Origin: Polytrichum commune
Lineage: Eukaryota > Streptophyta > Polytrichopsida > Polytrichales > Polytrichaceae
Assembly: GCA_950295325.1 (NCBI GenBank)
Contig: OX485804.1
Span: forward strand, 62,218,533-62,282,532
Direction: 5' to 3'
DNA: 64,000 nucleotides
The translations under genes were made by a program, and so were the position numbers. Shown piece by piece: positions 1 to 64,000 of the stretch (position 1 is the first letter of the stretch; every line of letters starts with the position of its first letter). Under the pieces are notes generated by a model, which worked only from the letters and a program-made list of their open reading frames with translations, ran no database searches and was not told the origin of the DNA.

Positions 1-1561
1 GAAGGAGATAGCGGAAGCGTTCCTCGGTAGGACGGTGAAGAATGCCGTTGTCACAGTCCCGGCCTATTTCAATGATTCTCAAAGGCAAGCGACGAAAGAT
101 GCTGGTGCTATCGCTGGTCTCAATGTCCAGCGCATCATCAACGAGCCTACCGCTGCTGCGATCGCCTATGGTTTGGATAAGAAAGGCCAGTCAACGGGAG
201 AGAAGAATATTCTCATTTTCGATCTCGGTGGTGGCACCTTTGATGTGTCATTGTTGACCATCGAAGAAGGAATTTTCGAGGTGAAGGCGACGGCGGGAGA
301 CACACATCTCGGTGGCGAGGATTTCGACAATAGAGTGGTGAATCATTTTGTTCAGGAATTCAAGAGGAAGTACAAGAAAGATATTACCGGAAATGCCCGG
401 GCTCTTCGTCGGCTGCGCACAGCGGCTGAGAGAGCGAAGAGGACTTTATCAGCAACAGCGCAGACAACCATTGAAATTGACTCATTGTACGAAGGCGTGG
501 ATTTCTACTCCACCATTACGAGGGCCAGATTCGAGGAGTTGAACATGGACCTGTTCCGGAAGTGCATGGAACCTGTGGAGAAATGTCTTCGAGACGCAAA
601 GATGGATAAGAGTTCAGTGCACGAGGTTGTACTCGTAGGCGGTTCTACACGAATTCCTAAAGTGCAAAGCCTTCTTCAGGATTTCTTTAACGGTAAGGAG
701 TTATGTAAGAGTATCAATCCCGATGAGGCAGTTGCATACGGCGCAGCAGTTCAAGCGGCAATTCTTAGTGGCGAAGGCAATCAAAAGGTTCAGGACCTTC
801 TATTGTTAGATGTGACGCCTCTGAGTCTTGGTCTAGAAACTGCGGGCGGTGTTATGACTACATTGATTCCTAGGAACACTACAATTCCGACAAAGAAAGA
901 GCAAGTGTTTTCAACGTACGCCGATAACCAGCCTGGTGTGCTCATTCAAGTGTACGAAGGAGAGAGAGCCAGAACAAGGGATAATAATCTACTAGGTAAA
1001 TTTGAACTCTCAGGCATACCGCCGGCTCCCAGAGGCGTACCGCAAATCAATGTCTGCTTCGACATTGATGCAAACGGAATTTTAAACGTCGCAGCAGAGG
1101 ACAAGACCGCCGGTGTGAAGAACAAGATCACCATCACGAACGACAAGGGAAGGCTGAGCAAAGAGGACATAGAAAAGATGGTGCACGATGCAGAGAGATA
1201 CAAGAACGAAGATGAAGAGGTGAAGAAGAAGGTGGAGGCTAAAAACGGCCTTGAAAATTATGCCTACAACATGAGGAACACTATCAAGGACGACAAGATA
1301 TCCGGCCAACTAAGCAGCGAGGATAAACAGACCCTCGATAAGGCTGTCAATGATGCTATCAACTGGCTGGACACCAATCAGCTCGCCGAGGTGGATGAAT
1401 TTGAGGACAAGCAGAAACAATTAGAGAATATTTGCAATCCTATCATTTCGAGAATGTACCAAGGAGGTGGAGCACCAGGTGGTGCAGGTCCAACACCCGG
1501 TGCTGGTTATGGAGCATCGAACACCGCCGCAGCTGGTCCCACTATTGAAGAGGTCGATTAG
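1..1561 (+). CDS. HSP70: cytosolic HSP70/HSC70 molecular chaperone, 5' end outside window
   Basis: ATP-dependent cytosolic and nuclear chaperone that folds and holds client proteins with J-domain and nucleotide-exchange partners. The reading frame is already open at the left edge: codons from base 2 read [11 protein letters not shown] and run into [20 protein letters not shown], the normal HSP70 order, so the GTG at 35 is not a start and roughly the first 125-130 residues lie outside. 519 residues are visible. Landmarks are the signature [14 protein letters not shown] (about 214-258), [15 protein letters not shown] (about 625-672), the start of the substrate-binding domain at [13 protein letters not shown], an alpha-helical lid, a Gly/Ala/Pro-rich tail, and terminal EEVD (1547-1558). 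EEVD marks the cytosolic class and docks TPR co-chaperones such as HOP and CHIP. No intron interrupts the visible part. Oddity: the usually conserved Cys of RTACERAK is Ala (codon 425-427). No frameshift or internal stop, so the gene looks functional. Confidence 0.97.
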
Positions 1562-1712
1562 AAAAGCATTAACAGGTTCCCCGTTTCCAATGTAGTCTAG
1601 GAATTTAGATTTTGGCGGCATCCAATCTCCGATCCAGCCAGATCATTTTTGCACAAATTGATTGCAGCCGCAACGCTGCTCCATAATGATTACAGTAATT
1701 TTTTACTCAACT

Positions 1713-2170
1713 TTTCAAAGATTGTTCCAAGGAAATTTTGATATTACTTTCTGATTACTTCACATTCATATTCACGCCAAGTATAATTTATTGAGCGTTG
1801 TTGTGCTTTCCCTGCAATCCTCCTAGTGCAACAATGTGCATATAGCACACAAGATGGTCATATTCAATTCGAGTTTTTAGTCGTGAAAAAATTTTACTCC
1901 AAGGAAATTTCCACTTGTTGAGTAAAAACTTGTGAATATGAATGTGAAGTAATCAGAAAGTAATATCAAAATTTCCTTGGAACAATCTTTGAAATTTTTT
2001 ACTCCAAGGAAATTTTGATATTACTTTCTGATTACTTCACATTCATATTCACGCCAAGTATAATTTATTGAGCGTTGTTGTGCTTTCCCTGCAATCCTCC
2101 TAGTGCAACAATGTGCATATAGCACACAAGATGGTCATATTCAATTCGAGTTTTTAGTCGTGAAAAAATT
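1713..2170. repeat. direct duplication with an inverted copy between, in HSP70 3' flank
   Basis: Bases 1727-1893 and 2004-2170 look identical by eye (offset 277 bp). Between them, about 1931-1995 is the reverse complement of about 1713-1776. The result is copy, inverted part-copy, copy. The block starts about 150 bp after the HSP70 stop, so it may lie in the 3' UTR or polyadenylation region. It could be a real duplication-inversion, a template-switch product, or an assembly join error. Confidence 0.9.
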
Positions 2171-3469
2171 GCAGATGTGGTGGTAGATAGGGAATTGCTG
2201 TTATTGGATGTTACAGTTGCAACCCTTCACACATATCTTGTCATGATCATTACGAATTTTTCGTAGGTGATGCAGTAGGTAGTTTGTTGTGGCAAAGAAT
2301 GATTGCTCACACTCTCGACCTTCTCATGATCTCCACGAGTAATACCCAGAACACTATTCCAGATTCTGCCGACATCAGATTATGTCTCAACTTCGTTCAA
2401 ATATTGCTGTAGGGAAATGCATTGTTTCTTCCCTTCTCTTCTCACTGGCAAATAACAAACAGGTCGAAGAGTTATAATTACTGACATACTTAAACAAAAA
2501 TTTCGTTTCATAGTCTGGTGAGTTTCATCATCCACTCAACTTTCTCATGGAGCGAGGAACACCGTCATCCACAGGGCTGATTCCAACTCCACCAACGGCA
2601 AGCAACAAACGTGTTGAGAAAGCTGCACAACTTTTAACAGAGTCGGACGCAATCCTTTTTCTCTTTACTGTATACTTTCATATATCCATATCCACCCACT
2701 TTGAGTGGAAGATAGTAGTCGCTCATGGCGGTCATCACAACACAAAATGTTCCCCCCGCGGAAAATGATTTGTGCTCTTTTCCGGACTCTTACAGGGAAG
2801 AATTATCTATCCTCTACAGCAAGCCAGTCTCTCTCTCGCTTCTAGTTCGCTGAGGCCTTAGAACTAGAGCGGAAGAACCCCTCCTCGTTGCAATGGCAGC
2901 GAATCATACCACCCGGAGGGCACCACTCTATCATTTCTATCCTCCAAATACTCCACTCCCTCAGGCAGGAGCTCCCAATCTTTTTTACGTTTTCGTATTT
3001 TCACCTCTTAAAAAGCGAGCTGAATTACGCCATTCTGTACAAAACTTACTCGTTTCCGAGGTGGTGTTAAGTTAGTGGAATCAGATATTAGTTGTAGCGG
3101 TAGCAATCTATCTAGTCGGAGCAGCGAGTTACTATATGTGCAACGCTGCACCGAAGTAATCAAAAGTAGTCTTCATATGTATCATCGTCACCTAGTAAGG
3201 GCCAGTGGTCCCCCTTGAAGCAACTCAAAGCATCATCAGCATCGTCATCTTCATCCTTCGGTTTCTCATCTTTTTCCTAGTTTTCTCTCTTCCCGTGATT
3301 TGCACTGCACAGCCCCTCTCCTGCTCGCTCGAACCCCACGTTGGCGGGATGCATGATGATGTACAAAGCTGATAGGAGTCATTCGAACAGCAAGGGGGAA
3401 GGTTAAGGAGGTGGTTGAAGAACATCATCAGCAAATGGTCGGATGTGTCAGTCTTCTCCGACGATAATG
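2171..3469. other. intergenic DNA between convergent genes; no gene seen
   Basis: This stretch holds the downstream flanks of HSP70 (plus) and of the two-exon gene (minus). Short open frames near 2547-2768 and 2888-3075 lack recognisable domains and overlap one another, so I do not call them. Base composition is less AT-rich than the transposon part to the right. Poly(A) signals cannot be assigned with confidence. Confidence 0.5.
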
Positions 3470-4524
3470 TCACAAGCAGGACAGCCATCTCTCCAAGTGC
3501 TGCTTGTGCTCTGTAAGAAAGATAAGAAAAGAAAATAAAGCATCAGAAGAGGTTGAGAATTACAAGGTTCGAATTCGTCGAGGCATATCCGAAAATAGGT
3601 GGGAAGAAGGAATCTCCATGTCACTCTCTTCCTGATCCACGAGTGATCAGCCCGAAGTACGGAGAAGATTAGGAATGTGCACGAGGATAGGGATAATGCT
3701 CACCGCATTTTAAGATTGAGGCTGCATTCACAGAACCTGTTCAACAAGATAGAAGGAAGGCTGACGATGCTCATAACTAACTAATTACCAAGAGAATTTG
3801 TTCATCTTTTCAGGAAAATCGGAGAGACAGAAGTTGGTAGAATGATCCCGCATTCACAGAGTATTTTTAACAACCTGAAGACGCTCATTAACTAATTACC
3901 AGGAGAATTTACTCATCCTTTCGGGGAAATCGGAGGAAGAGGACTTGGTAAAGTGATGGAGGGCACACCTTCGTGAGATTTCCTTGAGAGATTGGCGAGG
4001 ACGTTGGCCCAGGCAAACGGCTGTGGCTCCTCTTCCAGCTGGAAGGGGGAGCTGGCAGCTGGCTGTGTGGGAGCTGAGCCGTAGCAAGGGACGAGGACGG
4101 CAAAACTGTCTTCGGGATCATTTTCAGTGAAATCCGCGTGGTGAGGCTCAAACCATCCTACGGACCAGTCAGAGTCTTCGGAGTCCGAGCCGGACATGGA
4201 AAATCCATCGTTCGGGACGATGACGACATCGAATTCGGTATCGATTTTCTTTTCGTTCCATTTCTTGGAGGATCTCCTTCGCCTGCCGCCCCGCCTCTTA
4301 ACTGGCCAGCCGGAGGAGAGCTGAGCGGGTGAAGAAGAATCACCGGACGATGCCACTCGTGTACCTCCTCGCCTTCGGAGAGGCAGGTGCTCCACGTTCG
4401 TGTTGTACTGGTGGTGGTGGAAAGTGCGTGTCTCGTGGCCCGGCGGTTGGCTCGAAGCGTGTGCGCCTTCGGAGAATGTTGGCCTTTGAAACAGGCCAGT
4501 TAATGCGACCACCGCAACAGCCAT
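3470..4524 (-). CDS. conserved land-plant protein of unknown function, two exons, 198 aa
   Basis: Function unknown. Exon 1 is 4524 down to 3969 and exon 2 is 3510 down to 3470. The 458-bp intron has GT at 3968-3967 and a good acceptor (pyrimidine tract then TTACAG, ending at 3511). The junction completes codon 186 (G+AG = Glu), giving SHEEHKQHLERWLSCL and a TGA. Without splicing the frame reads on for 18 residues of unrelated Pro/Ser-rich sequence. The ATG at 4524 is the first in frame after a TAA 15 bases upstream. Visible features are a fairly hydrophobic N-terminus (1-18, possibly a targeting peptide, inference), a His-rich stretch near 36-39, a basic cluster at about 76-93, then VVIVPNDG (100-107), DSDWSVGW (117-124), EPH, and SFAVLVPCYG (140-149). 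I recall land-plant proteins sharing the DSDWS-x-GW and SFAVLVPCYG motifs and a C-terminal EQWLSSLQ-like end; none has a function I know. It converges on HSP70. Confidence 0.85.
3511..3968 (-). other. intron of the two-exon gene
   Basis: Boundaries are GAAG|GTGTGC on the donor side and TTTCTTACAG|AGCAC on the acceptor side, read on the minus strand. Phase 1. It was chosen because the join restores a C-terminal motif (ERWLSCL) resembling the end I recall for this family. The intron contains a short imperfect duplication: the phrase around 3722-3800 (cattcacagaacctgtt, then coctions about lattice of acgctcataactaactaattacc) recurs at about 3851-3930. Confidence 0.7.
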
Positions 4525-6257
4525 GAATACTCTATCTTAGATTCTGTAACCCTCGCGTCGGCCACAGCACATGAATAATACTACGATACACAAGCAAGCC
4601 AACGTCCTTGCAATCGATGATGGACCACTTCTTTCTTGACCTTCCTTAGAGCTTGCATGAACCAAAAGAGAAGTGCGCGGAAATAGTGCCGACAAATTGC
4701 ATCAGCACATGGAGCTCAAAAGCGCATGGATATTACGATACACAAGCAAGTACACGTCCTTGAGGAGTGCCGACAAAATTGAATCAGCAGACAGAGCTCC
4801 TATGGACAGACACAGAAGAGAGACGAGGTTGAGAGAAGAGGAAGCAGCTCCAGTGCTTTCGAGTGTCTACTGCCAAAATTTTAGAAAGTTCCTTGTACGA
4901 GTTGTTGTGGAGAGCAGGCGAGAGAATGGAAGGAAGAAGAACTTCCGACCTTTGTTAAGACTAACTTGCTCTACGCCTTCAAAGATTCCACAGACAAAGC
5001 TGTCAAACAGTTGCCTGCTTGCTGTCGGAGACACAGAGAGAGAGAGAGAGAACCAACACGGCTCAGACACGAATTGCAAAAAAAAGTTGAGACGGCCGGC
5101 AAGATGTGAGACGCCACAACTGCTACTTGGGAAGGGGCTCAAAATACTTCCCTTCAAGTTGATCGGAAGTTATTCTCCCCGAATTGACAGAAACTGTAGA
5201 CAACAAAACACGAGATCCCCTGCTCTGAAAACTGAAGGGAATAAAAATGAATTATGTGTCTGCGTCTCCGTCACTCTGAACCTTCTCCAAAATTCTCTTT
5301 TAACTCAAGAATTCTCCAGATGTGGGGAAAAAAAATTCTTCACAGATCGGACCTCAAACATTACCAGCTAGCCAGCAGACGATAACAAGAATTATCTCCA
5401 ACGACACACAAAACTTGCTGTTCGGCACAACCTGAACAGTCGCTCTTACGAGCTTCCTCGGAGATCACTCTTAACCCGAGCCCAGCAACAGATGACAACA
5501 CAGAATGGCAGCAGAGACAAAATTGCTGCGTCAAAGTGTGTGATCAACTGGTGCGACGGGGGTCAAGGTTCGGAAACGGCAACATCAAAACACAAAGATC
5601 CTCGAAGAAACCCGAGGTGTCACAGAGTCCAATTGGGGAGAGTAGAAACACATAACACACAGACGGACAAGCACAAACCAAGTGGAGGTGACGACGACGA
5701 CGACAACGACGATAATGATGATGATGATGTCCGGAGGTGGAGAAGGAGAGGAGAGAGGGAACAGGCAACCCACAACAGTGGGTTTCACCTTCAAGCTTCC
5801 ATAGCCAACAAATGGAGGACACACCAAATGTGTCTCTTCTGTGTGTGCTTCAAAAAACAGCACTTGAAGGAGGTAATCTGTTGAAGTTCCTACTACTACT
5901 ACTACTATTGCTAAGTTTCATAAGTTGACAAGGAAGTTGGTCCTTCCTAATTCCTCCCTCCTTGATCTTCTACTACCTGAAGTTGTTGTGCTGCTTCTGA
6001 GGAGCGTCTCTCTGGAACCTAATCAGTACAGTAGTGTCATAGCCAGTGGTAGGACAACAAAGGTATGAGCGGCAGAGGTGCTCTCTTTATGGGCCACGCG
6101 AACTCCTCGCAGGGAATCATCCCAACGGGAGGATGGGATGGGATGGCGAGGATGGGATGGCGAGGCGAGCTGGCCGCAGGAAGCCATAAGTTAAGGTAAA
6201 ATGCAGTGGCCCCCACTTTCACCATGCTCTCTCTCTTTTGCTCTCTTTTGGCAAAGC
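4525..6257 (-). promoter_or_regulatory. upstream region of the two-exon gene: probable 5' UTR/promoter, rich in simple repeats
   Basis: No gene is called here. Read on the minus strand, the sequence just before the ATG contains CT runs (GA run at 5035-5051 on plus), typical of plant 5' leaders, a GAC/GAT triplet tract (5690-5730), and a TAC/CTA triplet tract near 5890-5910. Two related phrases containing gatacacaagcaag occur near 4587 and 4736, a small direct repeat. The longest plus-strand frame (4673-5371) is antisense to this leader and has low-complexity, basic composition, so I read it as chance. No TATA box can be placed securely. Confidence 0.4.
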
Positions 6258-6283
6258 TGAGTTAGGTTAGGTTAGGTTAGGGT
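6258..6283 (+). repeat. short interstitial TTAGG repeat
   Basis: Four TTAGG units in a row followed by TTAGGGTGG. TTAGG is the arthropod telomere unit and TTTAGGG the usual plant one. This tract is too short to be a telomere and is best read as a microsatellite. Confidence 0.8.
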
Positions 6284-6367
6284 GGCAAGTGACTTCCCAC
6301 TCTTCTACACTGCCACTGGAGAAGTGCCCAACCTCAGTGCCAGTCAAGAGGCTAATGAGACCTGCAC

Positions 6368-6770
6368 GCAGTGATTGGGAAGCATTTTGGGCATAATCGC
6401 TTGAGATTCATGTGTTTGCAAGTCCAACCGGTTACATGTTGACGACATTCTTCGGCTTCCCTTTATTAAATTGGGTATATTCTCTTATAGATTCCTCTGA
6501 AATGATCGGTTATTTCTCAAACTCAACCGGTTATATCATCTGTGACTAACTGCCGGTTCTCCCCGATCATGGCCCTAACCGGCGGTTAACCGCTTGAAGT
6601 TGGAGACTTCAGGAGAATTACCGATCGTTTCAGAGGAATCTATGGGAGAATGTACCTCGAATGAATGAAAGCAAAACCGGAAGATGATGTCAACATGTAA
6701 CCGGTTGGATTTAGAATCACTAGGATCTTGACCGACTCTATATGCCCAAAAATTTCCTGGGCATTGACGA
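6368..6770. mobile_element. fold-back (MITE-like) element, AACCGGTT-rich
   Basis: About 400 bp that pairs with itself. The left arm (6368-6530) and the reverse complement of the right arm (6610-6770) share the block CCAACCGGTTACATGTTGAC, the block AGATTCCTCTGAAA, and the outer phrase TTTTGGGCAT. The roughly 80-bp loop is rich in CCGGTT. No clean target duplication is visible, so the superfamily is open. Related single arms lie at 39095-39320 and 25275-25405. The frame at 6640-6822 is an artefact of the arm. Confidence 0.75.
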
Positions 6771-6777
6771 GTGCACT

Positions 6778-7100
6778 TCTACCGATTAGGTTTACACAAC
6801 GATGCTCTTGTTGCATTAGCAAATCTATGATGAAACATTTGTAAACAACCAGATTGAAAATTGGACCTCCCCTTATTTAGTTATGGTTATCGGAAGTGCA
6901 TGTTTGTTGATTTCTTAATTGGATGTATAGGGTCTCCCAATTGTGTTCATTGTTGAGTGTAGAGTAGTCATCCAGTCTCTTGTAAATATGTGTCTTTGAG
7001 ATGTGTGCTCTTTGATCCTCGTCGAACCAAATACCAATCAAATATAGGGGTTTGAGTAAGAGAACGAGGCACGTAAGACCGATTAACTCTGAACACTTGG
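6778..7100 (+). repeat. dispersed repeat family B, copy 1
   Basis: Shares the phrase TTAGTTATGGTTATCGGAAG, the Leu-like stretch ACCGATTAG at its left side, and an ATATAGGGGTTTGA-like right side with copies at 15070-15250, 45640-45860 (reverse), 51550-51770 (reverse) and 54195-54520. Identity is roughly 70-80 percent by eye. No coding domain or terminal inverted repeat is recognised. It directly abuts the fold-back element on its left. Confidence 0.7.
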
Positions 7101-7114
7101 TCCCCTCCAAGACT

Positions 7115-7530
7115 GTTGCTTATTCGTCTCAAATGACCTCAAGTAGACTAACTCGGGGTCTTTAAAGCTAATTAATTCGGTGTCAAATCAATTGGGAAAA
7201 ACAACCTCCATGGTCGCATATTGTTTCAATTGTTTATGTTGGATGAAGGAGAGATAAACGGTCATATTCGATAACTCCTTGTCTTCTGCGAGGAGAGAGG
7301 CCATTGTCGCACAAGTTATGAGCGAGCGGAAGTTACCTCTCATCCATTCAACATAAAAAAATAAAAATAAAAATCGACTCCCTACAGGTTTGTGAGTGAT
7401 TCATGACTTGGACATGACCTAAGGTCTTTAAAGCTACCTTCGGTGTCAAGTAAACTTTTTCTTTTTTTGAAGTAACATTTGAATTGCGAATTATTTCGAG
7501 AGGTACACTCGTGCACGAAATTTCGTCTCA
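7115..7530. repeat. dispersed repeat family C, copy 1
   Basis: Contains CGTCTCAAATGACCTCAAGT, GGGGTCTTTAAAGCTAATTA and a TATGTTGGATGAAGGAGAG border, repeated in diverged form at 27115-27300, 28260-28440 and 42335-42530. Here a second, inverted-looking border (CTCTCATCCATTCAACATAA, about 7337) follows, and GAGGTACACTCGTGCACGA occurs near 7500. This suggests a fold-back element whose ends read GATGAGAGGTACACTC. Confidence 0.55.
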
Positions 7531-8079
7531 TTGACAAGAACTTATAGAAAATGGTGAGAATCCCATCTCAGTTGGCAACAACTGTAGATGATCTACAAAG
7601 GCTCCACAATGCTCCACGCAACCATTGATGACGATATGTGAGTTAGGTATGGGAAAACAAAAACTAGCCAGTATTGGTTTTTTTTGTGTCATTACAATAT
7701 TATTTTTAAATTGGATGTTGAGATCATTTATAAGTTGTTTACTTGGATATTGATATGTGCCATTGGGGGCAGTGAAACTTGTCCCCTACATGTTCACTTA
7801 GGTAATGCTTTGTGACATCTACCAGAGTGCGAGAGTGAAAACACACAAACTAGTTATACATCCCCGTGGATCTTATTTTTAGCATATGGACCATACTTTG
7901 GCAGCAAAAGGTCCATATCATTCTAATTGAATCCAATAATATGAACTAACAAAATACTTGGGAGGGGTGTGCTTTTACTCCAACCACCCCCTCTCCCTCC
8001 ATATCCGTAGGGTGGTAGATGTTGTGAAAGCGAGATTTAGGTGTCATGAACTGAAATTTAATGCCGAAAAAAAATGTTG
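7531..8079. other. no feature seen
   Basis: AT-rich intergenic sequence without recognisable coding or repeat structure. Confidence 0.4.
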
Positions 8080-8690
8080 CGTTGTTTATTACACATTGAT
8101 TAGAATTATTATTTTTTAAATGGAAAAAAATGTTTATGGGAAATATTGAGGGCCACACTATAAACAAGGAAATCGACACCAAAAATATTGGGGATACTAC
8201 TGTGGGTGCACATTGTAGTCTAACCCACAATATATAACATTGGATGTCTATGTTGTAGGTTGTAATATTTTTATTGGATGGAGAATAATATGCATTTGAC
8301 AAACTTCCAACAAAGTGAAATCCGGTTAATACACGTCCTACCTTGGCAGTTCCGTATCTAACATTCCGATAAAAAAAATTCCAAAAATAAACTTCAACAA
8401 AATTAAAATGCTTTTTTTCTTTAATAAACTTCCTTGCTAAACATCACTTGTCTAAAATTTTGTGAATTATGGTATACTACGAAATAATATGGATGCGGAG
8501 AAATTGACACAAAAAATTCCTTTGAGTATTAGATTCCATGCTATTTTAATAATGTGTGATAGTGTCATTGCAGGCTACACTATATTGCATCAAAGGGTAA
8601 GGCGCACTATAAGTATGCCCACAATTAATTTACCATAAACAAGGTAGCTTAGGGCAAGAAGGGATTATTGCGTGCAATAGTGACTTTCAT
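8080..8690 (+). repeat. dispersed repeat family H, copy 1
   Basis: Matches 42985-43512 in diverged form. Shared phrases include CACACTATAAACAA, ATTGGATGGA(G/A)AATA and a right part with CACTATAAGTATG / CACTACAAGTATG. Short frames on the minus strand of both copies are not conserved as protein. No ends can be defined. Confidence 0.55.
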
Positions 8691-9024
8691 TCATGGAATG
8701 AATACACATGTGTTGGAGGGTAATTTAAGAGATAATTTGGCATCATAATTAGCTTAAAATATTCTAAACTGGTCTAGTAGGGCATCTGCATCACTAAAAA
8801 CTTGTAGGGGGGTAAGCATTTAGCAAGGATGGATGAGAGGTGCACTCATATGCAACAATCCCCTCTCAATATGGAACAACAAGAAGGGCCATGTATACAA
8901 AACCACAACCACACACACAAACTTTTCTTCGGCTTTGTTTTTGATAGTGCATTCACGATGACCACAAACACTACTCATCTACTACACATTGATCATAACA
9001 ACAATTGGTTGGATGTGTGCATAC
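8691..9024. other. mostly unassigned; one border motif of family C
   Basis: At 8827-8870 the border motif GGATGAGAGGTGCACTCATA followed by a CCCTCTC phrase recurs, as at about 28400, 27263 and 42475. It may mark a solo end of family C. Nothing else is recognised. Confidence 0.35.
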
Positions 9025-9062
9025 AAGAAGAAGAAGAAGAAGAAGAAGAAGAAGAAGAAGAA
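9025..9062 (+). repeat. AAG/GAA trinucleotide microsatellite
   Basis: About twelve uninterrupted AAG units. The small open frame running through it (poly-Glu) is a by-product. Confidence 0.95.
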
Positions 9063-9949
9063 TTCCAATCTCCATAGGGGGCCAAAGTGAATAAAGTGTG
9101 TTCATAAAACATCCTTGGCCACGCCCTAAAGTATAATGACAATGGGCGTAGAACTACTTCACCCTTTGCAAGGAGTAGAAAACTATGTTTTGGCCAGTGA
9201 CCTTAGTAGTGACCAATATCCAATATCCTCTAGCAATAGCCAATGGTGTTGTGGTGTAGTTGGTGGGTTTTGTCCGGAGTTGGTCATAAGGGTGAGTTTC
9301 GGTAGTGAGTGGCCACCAGGTCATTGGCTCCTTGTTGGTTGGGAGCATGTGTTTATTCTTTCTTTTGAGTTTGATTCAGGTGGAGCCCATTTGAGTGGTT
9401 TTCAATTGACTTGATACTACTTCATGTATATAGGCAAGAAATGTGGTATTGACCAAAGGCCTCTCTCTAAATGAGCTAAAACCGGCTTGTGCCACTATCA
9501 ATCTATTGTTGTTATTCTTTGGCATGTCATGTGAGATTTTAAATAGGATTGGTAATGTGGGTTGTATAGTTGATGTTTTCCTTTTGACTTGTTGGCCTAT
9601 GTGTATGACTAGATTTTGCATTTAATGTACACTAAATTAATCACCATAAAGTTGCATGAATTTCACATCATGTAATTAGGACCAATTCCACACACCATTA
9701 CACTCCATATATACAAATTAATGTGGCCTACACCATTCATCATCAAACTATGTAAATTGACGTTGCATTCAATGGGTGGAGATCATACGATATGGGATGG
9801 AACACTTGTTACCGGGGTAAACGGTCACAATGAGTACCTAGGGGGAGGATGAGAACATGATTTTTATGTAAAGCTTGGGGATTGAAATATTTTTTAGCCA
9901 AATTAATACCTAAACTATTGAAATTGAATCGGGATGAATCACCAACAAA
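9063..9949. other. no feature seen
   Basis: Several short overlapping frames on both strands (for example 9136-9414) without motifs. No repeat copy found within the window. Confidence 0.4.
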
Positions 9950-10540
9950 CATATATGTGCAAATGATATGTGCAATTAGATAGTGTACACTAATAGGTCG
10001 TCTTTTTACCCATGCATATTATCTTGGGTCAAAATCATATCACAAAATATGTAACTTTTTTTGATTCACCCCTATAGCAAACAAAAAAGAATCTTTGAAT
10101 TTTGTCATCTTGACAATAAATATAGAAACTAGTGTGGAATGTCGACAAATGGCATGGGGCAACTTGTTTGTGGATATTAGTAAATAGAAGGCATGTTTAT
10201 GCACCTCCCCCTCCAGCATGGAAGCAACAACAAACCATAGAGGCCACTTTATTTTGATCAACATGGCACATCAATTTTAATACCACACACCAAACTGCAT
10301 GTATACATGATGATATGTGTATAATTAGGTTGACCAACCTTGTGAATAGGCTGACCCTTTACCCATTCAAATTACCTTGGGTCAAAACCAAATCACAAAA
10401 ACTTTCACCCTTGTTTATTATACGTAGAGCACCACAATACACAAATGGAAATCGTGTCTTTTGTTATTGTGACGACAAAAATTCAAAATAATGTCGAATG
10501 GCAATAATTAGCATGGATTGGCAACCTAATTGCACATATG
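9950..10540 (+). repeat. diverged tandem duplication, period about 345 bp
   Basis: The segment at about 9965-10190 is repeated at about 10310-10535. Shared phrases are TTTACCCATGCATATTATCTTGGGTCAAAA versus TTTACCCATTCAAATTACCTTGGGTCAAAA in part, AATCACAAAA, and GTCGA(A/C)(T/A)AATGGCA. No coding content. Confidence 0.55.
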
Positions 10541-11517
10541 AAGGGTCAATTTAGACTACGGTGAAGAAGTCCACCGATCAGTCACAAATTTCAACCCAAT
10601 ACAAGGTTATTTGAGGCAACAATTGGTATGGCATACAATATGGGGGGAGGGGGGGACAAGAAAAAAAAAATCCTCAAGTTGGAGTTCTCCAGCCAAGTTT
10701 CTTCTTCAAGGGTTTGAAGTTGTCCAAGAAACTTGACCTATGAAGAACTCCCCATGCAAAAAACAATGTTGCCATGTTGACGTCCATGTCATTTTTTCGT
10801 CCATGTCATTTTTCATCCATGTCCTTTTCTCATCCAAAGAAGTCTTGGCCGTAGTGTTAACTTTGGCTTGTGAAAAAATCCATTTTGCAGCCAAACATAA
10901 CACTTCATTCCCCTAAATTTCTAAATTGGTGCACTTCTTCACCAAACTTTCCTTTGATCACACCAAACTTTTAGTCCAGTTCCAGCCGTGAAATTGATGA
11001 GGATTATGTTCAGAAATAGATGTTGGCCCACCACTTTTCACACTATTACAGCCGGAGATGCCAACGGATGATGTCTGAACTGGCCGGTGTGATCAGTAGT
11101 GCCCTTTGTGTGTTGTTCAAACGCATGAGAAACAAATAATCTAATTTAGTCTCATTGCAAGGCTGGTAAAAGAGGGGGGGGGGGGTGTCACAGAATCAAG
11201 GATAAAGAAGCACAATGTGATTGGGCAAGAGTGATGATGATGATGCTGTTCAGGGTATTTAGAGACCGTAAAGAAAGGCTGAGGATAAGTGCGGATAAGC
11301 GTAAAACCACCTGACAAAGCACAATTGACTAGTTTGTAATCTTTTAATAGAGCTACAATTTTTTTACGTGTTTCTTGGGCAACATGGTGGCAAATTCGTG
11401 TGCATTCTTACCGCCAACCTAACTTAACTTACTACATGTTCTCTCAAATTACATGGAAACTGGATTCTGTGGCCTCAGGTAAATAAATGTTCACATCACT
11501 TAAGGGAGAGGGGGCTG
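10541..11517. other. no gene seen; short homopolymers
   Basis: Contains G runs near 10642-10655 and 11174-11187 and a small repeat of GTCCATGTCATTTTTC (about 10781-10815, two copies). No recognisable domain. Confidence 0.45.
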
Positions 11518-11600
11518 GGGCGAACCAACCTGTACATTGGTTACTTGGAGGCAAGGGTTTAGGCATCCAACAAGGAACGAGTGTATGGGTTGGTTCGCCC
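11518..11600. mobile_element. 83-bp near-palindromic mini-element, single copy
   Basis: Starts GGGCGAACCAACC and ends GGTTGGTTCGCCC, so the outer 13 bases are perfect inverted repeats, and imperfect pairing continues inward to about 28 bp. The core has GGAGGCAAGGGTTTAGGCAT. The same unit, reverse-complemented, makes the 103-bp array at 39381-40086, and a near-identical single copy sits at 35500-35582. No target duplication is obvious. It is non-coding. Confidence 0.85.
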
Positions 11601-11686
11601 GGGGAGGGCAGAGCTTTGGAGTGTTGATGTTTTTAGGTGAATTGGTTTTTAACTTGGGGACATAGGTACTCAATTGGTCAAGGGCG

Positions 11687-12176
11687 TAACATTAGGGCCA
11701 CTTCACACATGAGATAGAGAGCCCGTGACCAGTAGTTCAAGCACTCTCATTGGTGGAAAAGGCGGAGCCAGTTCAAGTTCGCTTCACACTACGGTTGAGG
11801 GACCAACGGAGTGTGTGAATGTAAGATGGATGTAAAAGTCTACGTGGATTCCTACATGGCATCAAATGGATCGTGTCAAATGGTCACTTAACCTAGTTTC
11901 AAAAACACAAAACCAGGAGACCATGGCACACCGAACGCTCACAACCGTTGATTAATTCTATTTTATCATGCGTGAGGACCCCCGTGAATAGAAATTCATT
12001 GAGATAGCATTTGGTAGGGGCCCGGTCACATATGACTTCACACTACACTTGAGGGTCCGTGACCACACTGCATGATTTTGGAGGTGCTTTGGGATGGCCT
12101 TTGGACAATTTCTTTTGGGCTCTCACAATTCCACGGTCACAACTCTTGGCTCATGTGTGAAGTGGCCCTAACATTA
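11687..12176. mobile_element. non-autonomous DNA transposon family D, copy 1, with 8-bp target duplication
   Basis: Element proper is 11695-12168 (474 bp). Its terminal inverted repeats start GGGCCACTTCACACATGAG, perfect over 19 bases. It is flanked on both sides by TAACATTA (11687-11694 and 12169-12176). An 8-bp duplication fits the hAT superfamily; the ends are not a textbook hAT CAGNG, so hAT is inference. Internal direct repeats of the phrase ACTTCACACTACRSTTGAGG lie about 200 bp apart, a possible transposase-binding subterminal repeat. No coding capacity. Copies lie at 25651-26068, 40411-40908 and 50910-51402. Confidence 0.85.
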
Positions 12177-15069
12177 GTCAACAAGCAAGCTTACTTCCAT
12201 GTCTACAAATACATAATCTTTACTTACCTCAATGTTGCACTAGCAACGGTGATGTTGTCCCTAGTAACTCGTCATTCTAATGGATACTTGGTTATTGCAT
12301 GTTGGTACAATGAGTCAACACACTCATACCAGGGCCACACCAAGCCAGCCAATGGCCTAGCCTGCAAGACTTGGCTGTCCATCCAATTTTGCAATTGATG
12401 GACCCTCAAGCTTAGTGTAAAATGAAAGTGGACCATGTTGAGAGACTGCAACAAATTTCTCCTAGATAATCCAAATAGTAGTGTCAAGTGTAGGACCCTA
12501 CCATCCATGGCAATACGATATTTCTAGAAGCCCATGGCAAATTAATTGCTTGCACAACTCTTAAGCTTGCGGTAGGCCCCACCTTATTTTGATGGGCCTA
12601 ACACAACATTTGGTAGATCATTAAACATTGTCCACTTGGTGGCATGTAAGACACCATGTAGGGTTTTTTCATTCACTCAAATTTCTTTGGTCCTCATGCC
12701 CTCAAGGTCTAGTGTAAAGTGAACTTGGGCTATCTGTGACTTCTCACATGATTTTGTAAATCACGGGTCAAGGGCCCTTAAGCTCTAGTGTAAATTGCCC
12801 CTAAAATTAATCATGACATGGAATTGATTAAAATTTTCATGATGCCAAAAGACTTATGAAACTAGAGGTATATCATAGAGCTACAACTGGATCAATTTGA
12901 CGAAAACTAAGTAGATTCTAGCCTCCGTATTATGACACTCTACTATATGACACATTTCATATTGACTAAACTTTCTAGTGTTGATTTTACCCCCATACTA
13001 CGAGTATGACTATGATGCCCGTGATATAACCATTCTTTAGGCATAATATGTTATATAACAGAGGTTATTAATGCACATAAGTGATGGGCGCCACATTTAT
13101 CTCACAGGTTCATATGTGATTAGTACTTTGAAACATGCAAAGGAACATTGGGGAACAACGTCGTGAGCATATTTTTCTTCAATACACATGTTCTTTCATA
13201 CTTATAACGCATCTTCATTGTGGATACAAAATTGCATTTACATTGAAATAGGCAATTTTCTTGAAAAAACCTCAACATTATTGTACGACATTTGAGGCCA
13301 ACTTGTAATATTGCCAAGACTAGTACATTCGGATATATAGTATGGTACTTCTTTGTGAGGTGTAATGTCTCCTAATAAAAAGGGAACAATATACAATTCA
13401 AAACATGTAGGGGCCCAGTCAAATGAAGAAGAGAATAAGTGTTTTAAAATTGGCGTGGTCACGACTCATTAATTAGTGAGTGAGTCCCTGCCATTCATTT
13501 GGCTTCCAGAAATAGGGAAAATTTGAACGTAATGTTGGAAGTATTCCTCGTGGTGGTATATAAGGAAGATTTGGGACTCGGGAGATTGTGGCTCAAGAAG
13601 TGGTTTAAAATTGGACTCGGGATGTTTTGAAATCTAGGATTATTACTAAGAAGATCTTATATAATATATTGACGGAGTGTTATAAGAAGGCCGGGATACA
13701 TATATAAGAAGAAGAAGCCTTCAATCATGTGTTTGAACTTTGGGACCCACAAATCTTTGATCACCTAATTTGGCAATTACAGTTGTAGCTAAGACATCAT
13801 CGTGGCCGTTGATTTTGAAAAGTGGGTAGACACGTTTGCCATAAGGTAGATGGGTCTCAAATGAAATTGATTTTAGAGTCTAGTAATTAAGCCCATGTCA
13901 TTGAGGCGTTGTGGATGGAGGGTGTGTGGTCGTGGGCAGATCACATCCAAGCCATCCATTCACAGAGCCCCATCCTACGGTCTATGAAACCGCTCATGCA
14001 GCTTGAATTTTTTTTCTTCTTTTCAACGGATGAAATTTCGGTGAATGAAAAATTAGTGTTTGCAAGATGAAGGGGTTGATAATTCATCCCGTCTTATGAA
14101 AGCATTTGTGTGGGATTTTGAAGGTTCTCAAAGGGGTCCCCACATTCCCAATGGAGTTTCCCTCCAGGTTAAATTTCATTTGATTTCAAGGTTGGTCATC
14201 AAAAAGGGGCTTGGAGTCGATGGCTTGTACCCTTGGTTCTACATTTTGGAAGCATGAGGTAGGGATTCAAATCCCTCCATTGGCATCATCTCCTTCGCAA
14301 GTCCTTTTAATGAAGAACTTAGTTTGGAAAATTCCATTCAAGCTTTGTGAGAAGATGGAGGTGGAGATTTCATTCAACCCGATTTTTTTCAGGCTCAACC
14401 TGAGGGGAAGAGAGGCCAGAAGTTGGGGCAACATAGGAGCTTTTATATTTGTCAGATTGTAATCAACGCCGGAGATCTTCCCAGCCCACGACCACATGGG
14501 AGGTGTTCACATCGCCTCAGTGACGGGGTTGGTAAGCTCAAAGGATTATGGTGAACTTTCCTCAACTACACCGATCATCCCAATTAGTGCATGTTACTAC
14601 AAAAAGTTACACAATGCTATAACTATTTATTGTGAATGTAATATTTCACCAAGGAAAGTCATTTACCATCTATAATGTTTGAACAACCTATTAAACTTTC
14701 ATTAGTAAATTGAACTCATGAGGTAGACGTTATTGCAATGTGTAAGTCCAAATATTAACATACACTAATTGGGGTAATCAATGTATGAGATGGTGAAAGT
14801 AAAACACTATTCCTCGTGAGGATAAATTTCACCTTTCATTTAATTTTCAAGTCCAAGATTGGGTTTTCACAACAATAATGTAAATGGGTCTTAAATGGCT
14901 ACTTTTCCGACTAACCTACTTGTCCTAGGACATGAAACACATGATTAGTACGAGATGGTTAGCGAATAAAAAATTAGGCCGTAGCCACTTTTCCCATATT
15001 GTTTGGAGCTCGCTTGAATATCTTATTCACTCTCAAAGTGAAGATTCTAGTATCATTAAATGGTAATAT
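12177..15069. other. about 2.9 kb without a recognised gene
   Basis: AT-rich. Short phrases with CTCAAG-CTTAGTGTAAA and AGCTCTAGTGTAAATTGCCCC (about 12400-12800) look like eroded ends of an unclassified element. A run near 14225-14275 with GGGATTCAAATCCCTCC resembles a tRNA T-arm, but no full tRNA fold can be built. Frames at 14060-14462 have no motif. Confidence 0.4.
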
Positions 15070-15250
15070 AGTTCCCCCCTCCCCCAGTTATGTTGATTAT
15101 TGAACCTATAATGGTTAGCATATAATAAGCTCATAGTCCAATCTCTTTTAAACACGTGTTTATTTTGGTGTCCAGTCTTGGATGCACACCTAACCACACA
15201 CCACTCAAATATAGGTGTCCGATTAAGATAAGTAACCACATTAGGCACAC
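15070..15250 (+). repeat. dispersed repeat family B, copy 2
   Basis: Retains the right half of the family (GTCCAATCTCTTTTAAACAC, ATATAGGTGTCCGATTAAG). The left half is lost. Confidence 0.6.
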
Positions 15251-16065
15251 CTACCTTAGAGGAAGTTTTAGCTTGATAAATTCATATTATATGAAAATCT
15301 ATACCAAATATATGATTTATTGTGACATTGAAATTGGTTTGCAATGTTAACTATAGTGATCTTCATGACTTGTCATACAACACCCTAGTCTCATATGACA
15401 CTTTCTCTATTTGTCATCAAGTGATTGCAAGATAATGATGTGGGTCAATAATGAATAGTGTGGGCCACACTAAAGCAAATATAAGTGTAGGTTTTGTAGT
15501 TCGAGGGTTACCTCTACCATAAAAATATTATAGGACATTCTAGTTCATCAAGTTTGATGGTGTCGGGTGGTCTCATCCAATGTATGATTGACATCTGGCA
15601 AAATTTGAGGAACCTTATGGGTAACTAATTGTATGAGGTATAGGTTGTCAGCTCCTCCCCAGCTTGAAATATCATACACTCAAGGTAGACATGCCCAATT
15701 CGATTACTTGTCTCAATCGGAAGCTAATATTTTAGTACTATGTAGTTAGGTGTGACTCCAAGAATGAATACCAAAAAAATGTTGTATCAAAATAAAAAGA
15801 TTGATTACATGCTCAAAATATGATCACCAATTTTAGGCTCAATAGTCAACATAATTGAGAGGATCTATACGACCATTTAATGAGTGAAAGAATCTTCGTA
15901 TGAATAATAAACTCATATGGGGTCCAAAAGTTGTAAGCAAAGGGGCTATGACCTCAATTTGGTAATTATCTTGTACTAATTGCATGTGTTCATGGAAAAA
16001 TGGGCTAATCGAGAAATTGAGTAACCAATTTTACCCCATCGACCTTATTGGAAGTTACAGTAAAT
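15251..16065. other. no feature seen
   Basis: AT-rich intergenic sequence without recognised structure. Confidence 0.4.
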
Positions 16066-16380
16066 AAGCCCATTACTATGGGTCACAATAGTATCTAGAG
16101 CCCACACTAATTCTCATAACGACAATTAATGCGGGCCACATTAATATTCAACTCACGCTAGATTTATACTAGAAAGTTAGCGTGGACCTCTATATTTCTT
16201 TTTGAATGTGGGTGAAGGTTTTTCTCCTTTTTTTGTGCTACTTTTGATGTATGTAAGGTTTTTGTCGGAAGTGTTCATAAAGTTTTGGTGGAAGACTGAA
16301 GATCTTGGACCCATGGTAATTCCACCTTGACTAGAAAATTAGTGTGACCCACACTAATTATTTCCACACATAGGACCATT
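16066..16380 (-). repeat. dispersed repeat family G, copy 1 (reverse)
   Basis: Reverse-oriented relative to 33685-34022. Ends carry AGTGTGACCCACACTAATTA-like sequence and the interior shares TTGGAC/GTCCAAGA and GGAAGTCTTC-like phrases. Part of it recurs at 43513-43665. Unclassified. Confidence 0.55.
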
Positions 16381-17599
16381 TGGTGTACTAATCACAAGGA
16401 TGAGAGGATGGGATTGGTAGGTTGTAATTTGTAGTGAAGGAGCCCAACCTAGAGTCCTTTTTCCCCAAGGACCTTGAAACTCCCAACAAATGTAAAGGTC
16501 CTCTAAAGCCTCCCAGAAAGTAGATGCCTTATGTGGCATATATATCTACATCCACCAACCTTTGCATGCCACCCTTTCGCCATTGAGTGCTCGGGCGACC
16601 CAAAACGGGATGCCAACTAGATTTTTTAATGGGTTTACAACCCACCATGAGTCTTCCTAGGTGGCAGTCTACCATGAGTGTGTGGAGGTCAATTTGAGCT
16701 ATTTAATCATCCTATTTCTACAGAGTAATGACAAAATGTGGAAGGTTCAAATTTTTTGGGGAGATTGTTTTTTTCTTTCTATTTTAGTTTCTAAAAACAA
16801 AATTGCCCCTATCTCAAATGACCTACCGATTGATGTGTGTTCAAGAGGAACATGCCCTAAAAGACTGGGTGTAGTGCTAAAAAATGAGCGGACAAGTTAC
16901 CCAATATGCACATATGGGCTTGCTAAACACCTACTATGGTAGGCTGAATCATTATGCACCATTAGAGAGGTTCCTTCATGGCAATTTAAGAAGCCTCCCA
17001 CCCGACTCTCAAGGGCCCACATGTCAGCCACTTGAGAGTCGCCTCATACAATGGCACAAATGAAGATGCAGAAGCATGAAATTTTGGTAACCACCTCATG
17101 AAGCATAATTCAATTGTTGAAGTGGTAGGTTTCAACCCAATTGCCCATGATACCAGCCTGGATTAAATTATATTGAAAGGCAAAAATCTAGGCCTTTTCA
17201 ATCCTAGAAGGATCAAATTTGGTGGCAATTGCATAATGCCAATAAGTGATGGAATTCAAATTAATATGTTGCAACTTCACAGATAGAAAAGTGAGCTTTG
17301 CTCCTTGGAGAGTCGTAGATGTCCACTGTAGATAGTGGATTTGGGATTTGAGAAGGAAACTTGTCTAAGAAACATGTCTAAGGAGTATGAGAGTAAGAAC
17401 ATACAAGTTGGAGAGACCAACATGCTAGATGGTGAGCCAACTATCAAGCATGGTGGATGAGAATGAAAGCAATTTTCAAGTGAGAGAAATTGTGGGAGCT
17501 AGTAGAATCAAAGATCGCTGCCACAACCTAATTGATGGATCTAGCAAGACTTAGCATTAACCATATGCAATTCACATCGATGAAAGCTAATGCATATTC
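16381..17599. other. no intact gene; possible upstream part of Copia relic
   Basis: Short frames only (16354-16539 minus, 16661-16942 plus). The last few hundred bases may be eroded gag of the element that follows, but no gag motif can be named. No LTR pair was found. Confidence 0.35.
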
Positions 17600-19700
17600 A
17601 ACAACAAACTCATGAAGGTCATTCAAGATCGGCAAAATCCGGCTTATCAGTGGGTTAAACTTTGTGAGAAATATGTAAAGTATGCCAAGTAGGTAGACAA
17701 ATGCAAGAGATCTCCAAAGAAACCACCTAACCAAGCCAAGAAAGTTATGTAATTGGTTCACTTGGATTTAATCGGACCCTTGTTGAAGGCATCACTAAAT
17801 TGGTCTTGTTTGGAATGTTCACAAATGATTTCTCTAGGAAATCATTTGTTTACTTTATGAAGGCAAAATCCAAAACATTGGACAAGTTTAAAGTGTACAC
17901 TACCCAAGTGAAAGCCAAGATTGGAGAGAAAATCCTAATGCTAAGGACCAACCACAATGTTGAGTACACGTCTAAGATGTTTAAGGAGTATTGTGCACTG
18001 CTTGGCATAATTTTTGTTTGATTGAGGCAAATCCTCTGGAGCAAATGACATTGCCGAAAGGTGTAATAGGTTAGCAATCGAGAAGATGAAAAGCATCATG
18101 ATTGCAAGTGAATCACCAAGATACATGATTTGGAGTGAGGCATTGATCACCTTGAATTACTTGATCAACTAAGGGCTAATTAGAGCAAATGTTGGGGTTA
18201 CGCATGAGGATTGTATTAAAACCACACCTTAATGTATGTCACGTACGAATTTGGGATTGTAATAAGCTACGTGCACATCCCTAAGTCATACATAAATAAA
18301 TTAGAAAGCAAGTCTGTGAAAGGTGTGCTAGTGGGGTTTGTGATGAAACAAAGGCAATAACCACTTTATCACGGCAATAGCCTTTTGATCCTAGTATGGA
18401 TGAAATTCTAACTACCACACACTAGATGAAAGCCACCAAAAGTTGAAAATTGCCCACTTCGGCCAAGCTATGGCAAAAAAAAATGGCTTACAATGGCCAT
18501 GAGAGGGTGAAAGGTTTTTCCCCTTGACATGAAAACTACAATTTTGACTGGGTTTATCATGGAGACTATCTACATGTTTGTTCTCTAGGTTTCAAGTCAG
18601 AAGAGAACAAAGGAATGTGTGCTTATTGATTAGGGTTGTTTACAAATTAAAACAAACACTTATATGTCCGGACAATCATATTTACATCACGGTGATATAC
18701 TTCAAGCTCATACGTAGTATTGTTGACTACAACATATACCTGATGTAAGGGACGATAACATATTTTATATGTTAATGGCAGGGATGATGAAGGTGAGGTC
18801 AAAGGATTAAACTTGAGGTTCCAGTGCACTTTCAAATGTTAGTATTTGGGAAAATCCAAGATGTATCTTGGTATGGATGGTATTTCAATATATCAAAGCT
18901 AGCATGTCTTGAAGATTGTGCAAAGGCTTGGCATGCAAGAATATAAGCCAATAAAGGTACCAATGGACCCAAGTTTGGTAGTTGTGCCTGTATGAAGTCT
19001 CCAAATTGCAATTTAAAGATGAATGGGCAATGATTGGGTGCTTAAGATGAATTACTACAAGCATGAACCATATTAAGTATGCGTTGGTTGATGCTCAAGG
19101 TATGCAACAACTCCACTAAAAAACATCTTGCAATATCTCATGGGAACCCCTAGATTATATGGAATCTTGTTTTCATTAGATAATGATAAGAATATTTTTT
19201 ACCTATGCAAATGCGCAACACTGGCGATGAAGTGATACAAGGGTATCAACTGGAGGTACCCTATACAAGATTAGAAATACTCGAGTTGTTGCAACAAGTC
19301 CACTTCAACCTACAACAACTAGGTCAACATCAAAGTATAGGATATAGGGGGGAAACAAAGTTTAGTCACTTTGGATGTTGATATTAATGTTATGTATCTA
19401 CAAAGGCTCATGCAAGAAATAAATGTCAATTGCAATGAGTCAACCATGATTTGTGAATGTAATCAATCCAATATAAAAATGGTACACATTATAGTCATGC
19501 ACGTAAACACGAAACATATTGATATTCATGTGCATTTTGTCCGGGAAGTTCAAGAGGAGGGCCGCATAGATGCATGCTACATCTCAACCAAGGAGCAACA
19601 AGTTGACATCTTGAGGAAACCCCTAGGGTTTGGGGAGTTGATTGAAATGCAAGAGCTAATTGGAATCAAGACTCTAGTTATTGTTGCCCAATTGTTGCAT
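17600..19700 (+). pseudogene. degraded Ty1/Copia retrotransposon pol (integrase to RNase H)
   Basis: Remnant polyprotein broken by many stops and frameshifts. In order: a zinc-knuckle-like stretch and the integrase entry VHLDLIGP (about 17757), the integrase core remnant VEYTSKMFKEYCALLGI (about 17959-18012), a region matching the Copia C-terminal integrase CH-x-R-x-WDC (about 18235), an eroded reverse-transcriptase YVDD area (about 18760), then YLGMDGISIYQSQHVLKIVQ followed by GMQEYKPIKVPMDP (about 18860-18970). RNase H follows, including CNQSNIKM, TKHIDIHVHFVRE and ISTKEQQVDILRKPLG (about 19450-19640). This order (integrase before RT) is diagnostic for Copia. The catalytic Asp context EYTS keeps E but the preceding DNG is changed to HNV. 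The longest surviving frame is 19371-19703. I could not define LTRs, so length and age are unknown. Not functional. Confidence 0.85.
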
Positions 19701-20013
19701 TGAATCTTTGTCTAACCCAATGCGGTGTGGCTTGGTTCGAAATTGAACAGAAATTGGATGCCAGACATGTTGCTTAGAAAACTAGACATGAGGAGAACAA
19801 ACAATTGATAGCAATGAAAAAAATATCAAAGAAGATGAAAAGCAAGTGGGAGCAAAGAGAGCGGCACAAGACAAGACAATCAATGCACAATGGTCAAGTA
19901 GTGCTTGTGCCATCGTGGGATGAAGACTACATGATGCCATTATGAGCTAGGCTCAAGTCCATCAGAGGAGTGAATTCTTGCCAAACATCAAGGCGTAATA
20001 CCATTCCTCTTAT

Positions 20014-20240
20014 GGGGGGGGGGGGGGGGGGGAGGGGGGCTTACATTGAAGTTGGACATAGTAGCACCTCAACATGGACGATCCTGAAGGAGTTTGTTTG
20101 GAGTGAAGGATGCGCGCCATGCACACTTTTGCCAAACTTAAGGGGGACTTATATTGAAGTTGGACATAGGAGCACCTCAACATGGACGCTCTTGGTGGAG
20201 ATTGTTTGGAGCGAGGGATGCACGCCATGCAAGTTTTTGG
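20014..20240 (+). repeat. G-run followed by 108-bp tandem duplication
   Basis: A G tract (20014-20039, one A) precedes two copies of a 108-bp unit (20041-20148 and from 20149). The unit border between copies reads AAGGGGGACTT, so the long G tract looks like an expanded form of the same border. 108 is a multiple of 3, so an open frame (19970-20377) repeats a 36-residue block with STSTWT and VWSEGC. No known domain; coding status is doubtful. It sits just downstream of the Copia relic. Confidence 0.7.
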
Positions 20241-21394
20241 GGCCATGTAGATTGCATGCATGTGTGGAGGGTGACAAATTGACGGTAAGGAGAGGCCACC
20301 ATCATTGCTTGCTTAGGGGCACATTTTGGGTCGACCTCAACAAGATAGTGGCCTCTCTACCATGTGGACATGATTGAAAGAGATTGGAGTAGTGGGCCCA
20401 TACCATGATCACTTATGAGCAATATATTGTGTACCTCCTTTTGAAAAAAATGAAGAATTGTTGATTTGCTTATATTCGCATCTATTTTGTGTTTGAAAAA
20501 ATAAGATTGAAAATTGAAATTTGTGCATGTGTCAATCTTATGGATGACATTCCTTAAATGGATGGTTTAGCTTTGAACACCTTATGTATATTCCTCGAAA
20601 TGATAACTTACCATTTCCATGCTGACCCTAGAAGGACCAAGGAGTTGTATGATCTATATATACAATTGATACAAGCCTCACCAAGTCTTAAAATCTAATC
20701 TATGGGTTTGAACTTTATCTAGTGCATTTTATTTATTTAAGAAGAAACATAAAATCTAGTCATACACAACAATCATCAAAATGGACAAATTTTCAATGCA
20801 ATCCAAAAATCCATAGAGTATCAAGCCCATACAAAAAGAGTCCATGAATGAAGTTGATGCATAAGCCCAAAAGTGAGTGCTCTTACAATACGAGGATGAT
20901 CCATACTTGAAAATAGTCATCACATATGCTATATACCCTCTTAACAAGCTAATGGAAAAACACACAAAGGTGAAATGCCTTACAAATAGACTCGCCCGCA
21001 TAGCCATTGGTAAGCATTGGTGGAATGAACTCTCAAAGGCTAAGTCTACATTTCAAAGGCTAACTAAAAGTCACAAAAATTGAGTGTAAATCCTTTTTAG
21101 TTAACTTTGAGACGTAGAGGACAAAACTAACTCACAAAGTCTAAAACTCACATATAGGCTAACACTATTTCACAAAGTCTAAAACTAGGTAACAAAGTCA
21201 AAGACTCACATTATCCAAGGCTCACAAAGAGAAAGATGCACAAAGGCTAATACTCACCAAAGTAGTGTAAGTTTTAAAAGCCTTCGTGTATAAGTAACAA
21301 CACCATCCTAGCAGACATTGTCCTAATCAAGTATTTTATCAAAACTCACTTTGCCATAAAGGTACATTGTGTAATCAAGCTAATGCCGATTCAA
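20241..21394. other. no gene recognised
   Basis: Contains CAAAG(T/G)CTAA-type short repeats at 21040-21260 (repeated phrases CACAAAGTCTAAAACT and AAAGGCTAA). A frame near 20877-21083 has no motif that I recognise. Confidence 0.4.
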
Positions 21395-22255
21395 AAAAAA
21401 ATACTAAGCAAGCAATCAAGTTTGAAAAATTGGTAGTATTTAGGGCGAGTAGAATAAACGCATCTCATCAAACATTTGAATTTCCTTTTTAATTTGCATG
21501 TTCCCCACACCATGACCCTATAGCATGCATGCAATTTATGGAAGGTGTCAATTGCAAGAATATTTGCACGCAATGGAATTTCACCCCTCCCCATTCTCCA
21601 TAGGATATACATATTTGCTTCCACATACTCAATATCTCCCAAAACCATTTTGAGGCACTCATTTGAATGTGTGGAATAATCATACCAATGAAAATTCAAG
21701 TGAGATTGTCACAAGCAAGTGACATTGTGGAAAGATCCGAGATAATGCAAGTCTACATAAATGAAGCGATCAATATTGTCAACAATGACAATACTATATA
21801 TATTTTGGACAAAGATCCTTCTGTTCAACCATCGAGAATGGTTATGATCCTTGTTAGGTTGCCTACTCTTGACCAATGTATTGTCTATGTTGCCAATCAC
21901 TCCTTCCAGTCCATGGGGCATTTCACCCATAACAACTTGAGCATAACCATTAGGCCATTCAATTTCACTCTCAATTGCTTCAATAGTACATGATGCAATA
22001 AAGATTGCATTGTTCACATCATCTCTTGCCCCAATTCCATAAAAAAAACCTTAAAAAAATATGTGTTATCATGTTTCAAAAAGAAAAGAAAAAAAAGGAA
22101 GCGTTGTTTAAAATTAAGCTTACATGGAAAACTAGCAAGGGTAGTAACCTCTCTCTTTATTTGTGCATTGGCCGCAATGACTAGACAAACATCCACGAGA
22201 ATTTGTCAAACTCGTCAATTGTAAAGTTTGCCAGGTTCTTGAACATCATGGGACT
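21395..22255 (-). pseudogene. PIF/Harbinger transposase relic (DDE_Tnp_4 type)
   Basis: Reading leftward: an N-terminal segment with NFTIDEFDKF (about 22240-22200) and ANAQIKREVTTLASFPCKL then LKHDNT (about 22190-22060). Next comes the catalytic core: NAIFIASC, WPNGYAQ, GVIGNIDNTLVKSRQPN, NRRIFVQN, IVIVDNIDRFIYVDLHYLGS, FHNVTCL (22017-21709). Finally the third region: GDIEYVEANMYILWRMGRGEI, KLHACYRV, LKRKFKCLM, STRPKYYQFF (about 21690-21410). The order and spacing match plant Harbinger nuclease. The IDGT-type first Asp survives as IDNT, but the usual GSFHD Asp is Asn (FHNV), and frameshifts separate the pieces. Inactive. No terminal repeats were found. Confidence 0.82.
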
Positions 22256-24099
22256 TGCCTGCATACTAGCCATGTGTGTCAGAAACCCCCTCATTTGGGT
22301 TAATTGACAGGTGCCCCCCTTCATCAAGCTTGTTGGCATTGAAAAAATCTATAGTAATTGACGCAACCAATGCTATTGAAGGACAACAATTGACTCCTCG
22401 TCCTATACCACAAAAAAATTGTCTTCATCGCTTGATGTTTTGTCCCATTCGGAATTTGTATCTGTAACAGAACTCTTGTTGATCCACTTATATGGCTTTA
22501 AGAGGAACTCATGATATGAATAACAAATACTCTTATCCCACTACTCCTCATGATTAAAAGAACACTAAGATATGACAACTAAGTTGCACAAGTAACCACA
22601 TCCAAAGATATGTAGTGTTAAATGTGATTTTTGAACCTCTCATTAAGAGGTAAGGGTCTTTGGAAGTATTGATACCTATGACGGAGCCTAGCATTATTGA
22701 TAGAGGTCTTGCATTATTTGTGGAATAAGTTAGAAGATGTGAAGATGTGATGTGGCTATATGCCAAAAGAGTATATGTGTGTGACCATATGTGGATAGAG
22801 ATCCAAAATGTTGTTGGATTAACATATGTGGCCTTGAACACAAGCCTAATTAACCTTCGAGGCCAAACGTCAAGCCTACCCAACCCCATGTTGAGCCCTT
22901 AACCCCAAGCCTAGTTGCCAATCACTCAAGCATGGCTACATAATTCATGGTAACGGCATGTTGTCCATTGAATTGTATTGATTGGGTGTCAAAGACGTTC
23001 TTGCAGGTAGGGTTTGCAAACCGGGACCAAGATTTGCATAAAAAATGGGGGATAGGGTAACACCCCAATGTACCCTTGGTCACCCCCCCCCCTTTAGCCA
23101 ACACCCCTTGAGTACCAAAGGCCGGGTTGAAATATGAGTAATTAATGATAATTTTATTATGGCTAAACAATTTCCAACATCAAAACTGGACGAGACTAAA
23201 GGCACAATTGTAACATTGCTTAAAAAGTACTTGGACTAAGTAGTAGGTATGGTGTAACGTGTGCCAAATTTAGTGTTTGTCCTTATCTTTGTTGTGTGAC
23301 TCCTACTAGCTCGAAGCAAAGGCAAAACTTGATTGGGTCAAAACTAGTGGTAACTATAATTATGACTTCACAAAAACACCACCATAATTTTGGGTGTTTG
23401 TTTCGAGGCGGCGTGCACATGGGGGCATTTGAGGGAGGGGTGAAGTCAGACATGCTTCAAACAATATTTTGATTGGATCATTAATAAGTTAAGTTTACCT
23501 TGCCTACATGGCATATATCCATTCCCATGGTGCGCCGGGTATATTAAAGGACACGTCAACCAAGGGCCGGATGTTATTCCTCAAACATGTACCCCAAATC
23601 TCGGGGCATGCATGCATCGGCCGGAAAAATCAAAGTTTAGGGAAACACAAAAAGGAACACATTGTTTAGGCTAGGGTTTTGACTTAGCATACCTCCACTT
23701 GAAAGTATATAAAGTTGAAGTGATGAGTTACTCGTGATGCTCAAAACCCTCTCTAAAATGGGCAGTCCCTATACTACCTATGTAACAATCAACAAGCCTT
23801 CGTACATGCCTACTTTTGAATTGAAAAATGTCGTGTCGAGGACATGACAAGGGCCACTTGCTAATGTAGCACTCCTACACTCTGCATATTCCATCCACGG
23901 TCCACCTATCGACACAAAGTTTGGTATATTTTGCGCCCCAACATTTTTGTAACGAAACGTTGGTATGGATGATCACTAGTTGGATGAAAAATCACTTACG
24001 AAAGTGGCAATAACTGCAACATTGTAAATCCACAATGCTCAAAGCAATCTAACAAGAAATGACAAACAATACCAGATTTACATTTAATGTTGGTGACAC
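22256..24099. other. about 1.8 kb without a recognised gene
   Basis: Contains a C run at 23084-23093 and short frames without motifs. Nothing else identified. Confidence 0.4.
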
Positions 24100-24751
24100 T
24101 ACAGTAATCTCCCGCTTGAGTATGCACTTTGAATTGGACCCGTTGGTGTGCACTTTGTTGATAGGTGCGTACTATACTCATATTGCTTTCTAGACCCTCT
24201 GATTCAACGAATCGCAATAGGAAACGGATGAAACTCGAGGCAACCCGCTTGACCGATGCCCAACGATGTGAAATCATCGCAAAGTTGAGCAAGCCGAACG
24301 CGCCGAGCAAGCAGACGTTGGGGCGGGAGTACGAAGTCAGTGACGACGTTATCCGAAAAGCCCGGGACAATCGGGAGAACATTTATACATCGAAATCCAG
24401 CCTACTGAGACTTTTGTTGAATCCGATAGTGCTACTGACTTCAAAGGCTTTGAAACCCTACACAACACTGTCTTCAACTCGACATCGACGACCAATTGCT
24501 TTGCTCCGATGTTCAAACGGAAGCTGGACACATGTATGATGGATGAACCGCGATGATCATTCGATACGTTTCAGCGAAACGTCTCAAACGTCTCAAACAA
24601 TCAACATCAAGCATAAAAAATTCACGCGTTTGCGACAAACGGCTCCGCATGACATGTTCAAACAATGAAGTACGAACCCTAATGTTTGTCCAAAAGAAGA
24701 AGAAGTTTGCGCACTTAACCGGGACGTGCACTTAAGCGGGAGATTAGTGTA
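24100..24751. mobile_element. short pogo/Tigger-type (Tc1/mariner superfamily) element with TA target duplications
   Basis: Element 24102-24749 (648 bp). The left end reads CAGTAATCTCCCGCTTGAGT and the right end, reverse-complemented, CACTAATCTCCCGCTTAAGT. TA flanks it on both sides (24100-24101 and 24750-24751). CAGT-type ends plus a TA duplication fit pogo, and the encoded helix-turn-helix agrees. The catalytic DDE part is missing, so it is an internally deleted, non-autonomous copy. It is GC-richer than its surroundings and less decayed, suggesting a younger insertion. Confidence 0.85.
24228..24539 (+). pseudogene. pogo-type transposase N-terminal DNA-binding fragment
   Basis: The frame is open from 24165; the Met at 24228 (MKLEATRLTDAQR) is the more likely native start. 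Residues LTDAQRCEIIAKLSKPNAPS and the following LGREYEVSDDVIRKARDNRE form a helix-turn-helix of the psq/CENP-B N-terminal type used by pogo transposases to bind their ends. After about 50 residues the sequence leaves the family, with no second HTH and no DDE nuclease. That is consistent with an internal deletion joining to a C-terminal remnant near 24560-24700. Probably no active product, though it could encode a DNA-binding-only peptide. Confidence 0.7.
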
Positions 24752-25274
24752 CACGGACAGAACGGTTTACAATCGGGTATGGAGCCGGACACCCTAGCAG
24801 CGACTGGTGACACTACTATAAACAATATTATTTAGTGGAGTGTCCATGCACAATAGATAAGTATCAACACAGCTGCTGCCGACTCCTGTGGAATTCCATC
24901 ACCAAAAGGCATCTCCTAATAAGTTAAAGCATGAATTGCTCAGGTCCAAGGCACTCATGTCTCCCGCACTTTGAGCGGCTGAGAGCGAAAATGGCCCCGG
25001 TCACGCCCCTCCCCCACTGCTTGGAACGGAAACGGGCACACCCCCCACTGCAAGCCCCCCGGCTTTCCAAATTGTTAGTGGCCACACAACCTTATACTCA
25101 TAAGATGCACCGATTCTAACATGGAATCCCCTTTCATTCTCTTTCATGGAATACTAATAAGTACGTTTGGAACCATGAATGGGGAGAATCAGCTGCTAAT
25201 TACACATCAGCTGCATAGGTTTGAGGAATAACTGGTTGATGCTCAAGGCTTCAAGGACAATCACCAGTCATTCT
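24752..25274. other. no gene recognised
   Basis: Locally C-rich stretch at 24990-25070 (several CCCCC runs). No coding motif. Confidence 0.4.
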
Positions 25275-25405
25275 GGAGGGGTTCTCTAGAATATACCACG
25301 GTTTATTAAAGAAGAATCGAAAGAAGTTGATATATAACCGGTTTGGGACTTGGGAACACTTGGATCTGGACCGGTTATGCCCCAAAATCTCCCCCGGACA
25401 CCAAT
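25275..25405. repeat. single arm of AACCGGTT-rich fold-back family
   Basis: Read in reverse it shares GGGAGATTTTGGGGCAT, two AACCGGT motifs and GTGGTATATTC with the arms at 6368-6770 and 39095-39320. The partner arm is missing. Confidence 0.55.
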
Positions 25406-25530
25406 ATGAAGTGCAGTCGGTTTCATGTGGTTTAAACCGACTCCACAATGTCATTTAGCCCCCGAAGTGCTGGTAAAACCGTTTTTTGTTGTTGTTCTTT
25501 CCCAAGGGGGGCTTGAGTAACATCGGATTT

Positions 25531-25600
25531 GGGCGAACCAGCCCATGTTGGATGTCTAAGCCTTTGCCTCCAAGGAACGAGTGTACGGGTTGTTTCGCCC
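25531..25600. mobile_element. mini-element (GGGCGAACC family), 70-bp internally deleted copy
   Basis: Starts GGGCGAACCAGCCC and ends TTTCGCCC. The core TTGCCTCCAAGGAACGAGTG is kept; about 13 bases near the left arm are missing. It lies about 50 bp before family D copy 2. Confidence 0.75.
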
Positions 25601-25650
25601 CAGTTGTAACATTGCTCGCTAGTTGGGTATTTGCTATGGAGTGTTGCCAG

Positions 25651-26068
25651 GTTCACTTCACGCTACGCTTGAGGGACCAAAGGAGTATGTGAATGCAAGA
25701 TGGATGTAAAGTCGACATGGATTCCTACATGACATTGAATGGACCATGTTTCATGGTCACTCGGACTGTTTTCAAAAACCACCTCCTGGAGGTAGGCCTA
25801 ACTCAAAACCGGGAGACCATGGCACTTCGAATGCTCACAACCGTAGATTTATTCTATTTTACCATGCGTGAGGACCTACATGAATAAAAATTCATTGAAA
25901 TAGCATTGGGTGGAGGGTCCAGTCACACATGACTTCACACTACACTTGAGGATCTGTGACCACACTACATGATTTTGGAGGTGTGTTGGGACGGCCTTTG
26001 GACGCTTTCTTTTTGGGGTCTCATAATTTCATGGTCACGGCTCTTGGCTCGTGTGTGAAGTGACACCT
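25651..26068. mobile_element. family D non-autonomous transposon, copy 2, 5'-truncated
   Basis: Begins inside the element (GTTCACTTCACGCTACGCTT) and runs to an eroded right end GTGTGTGAAGTGACACC. It is collinear with the other three copies but the left terminus is lost, so no target duplication can be read. Confidence 0.8.
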
Positions 26069-26629
26069 ATGGCCACTTCTTCACGCCCACGGCACTCCAA
26101 GCTTCTTGTCAAAAGTAACCGGCTTGAGCATGGTCTTTTAGCATGATGTGACCTATGTTTGTGGTGGTTTGCCTGAAAATAAGGATGGAATTTAGGCCAA
26201 TACGGTTGGCCACTGACTATCCACGGAGCCAATGTTGGACTTTTCCATGATGAAATGAGTCTTTTCATGAGGCTCCATGCATTGCAAGGCAGATTGTAGT
26301 TGATTGGAATGGCCTCTTTTCCTCCCTAAAAGCCAGCATTAGATTCTAGATATGATATGAAATTCGTATTCATGCATAAGCTAGATGGCAATCAAATTGA
26401 GGCACATGTGAGCGGACGATGTTTGTGCCCTATTTGGCAGCCATAGATCCATTAATTTTTTTAATGAATTCAAGGATGTTCAGTCCTCAAATTTCAAGGC
26501 CCACGTGCCCCAACCTAACCTTCACATCAATGCGGTTGGACATGTGAGTAAGGATGAGAGGTTGCAGTGAGTAAGTTGTGTTAGTTTCACCGTGTGGAGA
26601 GAGAGAGAGAACCTCTCACGCATCCAACA
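26069..26629. other. no feature seen
   Basis: Intergenic sequence with a short GA microsatellite at 26599-26610. Confidence 0.4.
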
Positions 26630-27107
26630 TACACTCTAGACTCCGTAGTATCACACCTGTGGCAACCAAAGTGCACATGATATTACGGAGTTTTGTAGTG
26701 TTAACATGGATGCGTGATAATATAGAATTAGTGTAGCATGTGACATTATGGAATAACACAAAGGAGATGTGAGGACAATTTGAATTCGTTCTCCCGTCAC
26801 CTACGCTAGTGTGGTCCACTCCACTTGGCCTTCCCAGGTGATGTGGCGGATGCATGCACCAACATTCAACAAGTGGTAGAAGAAGAAGAAGAAGAAGAAG
26901 ACACTCCACATGTTGACACATGGCGTGATGTAAGGGTGTGGGTTGACTTCTTTGGTGGTTTGAATTAATGACAAATTTCATGATATGAGGGAGAGAAATG
27001 TGACAATAAGGAGTGAGATTTGAACTAGGAACATCCGTTCCCTAGGTTTTGGGGAATTAGAGAGTGTGTGACATTATGGAGGTTGATATTATGGGGTTTA
27101 GGATGTA
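26630..27107 (+). mobile_element. MITE-like family F, copy 1
   Basis: About 478 bp. The left end is TACACTCTAGACTCCGTAG and the right end, reverse-complemented, TACATCCTAAACCCCATAAT. It matches 38531-39009 over its full length and 45995-46352 in reverse. An internal GAA microsatellite (26878-26900) makes an antisense poly-Leu frame that is shared with copy 2 but is not a protein family I know. No clear target duplication; superfamily open. Confidence 0.78.
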
Positions 27108-27114
27108 TAACCGC

Positions 27115-27300
27115 TGAAGTGGTATGCATCCCGGAGGTTATTTTTTAAAATTGATTTGACACCATAATCGGTTTTAAAGACCCCAGATTAGTCAATTTGA
27201 TGTCATTTGGGATGTATCAACAACAAGCTTATAGAGGGTCGAGCTTTTTATGTTGGAGGGATGAGAAGTACACTTGTGTACGATAATTCCTTTTCTCTTG
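27115..27300. repeat. dispersed repeat family C, copy 2
   Basis: Holds the family phrase in reverse (TTGATTTGACACCATAATCG, TTTAAAGACCCCAGATTAGT) followed by a forward border (TATGTTGGAGGGATGAGAAG, TACACTTGTGTACG). It directly follows family F copy 1. Confidence 0.6.
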
Positions 27301-28259
27301 GTTATGGAGGAATGGAATCAAGGTAGCCGACCCAACATTGACCAATTAAGCAATTAAGCATATTTGCGGTCTAGGTATGAACAAAGGTAATCATTTCCCA
27401 TGAAGAGAAATGGATATAAGAAGCAATTTGATTTTCTTGTCATTAGGTTTTTCATAATAATCAAATTACTATGATTTTTTAAGTGGATATTCTCTTTGAC
27501 CTCTATTTGTGTTATAGGCTATCATATTTCCGAACACCGATTGGTTACAAAACTAAGAACACTTGATTCATGTACTCGATAATTGTTGCACCCCCAACAT
27601 GCTTGGCATCTTAACCTAGTTGTCAACCTAGCCAACCTAAATTTGGATTTCGACCATAACATGTCAACATTGATGAAAGACTAGTATTGTGTTGCACGGA
27701 AATAGGTTGGCCTAAGCTTCAACAATGGGTGTTAGGACTGGGTTGGCTACCTTATCACATAAAAGCACACCTCTTTTCATCCAACAAAAAAGCTTGCAAT
27801 TGGTTGGTAGACATATCCATTTCCACTAGCCCCCCCCCCCCCAATATTAATGCATAGAGTTCCCTAAAGGTGTGAAGTTCCACACATGTAGCCATCATTT
27901 TCTAACATGATGGAAAAAGTCACGAACAATCACATATGTGGCCGACACATTTGGCGTGATGGAACAAGTAAGTTAAAAGGGCACGGACTTGGGTTCCTTG
28001 AAAAGAGCACTAATTGCACTCAAGTTTTCGCCTCCCAATTATCGGAAATACGTCAACCTATGTTGTGAAATTGGCTAGGAAAGTATATTGCCTTTGAAAA
28101 TTTAAAGTAATTTAGAAACTTGGAAATAAATTGTGATTTTTATTTTATTTTATTGAACGATGTACTATCAATTTCTAGACTCGTGAAAAATCACCCCAAT
28201 GTCACAGTTATACTACACTTATGTGAGATTGCTTAACTTAACGGAAATAGGTGTGTCCA
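27301..28259. other. no gene recognised
   Basis: Contains a C homopolymer at 27829-27842. No coding or repeat structure identified. Confidence 0.4.
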
Positions 28260-28440
28260 CTCTATGTATCCCAAGCCTTATTATTTGTAGTCGAGATTAT
28301 ATCCAAAATAAGTTTTGAAGACCTCGAATTAGCATACTCCACGTCACTTGAAATGAACCAACCATGAATCTATACAAAGTCAAGGTGTTATGTTGGATGG
28401 ATGAGAGGTACACTCATATGCAACAAGTAACTTGTTGCGT
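28260..28440. repeat. dispersed repeat family C, copy 3
   Basis: Same arrangement as copy 2 (reverse family phrase, then TATGTTGGATGGATGAGAGG and TACACTCATATGCAACAA). More diverged. Confidence 0.5.
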
Positions 28441-30338
28441 AATGTCTATGCCCCATCATACATGACTACATAAGTCCAAATATATTCATGATATTCATAT
28501 TGATGATGAATAAAATGGTAGAAAATATTGTAATTTTGATTTTTGAATGAACGGTTTCTTTTGAATAAAATGTTTAGGGTAGAATGCAGAGAGTGAAAAT
28601 GTACAATAAAGTTAGAAAGGATAAACACACACAATCTCAAAATAAAGTATGAAAATAAAAAGTGAAAGTACAAAGAGTGGAATACATGAATAAAAGTACA
28701 TAGTGCACAATACAACTGCGTAAAGTCAAAATATGCAAAATGTAAGATTGCATACATTAAAATTTATTTCAAATATAGAGGAAATTTTACAAAGTTAAAA
28801 AGTAGGTATGCAAGCATGAAGGTGTGAATAAATTATGTTATAATTATATAGATGGTATGATGGTATGGATCTAATCCCAAGAGGTGCAACTTACATAACA
28901 CGTATGAGTGTACATGAGTGCACAAAAGGGGTATTAATTTGAACTCTTCTGTATTATGTATACATATGCTACACAAATCATAACTTGCAGTTATGTACAT
29001 GTATGAAGGATGTCTAGAAAATATGCAAGATTTGTATTTGTATGGTAGTGTCACTAGACTTTACATGATAATTATTTTATATTGGATTAAACCATGATGA
29101 ATAATTTTCTCATTTCTAACTCAACTATGCATGTATGAAAGGGGTTGTTGAGTTGAGGATGATGTCACTTCTTGCTTAGGGTTGCAAGAAGAACATGTTA
29201 TGCTTCTTTGCGGAGGTTGATCAAAAGGCATGTGGATGTTTGATGCGGGTGGTTATACTTATGATAGGGGATGATTGTTATTCAAAAGTGTATTTCTATG
29301 CTTATGTTAATGACTATATATTATCATTGAAGTTATACATATATTGCTTGATTTTCCAACATTTTTTTTTAATATAGGGGGATTGTAGAGTATGTTGCGA
29401 ACACACATGGTTCTTTGTTTTCAATGAAAGATGCACCCCCAGGAATATAATATCTGATGAATATGGGTATGATTATAAGATGATGTGAAACTAAAATGCA
29501 GATGTGGGCATAAATGTTAATGTGGATACAAATGTAGATGTAGCTATAGATAAAAATAGGAATATGTACATATAGATCCACATGTGATAGTAGTAATATA
29601 GTAATACAAAACAATTAAAATCCTATTCATAAGGGTATTTTAAACTTCAAAATGTGCTTATCGAAATTGGAAATAGTTGATGTCAAAGGAATCCCTTAAT
29701 GAGAGTTTGATGCTAAAACAATCTCTTGAGATTTGAAGGTCCCATTGAAATCAAGAAGCTCTCCAACCACACTTAAGTGATTCTAAAAGCTTTTAACCCA
29801 CCAAGGAGCTCATTCATAAGCATTGAGAAATATTGTGATGAACTCGTATTTATTCAACTTGAACAAACAAAAAAAAACCAAGGACCTTTGACATGGGTAG
29901 TACAAGGTGGAGCGTCTTCAATCTCAATAGTGGTGTTGATATGAACAACAAATGTGCAAGGTGAAGCCACCTTACATAAGCTACCAAAGTGGAGGCCATC
30001 AAATTGAATAGTTTGTTGATAGATATCACCTAATTTGCACTTTGAATACACTAGGTTTGTAAGGTACAACAAATGGATTTGTAGCAATATTGCAATCATC
30101 AATCTATGTCAAAAACATTGAATCAAATCATATTGAAATTTACAAGAATGGACAATGTTGGATGAAAATGAGAAATTAAAGATGGAAGTTTCAAAATACT
30201 ATCTTTCGAGCAATCAAATTACCATCACATTTGACATGAATGTTAGAAACATGTCTTAGTATCTTTTGAATTGAGTTGGAGAAGACTGCTGGAACAATAG
30301 ATGTTGTGATTGTAAGCAATCGAATGTTACTTTTGTCA
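28441..30338. other. about 1.9 kb AT-rich, no gene recognised
   Basis: Strongly AT-rich, with hydrophobic low-complexity frames on the minus strand that I treat as chance (28446-28757, 29369-29614). No repeat partner in the window. Confidence 0.45.
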
Positions 30339-30972
30339 CTACCGTAGCACCATAGCCGGTTTGTGCAAAAATAATTCCCAAATTAAAAAACGATTTTTTA
30401 AAAATTATTAACCCAATCAAATGAATAAGTGAAAATTTATATTAGGAAAAATTCTAATTAATGGAAATTTTGGATTCTTCTAAGCTCCAACCACGTCAAT
30501 GCGCCATAAAAGGTTGCATGCTAACGCGTTAATGGCTCGGCGCCTTGCTCACTCAAAGCGGCAAACTCTCTTTCTATATCCATCTCCCTCTCCTCCTTAC
30601 TAATAGGGATTAAAAAAAATAAACCCGTTGTTGTTTTGGTGCCATTTCTAACACTCTTCTCACACATGTCAAAGTGCAAATACATACAAAAGACCTAACA
30701 CATACACTGTGCAAAGACAAACAAGAGCCACACTAAGTAAGGTTAAGGTGGATACTTAGGTTTAAGGCCAAGAAGCCGCCACGAATGAATGAAAAAAACA
30801 ATAACCTACTTCTAGTACTACTGGACCTTACCAAAAAAACAAATTAAATTATTTTAAATCATAAGACTAACGAAATTTCATAAATTATATTTTTAGTTGA
30901 CGAACCTTATTTTTCAAAAAATAAATAAATATTCATTTTGAGGTGCACGACCCAGCTATGGTGCTACGGTAG
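30339..30972. mobile_element. DNA transposon with CTACCGTAGCACCATAGC ends
   Basis: Terminal inverted repeats CTACCGTAGCACCATAGC are perfect over 18 bases and enclose 634 bp. A GC-richer interior (about 30485-30600, with AACGCGTTAATGGCTCGGCG) differs from the AT-rich flanks and could be captured host sequence (inference). No target duplication is obvious, and no transposase is encoded. Superfamily unknown; Mutator-like is one option. Confidence 0.7.
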
Positions 30973-32999
30973 CATCAATATCTCTTACAATGCAGAAAGT
31001 AGGTGCTCCCGTCCGATTTCATTTTTATCTAAGTCATGAAACTCAACCTGAATTTATACATTTGAAGCTCATTTGCGATATGAATGATTGTAAAATTTGG
31101 AAATATTGAAAAAAACAACTAAAAAAAATCTACAATTTGAATGTCCTTGGGTGAACTTTCATCAACCACTAGCAATTCAATTTTGTTGTCAATTTCACTA
31201 CGCACACCAAGAATTGCAATAAAAATGATGGTGGTAGCAAAAGGTTGAAGCATGCAACAAGCAAAAATTTACAACATATTTTACTAGGTTTTCATTGAAA
31301 CGTCTTCGTACACACTCAACAATAAACAATCAAATACAATATTGCAAACAATATGATCAATATCCTTGACCAAAAGTGGTGGACGCTCATTTTATTTTGC
31401 CATTAGAAACTTTGCAATTGTACGTAGCATCAAATTATTAGACACCTCAAAGTAGTATTCAAAGAGAATGAACACACATCACAAATGACACATGATAAAA
31501 GAATGTATAACCTTAGGAGACTACCTTAAATAACCTTAGATATATCATGTCATTATAGGGGTTTCATTCCACAACCTCTTCATATCCAAGGAACCAAAAC
31601 TAGAGTACATGAGCCTTCAAGGTATTTTCCAAATTGCATAATCCCCTTCTAGTATATAAGTTATTCCCACGAGGTGTTCACAATCCACGAGGTGTTCACA
31701 ATCCACGAGGGGTATGTAAATATAATCCCCTTCTAGTATATATCATATTCTATGTTGTTCTTATTTTCCTAACACTAGAACTTGTATTTCCAACATTGTA
31801 GCTCGTGTTTCCAGACACTGTAATTTTTTTTTGAACACTTTAACTTATTTCTCATGCACTATCATTGTAATTCCCACCACAATAACTCTTCCACTATAAA
31901 AACATTTACTTACATAAGTCAATCATCCGATAATTCCAACGTACACAATTTTCTTTAGTTCTTTATATGTGGTCATGTAAATTCTAGACAATCATGTACT
32001 TGTTGGAGGGTTTTAGAAGAACTCCCCCATCAAATTTAAATTTTGCATCATGACAGTTGCTTATGAGAGCATTCAACTACCTCCCTACTTAATGTCCCCT
32101 CCATACTTATACAACTACGGGCTGCCATCATATCTGACGATGCACAATTGCATCCCTCAAAAAATATGCAAGTTTCATTTATATAATCATTTCCAATTGC
32201 ATGTCTTACACCTACAATAAGTTTTTCATACAATATATTCCATGCATTCAATATTCCTCTTGTACACCTATCACACATCTACATTGTGAAGGACCTCAGA
32301 AATCCATTGCTTAGTCTCTCCCCTAAAAGACAGAGCCAATAAAACTCTGCCTCCATCACACCTTCCATGGTATTTATTATCATTTGCTATTCGGAATCAT
32401 GATGTTTTCTACTCACGCTAACTTTTACCCCCAATATAAACAAGTGTGAAAGGTGTAGTAGCGTGAATCCCCGTCAATTGAGAGTTATCAACTGTGTATG
32501 ACATCATTGAAAGTAAATATTAAAATGCTAAATTGAAACCGATTTTTCCCCCAAGTACCAAGTCCATGAGAGTTAACTTATTCTTTCCAAAATCGTTATA
32601 CATGCTTCCAAACTTCAAGGAGTGGCTCTTGCACAATGTCTTTGGATCGGCCTCGAGATTCGGCCACCACCATCCCCACCAAGCTAGCTCATTTCCAATC
32701 TAACTTAGAGAATCAACACCTTCGCCAAGTTAGAGGAATCGAATGCGAACTCCCAAAAAAACCCCACCGGGCTTATCTAGTTCTTGAGGACATAGTTTAA
32801 TTTCATTGCCGTGGAGGAGCGAATCGAAGTTGAAGGCGGCACATTCAAAGTGGGTCTCGTCATGTCTCTCGATGAAGTTACGAATAAAGTTTTGGATATG
32901 GAGTGTCGGGGTTCGCCCTTGCAAAAAGCATGACTGGGTTTGTTTGTTTTTTTAACGCTCTTCTTACTACTTAGCTCGTGAAGTAGTTCAACATGACTT
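30973..32999. other. no gene recognised; one minisatellite inside
   Basis: AT-rich. A small GC-richer stretch at 32630-32930 contains a minus-strand frame (32730-32924) without a known motif. The minisatellite is listed separately. Confidence 0.4.
31640..31741 (+). repeat. 18-bp minisatellite flanked by a direct repeat
   Basis: CACGAGGTGTTCACAATC is repeated from 31668 with an 18-bp period (two full units and a partial third). The tract is bracketed by two copies of ATCCCCTTCTAGTATATA (about 31641 and 31724). Confidence 0.85.
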
Positions 33000-33200
33000 C
33001 GACTTGTCGCATGTGGTGGTGACTTATGGATTTGTGCCTACTTTAATGAGCTCCAATCACCAAATCAAGAGCACGGAGAAGCCTAGTACTTTGAGAAATG
33101 TGAGGCTTTGGTGTGATCGCAATCTTGGAAGTGATAAGGCTATGGAGATCATGATATTTTTCCCAACTTCAACCATGCTATGTGGCATGCATTTCTAAGC
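33000..33200 (+). repeat. dispersed repeat family J, copy 1
   Basis: GACTTCGACTTGT, then GTGCCTACTTT, then CCAATCACCAAATCAAGAGC. Diverged partners lie at 35130-35300 and in fragments at 35583-35640 and 36073-36120. The frame 33004-33198 crosses it but shows no protein family. Confidence 0.5.
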
Positions 33201-33684
33201 TAGTCAAAGCAAAAGTTGTTCATGTGATTGTTGTTTCTTATTTTGATTTTATGGTCAAGTTTTGTATAAGATTGTGTTCTTTGAAATCATTTGGTGATGT
33301 TCAATGACAACATTGCTTCCCTGGGAAGCACCTCGTCACGTTAGAAAACCATGAGAGGAGAAATCATAGGGTCATGTTAAAAGATTTGAGGTAAATTTTC
33401 TAACATGACCATTTCTATCATAGCCCTTGATATATGTAGTACTAGGTATTAGGAAAAACACAGGGTTCCTCCAAAAGGTGGGTGTTAGGGAAAACATTAC
33501 AAGAAAGGTAACATTGGATACTCATAGTATGATGTTAGCTTATGATAAGATCAAATCTTAGAAGTAACAAAGGATGCTTATGTGGACATGTACATCTAGA
33601 GAATCTTAAAATCTAACAATTATATAGAGCACAACTTTTGAGAAATAAGTCCCTCTACAAGTAAGAACTACATTGAAAGGTCTT
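33201..33684. other. no feature seen
   Basis: Two phrases TCTAACATGACC and AAACCATGAGAGGAGAAATCA are present; nothing recognisable otherwise. Confidence 0.35.
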
Positions 33685-34022
33685 ATTAGTGTGGGTGGAC
33701 AATTAGTGTGGAAATAATTAGCATGGGCCACACTAATTTTCTAGTCAAGATGGGATGAATGTGGGTCCAAGACCGGGGTCTTCCGCAAAGTCTTGATGAA
33801 GACTTCCGACCAACACATTAAATAATAAATAGTAGTACAAAATAAAATAATTATCCAAATTAATTTCTAGAAAAAACATTAAAGTGGCCAACACTAATTT
33901 TAAACTAGAGATTTAGTGGGGGTTGAAAATTGAGTGGTCACATTAATTCTTTCTATGACTTTTATTGTGGACACTAGAAAATTATTGTGGCCCACAATAA
34001 CAGGACTATTTATTGCACCTAT
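33685..34022 (+). repeat. dispersed repeat family G, copy 2
   Basis: Forward copy, with AATTAGTGTGG...GGGCCACACTAATTTTCTAG at the left and TGTGGCCCACAATAACAGGA at the right. Both ends contain CCCACA/TGTGGG, giving a weak inverted repeat. Matches 16066-16380 (reverse) and 43513-43665 (partial). Confidence 0.6.
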
Positions 34023-34641
34023 GGGGCTATGATTTTTTTTCATATTAGGAAATCAGGTTAGTAAGGGTCCAAATAATTATATAAAAGTAAAGTACTAACC
34101 TCCACTTAAAATTATATGAAACTCCATTAACTTTTATGTAAAGTAATAACTATCCGTTTCTGCACGCGCTCCCTCAAGTTGACATGAGGTGCCTCCTTGT
34201 TCTGCACATATGGGTATAGTCTAAAATTCATCTATCATACATCTCTTTTGGCTCTTGTTTGGAAGCCAAGTCCAAATTAGGTCACTTTTGTCGTGTTCCT
34301 CTTTTACACAAGAATAATACAATCATGAATGCACATGAGACACCAACATTGAGAACCTTCAAACTATGTACCTTACAACTTAAACATGATATTGTGATTG
34401 TTATGAGCTCAAACCACCCGACCATAGCAGAGAAACAATAAGATGATCCTCTCTCCTCCCATGAGCTCTCTCTTATACCCCCCAAGGCACTCCTAGTCTT
34501 GTCCATCTTTATCCATAGTATCTAAGGGATACCTTCAGAAGCCTCAAGTATTACTAAATTTAGATCAAAACTTCCTTTTCTATATACATAGGTCATTTCA
34601 CCATATGATCCTTTCTTATCTTTTGGCTCAATCACTACCCT
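34023..34641. other. no feature seen
   Basis: Short overlapping frames on both strands without motifs. Confidence 0.35.
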
Positions 34642-34960
34642 CTAGTTGGAACTCTGCAATTCCAACTTGATTCATTCATCCATTCTCCTAGTTGGAATTG
34701 TTTGATTGCAACTTGATTCATTTATTCACTAAGAGTTATCTAACTCCAATCAATAACTACCATCTATTGGAAGTTGTCTACCTCCAACACAAAAGATCTT
34801 CTAGTTGGAGTTGTCGAACTCCAACGCAAAGATCTTTGATTGGGATTTGTCTAACTCCTGTGCACAATTCTTGCATGGGTTGACTAGCCCTTGTGCACCA
34901 TTCTTTCTTGGGTTGTCTGACCCAATTCTCTCTTTTTGGAAGTGTTCGAGTCCAAACACC
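34642..34960. repeat. array of short hairpins with compensating arm changes, period about 36-46 bp
   Basis: About nine degenerate units. Each has a short inverted repeat around a GTC-like loop: TTGGAA/TTCCAA at 34646, GTTGGAGTT/AACTCCAAC at 34804-34825 (9-bp arms, loop GTCG), GGGT/GCCC near 34876, TGGGT/ACCCA at 34909-34924, and TTGGA/TCCAA at 34936-34955. Spacers carry AAGATCTT or CACAATTCTT-like phrases. When one arm changes between units, the other tends to change with it. Later units are 36 bp apart, so both strands also show 12-residue repeats in translation. Confidence 0.65.
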
Positions 34961-35499
34961 ATATGCTCACATGCTAAGTACAACAAAGTATGATTAGTCT
35001 TTCTTTCTTGCATAATCAAACATCAAATCTATTAATCTTTCTATATCTCAACTTCCAATGATAAAATTATGAGCATGATTATTATGAGGTCAACCCTCCG
35101 CCCTTCAACGATTAAGTATTAGCATGCATGATTCAATATGACTTCGACTTGTTAGGAGTGGTAGTAGTTTATGGATAACTCATGTGCCTACTTTGAATTC
35201 CAATCAACAAATTAAGAGCACTACTATGATTTGTATTTCAAGTTTGGAAGAGAGGAGCATTGGCTATAATGATTGGAGTGACAAAGGTTGCGTATAGATG
35301 ATTATATAAACTCTCATCCAAATGTATACACATTGATCCAAAAGTTGGAAATCTCATCCAATTTGTATGATCTTTAGGGATAATTCTAACTATTTCATCT
35401 CAAAAATCATAGAATAATCATGAAACTATTCTTTTGTCAATTTTTAGAATCGTAAATCACAAGCACATAGCTGGACTCAATGACACTAGAACACGGCTA
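34961..35499. other. repeat family J copy 2 (35130-35300); otherwise nothing
   Basis: 35130-35300 repeats GACTTCGACTTGT, GTGCCTACTTTGAATTCCAAT and AAATTAAGAGCAC of family J. The rest is unassigned. Confidence 0.45.
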
Positions 35500-35582
35500 G
35501 GGCGAACCAACCTGTACACTGGTTCCTTGGAGGCAAGGGTTTAGGCATCCAGCAAGGAACGAGTGTATGGGTAGGTTCGCCC
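35500..35582. mobile_element. 83-bp near-palindromic mini-element, single copy
   Basis: GGGCGAACCAACC at the left and GTAGGTTCGCCC at the right, same length and core as 11518-11600. Outside it, CACTAGAACACG (left) and CACTGGAGCACG (right) are similar. They could be an imperfect duplication or a chance effect of family J sequence. Confidence 0.85.
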
Positions 35583-35892
35583 AAATCACTGGAGCACGAA
35601 GAAGCCTTGTATTGAGTGACATGATCACAATCTTGAAAAGAATTAGGTCACGAAGACGGGATTTTCATTAAGAAAAATTCCCTCAAATTCAACCATGATT
35701 TGTAACTTCCATGTTTCAGCCAATCAAGTCCAAGTTCCTAGAAAGCAATGAACCTCATTGTTGAAATCATGGTTTCATTTTGAAGAGGCAAATGTGTTCT
35801 TAAAATGGTACAATTTTGGCAACTGATGATAACATTCCTTAAATTTCAAATCATACTTTTATGATAAATATTTAGAATGACATCAACCTCCA

Positions 35893-36033
35893 CATAACAT
35901 TATTTATCAGTGTTATGTGGGACTGACCGTATTTTGCAAAATATTCCCCATATTTAGACTAAATGTGTGGAATATTCGGTAGAATATTGTCAATCCCACA
36001 AAACCTTGTTATGAATCTAAATAATGTTATGCA
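35893..36033. mobile_element. GCATAACAT fold-back family I, copy 1 (short)
   Basis: The left arm CATAACATTATTTATCAGTG and the right arm ending AATAATGTTATG pair. The centre holds TGTGGGACTGAC and its partner GTCAATCCCACA around ATATTCCCCATATTTAG and CTAAATGTGTGGAATATT. A longer relative lies at 47038-47263. Confidence 0.65.
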
Positions 36034-38530
36034 AGCGAACCTAATATGGGCTTAATTTTCCGAAGTTTGTGAGGCTCAACATGACTTCAACTTGTGGCAA
36101 ATGGTGGCCTCTTAAGGATATGTGGCTAAACCGTGAGAGAAGCTTCAATTTGAGTGAAGCGAGACTTCAAACGTGACCAAATCACGTCCAATTTGGGTCT
36201 TCACGCCCAATTTGACATGAGAGTTGGTCTTGGACTACGTAAGCAAACGTGGTCGTGTGCTAGCGTAAACAAGCGGCTAGTCACAATAATGCTTTGCCCT
36301 ATAATAATGTGAAATCCGTGACATGATCTAATGATTTGTATGTGAAATAAACATGTTCATGGTTTTGATAAATACGTTTGGGGTGTAACATTTTCCTATA
36401 ATTTTTTTGCTTATAATATTATCAGTGTGAATGAGCACAATTACTCCAATTTTCACTTCCTTAAAGATTCCAAGTATATGCAATCAACAATTATAGATTG
36501 GGTGGGTTATGGGGGTAAATTTTGAATAGACTGGATAAAAAACATCTGCAATTTACACACTCCGTGTGAAGGATATCTCAATGAACCAACCTCATTGCCA
36601 GTTTGCAGCTAATGCATTATGAAGTCAATGATTTTTATAATGCAAGGACAATGAAGTCACCAAACCCACAAGAAGTAAGTAAGGTCTTTAGCAAACAAAC
36701 GATGGTCACCTTCTTCTTTGAATGAGCTAATAACAAGTTTGCTTTGTTCAAGCCCGTTATAGGTGAAATCCAATCCTTCTTAATGATAACATCCACATGT
36801 GACAAAGTTTCGTTATTAGGAGTAATCCAGCCTTTCACATTCATCTCCAAAATACATTGATATTGCATCTTTTGGAAAAATAAAAAAAGAGGAAAAAATC
36901 CATCTTCTTAGCTCATGATATCAGATAAGTGACATTCATAACAAGTTCCAACAAAGGGAGCGACGTGCAGGAGTGAGCTATGAAATCTTCTAATGACTTG
37001 CAAATGGGAACATATCATTAGTTAGTATTCTAACATGTTCTTAACTATTCAAAGTGCCAACCATGTTATTACTATATATTTAAAATTGCAACATAGATCT
37101 ATAAAAAAGTTTTTGCCAATCTTGACCCCGGGGGTGGATCCTTTATTAGGAACCTAAATGATGTCCATTGGTCATCATGAACTTAAACCCCCCTATATAC
37201 ATGAAATTTATATAGAAATACAAATGTATACATACTAACGGCGTGCTAGATAATGGACTCATGTATTTATAATGTGATTTCAGTTTAATGTGATAAATGC
37301 CCCCACTACATATACAACATATTCAAAATATGCATTATATAGGCCTTTATTACACATAATATTCACTTTCATTTTCCAATGAGGAAGTCATCAAATGTTG
37401 TTCATCCATAGCATGTAACTCAACGTTTGTATCAAACAAACAAAGTCAAGAGCATAATAACTTAGCCACAATTTATGGAGAAAAACCAAAGGATGCCCAT
37501 GAGCGCTCCAAGAGCCTCTAGTTTGTAAAAACTTAGAACCCAAATGCAAACCCTAACAAGAACATACATGGTAGTCATGAATGACGATGACCAAATGACA
37601 ACAATGGATGAAGCTATAAATTAAATGCGACTAGCACCTTTGTTATTAATTTTTGTTTTGAACCTTAGGGCCCTCTTTTGTACATCCACCTTTACTTGAA
37701 AAATAAGAATAGCCTTTTTAGATGTATACATTTGAGAAAAAAAACATTTTCTATATGTATACTATGTATGCTAATACAATACCCCTTCTTACACTCATGT
37801 TAGTTCGTACATGGTATGAAGAGTCCACCCCTAGGATTTTAACTGCTTCAAAATAGCCCAATATAATATGATTATTAAATTTTCTATAATATACAATAAT
37901 AATCCATCCTTTAAAACGAAGGGAGTTTTTATCCAACAAAGCTACAACATAAGAATCTGTCAAAAGCAATAGAGGGCAAACAGATGTAGTGATGGGTTTA
38001 AAATTATAATGTTTAAGAAACATAATTTATTATCAATAATTTTATTTTTCATAGATTAGATCATCATAAAATATTTAATTACGCATTTCTATTTACAAAA
38101 TGAAAATTCATCCAATTGTTCACCAAAAATCTTCTAATCTACGTTAAAGAATTAAATATCTCCGTTTCAAGTTCTACACTATTATCCAAATCTTTAATTG
38201 AATCTCTCATTCATATCATCACTCATGCTCCTCTTGCATTACTCATGTTTCATTTGCCATACTCGTACATCACTCGTTACTTACTTTATATAAGCCTCGT
38301 CTTTTGCATAAATGTATCATTCATTATTTACTTGAATCAATCCTCATTTTTGTCACTCAAATTTGTTTTTTTTCAGTCATGCAATGTTGAACGTGCCTTA
38401 CCAATGGTCTTCCTCTTAGTGTTTTTAAAGGTTCCCTTTACACTATAAAGGATGAGAGCTTGAACAGAGGTTTTTCATATTACCCCCTTGGTAGGTGTTA
38501 AAAAAAACCAAATTGGCATGGGACTCATAC
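36034..38530. other. about 2.5 kb without a recognised gene
   Basis: AT-rich. Hydrophobic frames at 37751-38023 (minus) and 38116-38448 (plus) follow base composition and lack motifs. 36060-36120 carries a fragment of family J (ACATGACTTCAACTTGTGG). Confidence 0.45.
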
Positions 38531-39009
38531 TACACTCTAAACTCCGTAGCATCACACATGTGGCAATCAAAGTGCACGTGATATTATGGATTTTTGTAGT
38601 GTTAACATGGATGCGTGCTACTATAGAATTAGTGTATCATGTGACATTATGGAATAACACAAAGGAGATGTGAGGACAATTTGAATTCGTTCTCCCGTCA
38701 CCTACGCTAGTGTGATCCACCCCAGTTGGCCTTCCTGGGCAATGTGGCGGACGCATGCAACAACATTCAACAAGTGGCAGAAGAAGAAGAAGAAGAAGGT
38801 GACACTCCACATGTTGCCACATGGCGCAATGCGAGGGTGTGGGTTGACTTCTTTGGTGGTTTGCATTAATGACAAATTTCGTGATGCAAGGGAGAGAAAT
38901 GTGACAATAAGAAGTGAGATTTGAACTATGAACATCCATTCCCTAGGGTTTCGGGATATCAAAGAGCGTGTGACATTATGGAGGTTGGTATGACGGAGTT
39001 TAGGGTGTA
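38531..39009 (+). mobile_element. MITE-like family F, copy 2
   Basis: 479 bp. Ends are TACACTCTAAACTCCGTAG and GACGGAGTTTAGGGTGTA, the clearest inverted repeats of the family (17 of 18 pairing). It is collinear with 26630-27107 including the GAA microsatellite, and roughly 88-90 percent identical by eye. Confidence 0.85.
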
Positions 39010-39094
39010 TATGACGGTAGTGAAACGTTCTTCAAACAAAACTTAGGTGGTCAATTGAGGGTGGTCAGTTTTCCATTCCAAAGAGACATATACA

Positions 39095-39320
39095 CCAGTG
39101 ATTAGGGAGATTTTTGGGCATGATCGGTTGAGACCCTAGTGTTTGCAAGTCCAACTGGTCACATGTTGACATCCTTTGGTGGTTCTATATGAATTTGAGG
39201 TATATTCCCTAGTCCTCCAAAGAGACCGGTAATTCTCCTGAGTCTCCAACTTCACCCGGTTATTTTTCAAACTTAGCCGGTTCATCTCTAACTAACTGTT
39301 GGTTCTCCTTGATCATTGAT
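39095..39320 (+). repeat. arm and loop of AACCGGTT-rich fold-back family
   Basis: Collinear with the left half of 6368-6770: CAGTGATT, TTTTTGGGCATGATCGG, GTTTGCAAGTCCAACTGGT, ACATGTTGACATC, GGTATATTCCCTAG, then CCCGGTTATTTTTCAAACT and a TCTAACTAACTGTTGGTTCT loop. The right arm is missing. Confidence 0.65.
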
Positions 39321-39380
39321 ATACACCATTTTTTAGCCTCGGAGGCTCCACGAAATATGGAGCACTCCAAACGATGGTAG

Positions 39381-40086
39381 CCATTGGTGAAGATTTGGAC
39401 TCCTTCCTTGTTGGATGCCTAAACCCTTGCCTCCAAGGAATCAGTGTATGGGTTGGTTCACCCCAACCCATTGGTGAGGATTTGGGCGAACCAACCCACA
39501 CACTCGTTCCTTGGAAGATGCCTCAACCCTTGCCTCCACAGAACCAATGTACGGGTTGGTTCACCCCAGCCCATTGATGAGGATTTAGGCGAACCAACCC
39601 ACACACTCGCTCCTTATTGGATGCCTAAACCCTTGCCTCCAAGGAACCAGTGCACGGGTTGGTTCATCCCAACCCATTAGTGAGGATTTGGGCGAACCAA
39701 CCCACACACTCGTTCCTTATTGGATGCCTAAACCCTTGCCTCCAAGGAACCAGTGTACGGGTTGGTTCACCCCAACCCATTAGTGAGGATTTGGGCGAAC
39801 CGACCCACACACTCGTTCCTTATTGGATGCCTAAACCCTTGCCTCCAAGGAACCAATGTACGGGTTGGTTCTCCTCAACCCATTGGTGAGGATTTGGGCG
39901 AACCAACCCATACACTCGTTCCTCGTTGGATGCCTAAACGCTTGCCTGCAAGGAACCGATGTATAGGTTGATTCACCCCAGCCCATTGGCGAGGATTTGG
40001 GTGAACCAACCCATATACTCGTTCCTTGTTGGATGCCTAAACCCTTGCCTCCAAAGAACCAATGTACGGGTCGGTTCGTCCCAGCC
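39381..40086 (+). repeat. satellite-like array of the mini-element, exact 103-bp period, about 6.8 units
   Basis: Unit starts (GGGCGAACC or one-base variants) fall at 39484, 39587, 39690, 39793, 39896 and 39999, each exactly 103 bp apart. A truncated first unit starts near 39381. Each unit is the 83-bp mini-element plus a 20-bp spacer like AACCCATTGGTGAGGATTT. Because 103 is not a multiple of 3, the same sequence is read in rotating frames, producing several repetitive but meaningless open frames. Unit-to-unit identity is about 90 percent. Confidence 0.95.
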
Positions 40087-40410
40087 GTAGCCATTGGGGA
40101 GTGGGCGATCCCATTGCATGTGGATTTTAACCGAGGCTTTGGGGTTGTGAGGAGGGATGCCACTAGGAACACCGGGCATAAATGAAGGGCGGCTGGGCCC
40201 AGAGGGATCCAAGGAAACGGGATTTCCCTCGCACATAAGTTAACATATTGGATGGTATGCATGCTTTCGAGTGGAATTTTCTTTGCTTAAAAAAAGGCCG
40301 GCCAATGGCCATGTTTGGCGTCGGCTAGCAGTCAAGCATGCATTAAAAAGGAAGGTCCCACCCGCAAGCAAGCTTTGATGATTTGTGGGTCTTGTTTTCA
40401 TCTGACTCAT
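40087..40410. other. no gene recognised
   Basis: GC-richer than the neighbourhood (about 40085-40230). Frames on both strands overlap the array edge. No motif. Confidence 0.4.
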
Positions 40411-40908
40411 GGGCACTTCACACACGAGACCGAGAGCCCGTGACCATTCCACTTCAACCACTCTCATTGGTGGAAAAGGCGGAGCCCGTCCAAGTTCGCT
40501 TCCCACTACGCTTGAGGGACCACCGGAGTATGTGAATGCGAGATGGATGTAAAGCTTACATGGGTTCCTACATGGCATTGAATGGATCGGGTTTTATGGT
40601 CATTTGGACTATTTTCAAAAACCACCTCTTGGGAGGTAGGCCTAGCACAAAATTGGGAGACCATGGCACTCCGAACGCTCACAACCATTGGTTTATTCTA
40701 TTTTAACATGCGTGAAGACCCGCATGGAGAGATATTCATTGAAACAACATTTGGTTGAGGGCCTGGTCACATATGACTTCACACTACACTTGAGGGTCCG
40801 TGACACACTACATGAGTTTGGAGGTGTGTTGGGACGGCCTTTGGACGCTTTCTTTTGGGCTCTCACAATTTCATGGTCACGGCTCTTGGCTCGTGTGTGA
40901 AGTGGCCC
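40411..40908. mobile_element. family D non-autonomous transposon, copy 3
   Basis: 498 bp, with ends GGGCACTTCACACACGAG (one C lost) and CTCGTGTGTGAAGTGGCCC. Flanks TGACTCAT (left) and TAACTCAA (right) agree at 6 of 8 positions, compatible with a decayed 8-bp duplication. Confidence 0.85.
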
Positions 40909-40937
40909 TAACTCAACTTCTTGGGGTCCAGCCGCAT

Positions 40938-41345
40938 CAGTTACACTAAGTATGATATTTAGTGTCTCCAACTCTAATTGTCTTGCTCAATACTAATTGT
41001 AAACCCCAGTGTAGGGTCACCAACACTAGATGTTGACCTAACAGTATTGGGCCATTATTCCTTGTGAAACATTTTGGGCATTATAGATTTACAGTGTTGC
41101 AAGTATCGTCACTTAAGAAGGGAATTTTCATCCACATTTCAGTCATCCATGACGAATGTTTAATCACATTTTTGTCAGGATGCAAATTATATTAAACTAT
41201 GTTTCAATAATTGGCATTTGGATAAAATTAAAGTAAGTTGGGATGAAATTACTTGTAAACTTATTCATAGAAACTGTCACTAGAAAAAAATTGTTGTGGA
41301 GACATAAGATGCCATATGAAACTAAATATCATAGTTATTGTAGTT
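40938..41345. mobile_element. CACTA-like non-autonomous element family E, copy 1
   Basis: Left end CAGTTACACTAAGTATGATA, then TTTAGTGTC. Interior phrases TTGTCTTGCTCAATACTAAT, TGTAAACC and CATTATAGATTTACAGTGTT are shared with 43864-44247 and 51991-52371. The right end is eroded. It begins 29 bp after family D copy 3. Confidence 0.65.
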
Positions 41346-42334
41346 AATTAGCTAACTTAAGAGTTAACTTATAAGGTAGAGAATTAGCTAATTTATGAGT
41401 TAGTGAGGATTCGCTAGACAAAACTCAAGCTAACTAAAATTATGACCGCACTAGCTAGCTTGGAGAATTAGCTAACAATGTGAGTTAGTGAAATCAACTA
41501 CCATGGAGGGCTCTCTATCCCAACACAAAAAAAATTAATTTTCTTCGAAATTCGACATGTGCCATGCCCACTTTCACCACGACCCACTTGTATCCCAATT
41601 GGAAACTCCATTTTGGCACATGCAAAGATGAAATAGGGTGCCCTCTATGGTGACTCATATGTGAGTTAACCAGTTGCATGGTTGCACAGCCGGGTTACCA
41701 CTAACCAAAGGTTGACTAATTTAAGAGAGGAATCAAGGATGAGCATTCAAAGTTTTGCTCAACTTGCCCAAGTTTTGAACATGACACTAATTATGATACG
41801 TTTATAATTATGTGACCCACACCATTTGTGCAATGGGATTGAAATATAATTCATATTATAGTCATAATTTTAGAAAAGTATCGCATCTAAACTTGAGCAC
41901 TTATTATATATATATATATATATATGATATTTAACATTGAAAATATATTGATTTAGGAAAATGTAAGAAATAGTGTGGTCCACCTCGTAGTGTCATGGAG
42001 AAGAGATGGGGAAAATGAAAGGCATGCTTTCAAGGCAAAAACTTGGTCTACTCATTTGTAAAAGTTAGGGGTATGGATGAGTTAAGATTTCTTCACAAAA
42101 GCGAGATTCCAAAAGTAAGCTAACTTCTATTTGGATGATTTTTATTTAAATCTTAATTTAAACTAGGTGGTGCGGCTGTGTGATAAATTAGCTCTCGCAT
42201 AGTTAGCTACCTCATATGCAAGTTAACTCTCTTAGCTTAGAAGTGCGGGCATGATATATTTATTTTGAGTGGTTACTTACTCTAGCCAAAGCCTTAATTG
42301 GGATTTGCGGTTGGACCCTTATTTTAAAAACTTG
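41346..42334. other. no gene; possible eroded inverted-repeat element and TA microsatellite
   Basis: GTTAGCTAA/TTAGCTAAC motifs cluster at 41346-41490 and 42185-42240, and the two clusters are roughly inverted copies (GAGTTAACTTATAAGGTAG versus the reverse of CTACCTCATATGCAAGTTAACTC). A TA tract lies at 41904-41925. Confidence 0.35.
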
Positions 42335-42530
42335 ACCCTTGTAGATTCGTTGTCGATTCATCTCAAATGAGCTCAAGTAATTGGACTAATTCGCGGTCTT
42401 TGAAGTTAATTCCAATTCCACTAAAAGATGTAACCTCCAAGGTGCATACTATTTCATGGTTTATGTTGAATTAAGGAGAGGTGCGCTCATATACTACAAT
42501 TCCCTCTCTCTTTAGTTCTTGTGGGGCAAG
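42335..42530. repeat. dispersed repeat family C, copy 4
   Basis: CATCTCAAATGAGCTCAAGT, GGTCTTTGAAGTTAATT, and the border TATGTTGAATTAAGGAGAGG with GCGCTCATATACTACAATT. Same arrangement as copy 1. Confidence 0.55.
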
Positions 42531-42984
42531 AGGGAAGCATTGCATACAAGCATACCCTCCTATATATTTAAACTATATTGATTAGCCTATTTAGTGAAGG
42601 TGAGCTAGTAGTCGGTGTTGGGAAAAAGTGAAGGTGATACTATACTATTTTACATTATGAAATTAATACCAATAGCAAATCTAGAGCTTCAGGAACCCAA
42701 AGTGTCAAAGTGCATGAAAGTCTAAATACAAACTCTCTTCACTTTCTTAGTGTGAGGAGATGCCTCAGGAGTGCATGGCATCAATTGAAAAGAAGAAGAA
42801 GAAACCTCTTTGAGCTCACCAACACAAATTTTGCACTCTACAGACACCTTGGAGCACGCACTAATTTTCTTGAAAGGTATGTTCAATGAGCATGTACTGA
42901 TGAATTTAGTGTCGCTTAGGAAAATAGTGCCCTCACTAATTGTTAGGTTTGGCAAAATAGTGCGTGTTTCAGAAATTAGTACAA
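42531..42984. other. no gene recognised
   Basis: Opposing frames (42722-43111 minus and 42810-43046 plus) overlap completely. Part of the first lies in repeat H, so neither is called. Confidence 0.4.
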
Positions 42985-43512
42985 CATGCACTAAATGGGA
43001 TAACCAATGTACAATGATGATGGTAATGTTGTGGGGCACACTATAAACAAACAAACCAACATAAAATAACATCAGTTTATTATTGTGGATGCACACTATA
43101 TATTCCAACATCCCACAATATTTAACATATGTGGTCTACGTTGTAAGTTATAATATTACTATTGGATGGAAAATAGTGTCCAATTTATACATGCCTTACC
43201 TAGGTGGTTTCAAATCCAAGATGTGAATGTTAAATGTAGTATTAAGAATAGATTTAAACAAAAAAAAACCACCATTTTCTCAAGAATATCCTTATTCAAT
43301 TCCATTGTCTAAAAAAGTAATTTCCTTAAATTTTGGAATTTTACAAAATAATGTAGTTTCCATCAAAGTTGCATGGGTAGGATGCAAAGGCAATTCCCTC
43401 ACATACACAGTTTCATAATGTTTTGATGTGTGAGGGTGTATGTTATGGCCCACACTGAAGTGCATTGAAAGGTAAATCACACTACAAGTATGACCTCGAT
43501 ATTTACTATAAA
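42985..43512 (+). repeat. dispersed repeat family H, copy 2
   Basis: Diverged copy of 8080-8690. GGGCACACTATAAACAA, ATTACTATTGGATGGAAAAT and CACACTACAAGTATGACC line up in the same order. Confidence 0.55.
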
Positions 43513-43665
43513 CAATATGGAGACTTAGTGTGGGACTGAATATTGAGTTGGCCCACATTGGTTTGCATCATGGAAATTAATGTGAATTCATTCTCATTAC
43601 ATAAATTAATCATAGAGAAGCATTGTGGCCCACAATAATAGGACTATTTAGTGTAGTGGCTAACT
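43513..43665 (+). repeat. dispersed repeat family G, copy 3 (partial)
   Basis: Ends in TTGTGGCCCACAATAATAGG as in copy 2. Only the right part is recognisable. Confidence 0.5.
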
Positions 43666-43863
43666 AAGTAATGTCCAATGCATAAACATGCTTGTATCTA
43701 CATTGAGTTGAGAAATATTCTAGAAAAAATCAATAGGAACTCATGCTAAACCTCATGTTCCATGGGGACCTTGCCACGGCACTAAGACTTAGGCCATCAT
43801 TTTTTTTTTTGAGAATAAGGTCATTGTTCTTGACCACATTATTCGTATGCCTAGGGTGAGTCT

Positions 43864-44247
43864 TACTACACTAAATGTGGTCGTTAGTGTCACCTATTCT
43901 AGTTGTCTTGGTCAATACTAATCGTAAACCGCGATATAGTGTCACCAACACTAAACGTTAACCCAACATTATATGCCATTCCTTGTAAAAAAATTGGGGG
44001 ATTATAAATTTACAGTGTTGCAAACACCGTCACTCACCAAATGATTTTGCATCCGAATTTCAATCATCCATGACAATATTTCATCACAAGTTGCTGACAA
44101 GAAAAGGTAGGGTTTTGGCCAACGGATGAACTCATCCATCATCCATAACAATTTTTTGTTCACTTAGTCACAAGAAGTGTCATCCAAAAAGTTACCCATA
44201 GTGACATTAAATACCACACGACACTAAATACCATATTTAGTGTAGTG
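43864..44247. mobile_element. CACTA-like non-autonomous element family E, copy 2
   Basis: 384 bp. The left end is TACTACACTAAATGTGGTCG and the right end, reverse-complemented, CACTACACTAAATATGGTAT. CACTA at the tip fits En/Spm-type elements; a 3-bp target duplication is not clear, so the assignment is tentative. Second TTTAGTGTC motifs lie just inside each end. Non-coding. Confidence 0.72.
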
Positions 44248-45639
44248 TTATGTGATTTGGTACAATTTCTATTGCATGCATTATTTTAATCTATTTTTTT
44301 TGGTTATTGATGGCATTTGTCTCTAGTAACCAAATCTCGTAAACAGTGGCGTAAGGAGTTTCAGTACGTTATCCCCTCAACGATGTGTCCAAATAAGGTA
44401 TGTCAATGAGGCTATGACCACAACATACCTTTATAGTTGAGATGCTCGGTAATTAGTTAAAAATGTAGTGTCTCTCTCGGCCATGTTGCGTAGAAGCCAC
44501 CTTGGGTTTAAGTTTGGAGGGCATTGATGAGTCAAGGGGTGAAGTGTCTCTCCACATCAATGTGAAAGATTGAAGCCCTCATATGAGTTTCATTTTGAAG
44601 GGCTATCAAATTTCAGCCATTCAGTTGAAGGGATGGTTCAAATCCAAGGCGTCAATCCAAGAATATAAAAACGAAATACAAAACTCATATTAAACTCGTG
44701 CATGAATTGTGTGATACATGTTTTCAGTATAATGTGACGAATTAAGAATCAACCATTTAATTTTATTTCTTGTAGTGATGATGCCCTACGCTTGTTGGTT
44801 CTTGTGGCGAGCATATTATACTGAGGACTTCAAGTGATGTTGTCATTTTCAATTTGGGGTTGTGTTTTGACAGAGTTGTTTTGAGAGAGGTATATTATGA
44901 AGGGCCAAATCGCGTTTGAAGGGCATTGAAGACTTCAATCTTGAACATTGCTCCACGTCACGTCTACATACAAATTTTGAAAAAAATTAGAAACTCGTTC
45001 TCGTTCTTACTCAGTATATTGCTAATGCCCCCTTTCCACTTGACTTTAGCTAAGTCTAAAAGTTGGTTCTAAAAACAGGGCTTCACACCATCGACACTAT
45101 CTAGTCCTGAGCCCAATTGGCAAATGATGTGGCATGGTTTAAAAGTGGAGTTTTTAAGCCTCGAGCACTGACCCTCCCATCGGTAACTAGGCATGAGGCA
45201 AGAATGTAGGACTTTTAAAAGTGTCGCCTCCCGCCCTTGTGATTGGTTGCTTTTAGTCTTAGCTATGAGGGCACGAGGAGCTTCATTAACAAAAATCGAA
45301 GGTAAGAAGAAACAAAAATAAGAATACAAACTATGATAATTGATTGTATATTCGTCTCGGGTTTATAATGGTAGGAGCCCAACTCAAAGAGGTGGGTGGC
45401 TAGCTTGGACCCAATTATGCAAGAATACGCAACAGAGTAAGGGTCTTCCTACATTATTAGGTTGACATTGTAACGTGGAGTGTAAAAACTTGCAAGATGT
45501 TGTGATTATACTTGTAGGATTCCGTGGCCCACCCATTTGAAGATATGTGTTGATCAATGTTAGGATGCATAGTAAGGATGTAAGGCCCTATAAGGTAGAT
45601 GTGACTTAAGCAACTCGTCTTCTTAATGGAACCCCTATG
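44248..45639. other. about 1.4 kb without a recognised gene
   Basis: Contains a minus-strand frame at 45069-45329 without motif. Nothing else identified. Confidence 0.4.
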
Positions 45640-45860
45640 TTTGATTGGTATGTGGTTTGGTGAGGATCAAATAGCAAGCATCATAAAGACACGTGTTTAA
45701 GAGAGATTGGAGTACGTTTTCAAATAATAATAACTACTTTGCACTCAAGAGTGAAGACCGTTGAGATGACTTATGTATATGATTAAGAAATCAAGAAACA
45801 TGCACTTCTGATAACCATAACTAAATTGGGGTAGGTCCGATATTCAATCCAGTTTTTGCA
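45640..45860 (-). repeat. dispersed repeat family B, copy 3 (reverse)
   Basis: The reverse complement contains TTAGTTATGGTTATCAGAAG, TGCATGTTTCTTGATTTCTT and CCAATCTCTCTTAAACACGT, lining up with copy 1. Confidence 0.68.
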
Positions 45861-45994
45861 TATGCTTCATCATAGATTTGCTCATGCAACTTGTGTTGTG
45901 TTGTGTAGAACATAATTCGGTAGAACATGACATTATTCAATCAAGTCCGTACGTCGGGTGGGGTCGGGTATAAGCTGGAGTCTATTTGGAATTA

Positions 45995-46352
45995 TACACT
46001 CTAAACTTTGTGATATCAACCTCCTTAATGTCATTCCTCATCTTATATCCCCAAACCCTAGGGAACGGATGTTCTCGGTTTTAAGTTTCACTCTTTGTTG
46101 TCACATATTCCTCCCATACATGACGGGGTTTGATAATTAGTTAAACCGCTAAAGAATTCAAACCACATGCTCACACACATCACATTGTCATCATTACACT
46201 TACTGCAATGTTGACTTTGTGTTATTCCATAGTGTCACACGCTACACTAATTGTCTTCTTTCATCACACATCCATGTTAACACTATAGAACTTCTTAACA
46301 TCACATGCACTTTGCGTGCCACAAAGAGTACTTTGACAGAGTTTAGAGTGTA
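45995..46352 (-). mobile_element. MITE-like family F, copy 3 (reverse, shortened)
   Basis: 358 bp between TACACTCTAAACTTTGTGAT and CAGAGTTTAGAGTGTA. Order is reversed relative to copies 1-2 (CTAGGGAACGGATGTTC near the left, TCCATGTTAACACTATAGAA near the right). About 120 bp shorter than copies 1-2. Confidence 0.72.
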
Positions 46353-47037
46353 CTCTATTCATTCTCATTGCATAGCACAACACTGACATATTCATGTTGA
46401 AAAACTCGGGTGAAGCAATGTAGTGAATATTAGTAAAATGAAACGACTCATAACAACTGGATTTTTAATCTATGTGACGCAAATTGAAACAAATTCAATT
46501 GCAAGGGAAAAGTAGCAGGTGAATAATGTCATGAAGTTGGAGAACATGAGAAACGAACCAAATAACACCCACGTACCATTTAGAAGGAGTGAATTTGGAG
46601 TGAAGATGGAGTGAGTGAGTGAATGAGGGCCACCGTCATCATCTTCACTTTCCACGTGTGCTTCTTTTTCTTCTTCAAAAGTTGTTGGGAGATGAGATGC
46701 TTGTGCACGAGTGGATGAAGGAGGCGGAGTAATTTAAGGAGGGGTCTTCTTCTACGGTTGCTATATCGGGACTCCTTCAGTGTAAATGGCCTCAAATGCT
46801 TGTGTACGAAATCGTCGCGTTTGGAGCCAACTTACACCTTGTGTGTAGCTCAATCCAAACTGGTCAAGCATGGGTCCCATGGGGCTCTTGCATTGGTGTG
46901 TGTAAATTTCGGAGCATGTTTTCGGGATCTTGTTTCATAACACCTACCATTGGGCAATCAAAACATGGTCTCCTCTAGGTTGGTTATCATATTAATCTAA
47001 TTTAGTTGAATTGGATCGATTTGAGGTTTGTGATCTT
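46353..47037. other. no gene recognised
   Basis: Short frames on both strands near 46470-46978. No motif. Confidence 0.4.
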
Positions 47038-47263
47038 GCATAACATGATTAAGATCCATAACGGTGTTCTGTGGGACTGCCAATGTTCCACGTAGTATTC
47101 CCAGATATTTACCACATTAAGTCTGAATGTGGGGAATATCCGGGAGCACTACCTGGGACACTGACATTCCCACATAACATTGAATGTGGGAAATATCCGG
47201 GAATACTACGTGGAATATTGTCAGTCCTACATAATATTGTTATGGATCTGAGGGATGTTATGC
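47038..47263. mobile_element. GCATAACAT fold-back family I, copy 2
   Basis: 226 bp that pairs nearly end to end. The left arm has GCATAACAT, GATCCATAAC, TGTGGGACTGCCAATGTTCC and ACGTAGTATTCCC. The right arm carries the complements ending GTTATGGATCTGAGGGATGT and TATGC. A CCCGGATATTTCCCAC-type block occurs three times (two inverted). Non-coding. Confidence 0.75.
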
Positions 47264-50200
47264 TTAAGTTAGGGATTGATTTGATATACAATATAGAAGA
47301 TGGGGATCTACAATAGTAGTAAGTGTTTGCACCCTCCCCCTCCCCAGTTTGCCCTTGCCCTTGGTAGGTATTGTGAACATTCACCAATGTTTTTGAGCTT
47401 GCAAGTTGGAGAGGCAACTGTTGAGTCGGGGCTTTGAAATCCCTCTATAGGGGTTACACCTAGGTAAGGGTGCTAAATCCGTCACCTTAAACGTTGAATA
47501 TGGATAATTTTATGAGGTTTAAAAAGGTCAATGACTATCGTTAGCAGTTGACTATAAATTTCAAACACCAACCAATCTATGTCTTAGTTGAATTATGTAT
47601 GCATACGTTATATGGTCTCAAAACCCTATTGGTACTTAGACGATCTTGAACCAACATGGGAACTTGATATTAACCCCTCAAAGACTGGCAAACTCAAACT
47701 TGGTTCTCAGGCTTCATATTTTGCACCATGTGAGCAGTGACCTTCACAATTGTTGTGCTTTAGCAAATAAAAATGTGAGCACAAGTGCAAGGAACCTTGT
47801 GATATACTTTGGGGGAAATAAAAGTGAAATTACGGATGTGTGATATGCTTGTTACAAGTGCGAGCATACATATTCACAAACTTTGGGACCATTCCTCATG
47901 TATTATACTCAAAGATTACGCAATTGGTGTTACATACGAAAGAGATTGGGCATTATGGGTCACATAGATGGGTCTCGGATTAAGAAGGAATTGGGGTCCT
48001 AACGGCATTCCCTCCTATTGGTGGAGGGTAGTGTGACATCATTCAACATGCTAATTTGGTAACCATGCGATCACAAGACTTGGAGTACACATATGTCCCA
48101 ATATTTTGTATCATGGATGTAACTTTCAATAGGAGAATTTGTTTACATGTGCTCACACTTACTTGGGAGGCAACGTTATTAGACATAATTTAAGGGTTGT
48201 GCCCTAATCCCATACACCCCAACAAATTAACGAATATATACATATGTTCAAATGCAATCATGGGAAAAAAAACAAATCTCAACTGGATTAGCAATTGTAA
48301 AGGAATTCTAGAGATTACACACACAACAAGCTACAAAAATCGGCGTGGTGCTTTAGGGGTTAAAGTGGTGGACACTCTTGTAAAGAATGTGTATTTATTG
48401 TGCAAACTTCTAGGATGTTGATTTTAGGTGGGCTATTGGTTTTAACACCGTTAATTGGTGGTGTGGCAAGAAGATTTCACTCCTCAACTAGGACACCTTT
48501 TTAGGGGGAGCTTGCGGGGCTCCAATAATCTCCAAAGTTCACGGATTATTTTCACATCAGAGGTTGCTGCAAATCAAACAACTTTTGCACACCATTGCAA
48601 GCAAACAATCAGCTAGCAAATGTAGGATTTAATTTCCTAATGCCTACAATCGGGGATGCAGTAAAAATATGCCCCTACAAATTTATTGTTTATTTATACT
48701 AAATCAACCATACAAGACTAATTTGGGTTCTTTGATCCATATTTAGGTGTTGAATTGTCTAAAGATGCAATTTCCAAGCTCTCCATAAGAATCAACGTTT
48801 TTACCCTCCCCGATCATAGGTGTTATGAACATGCACCCAAAATATGAGATTCTTAGGTGGGTCCCCGTTAAATATAGCATGGCCTATTAACCTTGTTTGA
48901 ACATCTCCTTGGTTGATTTAGATTGATAACATTGAGACTCCTCTATACTTCGAAGCATCCAAGATGCCTAGATTGGACCTCTTCATGCACAAGAATGTGT
49001 ATTTGAGCTACATACTTCCAATTTTACATATTAATTTTGTATAAAATGATGATATCCAAAATCAACTTGTTCTTCAAGTGCCTTCTTGGAATTGCCTAGA
49101 AACCTCAATGGTATTGAATTTAAGGTTCAATTATATAGCACGAGTGTCTTTGGACACGAGTGCAAAGTTTGTATACAATTATCACTATCACATATAAGTA
49201 TTGTATTATTTTATCCTTGACATAAAAAAATTGATTTCCAATCCAACCTCTATTTGAATTTGCACCTCTATGCTTTCCACTATCCACACTTAAGATAATA
49301 ATTTGGAGACTTGGTGAGGCTTGTATACATTGTGTATTTATGTTGAGCATGGAGCCCCTACAACCTTTAAGGGTTAAAGTCACCTAGGAGGCATTTTGTT
49401 CAATGGATGTGTGGTTGAGAATCACTCATTTTCATAAAAGTAGGAATCGATTGGTCTTGGAGAAAATTGCCATTGAGATGAATGAGCACTGGGACATAAA
49501 ATGAGATGGGTTCTAGCATTTCAATGAAAAGTGAGGGAAAAGTGCACATTGCACAAATGACACTGCGTCCCATGGAAGTAAGGTAGAAAAATAACAAATG
49601 GTAAATGACAACTGCTGGTGCACTAGACTAGGGGTACAATGATTCTTGGATGGATCCAAAATGGCTAATTATAAAAGTGGTGGCCCGTAAAAAGATACAG
49701 TGATAGTTGGGATGCAATACGATTGGCCATATAGGTGTCGTTTTCACGCCACTTGCAATCACTTTTGGGTGCCATTGAGTTAACCGTTTTGTGTGCATTT
49801 TCATGCAAAACAAGATATTTTGATGCTCAAATTAAGGAGACTCTACTATACAAATAGGCGGTTTTGTTTACTTGCATCTTAGGGAAAATGTAACTAATTA
49901 TTTACAAAAAAAAATTAGAATAATGAAACAACTTGCATTCCTCATCGTCTCCTCTACTCCATTTGAAAAATTTTACACAAATTTCAAGCCATTCTTTCTT
50001 GCCAAATCGATTTCTTTTCACCGTTTTCCGTACATCTACCTTAACTACCTTGCGAGCTTGCAAGGCCATGAGGTGGGGTTTGGTCCACCTTGGAGGCCAC
50101 ATGAGCATTTGTAGGCATAAAAATAAATGGCTACCACGACCTTGCGTGAAGATTGGCCCTTAGGCACCCACCAAAGGAAGTGTGTGTGGAAATCTCTAGG

Positions 50201-50909
50201 CTTTTGCCCAAACACGATTGAGGCATGTAACCCTATTCTGGGCATTTCCATCTCCGCATACAATTATGACCGTTGGATCGGATTAGAAGTTGTCTCGTCA
50301 TATTAACAATAGCGAATCACAAGCACTATGTCACCTCAAATTTCAAATTTTGAGGTGTAAAAGCTACAAGAAACTAGAGTAATAACTCTCTATACCGCTA
50401 ACCAATCACATAGGCCAAGCTCCCACTTGCATTGTGCCAATCACTGCACCTAGAACAATTCACTTTTTGTTAAACACATAATCCAATCTCATCATAACAC
50501 GTGTCTTTTTTTTTCCATATCCATCCACAACTTGCCAAACACCACAAATCTAGGGGTTGAATCAAGAATAGTGAGGCCCACATAGCTTATATTCCTTGTG
50601 TATGTAGGCTAAGGAGGGTCTCACCTACATCAAGTTGCATGACGAGGAGGTCAAGTGCATCACTTGCACACACTTGGGGTTGTAAGCTTACCAACCGACA
50701 CTCCTCTTCTTCTTTTACCACTTTTTTTCTTTTGGAACAAATGGACTTACGAATTCAAATTGCTAGAAGCAACCCCAAGTACACAAGCAGCCAACACTCC
50801 TCCAGGCTCATATTCAAGTCTCAATTAAAAACTTATGAATGTCTCCGATAGGCATCCGAGCATCACATAAACTTGAAGCTAGGGGCTGTGATTTTTAAGG
50901 GTGGGTTTA
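47264..50909. other. about 3.6 kb without a recognised gene
   Basis: AT-rich, with short frames in all directions and no domain or in-window repeat partner. The largest overlapping group is at 49872-50263 on both strands, which argues against any of them being real. Confidence 0.45.
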
Positions 50910-51402
50910 GGGCCACTTCACAAATGAGACCGAGTACTTTTCAAGCACTCTCATTGGTGGAAAAGGCGGAGCCGGTCCAAGTTCGCTACTTCACACTACG
51001 CTTGAGGGACCAACGGAGTGAGTATGTGAATGCGTGATGGATGTAAAGTCTACATGGATTCCTACATGGCATCAAATGGATCATGTTTCATGGTCACTTG
51101 GACTGTTTTCAAAAATCAACTCTTTGAGGTAGGCCTAACACAAAACCAAGAGAGCATGACACTCTGAACACTCAAAATTATTGATTTATTCTATGTTATC
51201 ATGTGTGAGGATCCGCATGAATAGAGATTCGTTGAAATAGCATTTGGTTGAGGGCCTGGGTATATATGACTTCACACTACACTTGAGGGTCCGTGACCAC
51301 ACTACATAAATTTGGAGGTGGCTTGGGATGGTATTTGGACACTTTCATTTGGGCTCTCACAATTTCATGGTCACGGCTCTTGGGTCGTGTGCGGAGTGGC
51401 CC
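50910..51402. mobile_element. family D non-autonomous transposon, copy 4
   Basis: 493 bp from GGGCCACTTCACAAATGAG to GTGTGCGGAGTGGCCC. The flanks (TGGGTTTA left, TTACATTA right) do not match, so one side has been replaced or eroded. It is the only copy without a mini-element upstream. Confidence 0.82.
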
Positions 51403-51990
51403 TTACATTAGGGGCCAAATCCAAGACACTTGTGGTGCAAGACGCCCCTTTGTGGACCTTGTTTTTGGATTCACAAATGCTAAACCAAGAACTTGAGGAT
51501 TTATTTCTCAAACTAGAACAAACATTTGTGTTGTCGTCATTTTTCTTCATCGGACATGTGTATTTGATTGGTGTGTGGTTGGTGAGGATCAAAGAACAAA
51601 CATCATAAAGATACATGTTTAAAAGCCATTGGGTTGCCCTTCAAAATTTTACAAATTGTTCCAAATTCAATAGCGAACAAGATTGGGAGAACCTTTGTAT
51701 TCATGTAAGGAATCAACAAACATGGACTTCCGAGAATTATTACTAAACTAGGGGAGGTATTGTTTTCAACATGCATTTTGTTTACGCTTCACTGTAAATT
51801 TTCGAATGCAACACAAGTTTCATTTTCATTATGTAATTCTTATCGGAGAAGTTGAAAAAATTCAAAATAAAATTTGATTAACACCCACATATTAGGTTGA
51901 GCAACCAATCTTTGAGTTTGGGTCCAATTTTGAGCCTCAAAACAAAGTCCATGAAGGGGCGTTTTGAACCCCAAGTTTCTTGATTCCGGA
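51403..51990 (-). repeat. dispersed repeat family B, copy 4 (reverse), with unassigned flanks
   Basis: Core at 51550-51770. In reverse it reads AACATGTATCTTTATGATGT, GATCCTCACCAACCACACAC and CCAATCAAATACAC. It sits between family D copy 4 and family E copy 3. Confidence 0.6.
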
Positions 51991-52371
51991 CACTGCACTA
52001 AATTTTGTATTTAATGTCACCAATTGTATTTGTCTTGCTTGATACTAGTTGTAAAGCGCCCATGTAGTGTCACTGACACTAAACGTAAACCTTACATTAT
52101 TTGTCATTCCTTGTAAAAAAGTTCGGGCATTATAGATGTATGACATTGCAACTATTGTCGCTCACTAAGTGAATTTTCATCCAAATCTTAATAATCCATA
52201 ACAATGTTTTGTTACAAAAATGTCAAGATACATGATCTGCTTAGAGTGGATGAACTAAAAGTAAGTTGGGATGACAATACTTGATTTCATTCATAAGAAA
52301 TGTCATTAGAAAAGTGACCACAGTGACAAAAAATACCATATGACACTAAATGCAATATTTAGTGTATTGTG
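51991..52371. mobile_element. CACTA-like non-autonomous element family E, copy 3
   Basis: 381 bp. The left end is CACTGCACTAAATTTTGTAT and the right end, reverse-complemented, CACAATACACTAAATATTGC, with TTTAGTGTC/TTTAATGTC just inside. Collinear with copies 1 and 2. Flanking triplets differ. Confidence 0.7.
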
Positions 52372-52735
52372 AACCCACTCTAAGTATAAAGACTCTCAAA
52401 ATTGAGTCAATCAACAAAACAACAAATTTTTGGAAGCCATATTTGAAAGAGTAATGTTTTTTTGCCAAATAATAAACTAGGTCAAATATGTAACTAAGTT
52501 GGCTATCATCCTTCCAAGTTTCAGCTTGAGTATTGTAGCAATGAGAGAGAAATTACATTTTGAATGAGCTTAGGTCTATTGTTGTTTCGGAATTGTTTTC
52601 AACACACTTTCAATTGCAAGAATAAGTTCACATCACCGCCTAGGGTTCTTCCCCTCTCACTTTTGGTTAGTAATGTGGTTTCTTAAGACATTTTCTCTTG
52701 TAGTTGTGAAGGTTTTCATGAAAGTATTACCGTAG
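52372..52735. other. left flank of Tc1-like relic; no ends found
   Basis: Should contain the left terminal repeat of the Tc1-like element, but no inverted partner to the right flank is recognisable. Confidence 0.35.
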
Positions 52736-53704
52736 GAGAAGAGGTTGAATGCTATAGCCCTGTTACAACATGGGTGTAGAACACGTGAAGTGTCAAAATT
52801 GTTGGGTATCTCTCAATCTACATGCTCTAGGATTCGTAGAGAGTATGTGTCCTCATGTGGAGCCTTGAGGAGGGTGCCCAAGAAGCATCACCTATGCTCA
52901 ACAACTATATAATGTTGTAAACCTGAGGAATGCTTTGAGTGAACACTTCAATATGGTAGTAAGCACCAACACAATGAGGAGTGCACTTTGTGAAGCAGGT
53001 CTTGGGTCATTAAAGAAGTAGAAGAAGCCGTTGTTCGTGGCCAAGAATGTACGTTGCAAGTTGGAATGTGCTTGACATCATCAAGATTGGACTATCCATG
53101 ATTGATATAGGGTGATTTTTAGTGATAAAATTTAGATCATTCGATTTCAGTCTGATGGTCATGCTTGGTATTGGGTGAGGGATGGAGAATCCCAATTTCA
53201 AGCCCATCGTGCAAGTAAGACAATTAAATATGGAGGTGGTGTAATTTTTGTGCGAGGTTGTATGACTTCCTGTGGCATGGGTTACATGTGCAAGATAGAG
53301 GGGAAGATGACACAAGCTATGTATCTTAGCATTCATTAAGATGGGTTATTAAGACTATTGAATGATACTCTTCCAAACCTTTCATGACATAAAAACTCAA
53401 CATGATAATGATCCTAAATGTATTGCAAAATTAGTCCAGCAATGATTGTCAATGAAAAGGTTTTGATGTACTTATTTGGCCTCCTCAATCACCTTACGTA
53501 AATCCAATGAAGCTTGTGTGGGCACTTGTGAAATGGAAATTAAATGAGTATCTAACACCAACTGAAGGAATGCTTCAATTGCAGGAGTGCGTGCAAGCTT
53601 CTTTCCATTCCATCACTCTTGAGCAACGTCAAAGTTTTTATCATAGCATGCCCAATTGTATTCAAGTTGTTTTAGCTTCTAAAAGAGGGTGGACAAATTA
53701 TTGA
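52736..53704 (+). pseudogene. Tc1-like (DD34E) transposase relic
   Basis: Cut-and-paste transposase remnant reconstructed only as ordered pieces, with several stops and at least one frameshift. The N-terminal helix-turn-helix includes REVSKLLGISQSTCSRIRRE (about 52786-52850), then RRVPKKH of the linker. NALSEHFNMVVSTNTMRSAL and LFVAKNVRCKLECA follow (about 52930-53070). First Asp block VIFSDK (about 53110-53127), then FQSDGHAW, YGGGVIFVRGC, YMCKIEGKMTQAMYL; second Asp block HDNDPKCIAKLVQQ (about 53402-53446); third block PPQSPYVNPMKLVWALVKWK (about 53480-53540). In the family the third block reads NPIE, so the catalytic Glu is Lys here, and the usual SPDLNP Asp is Tyr. Inactive. Tc1-like DD34E coding sequence is much less common in plants than mariner-like DD39D. 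Confidence 0.85.
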
Positions 53705-54194
53705 TCTATCGGTAGATGTAGGTTACAAAACTAAGTCAACGTATAGAATTCTCTTCAAATCAATGTTTCTCCGTGTGTAGGTTTGCAATAGACACAGGAC
53801 TTTCGCATGATATATTGAAATTACGACTGCTAACTTACATAAGTAAAAATCTGTATGTTTTGGGTTATATTTACTTGGCATTGTGTGTGAAAATTGATGT
53901 TGTGAGTCACTGACTCAGTTTTGAGAGTTAGTGTAGATGGCAATCTGCATACGGGGTTTTTGTAAACTAAAAGTTGTATGTTTGTGGGAGAATGAGGGAG
54001 GGCCTTGCTAGTCACAAGTTTCCATGTCTTGGACTAAGTTATATTTGGACACTCCACTATGACAAGTCATTGCTTTGGAGAGAGTATTTAAGAGTAATAT
54101 ACAATAATTGTGCACGGTCACAATGACAAGTGACCTCAAATGATTTGGTGTAACATAAAGTGGGTGTTGTTTGGTTTTTTTTCATGTTCTCCAG
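53705..54194. other. no feature seen
   Basis: Right flank of the Tc1-like relic. No terminal repeat or gene recognised. Confidence 0.4.
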
Positions 54195-54520
54195 CTTCTA
54201 CCGATTAGATTTAGACTACACAATGGCACTTGTGTTGCATTAGCAAATATATCATGATGCATCAATGAAAAATCAGACCTCCCCTTATGTAGTTATGGTT
54301 AGCGAAAGCACATGCTTGTTGATTCCTTACTTGAATAACACATGTCCTTCCAATTGCGTTCAGTATCGAATGTGGAGTAGTTAATAGAATTTTAAGACGT
54401 GGTCCAATCTATTGTAAGCATGTGTCATTATGGTGTTTGTAGTTTAATCCTCCCTCAACCACAAACTGGTCAAATATAGGTGTCCAATCAAGTAGAGTAA
54501 CACATGCATTCCTTGCAATA
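54195..54520 (+). repeat. dispersed repeat family B, copy 5
   Basis: Collinear with copy 1 over its full length: CTACCGATTAGA, TGTTGCATTAGCAAATATAT, GACCTCCCCTTATGTAGTTA, GCTTGTTGATTCCTTA, and AAATATAGGTGTCCAATCAA. Confidence 0.75.
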
Positions 54521-55284
54521 TACTTGAACAAGAGTATGAGCCTAAGGGTGGCTTCTAGAGTAGAATCCATATCCAAGAAACTTGGGGTCCCAAACACACC
54601 TTAGTTTTGGACTTCATATTGGACCCAAGCTTGAAGAATGAGGTGGAGAAATTTCTTGAGTTGGGACTGCCGTGATTTTGGTGGGAAAGTGATACCATGT
54701 TAATGCCACTATATTACTTCATACCTTAGATCCATGTCTTGGTGTCAAATCTCCGGTGCAATTTTTGTTACTCATGGACAATAGGGTTGCTCGATTTTGA
54801 GTTTCTTTGGTCCTAAACCCTAAACCCTGAAAATGGACACGGATTATAAAGTGGCCAAGCTCTTCTTAGACGAAACATGTCACTCCATTTTATACGTAAA
54901 TCTAGGGTTGTCGTACATTGGTGACCATTTAAAGATGCACTTGGTACGAAGCTACATAGTTTCGTGGATAGTTTAACATAGTTTTTGACGATGTTAGCAA
55001 ATGCACTAACTTTTTATTCTTTGAAGTCACACTATTTTCCTCAATAGTAGGTCATAGTAGGTCACACTAATTCTTGCATTTTTTAAATTCTATTTTTTAA
55101 TATCGCACTAAATCCCCCTGCCCTTACCCCAAGAAAAAAAGTGGTGTGTATTGATCCCTAGAAAGGCCACTTGCAGCCGTCGTCTTTTGAGTTACATTAA
55201 AGTCTGTGATAGCTATATAAGGGTTGATAAGTCTTTCGTGGTGACATAGACTCAAGGTGTTAAAAATTGTACATAGTTGAAATG
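54521..55284. other. no feature seen
   Basis: Small direct repeats AATAGTAGGTCATAGTAGGTCACAC in part (near 55041-55066). No gene recognised. Confidence 0.4.
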
Positions 55285-56439
55285 TATGTGGTCAGGGGTG
55301 TTTTTTCACAAGGTCCCTAACATGTCTAGGGACATGTTCATAAAAAAAAAAACATTTCCAGTGGACGGGTTCTTAGAAAATGAACCCGTTTTGGGACGTG
55401 TCAAATTCACTTTGGACGGGTTCTAAAAATAACATTTTAAAAAATTAATCGGAATCGTGATGGGGGTTGAGACTTGAACCTGCAAAATCAATCCAACTAA
55501 TAAATAGACAACGCTTGCACTATCCTTGCAAAGACAACGCTTCCACCATCTTAGGCACATGTAAGGCTCAAATATCTACTCATACATTGACCCAACAACT
55601 TACAAGCTCAACCCTGCAATTTGCTAGGGTTTAACTCGAATTAACAGAAATTTCCTGCACAACCCTCGAATCTGCACTCAACCCACAACAAAAGAGAGGA
55701 ATAAGACTCTCAAGATTTAGGATGCTAATGAATCGAACATATGCAACTGAAAGCTAAAACAACTGAGAGACCGGTGAGAGATAACTTGATTGCAGTCGTC
55801 AAATGAACCGGTTGAGTTTGAGAAAACACCTGTTGAAGTTCAAGATTGCAGGAGAAGATTGTTCCAGCGGCACTCTTCAACTTCTTGAATTCGAGTTAGT
55901 TTCAAATGAACTGGTTGAGTTTGAGAAAATACCTGTTGAAGTTCAAGATTGCAGGAGGAGATTGTTCCAGCGGCACTCTCCAACTTCTTGAATTCGAGTT
56001 AGTTTCAAATGAACCGGTTGAGTTTGAGTGATTGAGTTTGAGTGACTGAGTCTAGTTCAGTTTCTCTGAACTAGTCTGTGGACAAACAGACAAAATGGGG
56101 CAGTGGCAGGCTGGCAAATTGGTAATTATAATAGAAAAAGCATAAATGAACGAAGATAGTAAGATACTATTGTTTCCAAGTGGCAAGTGCACCAATCACA
56201 TGCCGACATCTTTCGGGTTATCTTTATCGATTTGTTTTTTCCTTTAACCTTTTCATGGACGGGTTGGTTTAGAAATTACCGGTTTTGGGACGGGTTGTTT
56301 TTTCTTCAACCTTTCCATGGACGGGTTGGTTTTGAAATTACCGGTTTTGGGACGGGTTGCAATTTTTTTTGCCTTTCAATTCGAGGTTTTGGGACGTGGA
56401 CGGGTAAAAACTTTGTGAAAAAACAGCCCTGTATGTGGT
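55285..56439. mobile_element. hAT non-autonomous element, 1139 bp, with perfect 8-bp target duplication
   Basis: Element 55293-56431. The left end is CAGGGGTGTTTTTTCACAAG and the right end, reverse-complemented, CAGGGCTGTTTTTTCACAAA. TATGTGGT flanks both sides (55285-55292 and 56432-56439). CAGGG ends with an 8-bp duplication are the hAT hallmark. Subterminal GGACGGGTT motifs occur at least seven times, two near the left end and the rest near the right; the right-hand set includes a 62-bp tandem (from 56254 and 56316) with ACCGGTTTTGGGACGGGTTG. No transposase remains. The interior (about 55440-56150) may be captured sequence and contains a 103-bp tandem duplication. The intact duplication suggests a relatively recent insertion. 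Confidence 0.92.
55800..56035 (+). repeat. 103-bp tandem duplication inside the hAT element
   Basis: CAAATGAACCGGTTGAGTTT starts at 55800, 55903 (one change) and 56006, exactly 103 bp apart. Two full units and a partial third, about 96 percent identical. A frame of 62 codons through it repeats itself with a shift, so I treat it as non-coding. Confidence 0.92.
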
Positions 56440-56485
56440 GATCACATAACCTATAAAGGGCAAGAAATCATCAACATAACATTAC

Positions 56486-56885
56486 TAAGAGCATCCTCAG
56501 TCGGTCTAGGTAAAGCTCACTGCAAACCAAGACCTATCTTGCTTAAAATTGCTCAAAATTTAGAGGGAGTGCACCAAATCTTGCTTAAAATGGACAGATC
56601 CTCCCACACTCCCTCTAAATGTCAAAAATTTGGAGGGAGTGTGGGAGGATCTTTCCATTTTAAAGCAAGATTTGGTGCACTCCCTCTAAATTTTGAAAAT
56701 GTGGTGTTTTCAATGAGGGATTTCACCTACGTCAAATTTTTACAATTCTTTTTTCTTGAGAAATATCTCACGTTTATTTAGGTGTGCTTCTAATGATGGT
56801 AATTTCAGTTTCTAATTTTAGGTCAGTCAAAAGATAGGTTTTGGTTTGCAGTGAGCTTTACCTAGACCGACTGAGGATGCTCTAA
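56486..56885. mobile_element. PIF/Harbinger MITE, 394 bp, TAA target duplication, nested hairpin
   Basis: Element 56489-56882. Both ends begin GAGCATCCTCAGTCGGTCTA, and the inverted repeats run about 50 bp (through CTCACTGCAAACCAA). TAA flanks both sides (56486-56488 and 56883-56885). GAGCATC ends with a TWA duplication are typical of plant Harbinger MITEs. Inside is a second inverted repeat (about 56552-56619 pairing with 56632-56697) with GGAGGGAGTGTGGGAGGATC, giving a long hairpin within a hairpin. Low decay. Frame 56539-56781 is incidental. Confidence 0.92.
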
Positions 56886-59299
56886 GCAATTACATGGTGG
56901 TTTCTTTCCAAAGAAATAGGTTGCAGTTAAAAAACTAGGACAATTACAAATTGTTTGTTGAAAGTTCAGAGTATGTACATCACGAGTGCTCCCCATAAAT
57001 GGCGAATCCCGGAAGTAAAGGAGAATTATGCTTTGTGATCCGTATCAATGATACGTGGTCCCACAAAACACAATCAAAAGATCTATGTAATGTTATGAAA
57101 GTGCATGTAAAGAAAGGAGGTAATCGGGAGGTACAAGGGGCTTGACATGTTTGGGTTAAAGAAATCTCATTGCTATACTTTAGCTCTTGAGGATCTCAAG
57201 CTCAAAAGTCTTGTCCTCTTATGCTTTATACCCCACCCCCACCCCTTGTGCATCGAGTCCCTTTTAGCACTTTGAGAGTTTGAACGAATCTTCAGTGGGC
57301 CTTTTATTTGAGTTGCAAGATATTCACATGATATTCTTTTGCCAACTTATGTGAGGCTTTTGAAGAGGAATCCCATAAGAATAATAGGAAATGACGTAAA
57401 ATGCATGCAACTATTCCAAGACTTTAGGGAACCCAGTTAAACATGTCGTCTAAACATTATATGTTCAACTTGTCTATCTTCAAGATAATCAAGGTGTTTT
57501 AAGATACCTCAATTGTATGGTAGGATCCTTCATTAAAATTGCATATGTAGATATAGTTATGTTAATAATAATAAAGATATATATATGATACAATATTCGT
57601 TGTTCATGAATTTCTTTTACATATTCAACAAAAATATAAATAATATATGAAAGTCATCATTGAAGATTCACATACCTTCCATGCAAATTTTGAACTCATA
57701 TTGATGAGTATGCCTATGAACTTGACTTTGCCAAAATGAGATGAATTGGCCTTTGTTTTTGAGTTTATGAATTTCAATCCAATATATCAAATATACTTAA
57801 AGCATGCATCAGATTGACAAATAGCAATTTAAATGTTTCAGAATCAATCTAGAGAAGGCTTATATTATGAATATAAAATTCTCAAAGTAAATCATTTAAC
57901 AACTAGTTGATAGCATATTGCAAAGTAGGGTCAAAGCAAGCTAGAGTGTCCATTTTTTGGAGAACTTTGGAGTCCCTTTAAGTACTTCCATAGTTCGAGC
58001 ATGTTATAGGTGGATGGACTCTACGCATGCCCAAAACCCTATCCACCACATATTCAAGACCGATACTCTATCCATTATGCATATGCCCAAACCGAACGTC
58101 CTATCCACCACATAAGCCATAAGCCGACATTATTATGATATACAATAGATGTAGATTTTTCAATTCTTTTAAAAGGTGAGTACTTGGAACCATGCTTTGC
58201 ATCACATAGCATACTTTTAATGAGAAGAATATGTGCAAAGACATACTTATGAAGCCATTTAGGACTTCGTTGTTGTATGTTGTTGGTGGGTGTTTGAAAA
58301 ATCCTAAGCCTTCAAACATGTTCTCAAAGTTGTGTACAATTATCAATTATATAATCCACACTATATTCATGAATTTTGAAGGGACTATTGTACATTTTTA
58401 CTATACAAGTTGAAAAGAATAAGTCCATATACATGTTTCGAAGGGACTGTGACCTTGCATATGTAATAAACATAACAATCCCTTATATGATGTAAACATT
58501 TGGTAAGACAATATTTTTTTCTCTAAACCTCTTGTTGTTAACATTATACCATATACATGAATCTTTTTTTATATGATATAAAAATGGTTGAACGTAAGAT
58601 ACATTGTAACTTATTAATGGGTTGTAAAAATCGAAGTGTGACATAAAATTAAGGACTCTATAGTTTGCTTACACCTAAAGAATGGTTCATTATTTAGTTC
58701 AAACGATTTCCTCATTACCTTGGCACACAAGTCTTATGCAATTGGAAAATTACAAATCCATCATTAGAGTTGTATGCTAACTAAACATGACTTTTGGTTG
58801 CACTTTGGTTGGGACTTGGTTGTTCTTTACATCACCTTCTATGTTCGTTAAGGTTGCAGTGCTTGCTTTAAAGGTATTGTGGAGGATAAACTATGGAGAA
58901 CGTTCTAGATCAATTTATTGATGGTCAAACTCAACTTCGGGTGTCAAGAGGTTCTAAGGGAAGCGACCCTTAAAGCAACATCCCCATGGTTTTTGCTAAT
59001 TTTGGATTCTTGCCATTCTTGAAGAATTTCTAGAGAATTTTCTTTTGTTAGCCAATGTATTGGAAAGGTAGCCATCAAAAAATGTTTTGAAAGGGTTCAA
59101 GCACAATGTAAGGAGCCACCTCCATTGAGGACCTTGGCCTTTCAAATGAGGAGCCAATGTGGGGTTGACTACTTGATGCATAACCACTAGTTTATCCCAA
59201 AAATGAGATTGGTGGATGACAATTTGAACCCTATATTATCTACCTATTATTTTTGGTCATCATCCTTCACTAGATGCAGATCGTTGGTGCCATCTTTTT
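56886..59299. other. about 2.4 kb without a recognised gene
   Basis: AT-rich. A phrase at 58020-58120 repeats CCAAAACC/CCAAACCG and CTATCCACCACATA twice. Opposing frames at 58101-58413 cancel one another. No domain. Confidence 0.45.
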
Positions 59300-61152
59300 G
59301 CAAATGTTCTCTTCTCTAGTAGTTCTTTATTATAAACTCGAAGTTTTGGATGCTACACATTGTTCACTAATGTAGTTTCTTTTGATGTTTGTGGTGTATT
59401 CTATAACATTATTGACAAGATTGAAAGGTTCATGTTTGAGTTGCACTTCATACAAGGCGATGTTGTTATTTTTCACAAATTTTCTTGCAATTTAACAATT
59501 TGGGTGGAGGTCCAAGCAATTGAATCTCTATGGACTTCAACCAAGTACGCACTTACGATAGTATGTAGAATGGGTAAAGAAAATGATTGCATGAAATCTG
59601 CATATGGTAGTGGAGATTGTTATGCTTGGGAGGTAGTGGACTTGAAAATATGGACAGAGGATTTCTTTTGTCAAGTTAATGGGTTGTTAGGGGGCAAATC
59701 CTGAGAAGGAGATCATTTCTAAGCATGTGGCTGAAGTTGACATAGAAGAGGTCATTGGAGTGGATTGAAAGAAATTTAGGGCCACAAAGCCCAATCTTCA
59801 TCCTAACACATGTGCAAACATCATTCAATTATATTCCAAGATCTATGGTAGACCATTCGTTACTAACAACAAACTCTACTAATGGGTGATAGAGGGGTAT
59901 ATAGATTAGCATAAAGGTCATCCCGTTAACAAGGCTATTGTAACAATTTGTACTAAAGAAAAACTACGTAGATAAAAAAATAATGAAGTATGGGGAATAA
60001 CCTGCAAAGTTGGTTTTGGAAAATAGATATGTCTTGAAGAGAGGAGGTGATGTGACTAGTGGGAATTTCAATATGATGAAGGCCAAAGGCTTGTTGGCTT
60101 TAGATGGCTCCTTAGGCCAATGTCCATACGAAGTGCCTCAATCTGAGTTGGAAAAGTGAAGAGTTGCATATTGTGCTTGAAGATATATTCAACCAAACAC
60201 ATGGTCGGGTTCAGTATTTAGAATATCAGAAGAAGAATATGCACGAAAACCTCATAGGGTCGAGGTTCAACATGAAAAATAGATTGCAAGTAGCCAAAGA
60301 AGGTCAAGATCACATTGAAAGGTCACAAACCAATTTGCAGGATGTGTTTAAGCGCATTCAAGAACTTCTGGCAAAGGTATGGACTCTATCTCCTCAATTG
60401 ATTTCAATCGTTTCAAGTGTTACATACCTTACACCCAAAAAAAAAATGTTCCACTACGTTCCTGTAATATCTCATGATCTTGTGATAGGCAAGTCATGGA
60501 AGGAAATTTGGACATGTCAATTGCAAGTAACATGGCATCTTTAGAAAAGAAAAAAATTGTCTTAGAGTCCAATCTTTGAATTAAACATGCAACTCATGAG
60601 GACAATCAAGAACGAGTACTTCAAGGTCAAAATCTATTTGAAGATGCAAAATTGGATCTTTGGAAGGTGGAGTTGGATACTAAATATGTTTTGATGGAAA
60701 TACTTGACTTGGAATTAGAATAAAAGGCTCTCCAAGATCAATTAGAAGCCATGAGGAGTGGTGGTAGTCTTCCATTATGGCCCAAGCTAGCATTATATCG
60801 TCCTATGCCTCCAACAAACAATGATTCTTATGTGCTTGTTCTCAAACCTTTTTCATATCGTAAAAGATGGTACATTTGCTTTGATTTTTTAGTTACACAT
60901 TGCAAGCATATGTATCATCTATGGTGCATTGCAAAGCACCTACTCCATGATAATAAATGTAAATTTTGTGGGGAGATGTTTCATCGAGATTGGTGGACTT
61001 CTTTTGGATTCAATGATTGTAATGAGCATATGATAAACTTGGTTGCCAGGCTTGCCATTGATCACAATCATCAAGAGCTCAAGGAGTCTTTTGTGGAGGC
61101 TTGTATAATTCCTATGGCCTCGTGTAATTTACTACACCCACGCCAACACTAA
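59300..61152 (+). pseudogene. unrecognised relic gene with coiled coil and C-terminal Cys/His zinc-binding motif
   Basis: Three long frames in the same direction with protein-like sequence between them, broken by in-frame stops and shifts. Part 1 (59360-59704): Trp-rich segments VEVQAIESLWTSTKYALT and YAWEVVDLKIWTEDFF. Linking region (about 59810-59970): YSKIYGRPFVTNN, WVIEGYID and VTICTKEKLRR with single stops. Part 2 (60164-60544 and on to about 60750): heptad-like, Glu/Lys/Leu-rich, probably coiled coil. Part 3 (60751-61152, 133 residues): LPLWPKL then C51-x-H53-x2-H56-x2-C59-x10-C70-x2-C73-x4-H78 and WTSFGF. The Cys/His spacing suggests a RING- or ribbon-like zinc site. I recall similar CKHxYHxWC tails in repetitive plant proteins but cannot name the family. 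Either a decayed host gene or a domesticated/transposon-borne gene. Confidence 0.55.
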
Positions 61153-64000
61153 TGAATATGAGTGCTACAAGCAAGATTATCTATAGAGTCCTATGCAATT
61201 TATACTTATCGTTTCCACTAATTATGAGCTTACTCTAGTCATTCCTAAATCCCCTCCCTGTCCTTCTTGCTTTCACTAATTACTAACTACTTATTAAGTC
61301 CTCATAGTTCATACCACTCATACTAAGCCCTAGCAAATGACACCCCTTACATTTAATGTTGATAAGTATCTTGGTTTGTGTTTAAGGAACTCATGTTTAC
61401 ATAAAGCGCAAAAAGCCCTTGCCTTAATTGAAGGACATGTATATTGTTTGCTTTTCATTACAAATATTGTACATGTCCATTGGCTCCTTATAAACACTCC
61501 AAATATTGGATGTCTACTTGGTAAGCACTACACACCCATTAAAGGGACTTCCTAAGGGTTCAAAATGCATAGCACTGCTCCATAAGCATTTAGTATTTTA
61601 CTATGGCATGGGTATACCATGTAAGAGGTTGGCCTTTTAATAAGCACTATAATGTACTTGGTACTTAGTAAGCACCATTAAGCACACCAATGTAAGTACC
61701 TTGCTTAGTAAGGACCCAATAGATTATGAACTCAACTCCAAATGACTTATGGATCTACTTACTTTATATTTGTCATTCAACTAACATGGTTTATCCTAGA
61801 ATCCACTCATATCTATAGTTGTTATATTCATGGACAATGTCAACACCGAAACAAACAAAAATGGGCTCATTTGGATCCATCTTCCCACCCAATAAAAGAC
61901 AAAGTGTTGGTGCAACTGCTAGCACAAAATCACCATTGTATTATGAACTAGAATATTATAGGGAATCAATCCCTCTTACTGTGAAGGAATGAATGAAACA
62001 AAATCTTCACTAAAGCCCAAATCAAACCTTGAATGTGAAGCAAACGTTGTCAAAGCTCTTCAACCAACCAATGGCCATGTTCATCATAAGGGCAAGGTAT
62101 CTCATAAGCAACTCTATCGAGTCAAGTTCAAATGAAGTGCTATCCACCTCATGGTAAGATTTTTTTAAAATTTAAAATTTTGCATGTTTATCTTCTCTTT
62201 CAAATTAGTTTATGACAATGCAATGTAACTAATGATTGCCCATACGTGTAGATGACGTAGTGGAACAAATGGAGCATCCTTGCATAGGAATTGAGAACAA
62301 CATAGGTGAGCTCAAATGTGTGTGTGTGTGTTTATTTTATTTTTAAAAATTCTTTGTCCCTCCCTCCCATTTGTCACACAATTGCAAGAATATTCCAGCT
62401 AAGGGTGGAAAAAACTATAATTTTTCCGGCCGATGCATTGGGGGTTTTTTTTTGTTTTGTTTTAATACAAAAACTTGATTTCTGCAAATAAAACCACGGT
62501 TTTATTTCAGCACTCTGCACCGCCATTGACGGAGATTGGACCCTCTACCCTACAATCTCAACTTATTTGCATTAGAACTGAATAAAACTGGATTTTGTTG
62601 AATCTTAAATGACTTGGTTTTTTTTAAAACTATGAAAAACCCAATTATTAAAAACCACGTGGTGCCAACCTTGGTCACACCCAAGTCGATCAAGAACCTC
62701 TCCTTCCTATCCGAAGCAAAGCTCTTGACATCCTTCCCACTCCTCTCTATATATGCTGGCAAAATTCTTGATGGAATGATAGGGCATTCCATTACCTTTA
62801 GCAACCGCTGCAAGCAAAGGTTTGGGGATTGACTTCGACATTCAGGACCTCATATTACTCGTATTGGCTCAGGTGATCGCGGAAATGACAGATGTCCCTC
62901 AAGTGACACTTAAAACACGCTTGTATTGTTTACTACTTATTCAGCCTAGAGAACGTTATGTTGTCCATACTTTGCAAACCTAAGCCACGTATGATTTTTA
63001 TCAAACTATTTACTTGAATTTTCCTAAAAAAGAAATGCAAATTCATGCCAATTTCAAAAAAACGACGGATTTTTAGTTATCCTTTATATTAAGATAATTT
63101 TTTATGCATAAGTGTAGTTAATTTTTTGCTATGACTGAAATAACCAAAATCCAGGGTACAAACTCTCAAGGAAGGCTTTACTAGTGTCTATTACAGGCAT
63201 TTGTCACATTATAGTTCATTAATAAGATAATAGGGTTGCTATCTTCACTCTAAAACATCACTCACTCATCTTTTACTCTCCTTTCTCTCAAGGTTTCCTC
63301 TCATTATCTCTCATTCAATAGGGTATGTGTGTCAGTAGTTGTATGTATCCATCTCATCATGAGATTGTAGAACAATAGTCTTTTGAGAACAATAGTCTCT
63401 GAGTATCACAATTGTCTTTGGTAACCATTGGCCAATGCATCTTCAAATCACAACAATTCCTTCATTAATTGGTCAATGTTAATTCCAATACAAGACAAAT
63501 TGTTTATTCCTTAATTCCAAGATTTTATCATTACTCACAACTTATGCAACTAACAACAATTATCAAGGTCAAGCTATAGTCTTGATTGCCCTGCACAACC
63601 TGCAACAACAACAACCAGGGTAACACACAAGACAATAGTTGATCTGGTTAGCTTGCATTTCATACTCAAAGATCAAGCCTCTAGACTATATATCAATATA
63701 AAACTCCTAATTAAGTCTAAGACAAATTATGCCTAAATCTCCTTGATAATCCAAAGTTTATCCTAATTCAAATACACTTAAACAAACTCAATCTTCCCTT
63801 CCCAACACTAATCAATTGTTCAGAACCTTTTCCTCATCACATTAGTTGATAAGGGGTTCTCTCTTTAAATTGACTTGACATATTTTACTTTTACCAACCT
63901 ACAACATTTACTGCAACTATAATCACAACTCGGTTGAACAATTTGCTCTATCGTTTCTCACTACCTCTCTCAAGCTAACAATCATCAATAGTTTCTCTTT
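61153..64000. other. about 2.8 kb without a secure gene; possible exon-like patch and TG microsatellite
   Basis: TG microsatellite at 62316-62331. At 62550-62900 both strands look unusually protein-like. On minus, an exon-like stretch (about 62802 down to 62665) is preceded by CCTTTGCTTGCAG and followed by AAGGTTGG. On plus, TAASKGLGIDFDIQDLILLV follows a CTTTAG. They conflict and neither matches a family I know, so no CDS is called. The final kilobase is AT-rich, with repeated CAATAGTCT phrases near 63376-63400. Confidence 0.35.

Follow-up and report, generated by a model that had tools for sequence, protein, structure and literature searches.

Among the closest described systems, CMITE of corals consists of full-size MITEs of ~100 bp in tandem arrays, for which replication slippage was proposed (PMC2872659). 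The arrays described here likewise contain full-size MITEs, with spacers that are alike within an array; CMITE differs in being of the piggyBac type with a TTAA TSD and in having been found in shotgun reads, and in the cited passages of that paper the spacer is not equated with the TSD of the array. In the model that McGurk and Barbash (2018; via PMC12628747 and PMC9659126) put forward for P and hobo of Drosophila, that of double insertion, element-TSD-element junctions seed a satellite, as they may do here, whereas in the present case duplication of one insertion is favoured and the arrays are made of a 93-bp non-coding element. According to the review PMC9659126, recombination or microhomology between TSDs can tandemly duplicate an element, and MITE-derived satellites are listed there, D1100 of rye among them; the passages used from it describe no family in which many arrays each have their own TSD as spacer. 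In Drosophila virilis, a satellite stems from the Mutator-type Tetris/TIR-220 (PMC4079207). Like the present element, Tetris is non-autonomous, was assigned to Mutator partly by the length of its TSD, 8-10 bp being taken as a clue, and gave rise to tandem arrays, and in the cited part of that report no autonomous partner was found (here, at 12 inspected MULE loci). In Tetris, however, an internal repeat of the long TIR was amplified to kb arrays, while here the amplified unit was in most cases the entire short element together with its TSD. In Atlantic cod, tandem repeats of a hAT-derived MITE were reported at inversion breakpoints (PMC12368964); these are also tandem MITE units, of 167-169 bp in arrays of a few kb, but of the hAT type and, at pairs of breakpoints on two chromosomes, with units that are inverted and nested, as far as the cited passages go. 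Xstir and miDNA4 of Xenopus are MITE-derived tandem repeats (review PMC12628747) that likewise ride on a MITE, but there, in the part of the review cited, the repeats come from the interior of the MITE, which is comparable only to our loci L037, L039, L040, L042, L078 and L085-L087.

The array investigated here is a well-formed conversion of a transposon into a tandem array, a variant of a kind of event already described. The accessible passages of the open-licence literature yielded no short family with many separate TSD-tagged array births and seemingly re-mobilised arrays, which is no proof of absence. The origin of a satellite is usually argued from one old array. In this genome, one 93-bp family offers 25 classed array starts (25 of 35 loci), many of them tagged by their own spacer, and single copies coexist with dimers and with arrays reaching 11-14 units, so that possible beginnings of satellite-like DNA can be seen several times over. 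The first step thereby becomes testable, including the choice of short repeats, the frequency of their use and any role of hairpins.

The genome searched comprised 408 Mb in 64 contigs, seven of them of 42-78 Mb; the window, the whole stretch of 64,000 nucleotides that was analysed, corresponds to G000:C2:62218533-62282532. A head-to-tail array of seven element copies with a 103-bp period was located at window positions 39382-40101. Tandem Repeats Finder reported positions 39399-40077 with period 103, 6.6 copies, 89% matches, 0% indels and a score of 1071, and a direct-repeat search gave five consecutive spacings of 103 bp, so that the head-to-tail repetition at 103 bp given in a preliminary description from the sequence was confirmed. 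All features of the array lie on the forward strand. The first copy (copy 1, 39392-39468), which has lost 16 bp internally close to its 5′ end, is followed by six full copies of 93 bp (copies 2 to 7: 39479-39571, 39582-39674, 39685-39777, 39788-39880, 39891-39983 and 39994-40086). The first 10-bp spacer, a TSD copy, reads CATTGGTGAG (39469-39478), and similar spacers occupy 39572-39581, 39675-39684, 39778-39787, 39881-39890 and 39984-39993. By eye, a left TSD copy, CATTGGTGAA (39382-39391), and a right TSD copy, CATTGGGGAG (40092-40101), each agree with the inner spacer at 9/10 positions. Directly before the right copy stands GTAGC (40087-40091), a pentamer also present ahead of the left copy; because GTAGC displaces the TSD, the automatic flank comparison scored the right side of the array at 3.3 of 9. 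Copy 4 is the one to which most of the best-scoring single copies aligned, and its single-strand DNA fold was computed at -25.5 kcal/mol (z -7.1).

Mean divergence was 11.3% among the units of the window array and 7.6% from their consensus; single copies diverged from the consensus by 3.6%, but these had mostly been picked for exact cores. Transitions prevailed (40 vs 8 transversions) and G>A was the most frequent change, an excess that would fit methylated repeats. Length had been thought to be preserved while bases drift. This holds for the full units, which are all 93 bp long, but not for the first unit with its 16-bp deletion, nor for other arrays of the family, which vary in length. Since the first unit and the other arrays show such changes, no special cause is needed for the constant period, and a special length constraint on 103 bp was rejected.

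For the TSD profile, 52 single copies were used (L020 was left out, its flanks being near-identical to those of L019), of which 50 could be aligned at both ends. Agreement between left and right flanks was 60-74% across precisely 10 positions and 6-34% beyond them, and the base after position 93 was unconstrained (C in 28 copies, T in 9, G in 8 and A in 5). The element is therefore 93 bp long and its TSD 10 bp. The 103-bp unit is thus the element plus one TSD copy (93 + 10), and not an 83-bp unit with a 20-bp spacer as previously proposed. In an earlier count, made with a 9-bp window, a 2-bp jitter and L020 included, flank repeats matched at 8 or 9 of 9 bp in 39 of 53 single copies, compared with 0.44% of mismatched flank pairs, and at least 7 of 9 bp matched in 47 of 53, compared with 3.7%.

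After five imperfect terminal bases, 28 of 30 bases agree between the inverted repeats. The TIRs (GGGCGAACCAACCC) measure ~30-35 bp and the two arms make up about two thirds of the 93-bp element, which as a single strand was predicted to fold into a hairpin (-30.6 kcal/mol, z -8.6). Fold-back elements, the class first suggested, consist for the most part of very long inverted repeats and often contain internal tandem repeats. This class was ruled out by the ~30-35 bp TIRs and by the lack of an internal tandem repeat in the single copies printed. The element is short, non-coding, of uniform length and present in many copies, carries TIRs and a TSD of fixed length and is too small to encode a transposase, all features of MITEs, and judged by its sequence it is a MITE-like non-autonomous DNA transposon. 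Mutator-like (MULE) transposons have TSDs of about 9-11 bp, which the 10-bp TSD fits. Together with the inverted repeats, this length suggests that the element is of Mutator type and was probably moved by a Mutator-type transposase. Scoring 150 of 271 candidates gave 142 MULE-domain matches. At 12 of these, inspected with ~4 kb on each side, no TIR matching that of the element was found; the best partial match at these 12 loci was 24 bp long (L094; E 0.11, not significant).

Three single copies occur elsewhere in the window. One, on the reverse strand at 11513-11600, is ~5 bp short at its 5′ end and 92% identical to unit 4; one with an internal deletion lies on the forward strand at 25526-25603, flanked by GTAACATCG and GTAACATTG; and one lies on the reverse strand at 35495-35587, flanked by GTGCTCCAGT and GTGTTCTAGT. 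Flank repeats were recognisable in two of the three, and the 5′-truncated copy had no clear TSD. Two of the three were also found within 100 bp of a second dispersed repeat family of ~430-510 bp, which has four copies in the window (11696-12172, 25647-26081, 40411-40922 and 50940-51406). The phrase CACTTCACACACGAG of that family recurs in a 179-bp tandem repeat at L078.

A genome search with the window array gave 76 matches from the best 40 of 1,778 candidates, and many of them were single copies of ~92-99 bp that started and stopped at the same place of the query. Single copies were sampled as a set of twenty (L017-L036) and a set of 33 (L044-L076), the latter hand-picked on contig C1 from a list of 100 exact core matches and hence biased toward young, unmutated cores. 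A 30-base core matched the genome 1,516 times at no more than 3 mismatches, array units included, and its reversed control 0 times. Scans for pairs of neighbouring copies, which needed near-intact cores, covered periods of 45-75, 90-120, 120-150 and 150-180 bp; chance and unrelated rows were removed by eye (5 of 53 in the 90-120 bp scan), and 31 loci with the element were obtained. An unrelated tandem array with a ~75-bp unit (G000:C5:4371168-4371679) was also caught by these scans. Four further loci known from the array search (L008, L013, L014 and L016) had been missed, so the scans are incomplete; in total, 35 tandem or clustered loci were laid out, scattered over all seven large contigs. 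The predicted balance of many dispersed copies and few arrays was therefore found, as far as scanned: 1,516 core matches, array units included, versus 35 loci. The longest arrays, L078 with 14 units (one full and 13 partial) and L002 with 11 units, measure about 1 kb. Within the periods scanned (45-75 and 90-180 bp, in assembled unmasked DNA), no array had the kb to Mb length of a classical satellite, and this term, used in the preliminary description, overstates the window array. The other part of that description, a dispersed mini-transposon amplified head-to-tail, was upheld, including the direction from element to array.

Array classes were assigned by reading the layouts of the 35 loci, and flanks and spacers were also compared automatically; flanks of different arrays reached 8 of 9 in 0.4% of 554 pairs. 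In six loci (class A) the spacer equals the TSD of the array itself. These are L001 (10 units, spacer AAGTTCTTG, automatic comparison on the left side), L002 (11 units, GTGATGAGGG, automatic comparison), L007 (4 units, TACCGGGGTG, automatic comparison), L015 (3 units, CACGGCTTA, by eye), the window array (by eye, left 9/10 and right 9/10 displaced by GTAGC) and L003, in which seven units with spacers of 12-14 bp are nested in another element copy (by eye; automatic comparison 3-4 of 9). Eight loci (class B) have spacers with extra flanking DNA that was also found outside the array, backed by automatic comparison in L010, L014, L041, L084 and L088 and mainly by eye in L004, L080 and L083. In three loci (class C) the whole array is bounded by a 10-bp outer duplication unlike the inner spacers (L005 and L082 by automatic comparison, L043 by eye). 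Tandem repeats of part of the element characterise another eight (class D: L037, L039, L040, L042, L078, L085, L086 and L087); the right half is repeated in seven of them, where the terminal AACCC and an internal AACCC could have paired. The other ten (L006, L008, L009, L011, L012, L013, L016, L038, L079 and L081) fall outside these classes and are mostly dimers or mixed clusters. Spacers differ between loci, indicating that the arrays began separately.

The element also inserts into itself: at L003, L038 and L066 its targets lie around AGGGTTTAGG within other copies, and at L003 and L038 several units then sit within the host copy. Gaps of 5 bp, half a TSD, were observed between neighbouring copies at L008, L009, L011, L012 and L013. 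An explanation of these 5-bp spacers as insertions into the end of the element, checked by eye, fitted L011 at 7/10 and failed at L008, L012 and L013.

The window array probably arose by tandem amplification, in place, of one 93-bp MITE-like insertion with its 10-bp TSD, and would thus go back to a single founder. Replication slippage or unequal exchange would have paired the two TSDs flanking the insertion, slippage being the likelier first step compared with crossing-over, so that the duplicated unit was the element with one TSD copy; later units would have been gained through unequal exchange between whole units. The hairpin of the element may have favoured the duplication by drawing both TSDs together in replication. 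Other members of the family probably went through this process independently, via the TSD or other short repeats. We conclude that single insertions were duplicated locally, in most cases by way of short direct repeats and above all of the TSD. Several observations speak against amplification in place: the GTAGC ahead of the right TSD copy is left unexplained, no variant absent from the single copies is common to all seven window units, five of these seven resemble a sampled single copy more closely than another unit, 10 of 24 arrays have no variant of their own, and ten of the 35 loci fall into no class. A genome search for the empty target site with the joined flanks of the window array matched its own locus only.

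Alternatively, later copies may have landed in the TSD of an earlier one, so that element-TSD-element junctions formed although the founder was not duplicated. Such repeated insertion predicts the same 10-bp spacer, and it would fit the dimers and several arrays that lack shared variants of their own as well as the window units, which are often closer to dispersed copies than to one another. Orientation argues against it. Head-to-tail neighbours at 90-120 bp were found in 48 rows from 19 loci, four of which are partial-element repeats (L037, L039, L040 and L042), whereas a genome scan restricted to tail-to-tail element pairs with comparable spacers of 5-35 bp yielded none, the sole match being unrelated. 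This argument is tempered by the statement in PMC12368964, in the part cited, that double insertions of class II elements are commonly head-to-tail. Inverted neighbours at wider spacing do occur at L007, L012, L038 and C6:28323075-28323578, and long palindromes may be lost. At the last of these sites, copies in both orientations carry a common TTGGAGG variant, and it is perhaps a further array.

Repeated insertion is also at odds with a 3-bp insertion present throughout the units of L002 (11 of 11 by eye, 10 of them matched at no more than 2 mismatches). The only other match at that threshold, C6:28323075, does not have the insertion; a dispersed copy at C1:68278875 (3 mismatches) reads GATGCTGCC at the same place and differs by one base, so the founder of L002 may have had a relative and the insertion is maybe not private. 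Among 24 arrays tested, 14 had variants that occurred in at least half of their units and were absent from the 52 single copies, compared with 0-0.03 such variants per random set of 3, 5, 7 or 10 single copies; the other ten had none. In five of the 14 (L002, L007, L008, L041 and L078) the variants lie only inside the core, which leaves nine, and the result is weaker than it looks because 33 of the single copies had been chosen for exact cores. The best such variant of the window array occurs in four of seven units and is also carried by L038. In a nearest-neighbour test, which is weak because the sampled single copies nearly match the consensus, a common origin was backed for L001 (10 of 10 units), L002 (8 of 11) and L003 (6 of 7), and was unsupported in the window array (2 of 7 units, the other five being closer to a sampled single copy) and in the dimers. 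Spacers that take in 20-116 bp of flank also speak against repeated insertion, which moreover cannot make tandem repeats of part of the element. As a general origin of the arrays it is unlikely, yet it may have supplied the first dimer at some loci, that of the window included.

Considerably less probable is rolling-circle copying of an excised circle of element and TSD, followed by re-integration of the concatemer. It also predicts units of element plus TSD, and it may be relevant to the three class C arrays, in which outer TSD and inner spacers are unlike. In class A, however, the spacer within the array and the flank outside it are the same, so that re-integration must have struck its own old site, and in the three exceptions the inner spacers are mostly 36-89 bp long (one of 12 bp in L005), longer than a TSD. 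That the single copies are remnants left by older arrays or by a true satellite, a case named in advance as refuting the direction from element to array, is scarcely credible: nothing was found in its favour, most sampled single copies carry their own TSD and are thus insertions rather than debris (at least 7 of 9 bp in 47 of 53, versus 3.7% in mismatched pairs), no two single loci other than L019 and L020 have the same printed flanks, and the four tandem-pair scans showed no long array. Just as implausible is spread of the array as an internal block of a larger transposon, since, although two of the three window single copies adjoin another repeat family (11696-12172 and 25647-26081) and sequence ~300 bp to the right and 400 bp to the left of the array recurs in the window, flanking sequence of ~75 bp on the left and ~110 bp on the right matched its own locus only, spacers and flanks differ from array to array, and a TSD bounds the window array.

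With local duplication of single insertions as the starting point, the class C loci allow a further, tentative reading, in which a MITE lands, a small array forms with the aid of its TSD, and the same transposase possibly moves whole arrays by their outermost inverted repeats, the moved arrays seeding array-ready units at new sites. Outer 10-bp duplications, read by eye, agreed at 10/10 in L005, 10/10 in L043 and 9/10 in L082, and did not match the inner spacers. Automatic comparison gave 9/9 for L005 and 8/9 for L082; the duplication of L043 is a by-eye reading, as the automatic score had mistaken a distant copy for the first unit. A genome search for a donor site of the inner spacers of L043 and L005 found these spacers in those arrays only. 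If whole arrays also transpose, the divide between dispersed and tandem repeats would be crossed in both directions.

Two other repeats were observed in the window. Positions 1713-2170 contain a 168-bp direct repeat, 100% identical at a spacing of 277 bp, and a 63-bp inverted repeat, also 100% identical, which looks very recent. At 55799-56028, an unrelated tandem repeat of 2.2 copies with 96% matches also has a period of 103 bp, which is a coincidence.
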